This document shows, piece by piece, positions 1 through 43,741 of a DNA stretch of 43,741 nt. Origin of the DNA: a virus. Numbering within the stretch: the stretch's first letter is position 1; the number at the start of each line of letters is the position of its first letter. The translations under genes were made by a program, and so were the position numbers. Location of the stretch: positions 1 to 43,741 of the IMG/VR virus record IMGVR_UViG_3300044618_000794. One strand, written 5' to 3'. The notes beneath the pieces were generated by a model. The model ran no database searches. It had not been told where the DNA came from and was given only the letters and a program-made list of their open reading frames with translations.

Positions 1-127
1 CACCGCCCCCGTAATGTGGTCATGGTCTAGCACCGCCTGATCGGCAGAGCATGGGAGCTTGCACAGGGCGCACGCGCAGTGTTGCTTAAGGCGCAGTTCT
101 TCGCGGACGCCTGCGACTTGGGTAGTC
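1..127. repeat. Terminal direct repeat, copy 1 (map-opening overlap)
   Basis: Bases 1-127 are identical to the last 127 bases of the window. The repeat lies inside the endonuclease VII reading frame, so it is not a natural terminal repeat. 127 is a common maximum k-mer in short-read assemblers, which suggests (inference) a circularised contig whose ends were not trimmed. Removing one copy gives a 43,614-bp unit. Confidence 0.95.
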
Positions 128-141
128 TTCAGTCGGGTCAT
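1..141 (-). CDS. Endonuclease VII (Holliday junction resolvase), 5' part
   Basis: This is the N-terminal part of a gene cut by the map opening; it continues at the far end of the window. The ATG at 141-139 overlaps the stop of the 5'-3' exonuclease (ATGA), which fixes the start. Joined over the junction the protein has 125 residues. Residues 22-31 hold a cysteine cluster including a C-x2-C pair (C24, C27), followed by DHDH at 39-42, the T4 endonuclease VII metal and catalytic signature. T7-like phages use this enzyme to resolve branched replication intermediates before packaging. The partial status is an artefact of where the circle was opened. Confidence 0.9.
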   Translation of the reverse strand, partial: MTRLKTTQVAGVREELRLKQHCACALCKLPCSADQAVLDHDHITGAV

Positions 142-1067
142 AGCACGGCGCTCTTGATGCGCTGGGTGATGATTGCTTGGGCGTTGCCGAACAGTTCGCG
201 GACATGACCGAGCGGGTTGCCGTCGTCCAGTACGTTGAAGACACGCGAACGCTCGTCGTTGCGCATCCACAGGAGCACAGCCTGCTCTAGCAGCTGCACG
301 TCCCACGCGTCGCCGTAGTAGCCTTTGTACAGGCCACCGACAACCATGAACGCATGCTCGTTGTTCTGGCACTCGGCCAGCAACTTCATGGCGGTAGCCT
401 CTCCGCACAAGCCTTCCTTACCGTTGGGCTTCACGTACTTGGGCAGACCGGGCACGAAGTCGGCGTTGTCGCCCATCAGCATCTGTAGCCAGAACCACTT
501 GCGGCCATACACCAGGTCGTTGAACACAAGCTCCCAGGTTTCCGGCGGCACCTCGATAAGGCGCATCGTGTCCCAGGTAAGGTGCAGGCCAGGGACCATA
601 CGCATGTCCTTGTCCTGCGTGTGGATAACCACGTTCTTCCAGCCCAGCATGGTACTGTACTTGCCGAACAGGTCATCAGCCTCGGCGTCTGAGGTCAGGT
701 CGGAGGACAGCGGCGGCTCCTGCTCCAGGATACGACGCAGGTACTCCCAGTTCTGGGGCCTACGGCCACTGCTGCGCTGGCCTTGGTACTCTTTGACCGT
801 GGCCGTGGCGTAGCGGTAGCCCTTGTGCGAATGGCGTGCAGTCAGCAGCAGGCGATGCGTCTCCGCGCCGCTTGCACGCTTTGCGGCGCCCAGCGTGTTC
901 ATCAGGTTGATACGGGCCTGTCCCGGTGAGCACTCTTCGTTACCTGCGCAGGTGTAGGCCAGGGCGTCACCGTCAGAGAACAACACCCTGCCCGGCACTG
1001 CCGGGAGGGTAGTTGTAGCTTGCGGTTCCGCCGCCACTGCCTTGGCAACAGCGGGGGAGTTGAACAT
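138..1067 (-). CDS. 5'-3' exonuclease (FEN/PIN-like)
   Basis: A 309-residue protein with the acidic motifs of phage flap/5' exonucleases: SDGD near residue 31, SDAEADD near 125, TQDKD near 149, and GDNADFVPGLP near 199, which corresponds to the helix-hairpin region. The likely role is RNA-primer removal and degradation of host DNA. It sits immediately after the SSB-like gene (TGATG overlap at 1067) and before endonuclease VII (ATGA at 141-138), the order seen in phiKMV-like phages. About 25 Ala/Pro-rich residues precede the first motif, so a slightly later start is possible, but the overlap supports this one. Confidence 0.88.
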   Translation of the reverse strand: MFNSPAVAKAVAAEPQATTTLPAVPGRVLFSDGDALAYTCAGNEECSPGQARINLMNTLGAAKRASGAETHRLLLTARHSHKGYRYATATVKEYQGQRSSGRRPQNWEYLRRILEQEPPLSSDLTSDAEADDLFGKYSTMLGWKNVVIHTQDKDMRMVPGLHLTWDTMRLIEVPPETWELVFNDLVYGRKWFWLQMLMGDNADFVPGLPKYVKPNGKEGLCGEATAMKLLAECQNNEHAFMVVGGLYKGYYGDAWDVQLLEQAVLLWMRNDERSRVFNVLDDGNPLGHVRELFGNAQAIITQRIKSAVL

Positions 1068-1942
1068 CAGAACGGAATGTCGGCGTCTTCCGGCGGCGTG
1101 TAGCTACCGGTCTGGTTGCTGGTCGGAGCGCTGGGCTTAGTGCTCAACGCATCGCGGCCGGACTCAGGCGGGGGCAGGTCAAGCGCGGGCTGACCACCGC
1201 TCACCTGCTGCGCGCCGCTACCTTCGTAGTTGACGGCAGACTTGATCTTGTTCTGAAGCACGTTCTTGCTCTTGGCGGGAGCGACCACGGCGCCGGTCTT
1301 TTCGTCCCTACGTTCGGGGTACTCGCCGTCGATGAACAGGCTATCCCACGAAGCCTTGTCTGCGTAGTTCCACAGGAAGTAGCGCAGCGGGCTGATGACC
1401 GGATCGACTTGCACCGGGCGGGGTTCTCCCGTTTCCGGGTCGTCCACACGCGGCGGACGGATGCTGTACGCACCGTCTGCGGGGTTGCGCAGAACAGCGG
1501 TGACACGTTCCTTACCGTCTTGACCCTTCCACTTGTCGTGGTAGATCGTACCGAGGAACGCCTCGCCCAGCAGCTGCACCATGTGGGTAGCCGTGCCGGC
1601 GTAGTTCATGCGCTGGAACAGCTTGAAGAAGTTGGCCTTTTCGTTGAGGCTCAGGTTCTCTTCGATGGTGATGCGCAGCGGGATTTTGTTACCGTTGTCA
1701 TCGACGCGGGGCTGGTGCTTAGGACCACTGACCTCGAAGATCAGTTGCACCTTGTCCTGCGTCTTGGGCACACCCTTGTAGGTGCTGGTATGCTTACCCA
1801 CTTCGATGTAGCCGATGAAGCGCAGCTTGCAGAAGCCTTCAGCCGGTGGGGTGTAGTCACCGCCGCCAGCCTTGGCTTTGGTCATGTCTGCGCCTTCTGC
1901 GGCGGCCTTGGCGCCCAGCGCCTTGAAGTCGATGATGGTCAT
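1067..1942 (-). CDS. Putative single-stranded DNA-binding protein
   Basis: A 291-residue protein encoded between DNA polymerase and exonuclease. The last residues, PPEDADIPF, match the acidic, phenylalanine-ending tail that bacterial and phage SSBs use to recruit replication partners. It is preceded by a low-complexity Pro/Ser/Gly linker (about residues 240-282), again SSB-like. The N-terminal 200 residues are rich in beta-prone segments and could form an OB fold, but I cannot prove this from sequence alone. The ATG overlaps the polymerase stop (ATGA, 1942-1939). T7 places its SSB (gp2.5) elsewhere, so the call rests on the tail and the context. Confidence 0.6.
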   Translation of the reverse strand: MTIIDFKALGAKAAAEGADMTKAKAGGGDYTPPAEGFCKLRFIGYIEVGKHTSTYKGVPKTQDKVQLIFEVSGPKHQPRVDDNGNKIPLRITIEENLSLNEKANFFKLFQRMNYAGTATHMVQLLGEAFLGTIYHDKWKGQDGKERVTAVLRNPADGAYSIRPPRVDDPETGEPRPVQVDPVISPLRYFLWNYADKASWDSLFIDGEYPERRDEKTGAVVAPAKSKNVLQNKIKSAVNYEGSGAQQVSGGQPALDLPPPESGRDALSTKPSAPTSNQTGSYTPPEDADIPF

Positions 1943-4386
1943 TGTTGTGCCTGTTCAAAGGAAGGTTTGTAGTTGCCCATGTAGAGGGCGCGGAGTTCGT
2001 CGCGGTAAGGCTTGGCGTCGTCTCTGACGGTAGCGATACGGCCCTCGTCCATCATGGACTTGCCCCAGGTGGTGTCTGACGGTACGGGTACCGGCACGTT
2101 CCAACTGAAGAAGTATTCCATGTAGTCCGAGGCTGCTTCCATGCAAGCATGCAGCAGCGCGGCGGCTTCACGTTTTACGCTGTTGTGGAAGTCCCCATAC
2201 AGCGCGTCGTGAACTTGGTTAACGAGCAGGGCCTTGTGCCCAAAGTTCTTCCGGGCATAGAAGCTACGGACAGCCAAGTACATGGCCGCCTTAGCCCACT
2301 CACCGCCGCCACCCTGCACGACGTAGTTCTTAATCTCCGTCGGGGAGAAGCTAGTGAAGATGCCACGCTTGACCAGATACTCTGGACTAGGTTGCTCGGT
2401 GTACTCGTAGAGCTTACCGTCGGGTGTGCGGTAGTGGGACTTACCGATGTGGCAGGTCACACCCCGTACTTCCGGGTGGGTAATAACGGTACCAGATGGT
2501 TGACGGTTCGCCTTGATCTGCTCCGTGATCTGCTCATAGTACAGGTCGATTTCTGGGTAGCGGGTAGACTCCGCCAGAATCAGGGCTTCCACTTCTTCCA
2601 GCGGCATGCCCGTAGACTCTGCGATTTTCTTGGCCCCGGCACCGTATGCACGCTGGAACGAGAAGACCTTAGCCTTAGTGCGCTTCTTGTCCCACTCGGG
2701 GTCAGCGTCAACCCACGTGCCGTCCTCTGCCTTGTAGCCCTTGCACAGCTTGAGCACTTCGTCATAAGGCATGCCCTCTTTCTGGGACACGCGGACGCAG
2801 TGCATGTCCAAGCCTGCACGCAAGTCGAGGATCAGCTGCTCGCAGCGGGTAAGGATGGCCTGGACGTACACTTCCAGCGCAGTGAAGTCGGACTGGCAGA
2901 TAACGCCGTCGGCGCCAAACCGGCTGACGAACGTGCGCTTGATCTGCGAACCCTTCTGCTTTCCGGTAAGCTCGTCGTAGCTGCCCTTGCTGATGTTTTG
3001 CAAGTTCGGATCGCTACTACTGAACCGTCCCGTGACTGTGTTCGTGTGGTTAATCCGGTGATGGATCAGACCGTGCTCGTCAACAAGCGCCAGCATACCC
3101 TTGGACTTACCCGTCTCTGGGTCGGTCACAATGTAGTACGTGCTGAGGTCCTTGGTCATAGTCTGGAGTTCAGCCATGACGGTAAGGAACGGGATACCCC
3201 GCTTGCCCAACTCTTCGATCACATCAGAAGCCGTGCTGTACACGCCGGGCGTACTGCTCTCCCACTTACGCTCAGCCCAGGTAAAGCCCGGCAGAGTGTA
3301 AGTGTCCTTACCCATACGGGACTTGGGCTTGCTGAGATCAGGGCACTTGACCTTCTTGGTCTTGATCTCTCCGGTGTTCTTGCCGCTGGCGTAGCGCACA
3401 ACCCGGATGCCCAGAGTACGGGCGGCGTCTACGGGCATGAGGTCGCCAGCACCTTCGTTGCCGCGGTAGTTCTCCGCAGCTTCGCACATGACCACATCCA
3501 TCTGGCTATATGCCTGATCCGGGTGGCCTTCCTCGAAGGTGTATTCTCCAGTGGTCAGCAGGTACTCACGCCTGTCGTAGCTGACAGTACCGCCAAAGAT
3601 CAGCGCGGACTTCTGAATTGGGCTTGTCCACTTGAACTCGAACGGTAGGTCTTCTGGTAGGAACTTCTCAAGCTCCAGCCGCACTATGTCGATCTTCTTG
3701 CGCAGTTCTTCTGCAAGGTGTAGCGCTAGTGGCATGTCCACAAACATGCCGTTACGTTCCATTTCGATGGAGCAGATAAGGCTGCCCATGTTGAGGAACA
3801 CGCTGCGCAGTTGGCCAGCTTCTTTGGCCCGTGCCAGCTGGCCAAGAGCGATGCGGCGGGTGTTGCCAATGTCGCCCTCTTGGAAGTCACCGTTCTCGTC
3901 GGGACCGCCAATGAGATAGCGTGACAGCAGCGCGGGCTCAATGTCGGCGGTGTCTACGCCTGCCGCCCACAGAACCTTAACCTCGTCTACCTTCAGGTTG
4001 CCGCCGTAGCGCGGGGCTACCTCGTCCAGCGTCAGCATGTGCTCACGTGGGCCCATGCCGTTAAGCAGGTACTCGGCAAGCTGGGTGTCCCACACCATGC
4101 CGCCACCAGCCACAAACTCCATCCACGCCTCAAGGTTTTCCTTGTCTTGCAGTGCGTGCAGCAAGTCGAACTTGATGTTGTGACCAGCAAGCAGTCGGGC
4201 ACCCTCAAGCACAGGCTTAAGCCAGCCTGGACCAGGGCGTTGCTTACCGAACCAGTATTCCGTGGGCTTACCCTCTACCTCGAAGGCGTGGGTTACTACC
4301 CAGTTCTCGGGATGGAACGGCGAGGCAAGGCGCTTGTTAAGCGTCTTGGTCGTAGTCTCCGTGTCCCATGCGCGGAGTCCTTTCAT
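1939..4386 (-). CDS. DNA polymerase, family A (T7 gp5-like) with 3'-5' exonuclease
   Basis: An 815-residue replicative polymerase, longer than T7 gp5 (704). The exonuclease domain begins with WDTET (D8, E10), with NIKFD further on. Polymerase motif A is SDFTALEVY (D500). Motif B has R569, K573 and the YGAG loop. Motif C is VHDALYGD (H726, D727). The O-helix position equal to T7 Tyr526 is Phe577, as in E. coli Pol I. The gene is coupled at both ends through ATGA overlaps (4386-4383 and 1942-1939). T7 polymerase uses host thioredoxin as its clamp; I could not place a thioredoxin-binding loop here. Confidence 0.96.
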   Translation of the reverse strand: MKGLRAWDTETTTKTLNKRLASPFHPENWVVTHAFEVEGKPTEYWFGKQRPGPGWLKPVLEGARLLAGHNIKFDLLHALQDKENLEAWMEFVAGGGMVWDTQLAEYLLNGMGPREHMLTLDEVAPRYGGNLKVDEVKVLWAAGVDTADIEPALLSRYLIGGPDENGDFQEGDIGNTRRIALGQLARAKEAGQLRSVFLNMGSLICSIEMERNGMFVDMPLALHLAEELRKKIDIVRLELEKFLPEDLPFEFKWTSPIQKSALIFGGTVSYDRREYLLTTGEYTFEEGHPDQAYSQMDVVMCEAAENYRGNEGAGDLMPVDAARTLGIRVVRYASGKNTGEIKTKKVKCPDLSKPKSRMGKDTYTLPGFTWAERKWESSTPGVYSTASDVIEELGKRGIPFLTVMAELQTMTKDLSTYYIVTDPETGKSKGMLALVDEHGLIHHRINHTNTVTGRFSSSDPNLQNISKGSYDELTGKQKGSQIKRTFVSRFGADGVICQSDFTALEVYVQAILTRCEQLILDLRAGLDMHCVRVSQKEGMPYDEVLKLCKGYKAEDGTWVDADPEWDKKRTKAKVFSFQRAYGAGAKKIAESTGMPLEEVEALILAESTRYPEIDLYYEQITEQIKANRQPSGTVITHPEVRGVTCHIGKSHYRTPDGKLYEYTEQPSPEYLVKRGIFTSFSPTEIKNYVVQGGGGEWAKAAMYLAVRSFYARKNFGHKALLVNQVHDALYGDFHNSVKREAAALLHACMEAASDYMEYFFSWNVPVPVPSDTTWGKSMMDEGRIATVRDDAKPYRDELRALYMGNYKPSFEQAQQ

Positions 4387-4595
4387 GCTTGCTTGAGCAC
4401 CCAGATGGACATACCATCACGGGCCCCTACGGTACCGACCATGCAGTTATGGTCGCCGATCAAGCAATCGGTGGTGTGGCGCATGTCGCACCCCTCGCAC
4501 CAGTTAGAGGTGTCGCCTTTAATGGGAGCACGTTCGTATGACTTCCCTGTGTATGGGCTTGTGTACTCGTCGGTGTAGTTGGCTTCAGTGGCCAC
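4383..4595 (-). CDS. Hypothetical Cys-containing small protein
   Basis: A 70-residue protein starting at a GTG (4595-4593) with a GAGG-type ribosome site about 8 bases upstream. It has a C-x2-C pair (WCEGC) and two further cysteines (DCLIG, NCMVG), so a single zinc-binding site is possible. Its stop overlaps the DNA polymerase start (ATGA), so it is probably co-translated with the polymerase. I do not recognise the family. Confidence 0.7.
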   Translation of the reverse strand: MATEANYTDEYTSPYTGKSYERAPIKGDTSNWCEGCDMRHTTDCLIGDHNCMVGTVGARDGMSIWVLKQA

Positions 4596-4845
4596 GAGAT
4601 TTCCTCAAGTAAGTGTGTAGCCGCATGGCGGCGATGCAGCCAAGTCCTGCACCCAAGCCCAGCGGGATCGCTAGGGCTAGGCCGGTCTTGACCAGCTGCG
4701 TGACAATCGTTATCTCGCACACCGCCATTAGCATGCTAGTAGGCATGACCCACCAGTAGCGGCTGTGCTGGACATTGAGTTGCTGAAATGCGCGCAGTGC
4801 GACGAACGCAAAACTAACGCAAAAGGTTAGGGCAAATGCCTGCAT
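4585..4845 (-). CDS. Small membrane protein
   Basis: An 86-residue protein with two or three hydrophobic segments (about residues 2-18, 33-50 and 54-73) and a basic C-terminus, so it is probably an inner-membrane protein. I chose the ATG at 4845 rather than an earlier in-frame ATG at 4884 because AAGGA sits 5-6 bases upstream and the overlap with the preceding gene drops to 32 bases. No function is recognised. Its position among replication genes recalls small early or middle membrane peptides of other T7-like phages. Confidence 0.72.
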   Translation of the reverse strand: MQAFALTFCVSFAFVALRAFQQLNVQHSRYWWVMPTSMLMAVCEITIVTQLVKTGLALAIPLGLGAGLGCIAAMRLHTYLRKSRGH

Positions 4846-5038
4846 GTAAGTCCTTGTCGAACAGTATCTCTCCGGTGTCGGCACACACTACTCGCTGTAC
4901 GTTGCGCCACGCGAACGTGCGGGCTTCCCCGCGCAGCTTGCAGTACGCCTTAAACACGGTGTCGGTAGCGCTGCACATAAGCACAGCGCGGTCACTTCGG
5001 GTACCGTCAGGCTTAACGTACCGCACCAAGAGGTTCAC
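4814..5038 (-). CDS. Hypothetical protein, WYL-like core
   Basis: A 74-residue protein with GTG start (5038-5036) preceded by AAGGA. The segment AYCKLRGEARTFAWRNVQRV resembles the most conserved strand of WYL domains (cysteine, RGE, RTF, then a basic residue near a helix start). WYL domains bind nucleic acid or nucleotide ligands in bacterial regulators. Here only this core is present, with no helix-turn-helix, so any regulatory role is inference. The 3' end overlaps the membrane-protein gene by 32 bases. Confidence 0.65.
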   Translation of the reverse strand: MNLLVRYVKPDGTRSDRAVLMCSATDTVFKAYCKLRGEARTFAWRNVQRVVCADTGEILFDKDLHAGICPNLLR

Positions 5039-5047
5039 CGTTAATCC

Positions 5048-5161
5048 TTACTGGAGATTTCCGTTAAGGTGGACAAGGTTTAAGTAGGCTTCTGTGGCGT
5101 TGTAACCGTAGCACGTCACTTGACGGTACCATGGGCCTGCCCAAGAGGTACTCGCCCTCAC
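5048..5161 (-). CDS. Candidate microprotein (37 aa)
   Basis: An open frame from a GTG at 5161 to TAA at 5048 fills the gap between two accepted genes almost exactly, starting 1 base after the upstream stop. The product is aromatic-rich (WAGPWYRQV, CYGYNATEAY). The ribosome site is weak (GGTAAA). I recognise no family; support is the tight packing typical of this genome. Confidence 0.42.
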   Translation of the reverse strand: MRASTSWAGPWYRQVTCYGYNATEAYLNLVHLNGNLQ

Positions 5162-5162
5162 T

Positions 5163-5387
5163 TTACCAGTACACTCCCAACGTCCCGCGTTTAACCAGAT
5201 GCGGCTTGTGCTTCAGCGGTAGGACAGGCACCGGCCCGGGCGGGTCTCGTTCATCGCAGCACGCCTCACACAGAGGCCCCAAATCGCTACCGCCCGGATC
5301 TTTCGGCGGCAGATAAATCGAGTCCTCATTGCACCGACCTGTCGGCTGATCGCAAGCGACGCAGCGTTGAATATTCTGTATACTCAC
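5163..5387 (-). CDS. Putative zinc-ribbon small protein
   Basis: A 74-residue protein with C-x2-C near residues 9-12, another cysteine near 19, and CEACC near 40-44, spaced like a treble-clef or zinc-ribbon knuckle. It begins with GTG (5387-5385) overlapping the stop of the preceding microprotein gene (GTGA), which indicates translational coupling. The C-terminal third is Pro/Lys-rich. No enzymatic motif is visible. Confidence 0.65.
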   Translation of the reverse strand: MSIQNIQRCVACDQPTGRCNEDSIYLPPKDPGGSDLGPLCEACCDERDPPGPVPVLPLKHKPHLVKRGTLGVYW

Positions 5388-5521
5388 GGCGTCTTACCGC
5401 CACGCAAACACACCCAGATGGTGCAGCATGGCAACAGGTTAACGCACAGGCGCCTGTTGTGCTTGCTCCAGTGAGCACCCACCCACAGGCCGCCCGGCTG
5501 AAAGAGTACGCCGAATTTCAC
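5384..5521 (-). CDS. Microprotein (45 aa), Cys/Trp-rich
   Basis: This frame runs from GTG (5521-5519) to TGA (5386-5384). Both ends make overlaps: GTGA with the upstream 35-residue gene and GTGA with the downstream zinc-ribbon gene. The product begins MKFGVLFQPGGLWVGAHWSK and carries NLLPCCTIWVCLRGG, the style of small phage proteins encoded near replication genes. I consider it real because three consecutive stop/start couplings agree. Function unknown. Confidence 0.72.
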   Translation of the reverse strand: MKFGVLFQPGGLWVGAHWSKHNRRLCVNLLPCCTIWVCLRGGKTP

Positions 5522-5625
5522 CGGTCACCGTCCTTGAACAAGAAGTGCAGAATCAGCGCTGCTATGATACCGCCCGCCGGCACGGCCAGCACTGTCAACA
5601 GCGCGCTTAGATCGCCCGTGCTCAT
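5518..5625 (-). CDS. Microprotein (35 aa), single membrane span
   Basis: ATG at 5625 overlaps the upstream stop (ATGA) and the TGA at 5518 overlaps the next GTG. The product is a short N-terminus, one hydrophobic helix (about residues 8-30, LLTVLAVPAGGIIAALILHF) and a charged tail (KDGDR). This is the shape of a small single-pass membrane peptide. Its role cannot be inferred. Confidence 0.68.
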   Translation of the reverse strand: MSTGDLSALLTVLAVPAGGIIAALILHFLFKDGDR

Positions 5626-5855
5626 GTCAGGTCCAGGTACATACCATTGTCGCCAGAGTACACACGGTACCCGTAGCTTTCCAGCAAGCGCTTCATGCGC
5701 GGAAGATCGTTACCGTCAAAGAAGGCCACGCCACGCTTACCCATCTTCTTGCTGATAACGTCAGCGTTAAGGGCAACGTGCGTTTTGAATCGCTCTTCTT
5801 GCTGGTCGTTGTAGAATTTCGCTTGCGCTTCTTTGAAGGTGACTAGCGGACTCAC
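5622..5855 (-). CDS. Hypothetical protein (77 aa)
   Basis: A small charged protein, GTG start at 5855 overlapping the helicase stop (GTGA). It has an N-terminal amphipathic stretch (FKEAQAKFYNDQQEERFKTH) and ends in GDNGMYLDLT. The middle (KRGVAFFDGNDLPRMKRLLESYGYRVY) looks like an alpha/beta unit. Coupled to the helicase, it may be a replication accessory factor, but no family is recognised. Confidence 0.7.
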   Translation of the reverse strand: MSPLVTFKEAQAKFYNDQQEERFKTHVALNADVISKKMGKRGVAFFDGNDLPRMKRLLESYGYRVYSGDNGMYLDLT

Positions 5856-7135
5856 TTTGCAAACTCCACGTAACGTCCTCGGTTACCGTCGAAGAGGACT
5901 TCTGCTTGCGGGGACGCTGGCACACCGGTACGCACCTTCTTGTTCTTGGTGGTACCGATGTAACGGCTGTTGGCCAGCACTGGATCATTGACTGCGCCCA
6001 ACGTAATGATAACGTCAGCCGCGCCTTGCTTGCCGGTCTTGCTGTCTTTCAGCATGGGCAGCGTTGGGTATTGCAGGCCGTCGCCGTCGGCGCTGATCTG
6101 CGACGTAGCGATAACGGCACAGTCATGCTTAACGCCACGCACACGGGCCCACTGATACATGGCTTCCAGCAACTGGTCGGTACGTTGGCCGTTGTTGTTG
6201 ACCTCGCCACCGAACTTGATGTTGTCCACCATGTCGAACAGCACTGCCGCCGGGCGGTGCAGTTTCATCAGGTCTTCGACTTCGTGGTTCCACATATCGT
6301 GAATGTCGAAGATGCGCAGCGTACCGCCACGGCCACCGAGAGCAGCGGCGTACTCGTCCCGGATGGTGCCTGCGTTGGCCTTAGCCACAAGCTCTTCGGT
6401 CGTAGCGTTTAGCGCCGCCTGGAAGCAGCGCGTTACGATACGCTTGCCTGGGCCCTCGTTGTTGAACCACAGGATGCTGCGCCGTTCGCCAGGGTACAGG
6501 GCATCCACCTGACTGGCCATGAACGTAAGCTCACTGGCCGCAAAGGTAGTCTTGCCCTTGTCTGGGCGTGCTGCCACTACTACGAAGTCGCCAGCGCGCA
6601 ACGGCTTGATGTGCCGGTTAAGGCAGGGCAGGCGCCAGTGCAGGCCGGTGTCGTCCTCTTCTTCCTTGAGCAGGTCTTCGATGGCGTCGAGAACCTGCGG
6701 GTTCTTCACCTTACGGTCGATCTGTTGATCGTAGGCGTCGAGGTAGGACGTTAGGCCCTGCCGCAGGTCCACTTCCTCGCCAGCTTGGAAGCGTTCGATC
6801 ATGCTGGCAACGTCGTAGGCCGTGGCCGTCTCTACCAGCCGCTTCATCAAGCCCTCTGCAATGTCCTCGCTAACGTCTTCCTGAATGTCCAGGAACAGCT
6901 GGTCGTACACTGCAAAGTCTTCGTCGCTGAGCTTTGGATGGATGCTCTTGAAGAAGATATTGAAAGGCTCTCGGTGAATCCGGGAGCTTTGCGGGAACTC
7001 CTTGAAGTACCGACCGTAGTCGGTAAGGAGGATTTGCGTGCGCGTGTCAAGCGCTTTGCGTGGGAGGGCACGCGCCAAGTTCTCGTACCGTTCCCGGTAC
7101 TTGAGCAGGCGCAGCGTGGTAAGGTCAAGGCTCAT
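5852..7135 (-). CDS. Replicative DNA helicase, DnaB-like
   Basis: A 427-residue helicase. The ATG at 7135 overlaps the primase stop (ATGA) and the product begins MSLDLTTLRLLKYRERY. The frame stays open 51 codons further upstream inside the primase gene, but that extension is primase antiframe. Walker A is ARPDKGKT (189-196), with Ala in the first position as usual for DnaB; the Walker B region is AAVLFDMVDNI. The N-terminal half is helical, like the DnaB primase-interaction domain. Primase and helicase are separate proteins here, unlike the T7 gp4 fusion but as in phiKMV. It should unwind the fork for the family A polymerase. Confidence 0.93.
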   Translation of the reverse strand: MSLDLTTLRLLKYRERYENLARALPRKALDTRTQILLTDYGRYFKEFPQSSRIHREPFNIFFKSIHPKLSDEDFAVYDQLFLDIQEDVSEDIAEGLMKRLVETATAYDVASMIERFQAGEEVDLRQGLTSYLDAYDQQIDRKVKNPQVLDAIEDLLKEEEDDTGLHWRLPCLNRHIKPLRAGDFVVVAARPDKGKTTFAASELTFMASQVDALYPGERRSILWFNNEGPGKRIVTRCFQAALNATTEELVAKANAGTIRDEYAAALGGRGGTLRIFDIHDMWNHEVEDLMKLHRPAAVLFDMVDNIKFGGEVNNNGQRTDQLLEAMYQWARVRGVKHDCAVIATSQISADGDGLQYPTLPMLKDSKTGKQGAADVIITLGAVNDPVLANSRYIGTTKNKKVRTGVPASPQAEVLFDGNRGRYVEFAK

Positions 7136-7938
7136 ATTGCTGAGTGCAGTGTCGCACGAATTTCCTCGATGGTGTGCAGCTTTGGGTCTTTCTCTGAGCG
7201 TATGTCTATTACGGTCAGGCCGTAGGCCCGCAGCTGCTTGGTGTATCTTGCAGCAGCCTTGCGGCCGGGCCCGTCGGGGTCCAGCCACACGGCTACTGGC
7301 CTACGCCTACGCATGAACTCTGCAACGTAAGCGTCGGGGACGTTGGTTCCCATTGCGGGCCAGCCTTCGCCCACTAAGCCTATCTTGTAGGCGCTGAGAA
7401 TGTCCTCGGTCAAAACGGGAAAAGGCCCCGAGCCATAGGACACTAGCATGTCCTTGGGTCGGGGTGTCGGTGCCAGGTACTTAGGCTTGCGTCCGTCTAC
7501 CGCCCTGGCTTGGTAGTAGATGGGTCCTAGCGATGGGTCGCTGCGGACTGGTATAACAACCCGTGCCGTTGCGCGGTGCCAATAGGCCCCAAGCCGCCCA
7601 ATGTCTGCGTTGCTGAGTCCGGCTTTGTAGAACCAGAGCTTAGCTCCAACAGGCCAATCGTGTACAGCATACACAGCCGGTCCTGGGAAATCCCGTAGGC
7701 CCGTGCAAACAACATCTTCTTCAGAAAGTTTTGCAAGGCTGGCGACAAGTTCTGAAAAGTCTTGCTTGACTGGGAGGAAGCCCGGTTCACTGCAACGAAA
7801 GCACCAAGCCGAGTAACCCCGCGCGTTACGGGAAACACGGAGCTTACGTCCATCCCCGCAGTTGTGCTCAACATCCTTGAGTTCTCCTATCTCTAGGCCG
7901 GTAGCGTGATGCTCCCACGAGCCTTTGTCTAGGCTCAT
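7132..7938 (-). CDS. DNA primase (TOPRIM)
   Basis: A 268-residue primase. The N-terminus holds a zinc-binding element (H25, C27, then C46-x2-C49). The TOPRIM core has the Glu motif in VLTEDILSAYKIG and the Asp motif in VWLDPDGPGRKAA. It makes the RNA primers extended by the phage polymerase. The start overlaps the stop of an upstream 38-residue gene (ATGA, 7938-7935), and the stop overlaps the helicase start, so the three are probably co-translated. Confidence 0.92.
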   Translation of the reverse strand: MSLDKGSWEHHATGLEIGELKDVEHNCGDGRKLRVSRNARGYSAWCFRCSEPGFLPVKQDFSELVASLAKLSEEDVVCTGLRDFPGPAVYAVHDWPVGAKLWFYKAGLSNADIGRLGAYWHRATARVVIPVRSDPSLGPIYYQARAVDGRKPKYLAPTPRPKDMLVSYGSGPFPVLTEDILSAYKIGLVGEGWPAMGTNVPDAYVAEFMRRRRPVAVWLDPDGPGRKAAARYTKQLRAYGLTVIDIRSEKDPKLHTIEEIRATLHSAI

Positions 7939-8051
7939 GGGAGCGGCTTGATGATGCGGCGGAAGCCGTAGACAAAGTCGTAACGTGTTGTGTCAACGAC
8001 TGTAAGCCATCGGCGTCCGCCTATTGTCAGGACTTCAAACTGTCGTAGCAT
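7935..8051 (-). CDS. Microprotein (38 aa) upstream of primase
   Basis: ATG at 8051-8049 lies inside the end of the HD-domain gene, and the TGA at 7937-7935 overlaps the primase ATG. The product is MLRQFEVLTIGGRRWLTVVD followed by TTRYDFVYGFRRIIKPLP, a beta-rich and basic sequence that reads like a genuine small protein. It fills the otherwise unexplained space before primase exactly. Function unknown; translational coupling to primase is its most solid feature. Confidence 0.62.
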   Translation of the reverse strand: MLRQFEVLTIGGRRWLTVVDTTRYDFVYGFRRIIKPLP

Positions 8052-8545
8052 TGCCGCAGCTGCGCCTGAGCCATTCCCCGCAAGCGGGGATCTCCACGGG
8101 TCATGGCCTTCAGCAGTGCATCTTTCTCCGCCAAGTACACCACAGCAAACTTCGGGTCATGCTTAACAATGTCCCGTGTGTTGCTGATAAGATCAGCGTA
8201 CTTGATGGTTTGGACTGCCGGGTGTGCCCGGTATAGTCTCACACGGTCTTTGTTCTTACGGTAAGTCCGGTTTTCCGGTCCCTCGTAATTGGTCAGCTGC
8301 TCGACCATGTGCGCAACCGCAGGCCCAAACCGAAAGTTGAGTTCTTCTTCGGTAACGCCCTGATCTTCCATGCTGTCGTGCAAATAGGCAGCTTGCACCA
8401 TGCTGTTCAGATGAACGGCAGGCGCAACGCTAGCCACTAGCCCGGCAACTTCGGTAAGGTGCGTGATGTAGGGCAACCCGGTGTACTTACGGACTTGATG
8501 CCTGTGTACACTGGTTGCAAACTCAAGCGCTTCGTAGTTGTTCAT
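8027..8545 (-). CDS. HD-domain hydrolase, small alarmone hydrolase (MESH1/SpoT)-like
   Basis: A 172-residue single-domain protein with the full RelA/SpoT-hydrolase metal set. There is HRHQVRK then GLPYITH (H29), YLHDSMED (H56, D57, E60, D61), and KYADLISNTRD (D118, N122). The order and spacing match MESH1-type ppGpp or NADPH phosphatases. A role in clearing host alarmone during infection is inference; other nucleotide substrates are possible. It has no synthetase, TGS or ACT domain. The 5' end overlaps the preceding gene by 23 bases, and its 3' end contains the start of the 38-residue gene. Confidence 0.82.
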   Translation of the reverse strand: MNNYEALEFATSVHRHQVRKYTGLPYITHLTEVAGLVASVAPAVHLNSMVQAAYLHDSMEDQGVTEEELNFRFGPAVAHMVEQLTNYEGPENRTYRKNKDRVRLYRAHPAVQTIKYADLISNTRDIVKHDPKFAVVYLAEKDALLKAMTRGDPRLRGMAQAQLRQCYDSLKS

Positions 8546-8843
8546 TGTCGCCCGTTCCTGGCCATGCCCAAGGGCACCGAGACCGGCGCGACACAGCCGG
8601 GTCGAAGTTCAAGCCGCGCCAGCGCTTTCCCGCTACGAGGGAATAAAAATCCCGCTCATAGTAGCTTACGGCATCCGCGGTTTTGTTCCCGTAGGAAGAC
8701 CGGTACCACCTGTTACCGTCCCAATAGCCCAGCACGCAACTACCTAGGCTGCTCTCACGCTCCCACAGCCCCGGACAAGGGGGATTACCCTCTTGCCACG
8801 GGGTCTTGTCTGAGTCGGGAAGCTCAGAGGTCTTGTAGGGCAC
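8523..8843 (-). CDS. Hypothetical protein (106 aa)
   Basis: GTG start at 8843, two bases after the upstream stop. The sequence is Trp/Tyr-rich (CVLGYWDGNRWYRSSYG, YYERDFYSLVAGKRWRGL) and ends with a basic, proline-containing tail that overlaps the hydrolase gene. I recognise no family. Confidence 0.68.
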   Translation of the reverse strand: MPYKTSELPDSDKTPWQEGNPPCPGLWERESSLGSCVLGYWDGNRWYRSSYGNKTADAVSYYERDFYSLVAGKRWRGLNFDPAVSRRSRCPWAWPGTGDNEQLRSA

Positions 8844-8845
8844 TG

Positions 8846-9088
8846 TTACGCCTTGCTGTCGTACTGGACCAGCTGCTTGTCTTCAACGCGCAGCATCAGG
8901 CCCAGGTTCTCTTTCCAGAACCGGGCGCGCAGCGCCAGCATCAAGGGCGACACGAACGGCGGCACCTTGAGGAAGACGGCCTTGTGCCAGCGGCCGTAAC
9001 GCTGGCCGCGCTCATGGGTACCGGCTTCGATGGCGGCCAGCTTTGCGCTGCTGGCCATCTTGCGCCATGCCTTTTGCTTGTTGCGCAT
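8846..9088 (-). CDS. Hypothetical basic protein (80 aa)
   Basis: ATG at 9088, one base after the preceding stop. It is Arg/Lys-rich at the N-terminus (MRNKQKAWRKMASSAKLAAI) with a hydrophobic centre (FLKVPPFVSPLMLALRARFW). No known motif; end of the early block. Confidence 0.66.
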   Translation of the reverse strand: MRNKQKAWRKMASSAKLAAIEAGTHERGQRYGRWHKAVFLKVPPFVSPLMLALRARFWKENLGLMLRVEDKQLVQYDSKA

Positions 9089-9089
9089 G

Positions 9090-9416
9090 TTAGACGCCCA
9101 CCTTGTTCACAGCTTCGGCCAGGGCCGATTCTTTGGCGATGTGCTTGGCCGTCTCTTCGCGGTGCAGGTCCATCAGGTTGACGACTTGCTCACGCAGGGA
9201 TTGCGCTTGCTGCTCCAGGGCAAGGGCGTGCTCCTTGGCCTCTTCGGCTTGCTTGTAGATTTCGTCCTCGGCGCGCAGGTTCTTGCTGCGTTCGGCTTCA
9301 ATGACAGCATTGCGGGCAACCTGGGTGCTCTTACGAGCGGCACGGGCAGCGCGGTACGCCAGATCGGTGATGTAGGCAGCGAGGCGCAGACGGAAGAATT
9401 GGATTTGCGTGTTCAT
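9090..9416 (-). CDS. Hypothetical coiled-coil protein (108 aa)
   Basis: Nearly all-helical, Ala/Glu/Lys-rich product with heptad-like spacing from about residue 25 to 100 (ALALEQQAQSLREQVVNLMD). I chose the ATG at 9416 because GGAG sits seven bases upstream; an in-frame ATG four codons earlier lacks a site. A structured leader with a UNCG-type hairpin precedes it. It probably acts by binding a host or phage protein, but that is inference. Confidence 0.72.
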   Translation of the reverse strand: MNTQIQFFRLRLAAYITDLAYRAARAARKSTQVARNAVIEAERSKNLRAEDEIYKQAEEAKEHALALEQQAQSLREQVVNLMDLHREETAKHIAKESALAEAVNKVGV

Positions 9417-9481
9417 TGGGTACTCCATACAGTGCTCAGCGCACTCGGAAGCCCTCCGTAGAGGGCAACCGGCTACGCTGA
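9417..9481 (-). promoter_or_regulatory. Structured 5' leader, two hairpins
   Basis: In the minus-strand RNA, GCCCUC and GAGGGC (9451-9456/9461-9466) close a UACG tetraloop. A two-by-two U internal loop and a CGG/CCG stem (9446-9448/9469-9471) extend it. A second 5-bp hairpin follows (9431-9435/9441-9445), then the GGAG of the next gene. The same architecture with different bases occurs at 9876-9918. Confidence 0.65.
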
Positions 9482-9835
9482 TTAGCCTTGCGTGCTCAGC
9501 GCTTCGTCGGCGCTGATGCCGGTGCTGTCGGCCTCGTCGGCGCCGACCACACGGATCACGTTGGCCAGGGCCACGGTGATGATGGTAGCATCGAAGCCTT
9601 CGCCGGCCTGGACACGCAGCACGTCACCACCCTTGGGCTGCGACTTGCGAGCGATCACGGTGCCGATGTAGGTGCGGACCTTCTCGGCGCGGCCGAACTT
9701 CACTTCGACGCGGACACCGGGCTGCACCACCGAAGTGTCGAACTCGTTGGCGGCAGCGGCTTCCAGTTCGGGCAGCTTGGCTTGCAGCTTGGCGATGGCG
9801 TCGATGGTGGCTTGCAGTTTGGCTTTTGCGGACAT
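9482..9835 (-). CDS. Hypothetical protein (117 aa), helical N-terminus and small beta barrel
   Basis: The ATG at 9835 was chosen because TAGGAG lies eight bases upstream; the frame extends 13 codons further but into leader RNA. Residues 1-30 are a helix (SAKAKLQATIDAIAKLQAKL). Residues 40-100 look like an SH3/KOW-like barrel (VQPGVRVEVKFGRAEKVRTY, then VIARKSQPKGGDVLRVQAG). The layout suggests a nucleic-acid or protein-binding early factor, but no family is certain. Confidence 0.7.
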   Translation of the reverse strand: MSAKAKLQATIDAIAKLQAKLPELEAAAANEFDTSVVQPGVRVEVKFGRAEKVRTYIGTVIARKSQPKGGDVLRVQAGEGFDATIITVALANVIRVVGADEADSTGISADEALSTQG

Positions 9836-9924
9836 AGGAACTCCTAAGTAATTGTCCAGGGCAACATTGCCCATAGTGCGATGATCGCACCCGGAAGCCC
9901 TGCACGCAGGGCAACCGGCTGGGA
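9836..9924 (-). promoter_or_regulatory. Structured 5' leader, three hairpins
   Basis: Hairpins at 9897-9902/9907-9912 (GCCCTG/CAGGGC) with a CCGG outer stem (9891-9894/9915-9918) across a two-by-two U loop, at 9876-9881/9885-9890 (GTGCGA/TCGCAC), and at 9859-9864/9867-9872. The ribosome site lies in a short palindrome, TAGGAGTTCCTA. The outer hairpin is the covariant partner of the one at 9446-9471. Confidence 0.65.
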
Positions 9925-10341
9925 TCAGTCTTGCCTGTATTCAGACATGACCACGATGGAGTCTCCAGGCCGGAAACTCGGTCGTTTCTGGCCTTCCACA
10001 AGCCACGGCGCGATTTTGATGCGCAGGGAGTCCAGAACTGGCGAAGCGCCGGTAGTGATACCGGTGTAAGCCCGGATCAGCAGCAGTTCGTCGTAGGTAA
10101 GGGTCAAGGTGATTGGGCGCACTTCGTGCAGATTTGGCGTGAACACCGGACAGGTAAAGTTTCCTGCTTCCAGCGAGGCTATCGCTTGGGCCATGGCAAT
10201 CACTGGCTGCTGGAGGGCGTGATTACGGCCCCTGGCCGCCAAGTATTGGCCATCGCTTCGCATGATGGCGAACAGGTTGTTGGTGCCAACACCCACCAGC
10301 ATGTACTTGTGCTTGTGGTCGGTGGTCTTGGTTGGGTTCAT
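9925..10341 (-). CDS. Hypothetical protein (138 aa)
   Basis: ATG at 10341 overlaps the upstream stop (ATGA). The N-terminal half reads like an alpha/beta domain (YMLVGVGTNNLFAIMRSDGQ), and the C-terminus contains a PGDSIVVMSEYRQD segment. No catalytic motif is seen. It is the third gene of a coupled trio starting at 10765. Confidence 0.7.
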   Translation of the reverse strand: MNPTKTTDHKHKYMLVGVGTNNLFAIMRSDGQYLAARGRNHALQQPVIAMAQAIASLEAGNFTCPVFTPNLHEVRPITLTLTYDELLLIRAYTGITTGASPVLDSLRIKIAPWLVEGQKRPSFRPGDSIVVMSEYRQD

Positions 10342-10568
10342 TGCGTCACTTTCGATAGATCACGGGGTTGAGGAACGCCGCGCATTGGCGGCTTGTAAGG
10401 GACAAGCGGGCAAGGCCACACAGGGCCTTCCACTTTGAAGTTGGCGTCGTTCTGCTTAGCCAGTTGACCCGCAGCGCGGGCTCCCTGATCTACAGATGGG
10501 ACCTCGAAGAGGCGCTCCCACTGGTTAGGGGCAACCTCTTCTTGCACGTACCACTTGGGCCCGGCCAT
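10338..10568 (-). CDS. Hypothetical protein (76 aa)
   Basis: ATG at 10568 shares a base with the upstream stop (TAATG). The frame stays open far upstream but that part is antiframe of the preceding gene. The sequence begins MAGPKWYVQEEVAPNQWERL and is Pro-rich at the end (VPYKPPMRGVPQPRD). Unknown family. Confidence 0.68.
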   Translation of the reverse strand: MAGPKWYVQEEVAPNQWERLFEVPSVDQGARAAGQLAKQNDANFKVEGPVWPCPLVPYKPPMRGVPQPRDLSKVTQ

Positions 10569-10765
10569 TACATCGGCACACGGCAGCGGCGGGCGCTGTC
10601 GCTGATGCGGCGAATCCAGCGGGCGTTGCTGGTGGGCAAGGCCTTCAGGAACGCTGCGGCCAGCTTGCTGCGGTGCTTGCGAGTCTTGTTCTCTTCTTTG
10701 TTCATGGCCCACACTGCGGGGCGGGCTTCGGCATTGGCGGCGCGTTGTTCTTTGGTCAGTTGCAT
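10568..10765 (-). CDS. Hypothetical basic protein (65 aa)
   Basis: ATG at 10765 with GAGGA about 7 bases upstream; longer versions of the frame run into the structured leader. The product is strongly basic and helical (MQLTKEQRAANAEARPAVWA, then KTRKHRSKLAAAFLKAL, then WIRRISDSARRCRVPM). A small basic early phage protein could bind nucleic acid or a host enzyme; nothing identifies which. Confidence 0.66.
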   Translation of the reverse strand: MQLTKEQRAANAEARPAVWAMNKEENKTRKHRSKLAAAFLKALPTSNARWIRRISDSARRCRVPM

Positions 10766-10967
10766 GATGTGTCCTCGTTGGAACGTGCATAGCGCACGGC
10801 GCTGCACCCTGGGTGGAGTACCTATTGCCGGGGCCTCCACGGGCCACGATAGTCGGTCCAAGATGCAGCGCCGTGCGGCCTAGTTAGGCGCAACTAGGCG
10901 GCGGCCCACCTATGTATTCAGTGGGTTAACGGCAGCAAGCTATGTGGGGCCGCTTGCTATGGCCTGC
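10766..10967 (-). promoter_or_regulatory. Gene-free leader with 14-bp inverted repeat
   Basis: Two arms of CGCACGGCGCTGCA (10793-10806) and its exact complement (10864-10877) can close a 57-base loop. Immediately upstream in the RNA is another perfect 8-bp hairpin, GCCTAGTT/AACTAGGC (10878-10885/10892-10899). No coding frame fits here. The structures lie between the kinase stop and the next ribosome site, where T7 carries RNase III processing hairpins; such a role is inference. Confidence 0.6.
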
Positions 10968-11612
10968 TTACGCCCAAGGATCAGTGATTACCCACTGACC
11001 GTCAGAGCGCAGCATGATGTTGTTGCGGTGCAAATCTGCACCGGCGCCAGGTGGAGCAAAACCACGAAGGGCTTTACCTATGGTGTATTCTTTGCGGTAT
11101 TCTTCGTGTTTGCACATAGCCCCAGACAAGCCGAAGCTCAAACTCCAATACCGACGGTCGAGGTCTAATCTTTCCTGCTCATTAAGTGTAACTTCCGCCC
11201 GGCACTCATCCAGCGTTGAGCCTAGCCGCTCTATCAGGCTGATGGTGCAGCCTGAAAACGACTCCAAGTACCCGACGTTTAGTAGGTAAGCGCTAATACC
11301 TGGGCAGTTGCGCTCAAGTTCTGCCTTGTGGATAAAGCAGATGTGGGCATAGTGTGCCCAGAGATCTTCGCCCGGAACGATCTTGACGACCTTACCTTCA
11401 AGGCACGGGCTGCTCACGGCGATGCCAAAACAGCCAGTTCCAAGGACCTTAAATCCTGCCAAGCTCAGTTGCTTTTTCCACAAGTTGCGGTAACTGCCCG
11501 CAGAAGGTTGGTCGGGTACACTACAGCCTAGCATGGCGTACATCTTGTACGTCGGCATTTTGAGCGCAATAGATTGCAGCAGGCCGATAACGGCACGCTC
11601 ACTTTTATTCAT
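10968..11612 (-). CDS. Early protein kinase, T7 gp0.7-like (kinase domain only)
   Basis: A 214-residue protein. AGFKVLGTGCFGIAVSSP parallels the T7 gp0.7 glycine loop (GTGCFG at 58-63), followed by VVKI (K77). The catalytic segment is GADLHRNNIM (D193, N198), then ITDPWA at the very end (D211). T7 gp0.7 phosphorylates host RNA polymerase and other proteins and has a separate C-terminal shut-off region; that region is absent here, the protein stopping right after the DP motif. I chose ATG 11612 (GGAG 5 bases upstream). The gene sits in the early block downstream of host-type promoters, as in T7. Confidence 0.85.
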   Translation of the reverse strand: MNKSERAVIGLLQSIALKMPTYKMYAMLGCSVPDQPSAGSYRNLWKKQLSLAGFKVLGTGCFGIAVSSPCLEGKVVKIVPGEDLWAHYAHICFIHKAELERNCPGISAYLLNVGYLESFSGCTISLIERLGSTLDECRAEVTLNEQERLDLDRRYWSLSFGLSGAMCKHEEYRKEYTIGKALRGFAPPGAGADLHRNNIMLRSDGQWVITDPWA

Positions 11613-11761
11613 ACGAACTCCACTTCGTAGGTTAAAGATGGTGTGCTGGATTATGCCCAACGCTTTCGGCGCCCACCCGCTCGGCACTGCTGTCGCAGCC
11701 GCTAGCAAAGGCACGGATTACGCTGGATCGTGTAGCAGTTAAGGGCTATTGCCCAGCACAC
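11613..11761 (-). promoter_or_regulatory. Structured leader of the kinase gene
   Basis: A 9-bp closing stem GTGTGCTGG/CCAGCACAC (11641-11649/11753-11761) encloses a GC-rich interior with further stems. Next to the start codon, ACGAA/TTCGT (11613-11617/11624-11628) holds the ribosome site GGAG in its loop. The arrangement suggests control of kinase translation or mRNA processing; no coding frame is present. Confidence 0.58.
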
Positions 11762-12512
11762 AAGCAAACACCTAGGCTAGGGGCTTGCTTGTGGGTAGGG
11801 TGTGCGGCATGGCCAGCGCGGTGACTAGCCCAAAGTTTCCGTAGTCAGCGGCGAGCGTCTGCCACACGTTGGCAGCCTCGACCATACCGCACTGTTAGTC
11901 ACCCAACGTCCCGCCATCATAAGTTGGGCACGATTTTCCGGATTGGATGACTAACAGTACGTCCGCTTGTTAGCAGATTTCCTGTCGTTGCGTTGGCACG
12001 TTAACGTCTAACCCAAGCATTGCGCAAATAGACGGCCTGCATAACAGGCTTGTGTGGCTAAGGAGTCTAGAACAAAGCCACAGGATAACGCTGTCGCTAT
12101 CCTGTAGCCCCGCACTGCCGGCCGGACAGTGAAGAGTCTACACCGGCGTTAACGAGGCACGGACACGGGCAGGCCAACTGCCAGGGCTTTCACACAGTTT
12201 CCGGGGCATTAGTCCGGCGAAGCAACACACAGTCGCTTAAATGCTCTCCCATGATGCAACAAGTGTGCGGGAGGTCAGGGCTAGTCTGGTTACACCCGAC
12301 ATTCAGGTGCCCTACGCCTGTCAGCAGTAGGGATAGCGGCCACAGTCACGGCCGCACGACTTATCGCCAAGTCATACTTAACATTGACTCATTATGGTTC
12401 AGGAGCTAGGGCGAGAAAACCCGCTAGGCGTGTGGCGTAAGTTACGGCACACAGGTAAGCGCTCACAACAAGCGCTTAACCGTGTGGCCTAGCCTTGCGG
12501 CTAGGCTCTTGG
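11762..12512 (-). ncRNA. Gene-free, hairpin-dense block; candidate structured RNA
   Basis: I find no supported frame on either strand and no ribosome site. Self-complementary elements are frequent: 11-bp arms at 11891-11901/11948-11958 stacked on CCCAAC/GTTGGG (11902-11907/11923-11928); ACAGGATA/TATCCTGT (12080-12087/12098-12105); a near-perfect palindrome at 12430-12452; TAAGCGCT/AGCGCTTA (12456-12463/12471-12478); and GCCTAGCC/GGCTAGGC with a GCAA loop (12487-12506). The block lies inside the early transcription unit, between the 175-residue gene and the kinase. A functional non-coding RNA or a multi-hairpin processing region is inferred; I do not recognise a known RNA family. Confidence 0.45.
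12487..12506 (-). terminator. GC-rich hairpin after early gene (attenuator or 3' stabiliser)
   Basis: A perfect 8-bp stem, GCCTAGCC/GGCTAGGC, closes a GCAA tetraloop six bases after the stop of the 175-residue gene. No T-run follows, so it is not a standard rho-independent terminator. It could be an RNase barrier or a weak terminator. Confidence 0.4.
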
Positions 12513-13040
12513 TCACATCGGGGCGGAACCGACACCGGCCAGGGCATCGCCGAAGCCGGCGGCATCGTCCACACCGGCCAGGGCTTCCACCTGGGCCATG
12601 AGGTCAACGTTCACGACCTGCTTGGCCTTGCTCTGCTTGCCCTTGGCCGACTTCAGGAACGCCAGCAGCGCCTTCTGGAAGTCGTAGACTTCCTCGACGG
12701 CGGGTTCCGGGGCGTACTCGTACCAGGGCTTCTTGGCCGCGGTTTCGAGGTTGTTCTTCTTCTCGGCGTCCTTGACGAAAGGCCGGGTCTTCTTGGTGCC
12801 TTCGTCGTCGTTGGCACGCAGGTGGCTGTTGCCCAGAATCCACTGGGCCATCGCGCTGGTCTTGGTGCCCTTGGGCATGGCCAGGAACAGGCGATTCATG
12901 AAGCCATCGTCGCCGCTGTCCACGATGTGTTGCAGCGCGGCCATCGCCAGCTTCTGGCCCTGGATCAGCCACTGCTTGCCGTCATGGCCCCACTTGTCAA
13001 TGGCGGCATTGAGGGCAGAGGCACTCATTTTCTCATTCAT
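12513..13040 (-). CDS. Hypothetical early protein (175 aa)
   Basis: The ATG at 13040 has GGAG eight bases upstream; a GTG three codons earlier is too close to the ribosome site. Residues 1-75 are helical with LFLAMPKGTKTSAMAQWIL as the most distinctive stretch. A charged middle (KKTRPFVKDAEKKNN) and an Ala/Gly/Val-rich C-terminus follow. It is one of the first genes after the early promoters, so a host-takeover role is plausible by position only. I do not recognise a domain. Confidence 0.75.
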   Translation of the reverse strand: MNEKMSASALNAAIDKWGHDGKQWLIQGQKLAMAALQHIVDSGDDGFMNRLFLAMPKGTKTSAMAQWILGNSHLRANDDEGTKKTRPFVKDAEKKNNLETAAKKPWYEYAPEPAVEEVYDFQKALLAFLKSAKGKQSKAKQVVNVDLMAQVEALAGVDDAAGFGDALAGVGSAPM

Positions 13041-13114
13041 GTTACACACTCCACAGAGTAACCTGCAAGGCGCAGGCCAAGGCCCACAGGGTGGGCTATG
13101 GTCTGAGTCTTACC
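13041..13114 (-). promoter_or_regulatory. Structured leader sharing a 22-base repeat
   Basis: Three short hairpins: GCCCAC/GTGGGC (13082-13087/13091-13096), CCTGC/GCAGG (13062-13066/13072-13076) and ACTC/GAGT (13048-13051/13056-13059), the last containing the ribosome site. Bases 13055-13076 recur at 13333-13354 before the next early gene upstream. Confidence 0.62.
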
Positions 13115-13321
13115 TCAGTGCATGCGCCGCAGTGTCGGCGACACTTGGCGGCCCAGGCTGCTAATGTTGTCGGAATAGTCGATAACGGCATGAGGCACGC
13201 CGTCTGCCTGCTGGGCACGCTCGGCCAGGGATTGTGCCAGCTCCTTGTTAACGTTCAGGATGCAAGCCCCATCCCGGTACGTAAGAATGCAGCGGGTTTC
13301 AAGATTGGCAACAACGTACAT
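13115..13321 (-). CDS. Hypothetical first early protein (68 aa)
   Basis: ATG at 13321 with GGAG five bases upstream; the frame is open further but over a leader hairpin. The product begins MYVVANLETRCILTYRDGAC and ends in a basic tail (RQVSPTLRRMH). It is the first gene after four host-type promoters, the position where T7 carries its anti-restriction protein Ocr, but it shows no similarity in composition to Ocr. Function unknown. Confidence 0.68.
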   Translation of the reverse strand: MYVVANLETRCILTYRDGACILNVNKELAQSLAERAQQADGVPHAVIDYSDNISSLGRQVSPTLRRMH

Positions 13322-13440
13322 TACAACTCCAGAGAGTAACCTGCAAGGCGCAGGGTTATAGATGCCACGTATAACGTACAGGGCATGATGGTTGATCCTG
13401 CTTTGCGCAGCAGCATCTATAACCCTACACCCAACAATGT
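13322..13440 (-). promoter_or_regulatory. Structured leader with 14-bp closing stem
   Basis: AGGGTTATAGATGC (13352-13365) and its exact complement (13413-13426) close a 47-base interior that contains a CTGC/GCAG hairpin. CCTGC/GCAGG (13340-13344/13350-13354) and ACTC/GAGT (13326-13329/13334-13337) hairpins then lead into the start codon. CCCAAC/GTTGGG (about 13430-13445) forms another stem just upstream in the RNA. Confidence 0.62.
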
Positions 13441-13922
13441 TGGGGTAGTTCACTAACTAGCCGTCGTCCACAAGATAGCCGCCAACGACCAGCCACACTC
13501 GGCTAGATCGCAGCATCTAGGTGCTGCCACAAGGTTGGGTTCTCAGGGGATGGAGGGATAGTCGCAACGCTGCTTTCGGCGTCACTTCAGGGTCTTAGCC
13601 TGCCGCCTACACCTGCTCCGCTTTGGTTCAGTGGGTTACTAGCCCACCTACCGCACGTCTGCACCGTAGGGCTTGCCGTTTAGTCGCATGGTGGGTACTC
13701 ACCATTGGTCTAGGCTGCATCCTGGGTGCTTCATACGGCCGCCCACCGTCAAGCCCTATCCGGGCCTATAACGGCATCCTGCCAATCCACACACCTATCC
13801 ACAAACCGCGGGGTTGTTTGCCGCCCAGACAGGCTTGCGCCCATCCTGCTTCCCCTGTCACCAGACAGCCACTCTCGCCGCTGTCACGTAGGGCTTGCAC
13901 CCTGCTGTCCTACTGAGCCTGA
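13441..13922 (-). other. Long untranslated early leader
   Basis: About 480 bases between the early promoters and the first leader element contain no supported coding frame. Short hairpins are visible: CTAGAT/ATCTAG (13503-13508/13515-13520), GTGGG/CCCAC (13631-13635/13643-13647) and ATGGTG/CACCAT (13688-13693/13700-13705). A motif CGTAGGGCTTGC occurs twice (near 13664 and 13886). I see no convincing further promoter. Confidence 0.5.
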
Positions 13923-13951
13923 ACTTTAGCACAGTCTCAGAACCTTGTCAA
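13923..13951 (-). promoter_or_regulatory. Early host sigma70-type promoter (fourth in series)
   Basis: On the minus strand a consensus -35 TTGACA (13951-13946), a 17-base spacer ending in TGTGC, and a -10 TAAAGT (13928-13923) with the extended-minus-10 TGn. Reads leftward into the early genes. Confidence 0.88.
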
Positions 13952-13990
13952 CCCCCGGTCACTCGGTTGTTGTCTCAGTCCGTTGTCTGC

Positions 13991-14019
13991 ACTGTAGCAC
14001 AGTCCCACCGGCTTGTCAA
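13991..14019 (-). promoter_or_regulatory. Early host sigma70-type promoter (third in series)
   Basis: TTGACA (14019-14014), 17-base spacer ending GACTGTGC, -10 TACAGT (13996-13991). Same layout and extended -10 as its neighbours. Confidence 0.88.
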
Positions 14020-14063
14020 CCCCTAGCGGCTTGCGCTGCTCGGAGCCTGTCAACCTAGCCGAT

Positions 14064-14092
14064 ACTCTAGCACAGTCTTCGCTGTCTGTCAA
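14064..14092 (-). promoter_or_regulatory. Early host sigma70-type promoter (second in series)
   Basis: TTGACA (14092-14087), 17-base spacer ending GACTGTGC, -10 TAGAGT (14069-14064). Confidence 0.88.
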
Positions 14093-14192
14093 CCCCGCAC
14101 CCGGAGGATGCAAGCGCTGGCAGCATGGATAGATACGGCAGGGTAGCCCAAATATAGCGGGCATAGCTGCGCCTATCCTCAGCTGGTGTGCT

Positions 14193-14213
14193 GTTATACC
14201 GGTACTAGATCAA
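14193..14213 (-). promoter_or_regulatory. Phage RNA polymerase promoter, early block
   Basis: Minus strand reads GATCTAGTACCGGTATAAC then AGCAC. The core GTACCGGTATAAC is shared with three other sites, each upstream of a major gene block, which is how T7-like polymerase promoters are placed. It lies between the first and second host-type promoters. Confidence 0.8.
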
Positions 14214-14234
14214 TCGACCTAGCCGATGGCCTGA

Positions 14235-14263
14235 ACTATGGCACAGACTGCGCCGCTTGTCAA
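14235..14263 (-). promoter_or_regulatory. Early host sigma70-type promoter (first in series)
   Basis: TTGACA (14263-14258), 17-base spacer ending TCTGTGC, -10 CATAGT (14240-14235). It is the furthest upstream of the four, analogous in position to T7 A1. Confidence 0.82.
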
Positions 14264-14394
14264 GCCCTGTTAGCCGCTCCACCAGGGAGCGCCTACCGTA
14301 GCCGTAGCACCGAAGCGCTGTGGCATGGAACGAACTGTGAGGCATGCCGGGCCCGCCGTCAATAGGGAAAACCCTTGTGGCGAAAAAGAGACAG

Positions 14395-14700
14395 ATGCCG
14401 CCACTGCACACGGCACCCGCCCGCCCACGCACCGCCGCCCCTGCGCCCCACGCACACACGCCCATGCAGGCCCCTGCGCGCCCGCTCCCGCGCCTTTCGC
14501 ACGTGCCCGCACCTACGCCCCACCCACGCACGCACGGCCCGCCAGCGCCCGCCCAGGCACCCGCACGGGCCCGCGCCCACGGGCAGGCACGCACGCCTGC
14601 GCCCCTGCGTGCAAGCGCGTGCCTGCGCGCCCATGCGCCTACGCACGCCCCCGCGTTAGGCGCGCACGCATGGGCCCACGGGGGTATACGCGCGCGCTCA
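14395..14700. other. Strand-asymmetric GC block near the inferred physical ends
   Basis: About 300 bases in which the plus strand is dominated by C with runs such as CCCGCCCGCCCACGC and very few T. The minus strand consequently carries many GGG runs. All frames stay open because stop codons are rare in such sequence, so the open frames here are not evidence of genes. It lies between the last late gene and the first early promoter, where T7-like genomes have their ends. Confidence 0.7.
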
Positions 14701-14710
14701 AGTCGGAGTT

Positions 14711-14758
14711 GCTCCCTCGCAATAGCGAATCAAATTTGACTCGTAACACGTAGGGAGC
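14711..14758 (-). terminator. Inverted repeat after the last late gene
   Basis: GCTCCCT/AGGGAGC arms (14711-14717/14752-14758) enclose a near-perfect 18-base palindrome centred on TCAAATTTGA (14726-14743). It begins seven bases after the final late stop. No clear T-run follows, so this may be a terminator assisted by other factors or a processing site. Confidence 0.5.
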
Positions 14759-14764
14759 TTACTC

Positions 14765-14998
14765 TCACGCTGACGCAGTAGGAAACGTAGCCCGCCGTGC
14801 GGGTGTCAAGATGCCTTTGCTGACCAGATAGTCCAAACCAGCAGCCACGCTGGGGTTATCCCAGAGGAAGCCGGGAGTGGTTTGCACCTTCAGCACCAGC
14901 AGCTTAACACCGGGGTCGGTGCTTGTGACCATTGCGGTCAACTCTGCGTCGGTGAACATGCTACGGTACGCCTCCGAGGAAACGTAAAATGCGCTCAT
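14765..14998 (-). CDS. Hypothetical protein (77 aa), last late gene
   Basis: ATG at 14998 overlaps the preceding stop (TAATG). A compact alpha-rich product (MSAFYVSSEAYRSMFTDAEL, then LDYLVSKGILTPARRATF). It follows a probable tail-associated protein and may be its partner or chaperone; this is inferred from coupling only. Confidence 0.7.
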   Translation of the reverse strand: MSAFYVSSEAYRSMFTDAELTAMVTSTDPGVKLLVLKVQTTPGFLWDNPSVAAGLDYLVSKGILTPARRATFPTASA

Positions 14999-15699
14999 TA
15001 GTAAGCCTCCAAGGAGAACGTAAGCATAGAAACAACGTCAGCGCCAGTGTTGACGCTAGCATTGGGGCAGAAGTACAGGCCCGTGCTGGGCTGGATAGTC
15101 GTTTCCGGCATGGCCGAAGACGAGGTGCTAGCGGTGTCGCCAAACCACGACAGGTGCAGTAGTGCGCGGTCGTTGTTAGTTACGATGATGTAGCCGTTGT
15201 TAGCCAGCCCGATTTGCGCAGCGGTCAACGTCCCGCCACTCATACCGAAAGATCCACCAGTGTCAGTCGGGGATGTGAACTGAGTGGAGCGAATGGTAAC
15301 GCTTGCGCTGGCCGTGTTAGCCACGCCGGTCTTACGCCAGCGGCTGCGCACCTGCAACTGTGTGCGCGGAGCAAGCAACAGCCCGCGGATAAACCACTGC
15401 TGAGCGCTGAACAAGCGGTTGACGTTACCGGTATCGGTGAAAGTGACGGCAGTACCCAGGTGATCCACCCAAGACACCAGCGTTTGCCGACCAACCGGGC
15501 GCCAGTTGGTGCCGTCGGTGTACCACTCGGAGAGGTTAAGGTCAGTCAACTGCGCCCGCGAATACTGCGGAACAGAGTTAGCGGCAGGCAAGCTAGCGCT
15601 AGTACCCTGGTACACAAAGCCGCCCGTGGTAAGCAGCCTGCCCACAGAGTCTACACGAAGCGAGGCCAGTTTGTTGTCGGGGTCTAGAACAGAAGTCAT
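14998..15699 (-). CDS. Putative tail/virion-associated beta-rich protein (233 aa)
   Basis: Starts MTSVLDPDNKLASLRVDSVG and then is mainly Ser/Thr/Gly-rich beta-type sequence (WTP-like turns, YIIVTNNDRALLHLSWFG), typical of fibre or decoration proteins. Its first 20 residues resemble parts of the 51-residue product encoded just upstream, suggesting duplication of a short adapter. ATG overlaps that gene's stop (ATGA, 15699-15696). No enzyme motif. Late transcription is assumed from position after terminase and lysis genes. Confidence 0.62.
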   Translation of the reverse strand: MTSVLDPDNKLASLRVDSVGRLLTTGGFVYQGTSASLPAANSVPQYSRAQLTDLNLSEWYTDGTNWRPVGRQTLVSWVDHLGTAVTFTDTGNVNRLFSAQQWFIRGLLLAPRTQLQVRSRWRKTGVANTASASVTIRSTQFTSPTDTGGSFGMSGGTLTAAQIGLANNGYIIVTNNDRALLHLSWFGDTASTSSSAMPETTIQPSTGLYFCPNASVNTGADVVSMLTFSLEAY

Positions 15700-15851
15700 G
15701 GTGCGACAATGAGTTGGCCTTGCGCGTTGACCCGCAGCGAGGCTTGTTGAGGAACGGCGGGGACAGGCGTAGTCGAGCCAGTGGTCACCACACCTGCATT
15801 AGTCACTGGCACGGACACCAGTTTGTTGTCGGGGTTGAGTGCAAGCAGCAC
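15696..15851 (-). CDS. Microprotein (51 aa) related to downstream tail gene
   Basis: GTG start (15851-15849) with GGAG eight bases upstream, two bases after the outer-spanin stop. The product carries ALNPDNKLVSVPVTNAG and later QASLRVNAQGQLIVAP, echoing LDPDNKLASLRVDSVGRLL of the next gene. It fills the interval exactly and its stop overlaps the next ATG. Likely a small virion or fibre-adapter peptide; role unproven. Confidence 0.68.
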   Translation of the reverse strand: MLLALNPDNKLVSVPVTNAGVVTTGSTTPVPAVPQQASLRVNAQGQLIVAP

Positions 15852-15853
15852 GA

Positions 15854-16093
15854 TTACTTCTCCATCCACTCACGAAGAGCGGCTTTGTCGTTGTTGCATA
15901 GGGCCAGAGCGTGCTTGTAAGCAAGCAGCGTCTCCGCCATCTGACCGTTGGTAGCTACCCGCGTCACCGGAGCGTCGCAGTTAGCCGCTAGCCCGGAGGG
16001 AGGTAGCTCCCGTATGGTCTTGAGAGGGGCCTGGGCACAGGCTGCGAGTAGCAGAACCATGCCCAAGGTGATGTAGTTACGGAGCCAGGTCAC
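15854..16093 (-). CDS. Outer-membrane spanin lipoprotein (Rz1-like)
   Basis: A 79-residue product from GTG at 16093. The first 19 residues are a lipoprotein signal (NYITLGMVLLLAAC) with lipobox LAAC and Cys19 as the lipidated residue. A Pro-containing periplasmic segment follows. It overlaps the inner-spanin gene end by 17 bases. With the inner spanin it should fuse the inner and outer membranes at lysis. The frame stays open upstream but that part is antiframe of the inner-spanin gene. Confidence 0.85.
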   Translation of the reverse strand: MTWLRNYITLGMVLLLAACAQAPLKTIRELPPSGLAANCDAPVTRVATNGQMAETLLAYKHALALCNNDKAALREWMEK

Positions 16094-16388
16094 GCTGCAC
16101 GCTCTCTGGCACAGGGGAATCGGCCCAGGACTGCGCCGCCGCCAGATTCTTGGCCAGGGAAGCACCCGCCGAGGCCGTTTTCCGGGCCGTGGCTGCGTTT
16201 CTTTGGGCCAGGGATACCAATGCAGCCTCCCGGCGTGCGTGGGCCAGGGTGGCCGCCCGCAGGCTCTCCGCGAGGGTGTCGTTTTTCTGCGACAACTCCG
16301 CGTTCTTTTGCATTTCCTGGCGCAAAAGGTAAGACCCGACCGCAATCAGCAGTACGCCGATGACGCACAGGCCGTAGATCATCTTCAT
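16077..16388 (-). CDS. Inner-membrane spanin (Rz-like)
   Basis: A 103-residue product: N-terminal membrane anchor (MIYGLCVIGVLLIAVGSYLL) followed by a coiled-coil periplasmic domain rich in Ala/Lys/Glu (residues 25-90). The ATG at 16388 overlaps the SprT-like stop (ATGA). Pairing with the overlapping Rz1-like gene and the adjacent endolysin makes the call secure. Confidence 0.87.
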   Translation of the reverse strand: MKMIYGLCVIGVLLIAVGSYLLRQEMQKNAELSQKNDTLAESLRAATLAHARREAALVSLAQRNAATARKTASAGASLAKNLAAAQSWADSPVPESVQRDLAP

Positions 16389-16756
16389 ATCGTGAGTCCT
16401 GTCTCTACTTCGATAGGCGCACGCCACGCCGAGAAGGTCGGCCCGTGGTTTAGCGGCTGTCGGTGTTCGTGTTGGTACTGATGCACCATTTCGTGCAGCA
16501 GTGTGGCAAGAATCTCGCCCTTAGCCCTAGTCGCAGGGCTAATGTCTATGCGTGTACGTCGTTGCGGTAGCGGCCACATCAGGCCCACTGCATTGTACGC
16601 AGCGCAGGACTGCACACGCAATTCGCAAGAAAGAAGGACACCGCCGAAAATCTCCCGGTTAAACCGGTGCCACCAGTACCGCAAAAGCGGGACGGTTGGC
16701 GTAATCGTGGTGCCCCCGTGTTGTCTCATGTGGTCGGCTGACAGCCGCTTAGCCAT
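16385..16756 (-). CDS. SprT-like zinc metalloprotease
   Basis: A 123-residue protein with LLHEMVHQYQHEH (HEMVH, H88-H92) and a downstream HGPTF (H104), the zinc ligand set of SprT/SPRTN-type proteases. Residues 20-65 (YWWHRFNREIFGG, then a beta strand) match the start of this fold. ATG 16756 was chosen for GGAG eight bases upstream, overlapping the endolysin end by 31 bases. SprT-like enzymes act on DNA-protein adducts; why one sits inside the lysis cassette is unclear. Confidence 0.82.
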   Translation of the reverse strand: MAKRLSADHMRQHGGTTITPTVPLLRYWWHRFNREIFGGVLLSCELRVQSCAAYNAVGLMWPLPQRRTRIDISPATRAKGEILATLLHEMVHQYQHEHRQPLNHGPTFSAWRAPIEVETGLTI

Positions 16757-17238
16757 AGGTTGCTCTCCCATTGGCGGCGAATCGTCAAGCCCGGAAGCAC
16801 TACGCCCTTGGCCCGGTTCCACCGCAGGAACTCCCTACCAGCGCCGTAGCAATCGCGGGCATTGGCCTTGCGCAGAAGCGTACTTCCGGCAAGGTTGCCT
16901 GATCCTACGTTGAACGTGAAGGAAACGAGGGCATCGTACTGCGCTTGTGTTACCGGTACTGTAACGTACCTCTGGACTGCCCGTTCGGCAGCCTTAGTGT
17001 CAGAACGGAGTAGCTCCTGACACTGCTTGTCTGTGAAGTGCTTGCCAACGTCGGCAAGACTAACGGTACCCGTGTGCCCAACGCAGACGGTAGGAATCTT
17101 TACCGGGTCCAGGTAGACGCGGTGGACAGTGCCTTCGTGTTCCTTTATGCCTGTCAGCCCCGCTGCGCTAACTGTCAATGTGGCAGCAGCGTAGCGGAGC
17201 GCGGGCGAACGGGCCACCGCGAGGGCGGCCTTAACCAT
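16726..17238 (-). CDS. Endolysin, glycoside hydrolase 24 lysozyme (signal-anchor type)
   Basis: A 170-residue muramidase. The catalytic triad follows T4 lysozyme spacing: E35 (KEHEG), D44 (YLDPVK), T50 (IPTVCVGHTG). The N-terminus (residues 12-30, ALRYAAATLTVSAAGLTGI) is a weakly hydrophobic Ala/Thr-rich helix typical of signal-anchor-release endolysins, as known for phiKMV. ATG overlaps the upstream stop (TAATG). It degrades peptidoglycan before spanin action. Confidence 0.9.
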   Translation of the reverse strand: MVKAALAVARSPALRYAAATLTVSAAGLTGIKEHEGTVHRVYLDPVKIPTVCVGHTGTVSLADVGKHFTDKQCQELLRSDTKAAERAVQRYVTVPVTQAQYDALVSFTFNVGSGNLAGSTLLRKANARDCYGAGREFLRWNRAKGVVLPGLTIRRQWESNLWLSGCQPTT

Positions 17239-17723
17239 TACGCGACGACGATGGCCTGGGCGGCGAACGTGGCCAGCAGGTTGCCGGCAGGGTCGCGCAG
17301 GGCGTTGGTACCAGGGGCGGTGTAGGCAATCGTGTTGCCGCTGGCCAGGGAGGCACCGGAGTAAGTAACCAGCAACTGGTTACCCTGCACTTCGATAGCC
17401 GTGATGGTACGCGCCGGGGCGGTCACAAACGAGGTCAGAGCCGGGATCACCGTAGGGTCCAGGCCCTCGCTGGTGGTCAGGCGCACGACGTTGGCACCGG
17501 TGGTCTGGTTACGCGCAGTGACGGTAGGCACCACCAGATCGCGCATGGAGGCGACGGCAGCAGCGCAAGCGGTGAAGAAGCTGTGCAGCGAGTTGGCACC
17601 GCTAGTCACGCCACCGGAACGGCCAGCCGTGGTTTCGATGTTGCTGATAGCGCGGGCAGCAGCCGCGCGCAGTTCGATGGAGTTGCTCAGCAGACCAGGA
17701 GAAGGGAGGGTTTCGATACGCAT
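17238..17723 (-). CDS. Putative virion protein with SwmB-like Ig domain
   Basis: A 161-residue protein. The C-terminal half (about residues 95-161) reads as a bacterial Ig-like SwmB repeat: ITAIEVQGNQLLVTYSGASL, then IAYTAPGTNALRDPAGNLLA. The N-terminal half is Ala/Ser-rich helical. Such domains occur in phage decoration and tail proteins. It follows the large terminase and precedes endolysin, with AAGGA upstream of its ATG. Virion location is inferred. Confidence 0.6.
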   Translation of the reverse strand: MRIETLPSPGLLSNSIELRAAAARAISNIETTAGRSGGVTSGANSLHSFFTACAAAVASMRDLVVPTVTARNQTTGANVVRLTTSEGLDPTVIPALTSFVTAPARTITAIEVQGNQLLVTYSGASLASGNTIAYTAPGTNALRDPAGNLLATFAAQAIVVA

Positions 17724-17763
17724 GGTTTAATCCTTGTGCGAGAGGCCATAAGGCATGGCGAGG

Positions 17764-19533
17764 TTAGCGGCGATTACGCCGCAAATTGGTGAACCGTGCG
17801 CCCGGTTGTTGCCGGAAACGGTTGTGACCCAACGGGTCTTTGATCTTCTCGGCCCATTCCCGTTCACGCTGGGCAGCTAGCTGCTTGGCTTGGTCTTGGG
17901 CGAGTTGATGGTTGAAATGCCGCACTAGCGCCTCTACAGCGTCAGCACGGTCATCGTGGGGCAGTGCGTTAGACACTGCGGACAGGGTGGCCAGCTGCTT
18001 GAACAGGCTGTAGCCACTACGTTGTGCGGCCGGGTAACGCTCACAGTCACGGGCGTCTTCTTCCACAGCTTCTGGCGTAACGATCAGCGACCCGCGGCCC
18101 ATTACTGGCGCCAGGGTGTTGATGATGCGCCGCTCCTTGTTACCGGTAACGAGGTCTTCGTCAATCTGGCAAGCGATGTGCTTACGCAGGATCGGCGTGA
18201 ACACAGCGGCAAAGGCACCATAGCCCATGTTCTTCTCGATGGTCACGCCGTCGATAGGGAACCGAGCAAGCCGCTTGGCCAACTCTTCGAGCTTGTCTTC
18301 CGTATAGCCGCCAGGAATACCGCCTACGCTGAGCAGGACGACCTTACCGTTCAGGAAGCCGCCGATAGCGTAAGCCGTCTCGTCGCCGTTAGCGCCACCC
18401 GCAGCAGGGTCAACAGTGGCCCAGATGCTCTGCAAGCGTGCAGTTTCCTGCGATACGTCTTGCGGGAGGGACAGCTTGTAGGCATAGTCGTGAACAGCCT
18501 TCTCTACGATGTGCGTGCTAAGCATGCCGCGCACGACCTCCAACGGGTACCGCTCACCGCTACCGCGCATCAGCACGATAAGCTCAGGCTTCAACGGGTA
18601 CCGCATGCTGTCCGACAGTTCGGTGTTCAGCATGTGTTGCAGTTGGAAGTACGCCTCGCCCTGGCTCAGTTCCTTAGCCTGTAGCTTCTCTTCGGGAAGC
18701 AGCACGGGGTCCAGGGGCTGGCCCTGATTACCGAGCAGACCACCACCGCTGTCCAGCGTAGGGTTAGCGGACAGCTTGCGCAGTATGTATGGGGCAAGCC
18801 GGGAGCCGTAGTAGAGCCGTTGCTTCTGAGTCGGGTAACGACCCGGCCAGATGCGAACAGTCACGCCACGGGCAGGCAGGGCGTTGTAGATGGACTCGTT
18901 GGTCTGCGGAGTACCCAGCCACAAGATGCGGCCGTTGGTAACGATAGAGTCGAAGTCCTTGGTCAGGTGCAGCAGCTTTGCGCGCTGCATCGGAGTCGCA
19001 GAGTTCTTAGAGGACTCAATATCGTCAGCGATAAGCAGGTCTGCCCGCTTACCTTGCAGGTTAGAGTCGATGCCCACGCAAGCCACAGACGGCGATTTGT
19101 CCAGGCCCTTGATGCTGTGATGCAGGTCGAACGCTTCCGTACTGGTGCGGTCGCCAGCCATGCGGTCAGGTCGCATGCAGGCCAGAACGTCCATCGTCAT
19201 AATGATGCGGACGATCAGCGTGCTGATTTCGCTGGCCTGCGTACCGCCTGCTGACAGGATCAGGACGCGGTGCGACGGGCTGTGGATAAGGCACCATACC
19301 GCAAAGGCAGCGGCAATAGTAGTCTTGGCCTGAGAGCGCTGGGCCTGCACCATAAGATACAGTGGACCGTGCTGCATGAACAGCCCGATGTCCTTCTGAA
19401 TCTCGGTAGTGCTGAAGCCCAACTCCGTCATTACGTCCTCAAGGAACGGAACGAAGTCGGAGTAGTGGTTCTGGACAAGACGCAGCCGCGCCCAACGGGC
19501 TTCCGCTAGGGCGGCTGATTCTTGAGGCTTCAT
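17764..19533 (-). CDS. Terminase large subunit (T7 gp19-like)
   Basis: A 589-residue packaging ATPase-nuclease, close to T7 gp19 (586). Walker A-like AQRSQAKTT is near residue 64 and Walker B LLIADDIES near 166. The nuclease half contains WATVDPAAGGANGDETAYAI with the first acidic residue, and a late DDRADA motif. ATG overlaps the small-subunit stop (ATGA, 19533-19530). It cuts concatemers and drives DNA into proheads through the portal. Confidence 0.94.
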   Translation of the reverse strand: MKPQESAALAEARWARLRLVQNHYSDFVPFLEDVMTELGFSTTEIQKDIGLFMQHGPLYLMVQAQRSQAKTTIAAAFAVWCLIHSPSHRVLILSAGGTQASEISTLIVRIIMTMDVLACMRPDRMAGDRTSTEAFDLHHSIKGLDKSPSVACVGIDSNLQGKRADLLIADDIESSKNSATPMQRAKLLHLTKDFDSIVTNGRILWLGTPQTNESIYNALPARGVTVRIWPGRYPTQKQRLYYGSRLAPYILRKLSANPTLDSGGGLLGNQGQPLDPVLLPEEKLQAKELSQGEAYFQLQHMLNTELSDSMRYPLKPELIVLMRGSGERYPLEVVRGMLSTHIVEKAVHDYAYKLSLPQDVSQETARLQSIWATVDPAAGGANGDETAYAIGGFLNGKVVLLSVGGIPGGYTEDKLEELAKRLARFPIDGVTIEKNMGYGAFAAVFTPILRKHIACQIDEDLVTGNKERRIINTLAPVMGRGSLIVTPEAVEEDARDCERYPAAQRSGYSLFKQLATLSAVSNALPHDDRADAVEALVRHFNHQLAQDQAKQLAAQREREWAEKIKDPLGHNRFRQQPGARFTNLRRNRR

Positions 19534-19823
19534 TGCAGCCCGTTAGCCATGTCGCCGTATTGACGCTGCATCAGGTCGTCCACCTGCCCGAGGTCGGCCT
19601 TAAGCCGTTCTTTGCCCTGAGCACGGCGCTGAGCCAGTTGCTTGTTAAGCTCGGCAAGCTCGGCGTTGTCCGTAGGCGACGCGGTGATGTTGTTGTTCTT
19701 GAGGAACGTAACGGCTACTGACAGCACCGCAGCAGAGCACTCTTCGCCGCTGATGGCCTGAGTGAGTACCTTTGCTACGGTAGCGTGTAGCGCACCAAGT
19801 TCCTTGTCACTTGCGGTTGTCAC
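19530..19823 (-). CDS. Terminase small subunit (T7 gp18-like)
   Basis: A 97-residue helical protein, near T7 gp18 in size. I place the start at GTG 19823, inside the holin gene, because AAGGAG (19831-19836) sits seven bases upstream. The frame stays open 22 codons further but has no ribosome site there. The product (MTTASDKELGALHATVAKVL to MANGLQ) directly precedes the large subunit, to which it is coupled. Confidence 0.85.
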   Translation of the reverse strand: MTTASDKELGALHATVAKVLTQAISGEECSAAVLSVAVTFLKNNNITASPTDNAELAELNKQLAQRRAQGKERLKADLGQVDDLMQRQYGDMANGLQ

Positions 19824-20040
19824 GCAGTTTCTCCTTGACCCACCGGTAGCCGTCACGGAAACGCACGACGATGGTGGGGAACTTGTCAATGATTAGGAAG
19901 ATCGTCCAGACCACGGACGGAATCAGTAGCCAGGTTTCAACCGGGATACCGAACAACAGGGCGCCACCCACCCCGACAGGCGGGGCGGCTTTGGCTACTT
20001 CGATAGCGGAAGCCGCTAGGTCGGGGTGGGGACTAGACAT
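19807..20040 (-). CDS. Holin, class II (T7 gp17.5-like)
   Basis: A 77-residue protein with two hydrophobic segments (about residues 20-33 and 35-52, WLLIPSVVWTIFLIID) and a basic tail (RDGYRWVKEKLRDNRK). The order fibre, holin, small terminase, large terminase is the T7 order. ATG overlaps the preceding stop (TAATG). Confidence 0.88.
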   Translation of the reverse strand: MSSPHPDLAASAIEVAKAAPPVGVGGALLFGIPVETWLLIPSVVWTIFLIIDKFPTIVVRFRDGYRWVKEKLRDNRK

Positions 20041-21485
20041 TAGTAAGGTCCTGTAGGTACGATGAAGGAAGCGGTGTGCCGTGCGACACCCGATAGAACT
20101 TCTAGATGGTCGAGGTTACCGTGAAAGCCGGAAGTACCAGACAGCAGGATTGCGGAGCCCACTGTCAGGCGGTTTGCCGAGGACGTATCCCCGTAGGTGA
20201 TGTTGTGGTTACAGGCTGCCGTACCTACTAGCTGCCCGTCTATGAACAAGTACATGATTCCAGCAGCGCGGCTGGCTTCGATGTGGCTCCACTTCCCTAG
20301 GGTCAACGGCGTAGGTGAGTACACCCCGATGCCGCCCGTGTGGGTAGTGGCAATCTCAAAGCCCACGTGCCCGGATGGGAGTAGCTGTACGCCCCACGCT
20401 GGCCACGACAAGCCGAAGTTCCAATCCTTGCCGAAGATGGCGCGAGGAACACCGAACGAGTCGGGACGCACGAACATGGAAAGGGTGAAGTCTCCAGTGC
20501 CAAAGCGCATTGCCGGGTTGTCTGGAATGTTCAGGACTGACGGCCCGTTCTCCTTACGGAGAGAGCCAACACCGAACACCTTGGGGTGATGCTGCTGTAC
20601 AGGCGGGGCGTTAAATGGCGCCGCAGTTATTGGCAGGTTAAGTGGCCCACTGTCCACAAACACGCTGCTGTTGTTACTACCGTCAAACTGCAAGAACAGT
20701 GTACGGTAATTGAGCAGCGGATCAGGCGTTGCAAAGTAGCACTGCCCGCGGGCAGCGTAGCCTTGCAGGGCAACTTCTGTGGGAGTCAGCGCTCTCGGGT
20801 ACACAGCCAATTCGCTAAGGCGACCATTGAACGCCGTAGTGCTGGCGGCGACACCATTTAGGGTCGGGTGGCCAAACGACCACGGGAACCCGGTTGTCGG
20901 AACGCTGAACGTGATGAACGTCGAGGCCACCAGTTCGCCGTTAACGTACAGCGCACACTGCCCTTGGGCGTTGTACGTCGCATGGATCATGTACGTTGTG
21001 CCCGATGTGAGCGGTTGCGTTTGCAGCGTGGTGAACGTGAAGAACGTCGTGCCAGGACTAATGCGGAACTCTACGCGGCGAGTGGCTGGAATGTATGCCA
21101 GCACCAACGGGAAGTCGGTTGGCGTACTGGCCGGGTAGTTACCCTTGATGGCCAGATGACACAGGCCATCCGTCCCGTGCCCTGACGCCTCTGGCGTTAC
21201 GAGCACAGCAACAGTGCAGGCGTCCACGTAGTTCGTAGTGCTGCCCACTACCCGCCCTGGGTTACTTGCACCGCCAAATGCACCAGCGCGCCCACCGGGG
21301 ACTGCACCGGCACCGGTCAGGTTTAGGGTAACGTTGGACACCGCGGCTACACCGGCAGCACTACCGGAGTTAGCGTCTGACGCTAGGCGGTACCACAGGT
21401 CGGGTAAAGCTGTGCCTACTTCCACAGAGAAGGGCGGGCAGGCTGGCCCGCTGCTACCTCGAATAGCTGGACCAAGCCACCACAT
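20040..21485 (-). CDS. Receptor-binding tail protein with concanavalin-like (LamG) domains
   Basis: A 481-residue protein with two lectin/glucanase-fold regions: about residues 50-240 (VDACTVAVLVTPEA, then YMIHATYNAQGQCALYVNGE, then GRLSELAVYPRALTPTEV) and about 310-481 (FGTGDFTLSMFVRPDSFG, then LGKWSHIEASRAAGIMYLFI, then LDHLEVLSGVARHTASF). Such domains bind glycans. It is encoded right after the short T7 fibre N-domain protein, so it is most likely the distal receptor-binding part mounted on that adapter. ATG overlaps the preceding stop (TAATG). Confidence 0.82.
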   Translation of the reverse strand: MWWLGPAIRGSSGPACPPFSVEVGTALPDLWYRLASDANSGSAAGVAAVSNVTLNLTGAGAVPGGRAGAFGGASNPGRVVGSTTNYVDACTVAVLVTPEASGHGTDGLCHLAIKGNYPASTPTDFPLVLAYIPATRRVEFRISPGTTFFTFTTLQTQPLTSGTTYMIHATYNAQGQCALYVNGELVASTFITFSVPTTGFPWSFGHPTLNGVAASTTAFNGRLSELAVYPRALTPTEVALQGYAARGQCYFATPDPLLNYRTLFLQFDGSNNSSVFVDSGPLNLPITAAPFNAPPVQQHHPKVFGVGSLRKENGPSVLNIPDNPAMRFGTGDFTLSMFVRPDSFGVPRAIFGKDWNFGLSWPAWGVQLLPSGHVGFEIATTHTGGIGVYSPTPLTLGKWSHIEASRAAGIMYLFIDGQLVGTAACNHNITYGDTSSANRLTVGSAILLSGTSGFHGNLDHLEVLSGVARHTASFIVPTGPY

Positions 21486-22192
21486 TAGCGGAAGTCCTTA
21501 AGCAGGCTGCATGCCCAAATGTCGAGGTCGTAGTTGTACTGTGCAACCAGCAAGTCCACTGCGCCAGCGTCCGTACTCAGTGCAGGGGGCACGCCGCCCG
21601 GCCACTTGTACTTACCGCTGTAGGTCAGAGATTTGCCACCACCGACACCCTGCTTGATGAAGATGTTAATGACCATGCCATCCCGGCGGTTGTCGGGATT
21701 GTTCAGCAGGCGGTTTCCTTCCAGCGTTACCTGGAAGTTGTTGGACAAGGCTGCGTCAATGTCGATCTGCGCAGCGTCTGTAAGGGTAACCGTCCCAACG
21801 CTCTGGTTGCCTTGGAAGCTGTTGCCGCCAACAAGCTCTGCAAACCCCGAGGGTGCCACAATATCTTGCAGCTGGTCGAAGACTTCGCCGCAGAACAGCA
21901 GGGCCTGTCGAGCCGCTGTGTCTAGGGCTTTCTCGTCGTAGTTGGTGTCTTCAAGAAACTTGGTGAGGGTAACCTTGGGCGTTTCTCGCCGCACGGTTAC
22001 GATAGCGCCGGCTACAGCCGTCACGGATACCGACCCAGCACTGGCCAGGGTGGCCGTGCTGGTGGTAACGTTGCCTGCAACCTCTACGTCAACCTTGATG
22101 TGAGCCGGGTCGAGATACCCGCCAACAAAGTTGAACGGATAGGTAACAGTACCCCCAGCGTGGAGGTACTGCACTTTGGTCAGATAAGTCAT
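21485..22192 (-). CDS. Tail fibre adapter, T7 gp17 N-terminal domain
   Basis: A 235-residue protein. Residues 1-110 match the T7 fibre attachment domain (YLTKVQYLHAGGTVTYPFNF, then VRRETPK, then LDTAARQALLFCGEVFDQLQ). The rest is a beta-rich region ending in LWACSLLKD-like sequence. T7 gp17 is 553 residues, so here the fibre is split into this adapter and the next gene. A phage promoter lies 25 bases upstream, and AAGGAAC precedes the ATG. Confidence 0.88.
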   Translation of the reverse strand: MTYLTKVQYLHAGGTVTYPFNFVGGYLDPAHIKVDVEVAGNVTTSTATLASAGSVSVTAVAGAIVTVRRETPKVTLTKFLEDTNYDEKALDTAARQALLFCGEVFDQLQDIVAPSGFAELVGGNSFQGNQSVGTVTLTDAAQIDIDAALSNNFQVTLEGNRLLNNPDNRRDGMVINIFIKQGVGGGKSLTYSGKYKWPGGVPPALSTDAGAVDLLVAQYNYDLDIWACSLLKDFR

Positions 22193-22216
22193 GTTGTTCC
22201 TTGCCTGGCTTGCAGG

Positions 22217-22239
22217 CTGTTATACCGGTACTGATACTC
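22217..22239 (-). promoter_or_regulatory. Phage RNA polymerase promoter before tail fibre
   Basis: Minus strand TATCAGTACCGGTATAACAG. It overlaps the stop of the large internal virion gene and precedes the fibre gene, like T7 phi17. Its upstream part diverges from the other three sites while the GTACCGGTATAAC core is intact. Confidence 0.78.
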
Positions 22240-25200
22240 AGTCGGCCATGTGGTTTATGAGTACCTTGAACATAGGCAGGTTGGAGAAGGGCATAGCCTT
22301 CAGCAGCTGGTGCGGATCAGTGCCGTCACGGGTGTTTTGCACACCCTTCCAAACGTCATCGACCAGCCCAGCAGCCGGAAGCACTACGCTACCCACGAAC
22401 TCTTGGCCACCACTATTGCGGCCACCTTGCGGAGCCCCTACGCCGCTGACGGCAGAGAGGGCGTCGATAAAGTCACCAGCCAGACCAGACGTAGCGATGT
22501 AGTTCATGGACGCACGGCCCAGAACGTCCCACTCAGTCTGCTTCTTGATGTACTCTTCGCGGTCAGGGCGACCGGCGCTCATGGCATACACCCGCGCCAA
22601 GTGGATCGGGATAGCAATGCTCATAGCGCCCAGCGTCATGGCCAGAGCCGTGTAGATGCCACGGCTGGCACGCTGGCGGCCCCATTGCTTCTCAACCGCA
22701 GTGATGCTAAACGTGCGGAACTGCGACAGTAGCCGCAGCCAACCGTCATGTGCCCACTTGCCAGTCTCACCGATGAAGGTGCCCTGAATCATCTGAGCAC
22801 TGCCGCGATGAACGGCCTCGATGAAGGCACGCCCATCGGCGGGGTCCAGCTTAGTAACGTCGAAACTGGCGAGCCTACCACCTTCCCAGGTGGCTGCCGT
22901 GTCAAGCTGCATCTGGATGCGGTTACGCAGCGCCTCATTGATCCCCATGTCGTCCAGGGCCTTGCTCTCCGCACCGTCACGGATGTAGCGCAACGCCTTA
23001 TGCACAATCTGCTCAGCGGCCCCGCGTTGCTGGACACTGTGGATAGTGCGCCAGAACGAGAGCTTGCCTTGCAGGTGGCTACCACCCCGCAGCAGGCGGT
23101 CAAACACCGTGATCGTGTCGCCGGTGTTGATCTGATACTGCAAGTCCGGACGGTCAAACGGGAAGACCATCTTGTACGCATCGGTACCGAACTCGGCGCC
23201 GCCCATAAACTCCAGACTGTTGAGGATGGGGTTGTCTACAGCCTGCCCTTTAGCCAGCGCCTTGACCTCCTTACGCAGCCGCATAGCGTCACCGATTGAG
23301 GATAGCGTGCGCCACGCCCCAACGTGCATTGCCATGTTGATGTACTCGGCAAACTGCGTAATGCCCATACCACCCAGCCGTGCCAGGGAGTTAAGCTGTT
23401 GCAGCCGGTCCATCGCCTTGTTAGCTTGGCCGAACGGGTCGCCCAGGAACTCGGCAGCCACTTGGTCGAACGCCCCCACTTCTTTGGGCTGCACCTTGCC
23501 GTTAGTGTCACCGAAGTCGAGCGCCTTGCGTAGCACCTTCAGGCCGGGTCGGCCCATGATACCGTGACGCGCCAAGGCGACTTCCCCGCTAACCCGACCA
23601 ACCTGCTGACGGACAAGGCCCAGCTGATCGGTTTCGTACAGGTCCAGCAAGCGGAATGTGCCGCCAGCGCCGTCGTTGTACTCCTTGAGCAGGTCCAAGT
23701 TGAGCCGCTTCTTGGTATGGCTTGCGCCACCCTTTGTGTAGCGGTTCATCTGCGCGGCCACTTCGTCCTCCGACATTCCCATGTCTTCCAGAGCCCTGCG
23801 GATAAGCTCAGCAGCGCCGGTGTCCTGCGCCCCAAGCGGGGCGTTGTAACCACCGTTTGCACGGGTGCGAATAGCGTCCAGGTACTTGGATGCAAGGTTA
23901 GCACTGAAGCTAAGGTCCCAGCCCTCTACCGTCACGAACTGGTCCACTAGCGCACTGTGGATGGCCTGCTCTTGCGGCTGCGTCAGGTTACGCAGCTTGG
24001 CAGGGCTCATGCGGTGCGGCATGTAGCCAGCGGACGTTTCCGGCAGGGCTGCATAGCCCAGGGTCTTGGCGTTGATCTGAGCATGGCGCATGCGCTCCCA
24101 GACGCCCTGCATGCGCAGTGCGGCGTTCTGAATATGCACGTTGTCGCTAGGCTGGCGGCCGGTGCGAATAGACTCGATGTGCTCGGCTACGGCTACGTTA
24201 AACCGGTCCCACGCTTCAGGCTTTAGCCAACGCTCATGCAGACTGTACCCGGCAGCAGTTGCCCACTGACCAAAGTTGTCCTGCAACTCGTTGACGATGT
24301 TGCCCATCAGCTTGCGCTCAACCAAGTGCTTGGCCAGTGCAGCGGTGCTGTGACGACCGGTAGCGCCAGTAGTGCTTTCCAGCAGTTCGTGGGCGATCAT
24401 GCGGGCCACAGGGTTCTGCGACTTCAGCAGCAGTAGGCCGGTAGACCCCAGCTGCACCAAGTTGTTGTCGGTGAGGCTACTGACAAACTTCGGGTCGATG
24501 TTGTTCCACGGGGCGTCAGCGTTACTTGCACGCTCGTAGAGTTCAATCATCGCCTTCTTCTCTGCCCGCTGCATCGGCGTTGCTTCTGGCATCAGGTTGA
24601 TACCATACCGAGATTCGTCAAAGCCGGTAGCTTGTGCCTCTCTCGTCACAACCTCAATATCTCGGTCTGGGGCCAAGCCAGCAGCAACACGGGCTTGCTT
24701 AGTTTCCTCCGCACGGTTAACCTTTCGGATAGCCTCAAAGATTTCCACCAGTCGCGTGTCAGGGGCGATCAAATCGTTCTTCATGGCGTAGTCGTAGATC
24801 GACTTAACCATCTTGAACATACGGTTCACAAAGTCTACCAGTGGGGCAGGCATGGCCACTGGGGCCCACTTCTTGTTGTTACCGCTAACGGAGGCTTCGA
24901 TGTACTTGGCAAATCCCTCGGCCAGCATTTCATCGGCGTTGGGCGTATACGTGCGGGCAGATTTCTCGACTCTGCGCAGAGTCGGTGTGACCTTGTTACC
25001 AAGCTGGTCAAACGCACCGCGCATGATGTCAAACATCGTGGTGCCTGCCTTGTCAGCTGCGGGATTCCATACCACTTGGGGAGTGTAGGGCGAGGACACT
25101 GCGCCGCGCATAAGGGCAGCCTTCTTCGGGTCGCCTGCAACGTACAGTTCCCGGAACTCCTTAAGGAAGCTCTCCAAGCGTGCGCCCATGCGGTCTGCCA

Positions 25201-27034
25201 CCTTGCCCCACTGAGTCATCATCACAGCGTGCCCGATTTCGTGTAGCAGCGTCTGCATTGCGCGGGGTTGGTTAACGTCTAGCTTCACCAAAACCGTGCC
25301 CTTGCCCAGGGGCGTAGCAGACCCGTAGATTCCCACATCCTTGGAGTCAGTCCGGGTCAGTAGGATTTGCATGTCCTTGCCGAACGTGCGTTGCAACCAG
25401 CCGGCGGTATCTACGAACTCCTTGGGAATGTCCACCGTAGTACGAATACCGGGAACCCCGGCGCGTACCTCGTCAGGATCGAAGCCCAGGTACTTCAACT
25501 TATCGTCTACACGAACCTGCTCACCGTCCCAGCGAATAAGCCGTTCACGGTCGAGGTCAAGAACACCGTAGCCGCCCGGCAGCATTTCTGGCGCGGTGTC
25601 GTCGGAGATACCATCAACCGCCGACTTGCGGGACACCACTTCGATTTCCCCGCTCAGTGCTGCGTTAACGTCTTCACTCAGGAGCCTACGGCTTGAGTCC
25701 ACAGGGGCAGTAGACGTATTGATTTGACCTGCGATCTCTTCGGATTCTAGCCGGCTAATCTCAGCGCGCAGCTGCTCAGGCGTTGCCGCAGGGCCCAGGT
25801 TAGCTTCCGCTTGGCGGGCCATAGCAACTTGGCGCTCGATGGCAGCTGCACGGGTACGGACCTCCAGGGCGGTCGCAGCGTCCCGCAACTTGAACGGCGC
25901 GTCCAGTCCGAACGCCAGCGTACCGGCACCGGCAGCAAATGCGTAGTCCATAACAGACACTCGGTGCGTCAAGGCGTCTTCCAGCGCGGTGGTCAGGATG
26001 TTACCGCCAACGTTCTCCACCGCAGACAGTGCCACGGCGCGCTGGGTGTTGCCCGCCGCGGCTGCCATGCGGCTACCGTAACCGGCCAAGGACATAGTAC
26101 GGGCAACTCCCGCACCAGTAACCACTGCCTCCGGCAAGCCAGCAAACACGCCAGCAGCCAGGGCAAACCACGGCCCGTTAAGACCCGCCCGCCGCATGCT
26201 TTCCTTCTCGGCGTCTACCTCGAACAGGTAGCGCTCCATGTCTTTCTCGTTAGTTGCAGACAGTACATGAGCCGCCTGATCGACCGTAAGGCCCACCAGC
26301 TTTTCTTCAGGCACTTTGAAGCCTGGGGTAGGCGGGTTGCTCTCGCGGGTCAGCAGAGTCATGATGGCCGCGCTAAGCCCGGAACTCTGGAAGATTTCAC
26401 GGCTAGTGTCGAGGAAGCCCGTTTCTTGGCGCTCCTTTTCGGCTGCCTGTGCGGTAGCCTGATCCTTTACTGCCTGTGCTTCAAACTCTCCCGGCGCTTG
26501 GCCAGGGCCAGAAACAGACCGCAGAAACCCGATGGCGGTAGCCGCAGCTGCCGTCTTAGGCATGCCGCTACCGTCCCCCTTTCGTTCCAACTTGGCCGGC
26601 ATCTTGCCGTCATCAGCCTGCAAGCCGGGCGTGTACTCCGGCACATCAGTAGCCAGCACCTTACTGGCGTAGGCTTGCGTCTCGGGGTTGTTCCAACGCT
26701 TGCGGTCTGGGCCTGCGTTGTATGCCCGCAGAGCGTCCGCGATGTTGCCTTCACGGGCCAGATCGTCCTTGATGTGTTCAGCGGACATAACCAGACTGTC
26801 GTAGAAGTTGGAGGCATCGAACTTGCGTCCGAGCTTCTTCTCCAGTAGTTGCTGCGTTGCGGGCATGATCTGGAAATCGCCCACAGCACCGGCGCGGGAT
26901 GGGCCCTTATTCGTGCCCCGCCCAGACTCCACGCGCCAAATACCATCCAACACCGACGGGGGCACGCCAGCGTACTCTGCTGCTTTCTTGATGGCGTCAG
27001 CAGGGGCCAGTTTCTTGAGGTCGTCGATGTTCAT
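22238..27034 (-). CDS. Internal virion protein with lytic transglycosylase (T7 gp16-like)
   Basis: A 1598-residue ejection protein, longer than T7 gp16 (1318). Residues 20-130 are a lysozyme-like transglycosylase (WRVESGRG with E36, GDFQIMPAT, ALRAYNAGP). A second enzyme-like site, LLHEIGHAV (H598, E599, H602), followed by AEGFAKYIE about 105 residues later, fits an HExxH zinc peptidase. The rest is long helical sequence, as expected for a channel that carries DNA through the envelope. It closes the trio of internal virion genes; the promoter for the fibre starts at its end. Confidence 0.9.
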   Translation of the reverse strand: MNIDDLKKLAPADAIKKAAEYAGVPPSVLDGIWRVESGRGTNKGPSRAGAVGDFQIMPATQQLLEKKLGRKFDASNFYDSLVMSAEHIKDDLAREGNIADALRAYNAGPDRKRWNNPETQAYASKVLATDVPEYTPGLQADDGKMPAKLERKGDGSGMPKTAAAATAIGFLRSVSGPGQAPGEFEAQAVKDQATAQAAEKERQETGFLDTSREIFQSSGLSAAIMTLLTRESNPPTPGFKVPEEKLVGLTVDQAAHVLSATNEKDMERYLFEVDAEKESMRRAGLNGPWFALAAGVFAGLPEAVVTGAGVARTMSLAGYGSRMAAAAGNTQRAVALSAVENVGGNILTTALEDALTHRVSVMDYAFAAGAGTLAFGLDAPFKLRDAATALEVRTRAAAIERQVAMARQAEANLGPAATPEQLRAEISRLESEEIAGQINTSTAPVDSSRRLLSEDVNAALSGEIEVVSRKSAVDGISDDTAPEMLPGGYGVLDLDRERLIRWDGEQVRVDDKLKYLGFDPDEVRAGVPGIRTTVDIPKEFVDTAGWLQRTFGKDMQILLTRTDSKDVGIYGSATPLGKGTVLVKLDVNQPRAMQTLLHEIGHAVMMTQWGKVADRMGARLESFLKEFRELYVAGDPKKAALMRGAVSSPYTPQVVWNPAADKAGTTMFDIMRGAFDQLGNKVTPTLRRVEKSARTYTPNADEMLAEGFAKYIEASVSGNNKKWAPVAMPAPLVDFVNRMFKMVKSIYDYAMKNDLIAPDTRLVEIFEAIRKVNRAEETKQARVAAGLAPDRDIEVVTREAQATGFDESRYGINLMPEATPMQRAEKKAMIELYERASNADAPWNNIDPKFVSSLTDNNLVQLGSTGLLLLKSQNPVARMIAHELLESTTGATGRHSTAALAKHLVERKLMGNIVNELQDNFGQWATAAGYSLHERWLKPEAWDRFNVAVAEHIESIRTGRQPSDNVHIQNAALRMQGVWERMRHAQINAKTLGYAALPETSAGYMPHRMSPAKLRNLTQPQEQAIHSALVDQFVTVEGWDLSFSANLASKYLDAIRTRANGGYNAPLGAQDTGAAELIRRALEDMGMSEDEVAAQMNRYTKGGASHTKKRLNLDLLKEYNDGAGGTFRLLDLYETDQLGLVRQQVGRVSGEVALARHGIMGRPGLKVLRKALDFGDTNGKVQPKEVGAFDQVAAEFLGDPFGQANKAMDRLQQLNSLARLGGMGITQFAEYINMAMHVGAWRTLSSIGDAMRLRKEVKALAKGQAVDNPILNSLEFMGGAEFGTDAYKMVFPFDRPDLQYQINTGDTITVFDRLLRGGSHLQGKLSFWRTIHSVQQRGAAEQIVHKALRYIRDGAESKALDDMGINEALRNRIQMQLDTAATWEGGRLASFDVTKLDPADGRAFIEAVHRGSAQMIQGTFIGETGKWAHDGWLRLLSQFRTFSITAVEKQWGRQRASRGIYTALAMTLGAMSIAIPIHLARVYAMSAGRPDREEYIKKQTEWDVLGRASMNYIATSGLAGDFIDALSAVSGVGAPQGGRNSGGQEFVGSVVLPAAGLVDDVWKGVQNTRDGTDPHQLLKAMPFSNLPMFKVLINHMAD

Positions 27035-27041
27035 AGTTTCC

Positions 27042-29330
27042 TTACTTGGTTGTGCCTGGAAGGTTACGCATAGCGTTCTTCCTGTTTTCCTTTATCTTCC
27101 GGTACGCCTCTGGCCGAGCTTTCTCTCGTTGCGCCAGAACTTTGGTAGCCACTACGTTGGCAATCTCGGGGACAGCCATACGCACTTCGACAGGGCGGTT
27201 GTTCTTGTCAACGCTAGTCAGTACCAGATAGTCTCCGTAGTCCACGATTAGCGGATCACGTTCCGAACCTACAGACTTCGCACGGTCTGCGATGAAGTCG
27301 GCAAGGTACTGGTCAAACTCCGTCCCTTCGGGGATGGTAACGTCTTTGCGCACACCTTGCACACGGCTGCGGAACGTCCCCTCGTTAGGGTTATTCGCCA
27401 TCCAAGCGTACCCACCATAGACTTGTAGCCCCGAAGCCCGCGCGCTAGCCAACGCCAAGTCGCCTAGCTCTACCATGTTCACCGTGGCTGTGTGGGCTGC
27501 GGCAAAGGGTTCCAGCACGCGCTGCAAGTGTTCTTTCTGACTCGGGCGCAGGTCGTACTGCGCCGGGTTCCAGAAAGTCAGGTTGCTGATAGCAGCACCC
27601 AACCACGCGCTGGTTTCTTCCTTAGAGAAGGAGCGAGGTTTGGCCTTGGAGTTAACACCGAATGACGAATCGAAAGCGGCGGTAACACCCTTGCTGCCAG
27701 CCATACCGTCAGGAGCCAGCATTGAGTACCGCTTGAATCGGTCATGCAAGTCCCCGTAAACTTTGGCTGCGGCCACAGGACTACGAGAATTGATCCCGCG
27801 CCATTGCGCATACGCAACGTCAAAGGCCGGTGTCGGCTTGCCCTCAACAACACTGGCGTTGGCAACACGCACCAAAGATTCCCGAAGGCTCGGAGCAATC
27901 GTTTGATCGGACGTTCCGATATTTGCAATCATGTCAAAGCCGCGGACTGCCTCCTTAGAGGTTGGGTCAGCCAACACGCCTTTGGCTATTTCTAGCTGGA
28001 GCATGTCAACGTCATCCGAAGCGACGCCTTTGATCTGACTGGCCGCAAGCCGCGCCTTGTTCAGATTACCGGTAACAAGCAACTCCGAGATACCTGCCAA
28101 CGCTACTTGGCGGGCAGCGGCCTCGTCAAGCCCGTCTGTCCGTGCTTTCGTGGTTCTGGCCAGCACATCGGCATTGTGCGCCTTAACGGCGTCGATGGCC
28201 TGTTGGGTGCGCTCCCCGTAAGACGCCACCAGTTCCGGCGGGATCAGATCGCCCTTAACACCGAACCGCAGTTTGTAGCTGGTGTTGATGGCTTCTGCTT
28301 TGGCGATAGTTTCCTCTACGCCCCAGCCTTCCTGCGGGCGCTCGGCATCGTTCTTCAACGAGTACAGCGCACCAATGTAGTCCTTACCCAGACGCACTCG
28401 ATGCTGCGCTTCGTTGGCTTCCCGTACTCGGGTGTACTCCGCTTGTTGGGCGGCCGTTAGGTTCTGGACAATGCCCAGCTTCTCGAAGCTGTTGAGCGCG
28501 TGGAACTGCCCGCTTTCTGCCAAGAACTTGAAGTCTTGCAGGCGCTGGGTTTGCCAGCTTTCTAGCGGTTGTCCTTGGGCGCCTGTAGCAATGTCGGCAA
28601 CTTCTGCCTCGACGGTGAGGTAGTCTTCTGTGGCCATAGTGCCACGTTGCCAGGACTCTGCTGCGGTTTGCACACGGGCAGCAGCAGATAGCACGGCTTC
28701 GGACTGCGCAGCGGCAGCGGTTTGTTGCATGAAAGCATACTGCTCCTTAACACGGGTCTTCTCGAACATCGGAAGAGAGCGCATGAACGACGATGCGATG
28801 GCTGCATCCGTAGCGGTGTGCCCGGTCATGGATGCTTGCAGGCGCTCCGAGTAGAACTTGTTAGCGTCTTCGACAGACAGCTGGCGGAGGTTGGGCATCT
28901 CACGTTCAAAGCCTGCGAACAGGTTTTGCACGTTAGCCTCTTGCTTGTATGCCCGAGCGCCGGCCACAACATCAGCTTCCCCGAAGATGCGGGAGTACCA
29001 AGGCTGGTCGGCAGCAATGTCTTCCACTGCTTCGCCAGCCATAGCGCGCTGCACGCCGGTCAGGAAGTTGCGGGTTTGGGCATCCTTGCTGTACGCTTCG
29101 CCGGTGCGGGCCAGCGTCTTAGCAATGAACTGTGCCGTGGGGCTGCCCGTTTCCGAGGGCATGAACTGCGCTGGGCGCACGGCAGGACCAAAGCCACCGA
29201 GAACCTGAGCGCGGCTGCGCCCAGGGTCACCGGCCCCGCCAATAGACGGCGCTGCGTCTACCTGCGGGACGAAGGTAGGCGTCTGCCCCAAGCCTTCAGT
29301 TGGGGCGCCGAGAGTGTTGTCTTGCTCCAT
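27042..29330 (-). CDS. Internal virion protein (T7 gp15-like)
   Basis: A 762-residue, largely helical protein, similar in length to T7 gp15 (747). A Pro-rich N-terminus (about residues 1-60) precedes continuous helix. It has no catalytic motif. ATG overlaps the preceding stop (TGATG at 29330). Positioned between the gp14- and gp16-like genes, it should form part of the periplasmic ejection channel. Confidence 0.83.
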   Translation of the reverse strand: MEQDNTLGAPTEGLGQTPTFVPQVDAAPSIGGAGDPGRSRAQVLGGFGPAVRPAQFMPSETGSPTAQFIAKTLARTGEAYSKDAQTRNFLTGVQRAMAGEAVEDIAADQPWYSRIFGEADVVAGARAYKQEANVQNLFAGFEREMPNLRQLSVEDANKFYSERLQASMTGHTATDAAIASSFMRSLPMFEKTRVKEQYAFMQQTAAAAQSEAVLSAAARVQTAAESWQRGTMATEDYLTVEAEVADIATGAQGQPLESWQTQRLQDFKFLAESGQFHALNSFEKLGIVQNLTAAQQAEYTRVREANEAQHRVRLGKDYIGALYSLKNDAERPQEGWGVEETIAKAEAINTSYKLRFGVKGDLIPPELVASYGERTQQAIDAVKAHNADVLARTTKARTDGLDEAAARQVALAGISELLVTGNLNKARLAASQIKGVASDDVDMLQLEIAKGVLADPTSKEAVRGFDMIANIGTSDQTIAPSLRESLVRVANASVVEGKPTPAFDVAYAQWRGINSRSPVAAAKVYGDLHDRFKRYSMLAPDGMAGSKGVTAAFDSSFGVNSKAKPRSFSKEETSAWLGAAISNLTFWNPAQYDLRPSQKEHLQRVLEPFAAAHTATVNMVELGDLALASARASGLQVYGGYAWMANNPNEGTFRSRVQGVRKDVTIPEGTEFDQYLADFIADRAKSVGSERDPLIVDYGDYLVLTSVDKNNRPVEVRMAVPEIANVVATKVLAQREKARPEAYRKIKENRKNAMRNLPGTTK

Positions 29331-30208
29331 CAGAGCCCTCCGAAGTTAGAGTCAACGTTGAGATTGAACTTCACCTTACCACCATAGTCGATGGCGTAGG
29401 GATTGCTTTGCTCAGTAGCCACGATACCAAAGGTGTCGCTGCCGCCGCTGCCAAGCTGCGTGTCACGGCTAAAGCCGTAGTCGGTAGGCTCCGTGTAGCT
29501 AGACGCACGTTGCCGCACTCGCAAGTCATCGTAGTCCTGCTGAGTAACTTTGTACTGCTGCGGGGAGCCAGCGTTCTGTCCGTCGAACAAGTTAGCACCT
29601 TGGCCCATACCTTTTGCGAAGCCTCGCAGGGCGTTCTGGAAGTTGCTGTACTCTTGACGCACCAGGGCAACATCCTCGTTGTAGTCCATGTTGTCCAGAA
29701 TAACGCTGCCATCAAGGGAGCGAGTCATCTGTGATGCAATGGTCTGGGCACGCAGGGCGATGCCATACGAAACATCAACCTTCTGCTGTGCTACGCCTTC
29801 CGCTACGATAGCGGCGCGCAATGCCGTGGCAGCGTTAACGTTGTCCACTACCGACCCTCGCACGCCGAGGGCACCTTGTTGGGCAAACGCCCTACCGCTT
29901 TGCTCTGCGTAGGCAACTTGATCGAACAAGCCCTTACGCGACAGCTGTTCTTGGGCCTTAATACCAGCCCGCGTGTTCTCGTCTTGTGCCTTGCCAGCAG
30001 CTTGCATGCTCTCTTGGTTGTTCACCGAAAGCATGTAGCGGGCGAGGTTGCCGCGGGCGGAAGCCAGCGCATTGCTGGCCCTCCGCACACGGTTACTTGC
30101 TGAGGCGTTGGCTTGGCGGATACGGTTTTCTGCACGGGTGTTGGCCCGTACAGCGTTGCCTTCCATGTGCTCAGACGCGGCGCCGGCAATGCCGTTCCAC
30201 CAAGTCAT
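29330..30208 (-). CDS. Internal virion protein (T7 gp14-like)
   Basis: A 292-residue protein. The first 110 residues are Ala/Arg/Asn-rich helix (RIRQANASASNRVRRASNAL), with hydrophobic faces as expected for the outer-membrane part of the T7 ejectosome. The C-terminus is Gly/Ser-rich. It is larger than T7 gp14 (196). Called from order: tail tube B, this gene, then gp15- and gp16-like genes. Confidence 0.75.
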   Translation of the reverse strand: MTWWNGIAGAASEHMEGNAVRANTRAENRIRQANASASNRVRRASNALASARGNLARYMLSVNNQESMQAAGKAQDENTRAGIKAQEQLSRKGLFDQVAYAEQSGRAFAQQGALGVRGSVVDNVNAATALRAAIVAEGVAQQKVDVSYGIALRAQTIASQMTRSLDGSVILDNMDYNEDVALVRQEYSNFQNALRGFAKGMGQGANLFDGQNAGSPQQYKVTQQDYDDLRVRQRASSYTEPTDYGFSRDTQLGSGGSDTFGIVATEQSNPYAIDYGGKVKFNLNVDSNFGGL

Positions 30209-30217
30209 AGGCTCTCC

Positions 30218-33200
30218 TTAGATGCGCTGTGCGCGGTTAAAGTATTGTCCGACATACTCGATGCCGGCCACGGTTAGTGGCAACCAACTAGCAGACGTTA
30301 CGGACCACGTGTAGGAACGCGACTCCTTGCCAATAGGCACAGTAACCTGCTTGTCTCGCAGTACCACCGTGCCGATAGCATCGCCTTCCGTGATGCCGGT
30401 ATGATCCACGATGTTGTTGTTCACTACCACCGTAAAGCGCTGCGTGTCTTCCACTGCCAGCAGATGCTTCGTCACCGTAAGGCGCCCCGTGGTGATGGCC
30501 TTGTCGTTCCTATCCCGGATGAAGGGGTTAGTAGGCGACACGCTGGCCGGGGACACAAAGCCTTGCCACAGCCCAGAGCTTCCGTACTGAGTAACCAGGG
30601 AGGTTAAGGACGCATCCCCGATATGCCCACCACGCAGCTGATAGCTTACCGGACGGGCATAGGCAGCGTGAGCGTCCACAGCCCCGATTGCCGAACCTGC
30701 CACCGAAGTCCAGGGACGCGCACTGTCTAGGTGAGGCAGCAGCGGCGTAGTCCCGTTAAGGCTTTGGTAGTCTGCTACCACCCAGGTATTACCCGCAGCG
30801 TTGCGGACACTGAACAGTATGGCACCTTCCTTGTGGTTTACTGCACCGAGCAGGGAGCCAATCTCCAAGTGGTAAGTCAGCTTGAACCACGCCTCTTGTA
30901 CACGACCCTCTTGACTGTCGCGGTAGAAGTACGTGTACAGCGTTCGGGGCTGCTCTGCTACCCGCAGCAGTGCTGCCTGTGGCTGGGCTACTGCGGTAAT
31001 GTCGAGCACGGTTGGCGGTAGGTAGTCGGTCAGCTGGGCCGATGCCGTAAAGCTCTGGCTGGTGTCCGGGTTGTCCCCAGGCAGCACTTGCCACAGCGAT
31101 CCTCCGATCTCCCCGCGCTTTGCGTACAGGATCAAGTTACCCGCAGCCACAGCCGGAACAATCCCGGCATCACTATGCGACGCCATGACCTGCACGTTTG
31201 CGGCAGTGGGTGCCAACGGCGTCCTACCGCTTATGACGTACTGGCGTTTGTCGCCAAAGATCACCAAGTTGCGGTCGTACATGACACCGTTGCGAAACGT
31301 GTCGTCATCCGTGCCGGGTGGCGCTACATCGAACGCATCGCTAGCCGGAACACTGAGCACCGTGCTGCGGAAGAAGTTGAAGTAGTCCGTCACTTTGCTA
31401 ACGGCCAGCTTGGTGCCGGTGCCGATAAGCAGCCTATCGTGCATCGTTGCCAGGTAGTGAATCTGGCTAGTAAGTGGCGGTGCGGGTGGTGACGTGTCTG
31501 CGTCCCCCACTAGGCTACTGCTGATGCGCGGCGGGATCAGCCCGTTAGCAGGTGCCCCGTGACCAGCATTAGCAGTGTATACGCCCAGGGAACCTGCGTA
31601 CACCGTTGCCAGGAGGAACGTGTCCTGTGGCGTATACGTCACGGCAGCGCCTTCAAACCACTGCACTGCGCCAGCCTGCCCGGTAGTGCCGACTGTCTCG
31701 CTGTTTAGCCGCGCTTGCATGTAGTACGTCTCATTACCGCCGCGAGGACGAATTGCCATCACCTTGCCGTAGTAGTGGTACGGTGTGAGTTCGTCTGTGT
31801 TCGTAGCCGTATCGAACGCTACTGCCACCAACGACCCGTCGCCTGCGTCGTCTGCCGTCAGCATGGTGATGCTGTCAAAGATCAACGTGCTACCTTCACG
31901 CTGGACCGTGTAGCCCACGGCGGCCGCCTGCTGACGGAACTGCTCTGCGATAGCCGCCGGCTGAACAGCTGCACCAGCGGTCGCTATCCATTGGTTAACT
32001 GCCGTGTTATATGCAGCAGTCAGGTCGTTGATCTGTTTGTTGTACTGCGGGTTGGGGACTGTCTTAGTGTGGGTGTACCTTGCCGTCAAGCCTTGATAGC
32101 CGGCGTACCCGCTGACCAAGAAGATAGGAGTATTCCCACCTGCCCAAGAATACTGGGACGAGTTAGCCGGCATGGCCGGGTGTACGTTCGTCAGAGTAAG
32201 CTGCAAGTTGGTAACCGTCAGCGACACCGGGTTCCATGCTGCCCAGGTCAACTCGGCGCGTCCGTAGCCATCTACTAAGCTGACCGCCAGTGGCTCCGTA
32301 TCTTCTTGAGTCGGGTACACCAGCGTCGGGATAGTACCACCAGCAGGGACGGTGTAACTGATCTGCACGTTAAACGTAGAGTCGAGGCCCACACCATAAG
32401 TCCAAGTCAGGGTCCCGCCGCTTAGTGTATAATCCGCACCCTCGTACAAGTAGTTGGAACCTGGCCCCAAACGCTCAGCGAACACCTGGGTTATAACAGC
32501 CGTGCTTGGGCTATTGAGTAGCGTGTAAGTGCTGCCGGGAACTATGTAGCCTTCCGGCCCGTTAGGCACAGGGTCTACATAGGGCGTCCCGTCAGGTGCT
32601 GTACCTGCGGTGGCCCCGGTCATGTCTGCCATGAACGGCGACACGCTGCGGGTATCTAACGTGCCTGGATAGGCAGCCGTGGGCGTCGTGTACTCGAAGG
32701 TGTTGCTTATGCCTACGCCAGTCTTTTTCAGACGCAGCGTGAACTTGCGGGCATACGCCCCACCCTTGAACCACACCGCGCCACGGTTCTGGTTAGTTGC
32801 CAGATTGTCCACCGAAGTTACTGTACCGCTGTGGTTGTTGCATGCCAGCACAAGGTATCGCCCAACGGCAGTAACGCTACTGAGGCCATTGGCTGCGATC
32901 TTGGCGAAGTGTGCAGCTGAGCCGCCAGCGTGTGCGGCATCCTGCCATCCGGCGTAAGGTACGAAGGTGGCCGCCGTCTTGTTGTAAACAATAAGCGGCG
33001 GCAGAGTGCTGCCCGCTGGCGTAGCAGCCGTGCGGTATAGCAGCACGTACTCAATGCCTTGACTGGCGTACTCGTACTTGCGATAGTTCTGAAAGTCTGC
33101 GGCTACGGGTGACAGCGGCAGGAACTGCTCCGCTAGGAACAGGGAGCCCCAGCGCCGGGTCAGACCGTTGACCGGATCAGGCAGCATGTTGACCTGTTCG

Positions 33201-33283
33201 GTGTGCTGACCTGGGCGGCGATCTTGCGGCGCTTGTTGCGAAACGCCGCGCAGCAGCGTAGGGTAAGAGCCGGTTACTTTCAT
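30218..33283 (-). CDS. Tail tubular protein B (T7 gp12-like), nozzle
   Basis: A 1021-residue protein; T7 gp12 has 794, so about 200 residues are extra. The N-terminus (SYPTLLRGVSQQAPQDRRPG, then QVNMLPDPVNGLTRRWGS) is the classic gp12 start. The centre holds the long beta-propeller-like part (ATMHDRLLIGTGTKLAVSKV, then MYDRNLVIFGDKRQYVISGR). The C-terminal third is beta-rich and may carry inserted domains. ATG overlaps the tail tubular A stop (ATGA, 33283-33280). Confidence 0.92.
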   Translation of the reverse strand: MKVTGSYPTLLRGVSQQAPQDRRPGQHTEQVNMLPDPVNGLTRRWGSLFLAEQFLPLSPVAADFQNYRKYEYASQGIEYVLLYRTAATPAGSTLPPLIVYNKTAATFVPYAGWQDAAHAGGSAAHFAKIAANGLSSVTAVGRYLVLACNNHSGTVTSVDNLATNQNRGAVWFKGGAYARKFTLRLKKTGVGISNTFEYTTPTAAYPGTLDTRSVSPFMADMTGATAGTAPDGTPYVDPVPNGPEGYIVPGSTYTLLNSPSTAVITQVFAERLGPGSNYLYEGADYTLSGGTLTWTYGVGLDSTFNVQISYTVPAGGTIPTLVYPTQEDTEPLAVSLVDGYGRAELTWAAWNPVSLTVTNLQLTLTNVHPAMPANSSQYSWAGGNTPIFLVSGYAGYQGLTARYTHTKTVPNPQYNKQINDLTAAYNTAVNQWIATAGAAVQPAAIAEQFRQQAAAVGYTVQREGSTLIFDSITMLTADDAGDGSLVAVAFDTATNTDELTPYHYYGKVMAIRPRGGNETYYMQARLNSETVGTTGQAGAVQWFEGAAVTYTPQDTFLLATVYAGSLGVYTANAGHGAPANGLIPPRISSSLVGDADTSPPAPPLTSQIHYLATMHDRLLIGTGTKLAVSKVTDYFNFFRSTVLSVPASDAFDVAPPGTDDDTFRNGVMYDRNLVIFGDKRQYVISGRTPLAPTAANVQVMASHSDAGIVPAVAAGNLILYAKRGEIGGSLWQVLPGDNPDTSQSFTASAQLTDYLPPTVLDITAVAQPQAALLRVAEQPRTLYTYFYRDSQEGRVQEAWFKLTYHLEIGSLLGAVNHKEGAILFSVRNAAGNTWVVADYQSLNGTTPLLPHLDSARPWTSVAGSAIGAVDAHAAYARPVSYQLRGGHIGDASLTSLVTQYGSSGLWQGFVSPASVSPTNPFIRDRNDKAITTGRLTVTKHLLAVEDTQRFTVVVNNNIVDHTGITEGDAIGTVVLRDKQVTVPIGKESRSYTWSVTSASWLPLTVAGIEYVGQYFNRAQRI

Positions 33284-33846
33284 CGCGCCCTCCAGGTGGT
33301 GAACGCACGCTTAACACGTTGCAAGCGCACGTTGTTGTCGATCAGATTGGGCCGCACTTGCCGCGTGTTCTCTGCGTTGAGTGCCGCCAAGGTGCGACCA
33401 AGTTTGCCGCCTAGTACCTCCGTCTTAGCACGATCCCCGTCGTACATGATCTGAAACTCTAGGACAGCGGAGGCTGCGATGTGGGCGGCAGCCGTCTCGT
33501 CAAGGTCCTCGAATGGCACAAGGACCACTGCCGTACCCTCAACGTCCTTGGTCAGGAGGCCAGTGTCGTTCACGGTGTCGTGGATGTAGGCGCCCAATCG
33601 GATCAAGGTCTTGTCGTCCGGGTAGAAAGCCAGCAAGTTGGTTGGCACTACTACGGTCTGGTCAATGGCGCGTGGCAGCGTCTTACGCACACGGTTGAAC
33701 CACCAACCACGCGCTTGGATATTGCGACTCTGCTCTTCGAGAAAGTTGAGAGCAGCCGTCTTAAATTCGTGGGTGTCCTGCAAGGACTGCAAAGGCGTCT
33801 CACCGAGAGTCGCCAGCATGTTGTTAACTACAGTGAGAGTTTGCAT
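33280..33846 (-). CDS. Tail tubular protein A (T7 gp11-like), adaptor
   Basis: A 188-residue protein, near T7 gp11 (196). The start MQTLTVVNNMLATLGETPLQ and FLEEQSRNIQARGWWFNR are typical of this adaptor family. It forms the ring joining portal to nozzle. It lies ten bases after the post-capsid terminator in the RNA, so its expression probably depends on read-through. Confidence 0.92.
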   Translation of the reverse strand: MQTLTVVNNMLATLGETPLQSLQDTHEFKTAALNFLEEQSRNIQARGWWFNRVRKTLPRAIDQTVVVPTNLLAFYPDDKTLIRLGAYIHDTVNDTGLLTKDVEGTAVVLVPFEDLDETAAAHIAASAVLEFQIMYDGDRAKTEVLGGKLGRTLAALNAENTRQVRPNLIDNNVRLQRVKRAFTTWRAR

Positions 33847-33856
33847 GTTAAGTCAG

Positions 33857-33890
33857 AAAAATTCCCCCAATGCCGGAGCAAAGGGGGAAT
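33857..33890 (-). terminator. Rho-independent terminator after capsid gene (T7 T-phi analogue)
   Basis: Minus strand: ATTCCCCC (33890-33883), 14-base loop, GGGGGAAT (33868-33861), then five T (33861-33857). It is the only stem plus T-run in the structural block and sits just after the capsid gene, as T-phi does in T7, where partial termination tunes the expression of downstream tail genes. Confidence 0.9.
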
Positions 33891-33931
33891 GTTGGGTGCA
33901 GGTCTTATGGCACGGCCTGCCTGCGTTAGTC

Positions 33932-34924
33932 TTACGGGCGGTAGATCGCGCCGGAGAACTCGGGACGGTTCGGGCCCACAGCGTAGCTCAAGTACGCGTC
34001 AACGTACCAGTGCTTGTACACAGGGTCCCAGACCACTTCCGTAGTCAGCGGGATCGTTTCGCCGGCCAGCAGAGCACGGGGCGAGAAGGCCAGAGCCACC
34101 AGCTTGGTGAAGTCACCGTCGTAGGCGTTGCCGTTGTCGGCGTTCGACAGGAAGTGACCGGTGATGTTCTCACCTGCGGGCAGGTTGTTGCTGTTGATGA
34201 CGGGAACGCCGTAGGTCTTCAGGGCCCAAGCCTCGATGCTCGTACCGAGCGAGGTCTTGTAGTCCATACGGATCAGCTGTTCGTTCTGCATCAGGGTGTA
34301 GAACTCAGCCGGCTTCACCGCGATCATCACATCGTCGGTGCGAGGATCAACGTCCTTCGTTTCCATCTTCACGAACAGGTCCGCGATCTGGGCGTACAGC
34401 TTGGCAGGGTCCAAGTGATCGTTCGAGCCAGCGAACGTGCTCTGCGAACCGCCGAAGTGGCCTTGGCCTGACATGCCGGTATGCTTAGGCGTAGTACGAG
34501 CAGCAGTCTTGGCAGCTTGGATGAAGAACGACTGGTCCCAGAACTTGGCGATCTTCTTGCCATGTTCGTCACCGACTTCGCGGCGGGCGTCGTAGCTGGT
34601 TTGGAAGGTTTCCAGCAGCGGGAAGACGGAGCGCGCCAGAACCACCGTGTCGATGGTCAGCGTGTTCTTGCCGAAGCGGTTAACCGTACCGTCTGGCGCG
34701 GCGCCAGGGGTCAGCTTTTGCAGGGTGCTCTCACCGACCGCAAAGTTTTGGATCACCGAGGTACCCTTCACGGTACGCACAGGAATCCAGCCTTGCAGTG
34801 CAGACTTACGGGCAATCGTGGATTCCACGACGCCGGTGTACTCTTCGATGTGGAGAGCGGAAACCGAACCGGTGCCACCTTCTTGGCCCGGACGGATGAT
34901 GTTAAAGGTATCGTCAATCGGCAT
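33932..34924 (-). CDS. Major capsid protein
   Basis: A 330-residue protein, near the size of phiKMV and T7 gp10A capsids. It begins MPIDDTFNIIRPGQEGGTGS and contains TIDTVVLARSVFPLLETFQT, then ARREVGDEHGKKIAKFWDQS, the helix segment common to T7-type HK97-fold capsids. It has its own phage promoter, a 5' hairpin and a strong AGGAGG site, and is followed by a terminator, all consistent with very high expression. I see no slippery site suggesting a frameshifted minor form. Confidence 0.95.
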   Translation of the reverse strand: MPIDDTFNIIRPGQEGGTGSVSALHIEEYTGVVESTIARKSALQGWIPVRTVKGTSVIQNFAVGESTLQKLTPGAAPDGTVNRFGKNTLTIDTVVLARSVFPLLETFQTSYDARREVGDEHGKKIAKFWDQSFFIQAAKTAARTTPKHTGMSGQGHFGGSQSTFAGSNDHLDPAKLYAQIADLFVKMETKDVDPRTDDVMIAVKPAEFYTLMQNEQLIRMDYKTSLGTSIEAWALKTYGVPVINSNNLPAGENITGHFLSNADNGNAYDGDFTKLVALAFSPRALLAGETIPLTTEVVWDPVYKHWYVDAYLSYAVGPNRPEFSGAIYRP

Positions 34925-34943
34925 GTCTGCCTCCTTATGTGAA

Positions 34944-34979
34944 TTGATGGCGAGGGTTCCGACCAGTGCTCGCCATCAA
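34944..34979 (-). promoter_or_regulatory. 5' UTR hairpin upstream of capsid
   Basis: TTGATGGCGAG (34979-34969 on the minus strand) and CTCGCCATCAA (34954-34944) form a perfect 11-bp stem with a 14-base loop, ending seven bases before AGGAGG. It lies between the promoter and the ribosome site, so it will be near the 5' end of the capsid mRNA and could stabilise it or be an RNase III site. Confidence 0.75.
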
Positions 34980-35002
34980 AGGGAGGGACAGGCCGGAGGG
35001 TT

Positions 35003-35025
35003 CTGTTATACCGGTACTAGATCAA
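35003..35025 (-). promoter_or_regulatory. Phage RNA polymerase promoter before capsid
   Basis: Minus strand GATCTAGTACCGGTATAAC then AGAAC. Ten bases immediately upstream (35035-35026) read TTACCGGTAC, so the core is present twice as an inverted repeat with an 8-base spacer. This is the T7 phi10 position. Confidence 0.83.
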
Positions 35026-35038
35026 GTACCGGTAAGGT

Positions 35039-35815
35039 TCAGCCCCTCCAGGCTTGACGCCGCGCTTGCAGTTGACGGTACTCGGGACTGTCTTCGACGT
35101 TCCCGCGCACCGTTGCGCGCAGCTTCTGAACTTCAGCAACGTATGCCCGCGGGCTCAGCGCACTGCTGGCCGGGCTGTTGCTTGCCGCAGTCGGCAGCAC
35201 CGCGGATTGGCCCGGTTGAGTCACGCCGCTAGCCCGACTGTGCAGCTGGGCCATGTAGACCGCCATTGCTTTGGCAGCGATACCGCCAGCCTTAAGGGCC
35301 GCGTTGATCTGCACCTTTTCGTTGGCGTCCGCATTGACACTTGCCCATTGCTTAATGGCCGCCCACGTTTCCGTGCCGCCAACAGCTTCGGACAGGGTGG
35401 CTTCCAGCTTGGTAGCAGCTTCCTTGGCCTTCTCCGTGATGGCGGCAAAGTCTCGCTCGGCCACCGCCACGATCTGCTCCCAGCCCTTGGCCTTATCGTT
35501 CGTAGCCAGTCGCGCCTTCAGCAGCGAGAAGTCACCCCTCTCTGCGGCCTTAACAGCAGCGTCCTCGGGACCATAACCCAAGTTGCCGATGAACGACAGG
35601 GCCAGGTCCAGACCAGCATGGCCCGTGCTCTCGTAGCTTACGGCCTGGGCCGAGGAAGTCTCCGTTGCCGCGGTGTTAGCAGTAAAGCCGGTGTCGGCGG
35701 GCTGCGCGCCAATGTCGGTTACTGCTTGCTGGGTCTGCTGCTGCGTAGTTGCGGCAGTCGTGCCCTCGGTGCTGGCCGTGGTAATGCTTGCGGGTTGGTT
35801 GGTGCCGTCGCTCAT
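35039..35815 (-). CDS. Capsid assembly scaffold protein (T7 gp9-like)
   Basis: A 258-residue, Ala/Gln/Thr-rich acidic protein with a disordered N-terminus (TTAATTQQQTQQAVTDIGAQ), central helices, and a basic C-terminal tail (YRQLQARRQAWRG) that would contact the capsid. It lies between portal and capsid, the T7 order. ATG overlaps the portal stop (ATGA, 35815-35812). Confidence 0.88.
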   Translation of the reverse strand: MSDGTNQPASITTASTEGTTAATTQQQTQQAVTDIGAQPADTGFTANTAATETSSAQAVSYESTGHAGLDLALSFIGNLGYGPEDAAVKAAERGDFSLLKARLATNDKAKGWEQIVAVAERDFAAITEKAKEAATKLEATLSEAVGGTETWAAIKQWASVNADANEKVQINAALKAGGIAAKAMAVYMAQLHSRASGVTQPGQSAVLPTAASNSPASSALSPRAYVAEVQKLRATVRGNVEDSPEYRQLQARRQAWRG

Positions 35816-37323
35816 TGCATTGCTCCTTGTGCGGCAGCTTGTCCAGCTGCGGTTGCGGTTTCTTGTGCCACAGCTTCAGCGCGCCGTTGGGCGAGTTCTT
35901 GCTGATACTGTGCTTCGGGTTTCAGGAAAGGGGTAAGGTCCACGCCACGCCCGGCGCCGATGTAGGCAGCGATGGCGGCGAAGTTGATGCGGTCTTGCAG
36001 ACCCGGCGGAAGGGCCGTGATCTGTGCAAGATCACCTAGCGCCATACGGAGGTTTTCAAGGTCGCCGTTTCGACTGAGTGCATCCAGGCCGGTCAGCACT
36101 TCCACTTGGAAGTCGGTGCCGTCGATGGTCATGTCGATTTCGTCGAGCAGCCAGTTGGCGATGGGTGCTTGAATTTGCGCACTCAGCGAAGAGTACACCC
36201 CGCCCAACGCAGTCTCAAGTTCGAGTGCAGTGAGGCGGACCTCTTCTGCTGTCACCCGTTCAGCGTTGCGCGTTACTGCTGACAGTAGCAGGAAGTTACG
36301 GGCTAGCCGTTTCTCCCACGCTTCCATGCCAGCAAGGGCTTGCTGCACCGCCATCGGGTTGCCGCCGTTCATCGGCACCATGTCGTCCTTGCGGCCGGGC
36401 AGGGCGTCCCCGTTCTTGCTCTCGTTAACGTCCTTGGCCGTTAGCGTAGCAGTCGGGTCAATCAGCCACCGCAGTTCGGTACCGATAACACTGCCATCGA
36501 CCACCGACTCTGCCAGTGCGCTAAGCGCCTCGAAGTCACCGTGGCTATCCTCTACCAAGGAACTGCCGTAGTCGTGCTCGTCCGCTAGGTCCCAGGTGAG
36601 TGCATGGAACGGCAGGGTCTTATCCGTGTACCGACCACCGAACTTCGTCTGGTCCAGCTTAAGCGTGTTGACCCACTGCTCGGTGATGTAGCCACCGTTG
36701 GGCTGTAGACGCACGACTTGGTAGTAGTCTACCTTGTCCTCGCCCTCTTTGCGCACCTTGGCCACAGTAGCGGCCTCTTGCACTTTGGGGTCTAGCTCGT
36801 TGAAGGCTAGGTTTTCCTTGGTGACCAGCGTGTGGATGCGGCCGTCGATGGTGCGCTTCAAGCAGTAATACTTGAGCGACATGACGCGCAGCCCGGTAGG
36901 TGCGCGAACCATCAGCACGTTGCCGACCACGATCAGGTGGCGAATGATGGAGTACAGCTTAGGGCGTTGGCCCCGTGCGTCCAGTTCTCGCGCTGCCTCT
37001 TTCTCAATCTCAGCGAGTGCCGGTTGCAGTGCCGTAAGCTGTGCCGGGTCCATACCGCGGCGCGCCTTACGACCAAGCTGCACCCGGAAGAAGGGCTTGC
37101 TGGGATTGAACATGGCCAACATGATCTTGTTGGTCAGGTGGTTGACCGCTTGTGCGCCAAGCGATTGGTAGTCGTGGGCTAGGCCCTCGGACTCCTTGTT
37201 GCGCCCGTCTTCCAGTAGCAGTTTGCGAATGGTAAGTTCGCAGTAGCGTTCTGCGCGGGTGATTAGCGAGGTCTTCTTGCCTGCAAGCGTAGACCAAAGC
37301 GCCGGTGCGGTATCGTCTTGCAT
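35812..37323 (-). CDS. Portal (head-tail connector, T7 gp8-like)
   Basis: A 503-residue protein close to T7 gp8 (536). Typical segments include SLGAQAVNHLTNKIMLAMFN, then PFFRVQLG near the N-terminus, DLADEHDYGSSLVEDSHGDF in the middle, and an Ala/Gln-rich C-terminal barrel (YQQELAQRRAEAVAQETATA). ATG overlaps the upstream stop (TGATG at 37323). It forms the DNA entry channel of the prohead. Confidence 0.94.
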   Translation of the reverse strand: MQDDTAPALWSTLAGKKTSLITRAERYCELTIRKLLLEDGRNKESEGLAHDYQSLGAQAVNHLTNKIMLAMFNPSKPFFRVQLGRKARRGMDPAQLTALQPALAEIEKEAARELDARGQRPKLYSIIRHLIVVGNVLMVRAPTGLRVMSLKYYCLKRTIDGRIHTLVTKENLAFNELDPKVQEAATVAKVRKEGEDKVDYYQVVRLQPNGGYITEQWVNTLKLDQTKFGGRYTDKTLPFHALTWDLADEHDYGSSLVEDSHGDFEALSALAESVVDGSVIGTELRWLIDPTATLTAKDVNESKNGDALPGRKDDMVPMNGGNPMAVQQALAGMEAWEKRLARNFLLLSAVTRNAERVTAEEVRLTALELETALGGVYSSLSAQIQAPIANWLLDEIDMTIDGTDFQVEVLTGLDALSRNGDLENLRMALGDLAQITALPPGLQDRINFAAIAAYIGAGRGVDLTPFLKPEAQYQQELAQRRAEAVAQETATAAGQAAAQGAMQ

Positions 37324-37667
37324 CAGACGATGACTTGTTCAGTCACCCCGAACTTGGCTTTACGCTTACGCGTAGCACCCGTCACAGAGTCCGTTCCGGC
37401 GCTTGCTGCCAGCGTGATCTGCACTTGCTCTTGGGAAGCACCAGCAAGCGCGGCCACCTGTTCTTCTACCTTGCGGCGTTCTTCCATGATGGCTTGGGCG
37501 CTGGCCGCAGCACGGGCAGCTTCCCTAGCCTGCTGCTCTTGGGCAGCCGCTGCGCGCTCCGTGGCGGCGATCTGGGCATCGGCGTTCCGCTTTGCGGAGT
37601 CCTCCTGTCCCTTCACACCGGTAAAGCGCCGCAGCTCTTTGTCGATTGACTTAACGAGTCCACCCAT
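37323..37667 (-). CDS. Putative tail assembly protein (T7 gp7.3 position)
   Basis: A 114-residue protein: basic N-terminus (MGGLVKSIDKELRRFTG), a long Ala/Gln/Glu helix (about residues 25-75), and a basic C-terminus (TRKRKAKFGVTEQVIV). T7 gp7.3, a virion protein needed for host range and fibre attachment, sits directly before the portal and has the same mixed basic/Ala-rich make-up. Similarity is weak, so the call rests on position. ATG overlaps the upstream stop (TAATG). Confidence 0.55.
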   Translation of the reverse strand: MGGLVKSIDKELRRFTGVKGQEDSAKRNADAQIAATERAAAAQEQQAREAARAAASAQAIMEERRKVEEQVAALAGASQEQVQITLAASAGTDSVTGATRKRKAKFGVTEQVIV

Positions 37668-38089
37668 TAGGCGACCTCCTTGTAGAGTTGGATAGCTGAC
37701 TTGGTGTAGCCAGCTGCTTCGTAGCGGGGCACCATAGTCCCCGCCTGAGAGTCGCCCACAACTACTGCGGAGCAGCGATGTTGCTTAGCGATTACGTCGA
37801 ACTGCGCAACGAGGTCGGCAAAGGTGCCTTCCATCTTGCCCAGCCTCAGCACAAGCTGCTCGAACAGCGTGCGTGTGTTGCTGTACCACAGTTCCCCTAC
37901 CTCGAAGAACATGAACACGTTGTCGTAGAAGTACGCCCGCTCCTGATGCACCGCATACCGGATAGCGATTTCGCACTCTACCAGATCGCCGAACTTGCCG
38001 CCGGTACCGGACTTCTCCTTAACCTTGGCCAGTTCCTGCATGATCTGCGGAACGTCGTGCTGGGACGCCAGCCGAAGCTTAGACGCCAT
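37667..38089 (-). CDS. GNAT-like acetyltransferase-fold protein
   Basis: A 140-residue protein starting MASKLRLASQHDVPQIMQEL, a pattern typical of N-acetyltransferase starts, and ending with an asymmetrical strand-helix-strand (AVVVGDSQAGTMVPRYEAAG, then YTKSAIQLYKEV), like the GNAT C-terminal unit. The frame is open a further 42 codons upstream, but that overlaps the real 58-residue gene in another frame, so I use ATG 38089. T7 gp13 has a similar size and fold. Whether it acetylates anything is unknown. Confidence 0.68.
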   Translation of the reverse strand: MASKLRLASQHDVPQIMQELAKVKEKSGTGGKFGDLVECEIAIRYAVHQERAYFYDNVFMFFEVGELWYSNTRTLFEQLVLRLGKMEGTFADLVAQFDVIAKQHRCSAVVVGDSQAGTMVPRYEAAGYTKSAIQLYKEVA

Positions 38090-38255
38090 TGCGCAGCAGC
38101 TTGAGCACAGCCTGAACACCGAGCAGATAACCTGCTTCCAGATCAGACCGGGGAACCATGATGCCAGGCAGTTTGCTTTCCAGGCGGGCCAGCACATGCG
38201 GCGCCAGGACAGCAACCACTTGGGGCTCGGGGTTGTTCTCTTTGGTTTCGTTCAT
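38079..38255 (-). CDS. Small protein (58 aa), first gene of the structural block
   Basis: ATG 38255 to TAA 38079, starting 17 bases after a phage promoter core and overlapping the next gene by 11 bases. The product begins MNETKENNPEPQVVAVLAPH and contains PRSDLEAGYLLGVQAVLKLL, a clean amphipathic helix. No other frame accounts for this interval. T7-like genomes often have a short gene of unknown function here. Confidence 0.72.
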   Translation of the reverse strand: MNETKENNPEPQVVAVLAPHVLARLESKLPGIMVPRSDLEAGYLLGVQAVLKLLRNGV

Positions 38256-38271
38256 AGGTGGGTAATGGTGA

Positions 38272-38292
38272 GTTATACCGGTACCAGATCAA
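38272..38292 (-). promoter_or_regulatory. Phage RNA polymerase promoter, structural block
   Basis: Minus strand GATCTGGTACCGGTATAAC then TCACC, between the RNA polymerase stop and the 58-residue gene. A second TTACCGGTAC lies 16 bases upstream (38317-38308). Reads into portal, scaffold and capsid. Confidence 0.83.
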
Positions 38293-38322
38293 GCAGTGCA
38301 AGAACCAGTACCGGTAACACAA

Positions 38323-40764
38323 TCAAGAAAAGAAGAACTTGCTCTGCAAGACTTCGCGTATGTCCAAAGTCCCGTTTGCCGGTGGTGCAGGCAAGAAGGG
38401 GTACTTGGCGCGTAGTTCCTGCAAGGGCGAGTGCTTCTCATACATAGCTACAAACTCTGAGCGGATCAGGTCGTATAGCTTCTGGGCATCGGCGGCATGA
38501 GTGCCATAGTCATCATGGATCATGGCCAGTGAATCTATCCCCGCTGATGCAGCAGCTGCCGCTGTTAAGTGCAAGTGTGCAGCGTCGCAAGAGTGTACAA
38601 AGTTGGGAGCCAGTCCAGAGGCGTGCTTGGTAGGGCTAGCCTCGTCAGTCTCCGACAGTACACGGATCTTCTCAGGCCCGATAAGCCTAGTGTTGATACG
38701 GTGTACCTCAACCTCGAAGTACGCTTGGGATGCAGGGAACCCCGAGGGGCTAGTCCACCAGATGATGGGCTCGTCCTCGCTGTTCTCTTTGACGATCAAG
38801 CGTGCTGCCTTGCGCAGGTAGTCCATAGCCTGCCGGCCTTTAACAACAACGTCGCCAATAGCTGGCCACACTGCTGTCATCAGGACAGCTGCCGCCTTGC
38901 GGTACTCCTGCTTCTCGAACGGGTGGTCTTTAACTACCTTGAGGTAGTCTTCAATCACGTAGTCCGTTGCCGACCTCAGCGTAACGCCATACGGAGTCGT
39001 CATCACTGAGCGCTTTACAACGCTCCGCGATATACCGTGCGACAACCAGCGTTGACGCAGTGACGCAGTAGCAGCGTCTTCCGGCGTCATACTCAAGAGT
39101 CGCTGTTCCGCAGCTTGGGCTACTCGGCGGTAAATGTCTTCCATAACTGCGTTCGCTGTAAGGTTCGTGGCGCGGCCACCTACCTCGTCGCGCAGCATCG
39201 CAGAAAGATTCTGCAATCCGTTGCAGCTGCCGTCCATAGAAATCGGCAGGCGGCTCAAAAACGTATCCGGGTTTAGTTGCCATTCTCTGTACTCCAGGCA
39301 CCACGCCAGGAACTGTAGCGGGCAGGCGGCATCGAGCCACCCGCGGTGGTTGATCGGGTCAGCAGCGAAGTGCATGATGAACTCGTGCCTATCGCGCACC
39401 CACTGCTGGCGTTCCTCTAGGGTGGCCTTGTCGAAGCCCCACTTGTTAGCGCCTTGCACCAGGAACCAGCCCACTGCCGTATCGTCTGCCAGCGGCTTAC
39501 CCACAGAGAACCGCAGCAACGCCTTTTGCAGGTCGCTGCCCTGCGGGTTAACGCCGTAGGTCATAGGGTACAGGCGGCCACGGCTGTCTGCGAAGTATAC
39601 AAAGTACAGCGTAGGGTAACCGCGGAACATATCGGCCGCCCGTGTGGCAGAGTAGAACCGCCCGAACTTGCTGCCCAGCAGCTTGCGTTGGGTGTACCAC
39701 TCGTTCATCAACCGCTTCCAGGCCAGGAACTCTACCTCTTGGGCACCGCTCATAAGGCTCTTGTCGAAGTCGGGCGTCAGCCAGGAAGGCTTGGGTGGGC
39801 GAGGCTGCTCACCTGTGGACACAATTTCGTCAGTGGTAACGTTAGCCGCGCTGAGCCCTAGGACAACATCTAGGATGGCTTCGTTGACTTGCCATGCCGT
39901 GCGCTGAAGGGCGTTCACAGCGGACAGCACAACAGGCATAGCTACGTCTCGGTACAGGTGCCGGGCCGATGCGCTGCAAGCTACCAGTAGCGGGTGTGCC
40001 TTGCGCAGTTCGCGGGTATGGAACCCGCCACCGAAAGCGCTCTCCCAATCCAACGGTGGCTCAACGCACGGGCCGTAGGTCGGCGCCGTCATCGCCACGT
40101 AGGACTTAACCTGCGCAATGCGGTCCATGATTTCTTGTGACAGGGCCACGGGCCGATAGCCGCGCTTGCCGTTGGCAATCGGGGCCTCGCCAATCTCGAT
40201 CATGCCTGCCGTAACAAGCATGCCCAGCAGGAAGGAGCCCACCTGTTCGCGGGAACCCACAGGCCACTCGGGTACGAAGAAGCCCGCAGCTTCTGCTTGC
40301 ATGCGGATAGTCGTGACGCGGTGCCGCTCGTTCTTGGACATGCGCCGTGCCAAGTCGCGGGTGAGCGTAAAGTAAAGCTCCGGGTACTCTAGCTCGATCT
40401 GCGACAAGACCAGCTCCGCATGGATAGCGGTGCCGATCTTGTAGCTGATGGTCCGGTCGTCGCTCGTAACTCGCGGGTCGAAACAAGCGTTGATGGCAGT
40501 ACGCACAGCAAGTAGCGAGACAGCTTCCGGCTCCAGGCCAGCAAGCAACCGCACGTGGGCGCGCTTAGCCCCAGGTGCAGTGTCGTCAAGCTCCCACGCC
40601 AGCGCCTTGGCCATCGGCATAACGTACTCGCGCAGCAACTCTTTGGAGTACGGGTTACTAGCCGCACGCCCCTGTTCTTCTGCGCGGGCCATCATGTTCT
40701 CTGCCCGTTTGATACCGCCGTAGTACATACGGCGCTCTACTTCTACTTGTGTGAGTAGCTCCAT
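38323..40764 (-). CDS. Single-subunit DNA-directed RNA polymerase (T7-like)
   Basis: An 813-residue polymerase. Motif A is MDGSCNGLQ (D511), motif B is KRSVMTTPYG (K584 region) and motif C is IHDDYGTHAAD (H750, D751). The C-terminus ends FFFS, comparable with the aromatic foot of T7 RNAP. The ATG at 40764 overlaps the ligase stop (TAATG); a TTG 11 codons earlier is less likely. Location after the replication genes and directly before the structural block is the phiKMV arrangement, so the host enzyme should transcribe the early and middle genes. Confidence 0.96.
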   Translation of the reverse strand: MELLTQVEVERRMYYGGIKRAENMMARAEEQGRAASNPYSKELLREYVMPMAKALAWELDDTAPGAKRAHVRLLAGLEPEAVSLLAVRTAINACFDPRVTSDDRTISYKIGTAIHAELVLSQIELEYPELYFTLTRDLARRMSKNERHRVTTIRMQAEAAGFFVPEWPVGSREQVGSFLLGMLVTAGMIEIGEAPIANGKRGYRPVALSQEIMDRIAQVKSYVAMTAPTYGPCVEPPLDWESAFGGGFHTRELRKAHPLLVACSASARHLYRDVAMPVVLSAVNALQRTAWQVNEAILDVVLGLSAANVTTDEIVSTGEQPRPPKPSWLTPDFDKSLMSGAQEVEFLAWKRLMNEWYTQRKLLGSKFGRFYSATRAADMFRGYPTLYFVYFADSRGRLYPMTYGVNPQGSDLQKALLRFSVGKPLADDTAVGWFLVQGANKWGFDKATLEERQQWVRDRHEFIMHFAADPINHRGWLDAACPLQFLAWCLEYREWQLNPDTFLSRLPISMDGSCNGLQNLSAMLRDEVGGRATNLTANAVMEDIYRRVAQAAEQRLLSMTPEDAATASLRQRWLSHGISRSVVKRSVMTTPYGVTLRSATDYVIEDYLKVVKDHPFEKQEYRKAAAVLMTAVWPAIGDVVVKGRQAMDYLRKAARLIVKENSEDEPIIWWTSPSGFPASQAYFEVEVHRINTRLIGPEKIRVLSETDEASPTKHASGLAPNFVHSCDAAHLHLTAAAAASAGIDSLAMIHDDYGTHAADAQKLYDLIRSEFVAMYEKHSPLQELRAKYPFLPAPPANGTLDIREVLQSKFFFS

Positions 40765-41702
40765 TAAACGTCCGGTGAAAGTTTGTCGTGGCGCCAACCC
40801 TTAAAGCGGGGTTCGCGCAGGTGGCCGTCCTCGGTGTAGCCCATGAACTCGATCTCTGCGATCTGTGAGATGAACGCGCCCGCAACCGACATGATCTCCC
40901 CGCACATGGCCTGCGTCACGCCGCTGCCCACGTTGGTGCTAATCATGGCGCCGTTGGGACCGCCTGCTCGGTGCAGCACGGTAAGGTGACCGCCTAGCTT
41001 GGTATCGCGCTGCTCGGCGTGCGTCGCTGCAACTTCCAAGTCCAGGGACAGGGAGGGTTTGACCTTAACGATCTGGCCGTCCTTGGCTACCACCGGGGCA
41101 TACGGGGCCACCGGATTGCGCAGGATCGCGCCGTCATAGCCGCCTTGTTCTTTGAGCGACAGGGCGTAGCGTGCCACATCGAAGTCGCGCAGCTTGGGCC
41201 CGCTGTGTGAGATAGCAATGGTGACCTCGGCCAGTTCTGGCAGGACCACGCACACGCCCCAAGCCGCGTTGTAGCGGTGTGCGTAGCTGTCCCCGCTGGT
41301 CATGAAGCGGCAGTTCATGTCCCCATAGATCATGTCGTTAACGACAAACTCCAGCCACGGGGCGGGCGAGTGCTGGCGGAAGGCGCCGCTGATCTTGGGG
41401 AACGGTTCCCCACGGGCCCACACTTCGCCCAGGTAGACTGCCGGGAAAGCTGCACGGGCGTAGGTGTGCTTCTTCCACAGGGCTTCGATCAGGTGGTCGC
41501 ACGACCTTACGGGCTCGTCGGTGCGGGACACCATGTAGCACTCACGCAGGTTCTCGCTGATATACACCTTGCCGAAGCACCCATCGTACTTGGGTTGAAC
41601 CCACCAGCCCTTCTCGACTAGGGCTTGCACGTTGCCGTGCTCTTTGCGGAACTTAGCCGAACAGGCGTCGAACTCGACGGCCTTAAGGATGTTGTATTTC
41701 AT
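40764..41702 (-). CDS. ATP-dependent DNA ligase
   Basis: A 312-residue ligase. The adenylation motif is PKYDGCFG (K38), followed by VYLGEVWARG (motif III area), YDGAILRNP (motif IV) and QIVKVKPSLSLDLEV (motif V). It seals nicks after primer removal. Short length is usual for phage ligases lacking extra domains. ATG overlaps the upstream stop (ATGA, 41702-41699). Confidence 0.93.
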   Translation of the reverse strand: MKYNILKAVEFDACSAKFRKEHGNVQALVEKGWWVQPKYDGCFGKVYISENLRECYMVSRTDEPVRSCDHLIEALWKKHTYARAAFPAVYLGEVWARGEPFPKISGAFRQHSPAPWLEFVVNDMIYGDMNCRFMTSGDSYAHRYNAAWGVCVVLPELAEVTIAISHSGPKLRDFDVARYALSLKEQGGYDGAILRNPVAPYAPVVAKDGQIVKVKPSLSLDLEVAATHAEQRDTKLGGHLTVLHRAGGPNGAMISTNVGSGVTQAMCGEIMSVAGAFISQIAEIEFMGYTEDGHLREPRFKGWRHDKLSPDV

Positions 41703-41938
41703 ACGGCCCTTGTAATTTCTCGGTCAACCATTGACGCTACTGCGTTTGATACTGCCCGCACAACAAGTTGCTTGATAGCCGCTTGCGGGTGAACTGCGGA
41801 CGCTAACAAGACGAAGGGTGCCCGCTCTTGGGAAACGTACCGCTCGCCACCCACGTCCATATGGGCCTCCACTACCACGTCTTTGTACGTAACGTCTCGG
41901 GACACCAGGACTTGGAAGTTAAGTTGTGTGTCAGCCAT
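41699..41938 (-). CDS. Hypothetical protein (79 aa)
   Basis: Start at ATG 41938 with AAGGAG nine bases upstream. A beta-rich N-terminal half (LNFQVLVSRDVTYKDVVVEA) and a helical C-terminal half (AIKQLVVRAVSNAVASMVDR). Coupled to the ligase. No family recognised. Confidence 0.68.
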   Translation of the reverse strand: MADTQLNFQVLVSRDVTYKDVVVEAHMDVGGERYVSQERAPFVLLASAVHPQAAIKQLVVRAVSNAVASMVDREITRAV

Positions 41939-42179
41939 GCGGGTACTCCTTGTCGTTGGCTTCCAGGCAGGCACTGATCTTCTTTTGCATGTCGATCAAG
42001 CTGTCTTTAGCGGTGACGGCCTCGGCAATGCGGGCGTACAGATCGGCCTTGCGCTCGAATCTGTAGCCAGCAAGAGAAACCGCCTTGTCGATAACGACAT
42101 AGGCGGCTTCTTCGAGGCCCTTAGTTTGGAACTTCTCTGCTTGGATCAGCAGAGTCAACGTAAGGGCGTAGGGGTGCAT
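41931..42179 (-). CDS. Hypothetical helical protein (82 aa)
   Basis: ATG 42179 shares a base with the upstream stop (TGATG). An all-helical, charged product (MHPYALTLTLLIQAEKFQTK, later ADLYARIAEAVTAKDSLIDM). The frame is open upstream but only as an antiframe. Unknown function. Confidence 0.68.
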   Translation of the reverse strand: MHPYALTLTLLIQAEKFQTKGLEEAAYVVIDKAVSLAGYRFERKADLYARIAEAVTAKDSLIDMQKKISACLEANDKEYPHG

Positions 42180-42529
42180 CAGTTTTCCGATTTCATTTGG
42201 CGTAGCACCAACTCCAACTCGAACACGACTGAGCATGCGCGGTGGGCTAGGTGCAGAAGGTTAGTCTCTGCGTCCCGCTCGTAAGCAGGGTTCGTGTCGT
42301 GGTCTTTGGCTTGCACTGCGGCGGCCAGCAGGTGGCGGCCAGCAGCGGCACGGTAGCGTTCTGGGGCGACACCTTGCCAAGACCCGCGATCATACGGGGT
42401 TGGCTTCTTCTGGGTGATGGCCCACTGCATCACTTCCGTAATGGCAAGCAATGCGTTGGGGCAGTCGTCCAGCAGCAGGGTAACGTCCAGCTTACCACTG
42501 TCGTCTTTTCGGCCGGCTACGGTGGTCAT
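42179..42529 (-). CDS. DUF5664-like (dATP/dGTP diphosphohydrolase N-terminal-type) protein
   Basis: A 116-residue helical protein: GRKDDSGKLDVTLLLDDCPN, later YDRGSWQGV, RYRAAAGRHLLAA and ETNLLHLAHRACSVVFELEL. This ordered set (K-D...W...RY..A..RHL...LHLAH) matches a phage family annotated as a dATP/dGTP diphosphohydrolase N-terminal domain. A nucleotide-pool role is therefore plausible, though the family's activity is not certain for single-domain members. ATG overlaps the upstream stop (ATGA, 42529-42526). Confidence 0.72.
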   Translation of the reverse strand: MTTVAGRKDDSGKLDVTLLLDDCPNALLAITEVMQWAITQKKPTPYDRGSWQGVAPERYRAAAGRHLLAAAVQAKDHDTNPAYERDAETNLLHLAHRACSVVFELELVLRQMKSEN

Positions 42530-43314
42530 GTCAGCAGCGTGTTCTTTCGTTTGGTGGTGGAGTTCAGCGTGTAGCGGCTGCGCGCATAGCCTTTGCAATG
42601 CGTGCAACGATACCGCTGGTACTTGCCTGCGTTGGTGTACTGGAAGCCGTCTTTTCCAAGGGCCTTACTACCACACCGCGGGCAACGCATGTCTTCATCA
42701 GGCCAGAGAGCGGCGATATTCGGGTGGCTGACCGCCCACGGCCGGAGCGCAAGGTAAACATAGCGTAAGCTCTTTGTGTCGTCGATGTTGTACAGCCGCA
42801 TTTCTTTACGGGCCGCGGGATTACGCTTAAGGTACTCGACCCATAACTCAAAGCCAGGGAACTTTCCATGCTTGTGTTTCTTGATAGGCGAGAACTTGTC
42901 CGCCATCCATTCCAGCTTATTACTGGTGAAGCCGAAGTTGTCCTTTGCAATCAGCATGGTGTCAATTACGACTACCGGACTGAAGGGAGGCATGCGCAGC
43001 ATTACCATGCGCGCCCGGATCTTCTTGAGGTCGAAGCGCTTACCGTTCTGCGCAACCACGAAGTCGGCCTCGTCCAACAGGGCGTGCAGCTTTAGCAGCA
43101 GCAGGGTGTCATCGCGCAGGTCCTCTTGATCCCAGGTGTCCATGTAGCCAGCAGCAGAAGGTTTGTCGCCTTCCCACCACCAGCTAAAGGACAGGATGGA
43201 CCACTCTACCTTGATCTGATTGAGGCCGATGTTCTCTTTCCAGAGCCGCCAGTGCATAGACTCTAGCGGGGCAGTCTCAATGTCTAGGTAGAGGATGCGA
43301 GGTCCGTCACTCAC
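42526..43314 (-). CDS. DnaQ-fold 3'-5' exonuclease with C-terminal zinc ribbon
   Basis: A 262-residue protein. ExoI-type YLDIETAP (D11, E13) starts the domain, VAQNGKRFDLKKIRARM provides ExoII, and YNIDDTKSLRYV (about residue 175) gives the last acidic motif. From about residue 212 a four-cysteine zinc ribbon follows (CPRCGS, then RYRCTHCKGYAR). The polymerase already has a proofreading domain, so this is a second exonuclease, perhaps targeted by the zinc ribbon to a particular nucleic acid. ATG overlaps the upstream stop (ATGA, 43314-43311). Confidence 0.82.
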   Translation of the reverse strand: MSDGPRILYLDIETAPLESMHWRLWKENIGLNQIKVEWSILSFSWWWEGDKPSAAGYMDTWDQEDLRDDTLLLLKLHALLDEADFVVAQNGKRFDLKKIRARMVMLRMPPFSPVVVIDTMLIAKDNFGFTSNKLEWMADKFSPIKKHKHGKFPGFELWVEYLKRNPAARKEMRLYNIDDTKSLRYVYLALRPWAVSHPNIAALWPDEDMRCPRCGSKALGKDGFQYTNAGKYQRYRCTHCKGYARSRYTLNSTTKRKNTLLT

Positions 43315-43445
43315 TGGCAGCTTTCGCAGGGCCCGTCTGTGTTGCAGTAGCCTACAGGCGGCAACGCAAAATCGTCGTCATCCTGCGGCTTTGGCAGCGG
43401 CTCGCTTTTTGCGGGCAGTGGCGTTTCGTTTGATTCGCTTTTCAT
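43311..43445 (-). CDS. Candidate microprotein (44 aa), acidic with C-terminal cysteines
   Basis: ATG 43445 to TGA 43311, overlapping the endonuclease VII end by 68 bases and coupled to the exonuclease start (ATGA). The product begins MKSESNETPLPAKSEPLPKP, then has DDDD and YCNTDGPCESCQ. The ribosome site (GGAAG) is very close to the ATG, which weakens the case. Confidence 0.5.
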   Translation of the reverse strand: MKSESNETPLPAKSEPLPKPQDDDDFALPPVGYCNTDGPCESCQ

Positions 43446-43741
43446 CTTCCGTCTTGAAGGTTGGGTGCAACAGCCCGGTGCGGTTAACACTGTGCTGCTG
43501 CAAGTAAGGGGCAAGCCCCTGGCAAAACGCTGCGAGGTTCTGCACCCCGTAACGCTTGAAGTTGTTTTCCACCTTGCCCAGAAGCGCATTGCAGGAGCGA
43601 TGCAAGGTTGCCCGCACCGCCCCCGTAATGTGGTCATGGTCTAGCACCGCCTGATCGGCAGAGCATGGGAGCTTGCACAGGGCGCACGCGCAGTGTTGCT
43701 TAAGGCGCAGTTCTTCGCGGACGCCTGCGACTTGGGTAGTC
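43378..43741 (-). CDS. Endonuclease VII, 3' part (continues at window start)
   Basis: The frame is open to the end of the window; the true start lies at position 141 after the circle is closed. This piece carries DHDHITGAVRATLHRSCNAL, including the DHDH metal motif, C55 and N56 (full-length numbering), and a basic C-terminal tail (KRIKRNATARKKRAAAKAAG). The second zinc knuckle shows H52-x2-C55 where T4 endonuclease VII has two cysteines. Reading it as a separate 89-residue protein would lose the first zinc knuckle. Confidence 0.9.
   Translation of the reverse strand, partial: TTQVAGVREELRLKQHCACALCKLPCSADQAVLDHDHITGAVRATLHRSCNALLGKVENNFKRYGVQNLAAFCQGLAPYLQQHSVNRTGLLHPTFKTEDEKRIKRNATARKKRAAAKAAG
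43615..43741. repeat. Terminal direct repeat, copy 2
   Basis: Exact duplicate of bases 1-127; see copy 1. Joining the two ends restores the endonuclease VII gene in frame. Confidence 0.95.

Follow-up and report, generated by a model that had tools for sequence, protein, structure and literature searches.

The early region and its untranslated block

The virus genome IMGVR_UViG_3300044618_000794 (43.7 kb), whose whole length of 43,741 nucleotides is referred to here as the window, is phiKMV/Kalppathivirus-like and belongs to the Autographiviridae. Its genes lie on the minus strand and include those for DNA polymerase, primase, helicase, a single-subunit RNA polymerase, ligase, terminase, and internal virion proteins. 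Curvibacter phage P26059B (Autographiviridae, Kalppathivirus) has a DNA polymerase with 58% identity to that of the window, and relatives infect Burkholderiales. An exact direct repeat of 127 bp lies at the ends (1-127 = 43615-43741); the assembly is therefore circular, and it is a permuted, complete genome. No tRNA or tmRNA was found in it.

The early operon is fed by four predicted sigma70-type host promoters arranged in tandem (13923-14263, minus strand) as 39-nt repeats, each TTGACA-N17-TAnAGT-like. Two of the early genes border the segment of interest. Upstream lies a phrog_1448 gene (12513-13040, minus strand; match E 5e-32), a homologue of LUZ19 gp3 as judged from the LUZ19 record, and downstream lies a protein kinase gene resembling T7 0.7 (10968-11612, minus strand; phrog_15752 match E 4e-12). 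A structure search with the phrog_1448 protein returned phage homologues only, and a role for it as an RNA-binding protein was dropped, its structure model being unlike any solved structure. The mechanical ORF of the kinase starts at 11714, and the first start with a Shine-Dalgarno sequence (GGAG) is the ATG at 11612, so the untranslated gap between the two genes is probably about 900 nt long (11613-12512). Because the four tandem promoters sit upstream of it, early transcription of this block is likely, as a previous sequence-only reading of the locus had supposed.

Other features are scattered around this region. Two early genes have almost identical leaders (13048-13076 and 13326-13354), in which a small hairpin, CCTGCGCCTTGCAGG, precedes the same Shine-Dalgarno region. 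The early operon's leader (13340-13900, 561 nt) is also structured (z -3.9) and contains a hairpin with 19-bp arms at 13347-13431. The impression that coding sequences overlap almost everywhere was thus only partly right, as the early region has further gaps, of which this leader is one example. The strongest local folds of the genome, all for the minus strand, are at 42001-42120 (z -8.6), 19921-20040 (z -7.0), and 14641-14760 (z -6.4). A near-identical motif, TTGATCTRGTACCGGTATAACAG, starts at 14213, 22235, 35025, and 38292 on the minus strand, and its copies probably serve the phage-encoded RNA polymerase as promoters. No phage-polymerase promoter was found in the block, the candidates TTGATCTRGTACCGGTATAAC sitting elsewhere in the window, and a scan for the LUZ19 promoter motif gave no full match.

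The block had been described as free of genes, and this description stands. No ORF of at least 40 aa is present on the minus strand in 11715-12512, and the short frames have negative codon-use scores, except for one 37-aa frame (+4.5) that lacks a ribosome-binding site. Apart from the RNA element itself, translated frames of the block have no relative (best E 0.029); a missed gene was rejected, none of the frames being conserved. Nor does the block have its own promoter or terminator, the one weak terminator-like match (12035-12049) being no more than is found in shuffles.

The transcribed minus strand of the block folds with -337 kcal/mol (z -6.8 vs shuffles), and the plus strand also folds well (z -4.5). 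For the 900-nt form of the block z is -5.5, and 25 controls of 900 nt from the same genome have a mean of -1.6 (sd 1.1) and a lowest value of -4.7; the range for the block, -5.5 to -6.8, is lower than all of them, which bears out its reputation as hairpin-dense. Local folding splits the block into about 15 separate hairpins. Among them are a strong branched hairpin (11802-11892, minus strand, -46.4 kcal/mol) and a strong simple one (12069-12116, minus strand, -30.9 kcal/mol), for neither of which was a homologue found. Two adjacent hairpins lie directly past the phrog_1448 stop codon (12448-12506, minus strand). Two 8-bp hairpins had been placed at 12456-12506; one is indeed an 8-bp hairpin (12487-12506), but the other is a longer hairpin at 12448-12486. 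The near-palindrome at 12430-12452 is likewise present and contains a single mismatched pair; in the local fold, however, part of it is paired differently.

A hairpin family with a near-invariant apical module

The block as a whole has homology only to identical copies of the same phage, apart from 40 bases shared with a relative designated L025. These 40 bases are the inside of a hairpin at 11888-11961 (minus strand). The sequence-only reading had named this hairpin first, as 11-bp arms at 11891 and 11948; the arms do form a stem, which extends to 19 bp (11888-11906 with 11943-11961). L025 has the same bulge and loop as the window, and both arms of its outer stem differ yet still pair.

The element consists of the 19-bp outer stem, P1, and an apical module, and it scores 70.7-73.3 bits with covariance models in which the conserved part is 11894-11955. 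This conserved part is 62 nt long in the family and includes a near-invariant core of 30 nt. Positions below are on the minus strand. In two family alignments a conserved 10-nt bulge, UCCGGAAAAU (family RUCCGNARAAU), occupies 11933-11942. The 5' side of the inner stem (11926-11932) comprises P2 (CG), a bulged U, and P3 (GCCC), and covariation supports its pairing with 11907-11912. The apical loop, AACUUAUGAUGGC, spans 11913-11925 in alignments and folds; within it UAUGAUGG is nearly invariant, and it ends in UAUGAUGGC. Across the family the whole apical module, from bulge through the short inner stem (2 bp in P2 and 4 bp in P3) to the loop, is nearly fixed. P2 occurs as CG/CG, GG/CC, or GC/GC among members, and by eye as UA/UA in L080 and L127; P3 shows changes between C-G and U-A and between G-C and A-U. 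In five members (L033, L035, L069, L111, and L127) the apical loop contains additional inserted sequence, predicted to form a hairpin of its own, between CCCAA (or CUCAC) and AUGAUGG.

The sequence of the outer stem, by comparison, is free but compensating. It has 19 predicted pairs in the window and about 20-34 in most members; free folds of L069, L080, and L033 lack the full outer stem. When folded freely, the element of the window, L095, and L097 favours an alternative inner pairing, and this alternative is broken in L023, L031, L013, L033, and L069, where P2 and P3 persist.

Relatives were collected by means of the helicase, and more members came from pattern scans and a short BLAST query. 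Covariation in relatives had been proposed as the check on RNA structure in the block, and this hairpin shows it. In a MAFFT alignment of nine unaltered members (A5), 90.6% of cells pair and 16 of the 19 pairs change on both sides; there are 43 covarying cells compared with 14.0 +/- 3.1 in shuffled alignments, and the signal is lost when the partner strand is slid. With 16 members aligned to the model, pairs changing on both sides rise to 18 of 19 and covarying cells to 105 (34.8 +/- 4.6 shuffled; at most 26 with slid structures). The nine-member alignment is the cleaner test, because the larger one is model-fitted and leans towards the model. These data cover the 11888-11961 hairpin, the other hairpins of the block, about 14, being known from identical copies only. 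They show that 11888-11961 has been selected as an RNA structure on the transcribed strand and that, besides this structure, its unpaired bases are nearly fixed.

A first covariance model, R1, detected further diverged members. A second, R2, applied to the DNA of related phages, about 1.5 Mb in total, returned the same 16 members with E-values, resting on a shortened calibration, from 7e-22 to 1e-7 (next match E 3). A 17th member, L127 (34 bits), was found through a phrog_1448 search. The family therefore totals 17 distinct phages, including an isolate, Sphaerotilus phage vB_SnaP-R1 (Krylovirinae), whose DNA polymerase is about 30% identical to that of the window. The record of this isolate is MN844877, in which the hairpin occupies 859-919.

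No known RNA family had been recognized in the block, and a search of Rfam 15 agreed, with no match at or above the gathering cut-off in the window or six relatives. The sub-threshold matches include one to betaproteobacterial tmRNA (15 bits, gathering 84, wrong strand), which was dismissed. Model R1 found no match in the genomes of LUZ19, phiNV3, and HK022, in T7 1-8000, or in the E. coli rrnB operon, and a match in a Sinorhizobium phage (14 bits, inside a repressor gene) was dismissed. In bacteria, a strict pattern gave 0 matches among 84,980 species, and a loose pattern gave 68, none convincing, the best of which (24 bits) scores as the pattern itself would yield. A weak 24-bit model match occurs in a bacterial contig, a Phycisphaerales MAG (L152 2207-2268); it is probably due to chance, because the locus was picked by the core pattern. 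No description of the hairpin family was found in the open-licence literature.

Genomic position and phages that lack the module

The hairpin is single-copy in the window genome, and in all 17 phages it sits in the early region on the gene strand. Its place within that region varies. Ten members have it directly upstream of phrog_1448 and three further upstream (L031, L069, and L102); in another three, the window, L013, and L033, it follows phrog_1448. For the one remaining member, L080, no phrog_1448 was located. The module is portable between different stems and limited to the early operon.

In the Kalppathivirus-like group, a long stem whose outer frame is related from phage to phage is always present before phrog_1448, but what it carries varies. 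The loop is plain in P26059B, L021, L022, and L036; L014 and L015 have other folds; and the rest of the group has the module. Phage P26059B (L006, NC_048055) is close to L095 (phrog_1448 84% identical), yet at record positions 36630-36690, upstream of phrog_1448, it has kept the stem and lacks exactly the conserved module, so that on comparison of the two sequences it can be read as a natural deletion mutant for it. The hairpin model likewise finds no match in many phages that have phrog_1448, LUZ19 and phiNV3 among them. It follows that the module is portable and not indispensable.

Within the Kalppathivirus-like group, the untranslated stretches that follow phrog_1448 show conservation at the DNA level and share re-used hairpin sub-elements in a mosaic fashion (L006 5251-5904 on the reverse strand of NC_048055, L095 2713-3157, L025 3893-4283, and L023 4473-4929; also L017 and L035). 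They form a second set of candidate RNA elements.

Possible functions and known systems

The block hairpin is probably a real RNA control element, and not empty spacer. The explanation that we prefer, and regard as about evenly balanced between right and wrong, is that it acts in cis in the early mRNA, as a long stem of the RNase III type that presents the conserved apical module to a partner. The block would then be untranslated intergenic RNA of an early polycistronic transcript, with many separate hairpins. In the hairpin at 11888-11961, a double-helical stem of free sequence would hold up the near-invariant module (the UCCGNARAAU bulge, the 6-bp inner stem with its bulged U, and the UAUGAUGGC loop). 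The long stem may serve as a T7-like site for RNase III-type processing or 5'-end protection of the early mRNA, and the module as a docking site for a host or phage factor, which would tune processing, stability, or expression of the adjoining early genes (phrog_1448 and the kinase). The partner could be host polymerase (in a put-like manner), an RNase, a protein that binds RNA, ribosomal or otherwise, or one of the early phage proteins.

T7-type RNase III sites call for a stem, located between early genes, that spans about two turns of helix. The hairpin has 19 predicted pairs in the window and more in most relatives; the predicted outer stems of about 20-34 pairs are long enough for the enzyme. 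RNase III requires no conserved loop, and since it is indifferent to loop sequence the fixed module needs another reason. The early mRNA of T7 has five RNase III cut sites, and the T7 kinase stimulates RNase III (PMC4858673); by analogy, a kinase of the T7 0.7 family directly after the block may be counted in favour of this reading.

Two other explanations appear unlikely, to a similar degree. One is a protein-free antiterminator like HK022 put, in which the nascent hairpin would bind host RNA polymerase so that terminators are read through across the early operon. The element does sit in the first few kb past host promoters, once per genome, as a compact fixed module with a bulge and a loop, and HK022 putR lies about 270 nt past the start site (PMC9378689). 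However, it has a single stem rather than the two-stem put fold, HK022 gives no model match, and in the window, L013, and L033 it follows the phrog_1448 gene, and the promoters of the window are about 2 kb away from it. The other is a trans-acting small RNA or decoy, for which RNase III would free an apical hairpin of ~40-60 nt to titrate or inhibit a host factor (an RNase, a ribosomal protein, or an RNA chaperone). A near-invariant module on interchangeable stems is how a released binding module would be expected to look, and the variable genome position would suit it. Against this, the block has neither promoter nor terminator of its own, and complementarity of the hairpin's loops to E. coli rRNA, by which mimicry or antisense pairing might work, is at chance level (longest matches 8 nt, no better than shuffles).

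Considerably less probable is a ribozyme or ligand-binding RNA with the fixed bulge and loop as its catalytic or binding pocket. Fixed unpaired nucleotides, free stems, and an optional hairpin inserted in the loop are in keeping with such an RNA, but no Rfam ribozyme or riboswitch was matched at curated thresholds, the matches being weak and sub-threshold. Equally improbable is the single structured non-coding RNA of 750-900 nt, similar to GOLLD or ROOL, that the sequence-only reading had proposed. The fold of the whole block and the conserved untranslated segments after phrog_1448 in other phages speak for it; the division into ~15 local hairpins, the lack of any whole-block homologue, and the appearance of the conserved module on its own and at other places in relatives argue against it. 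The least probable explanation, a DNA-level feature (origin, packaging, or recombination site) or neutral spacer with incidental hairpins, would draw on inverted repeats being identical on either strand and on the good fold of the plus strand, but the block has no phage promoter, and G-U pairs, the fixed loop sequence, and an orientation that is constant in 17 of 17 phages point to RNA.

Structured elements of phage early transcripts have repeatedly revealed new ways to control host polymerase and RNases. The hairpin family combines strong covariation and a near-invariant 30-nt core with the lack of a described family, and it adjoins a widespread early protein, phrog_1448 (the LUZ19 gp3 family). 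A broader proposal, which we put forward tentatively, is that it represents a new class of portable phage RNA modules. Borne on interchangeable stems close to the first early genes of a diverse range of T7-like phages, these would bind host transcription or RNA-decay machinery directly (as a protein-free antiterminator, an RNase decoy, or a new ribozyme or aptamer fold). If the module does act on polymerase or RNase without protein, it would form a new class. Since the element occurs in the culturable Sphaerotilus phage vB_SnaP-R1 as well as in uncultured phages, its partner can be fished out directly.

Among known systems, the R sites of T7 are likewise long hairpins between Autographiviridae early genes, transcribed by host polymerase and adjoining a 0.7-type kinase gene. 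The family differs from them in having a near-invariant bulge and apical loop common to distant phages, on unrelated stems; the T7 early region (1-8000) gives no match to model R1, and cleavage of the family hairpin is a prediction. The put RNAs of HK022 are also compact cis RNAs in phage early transcripts with a functionally important bulge. They have two stems and a triplex (PMC9378689), whereas the family hairpin has a single stem and its binding of polymerase is hypothetical. GOLLD and ROOL resemble the whole block in being phage-encoded, structured, non-coding, and hundreds of nucleotides long, but each of these is one large conserved fold, frequently located close to tRNA arrays (PMC12286853); in the window, which lacks tRNAs and Rfam matches, only the 62-nt module is conserved. 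A structured cis element in an early phage transcript is of a known kind, and the hairpin family itself is new: an RUCCGNARAAU bulge, an inner stem of 2 + 4 bp, and a UAUGAUGGC loop on a covarying outer stem, found in the early region on the gene strand as an unusual, portable apical module.
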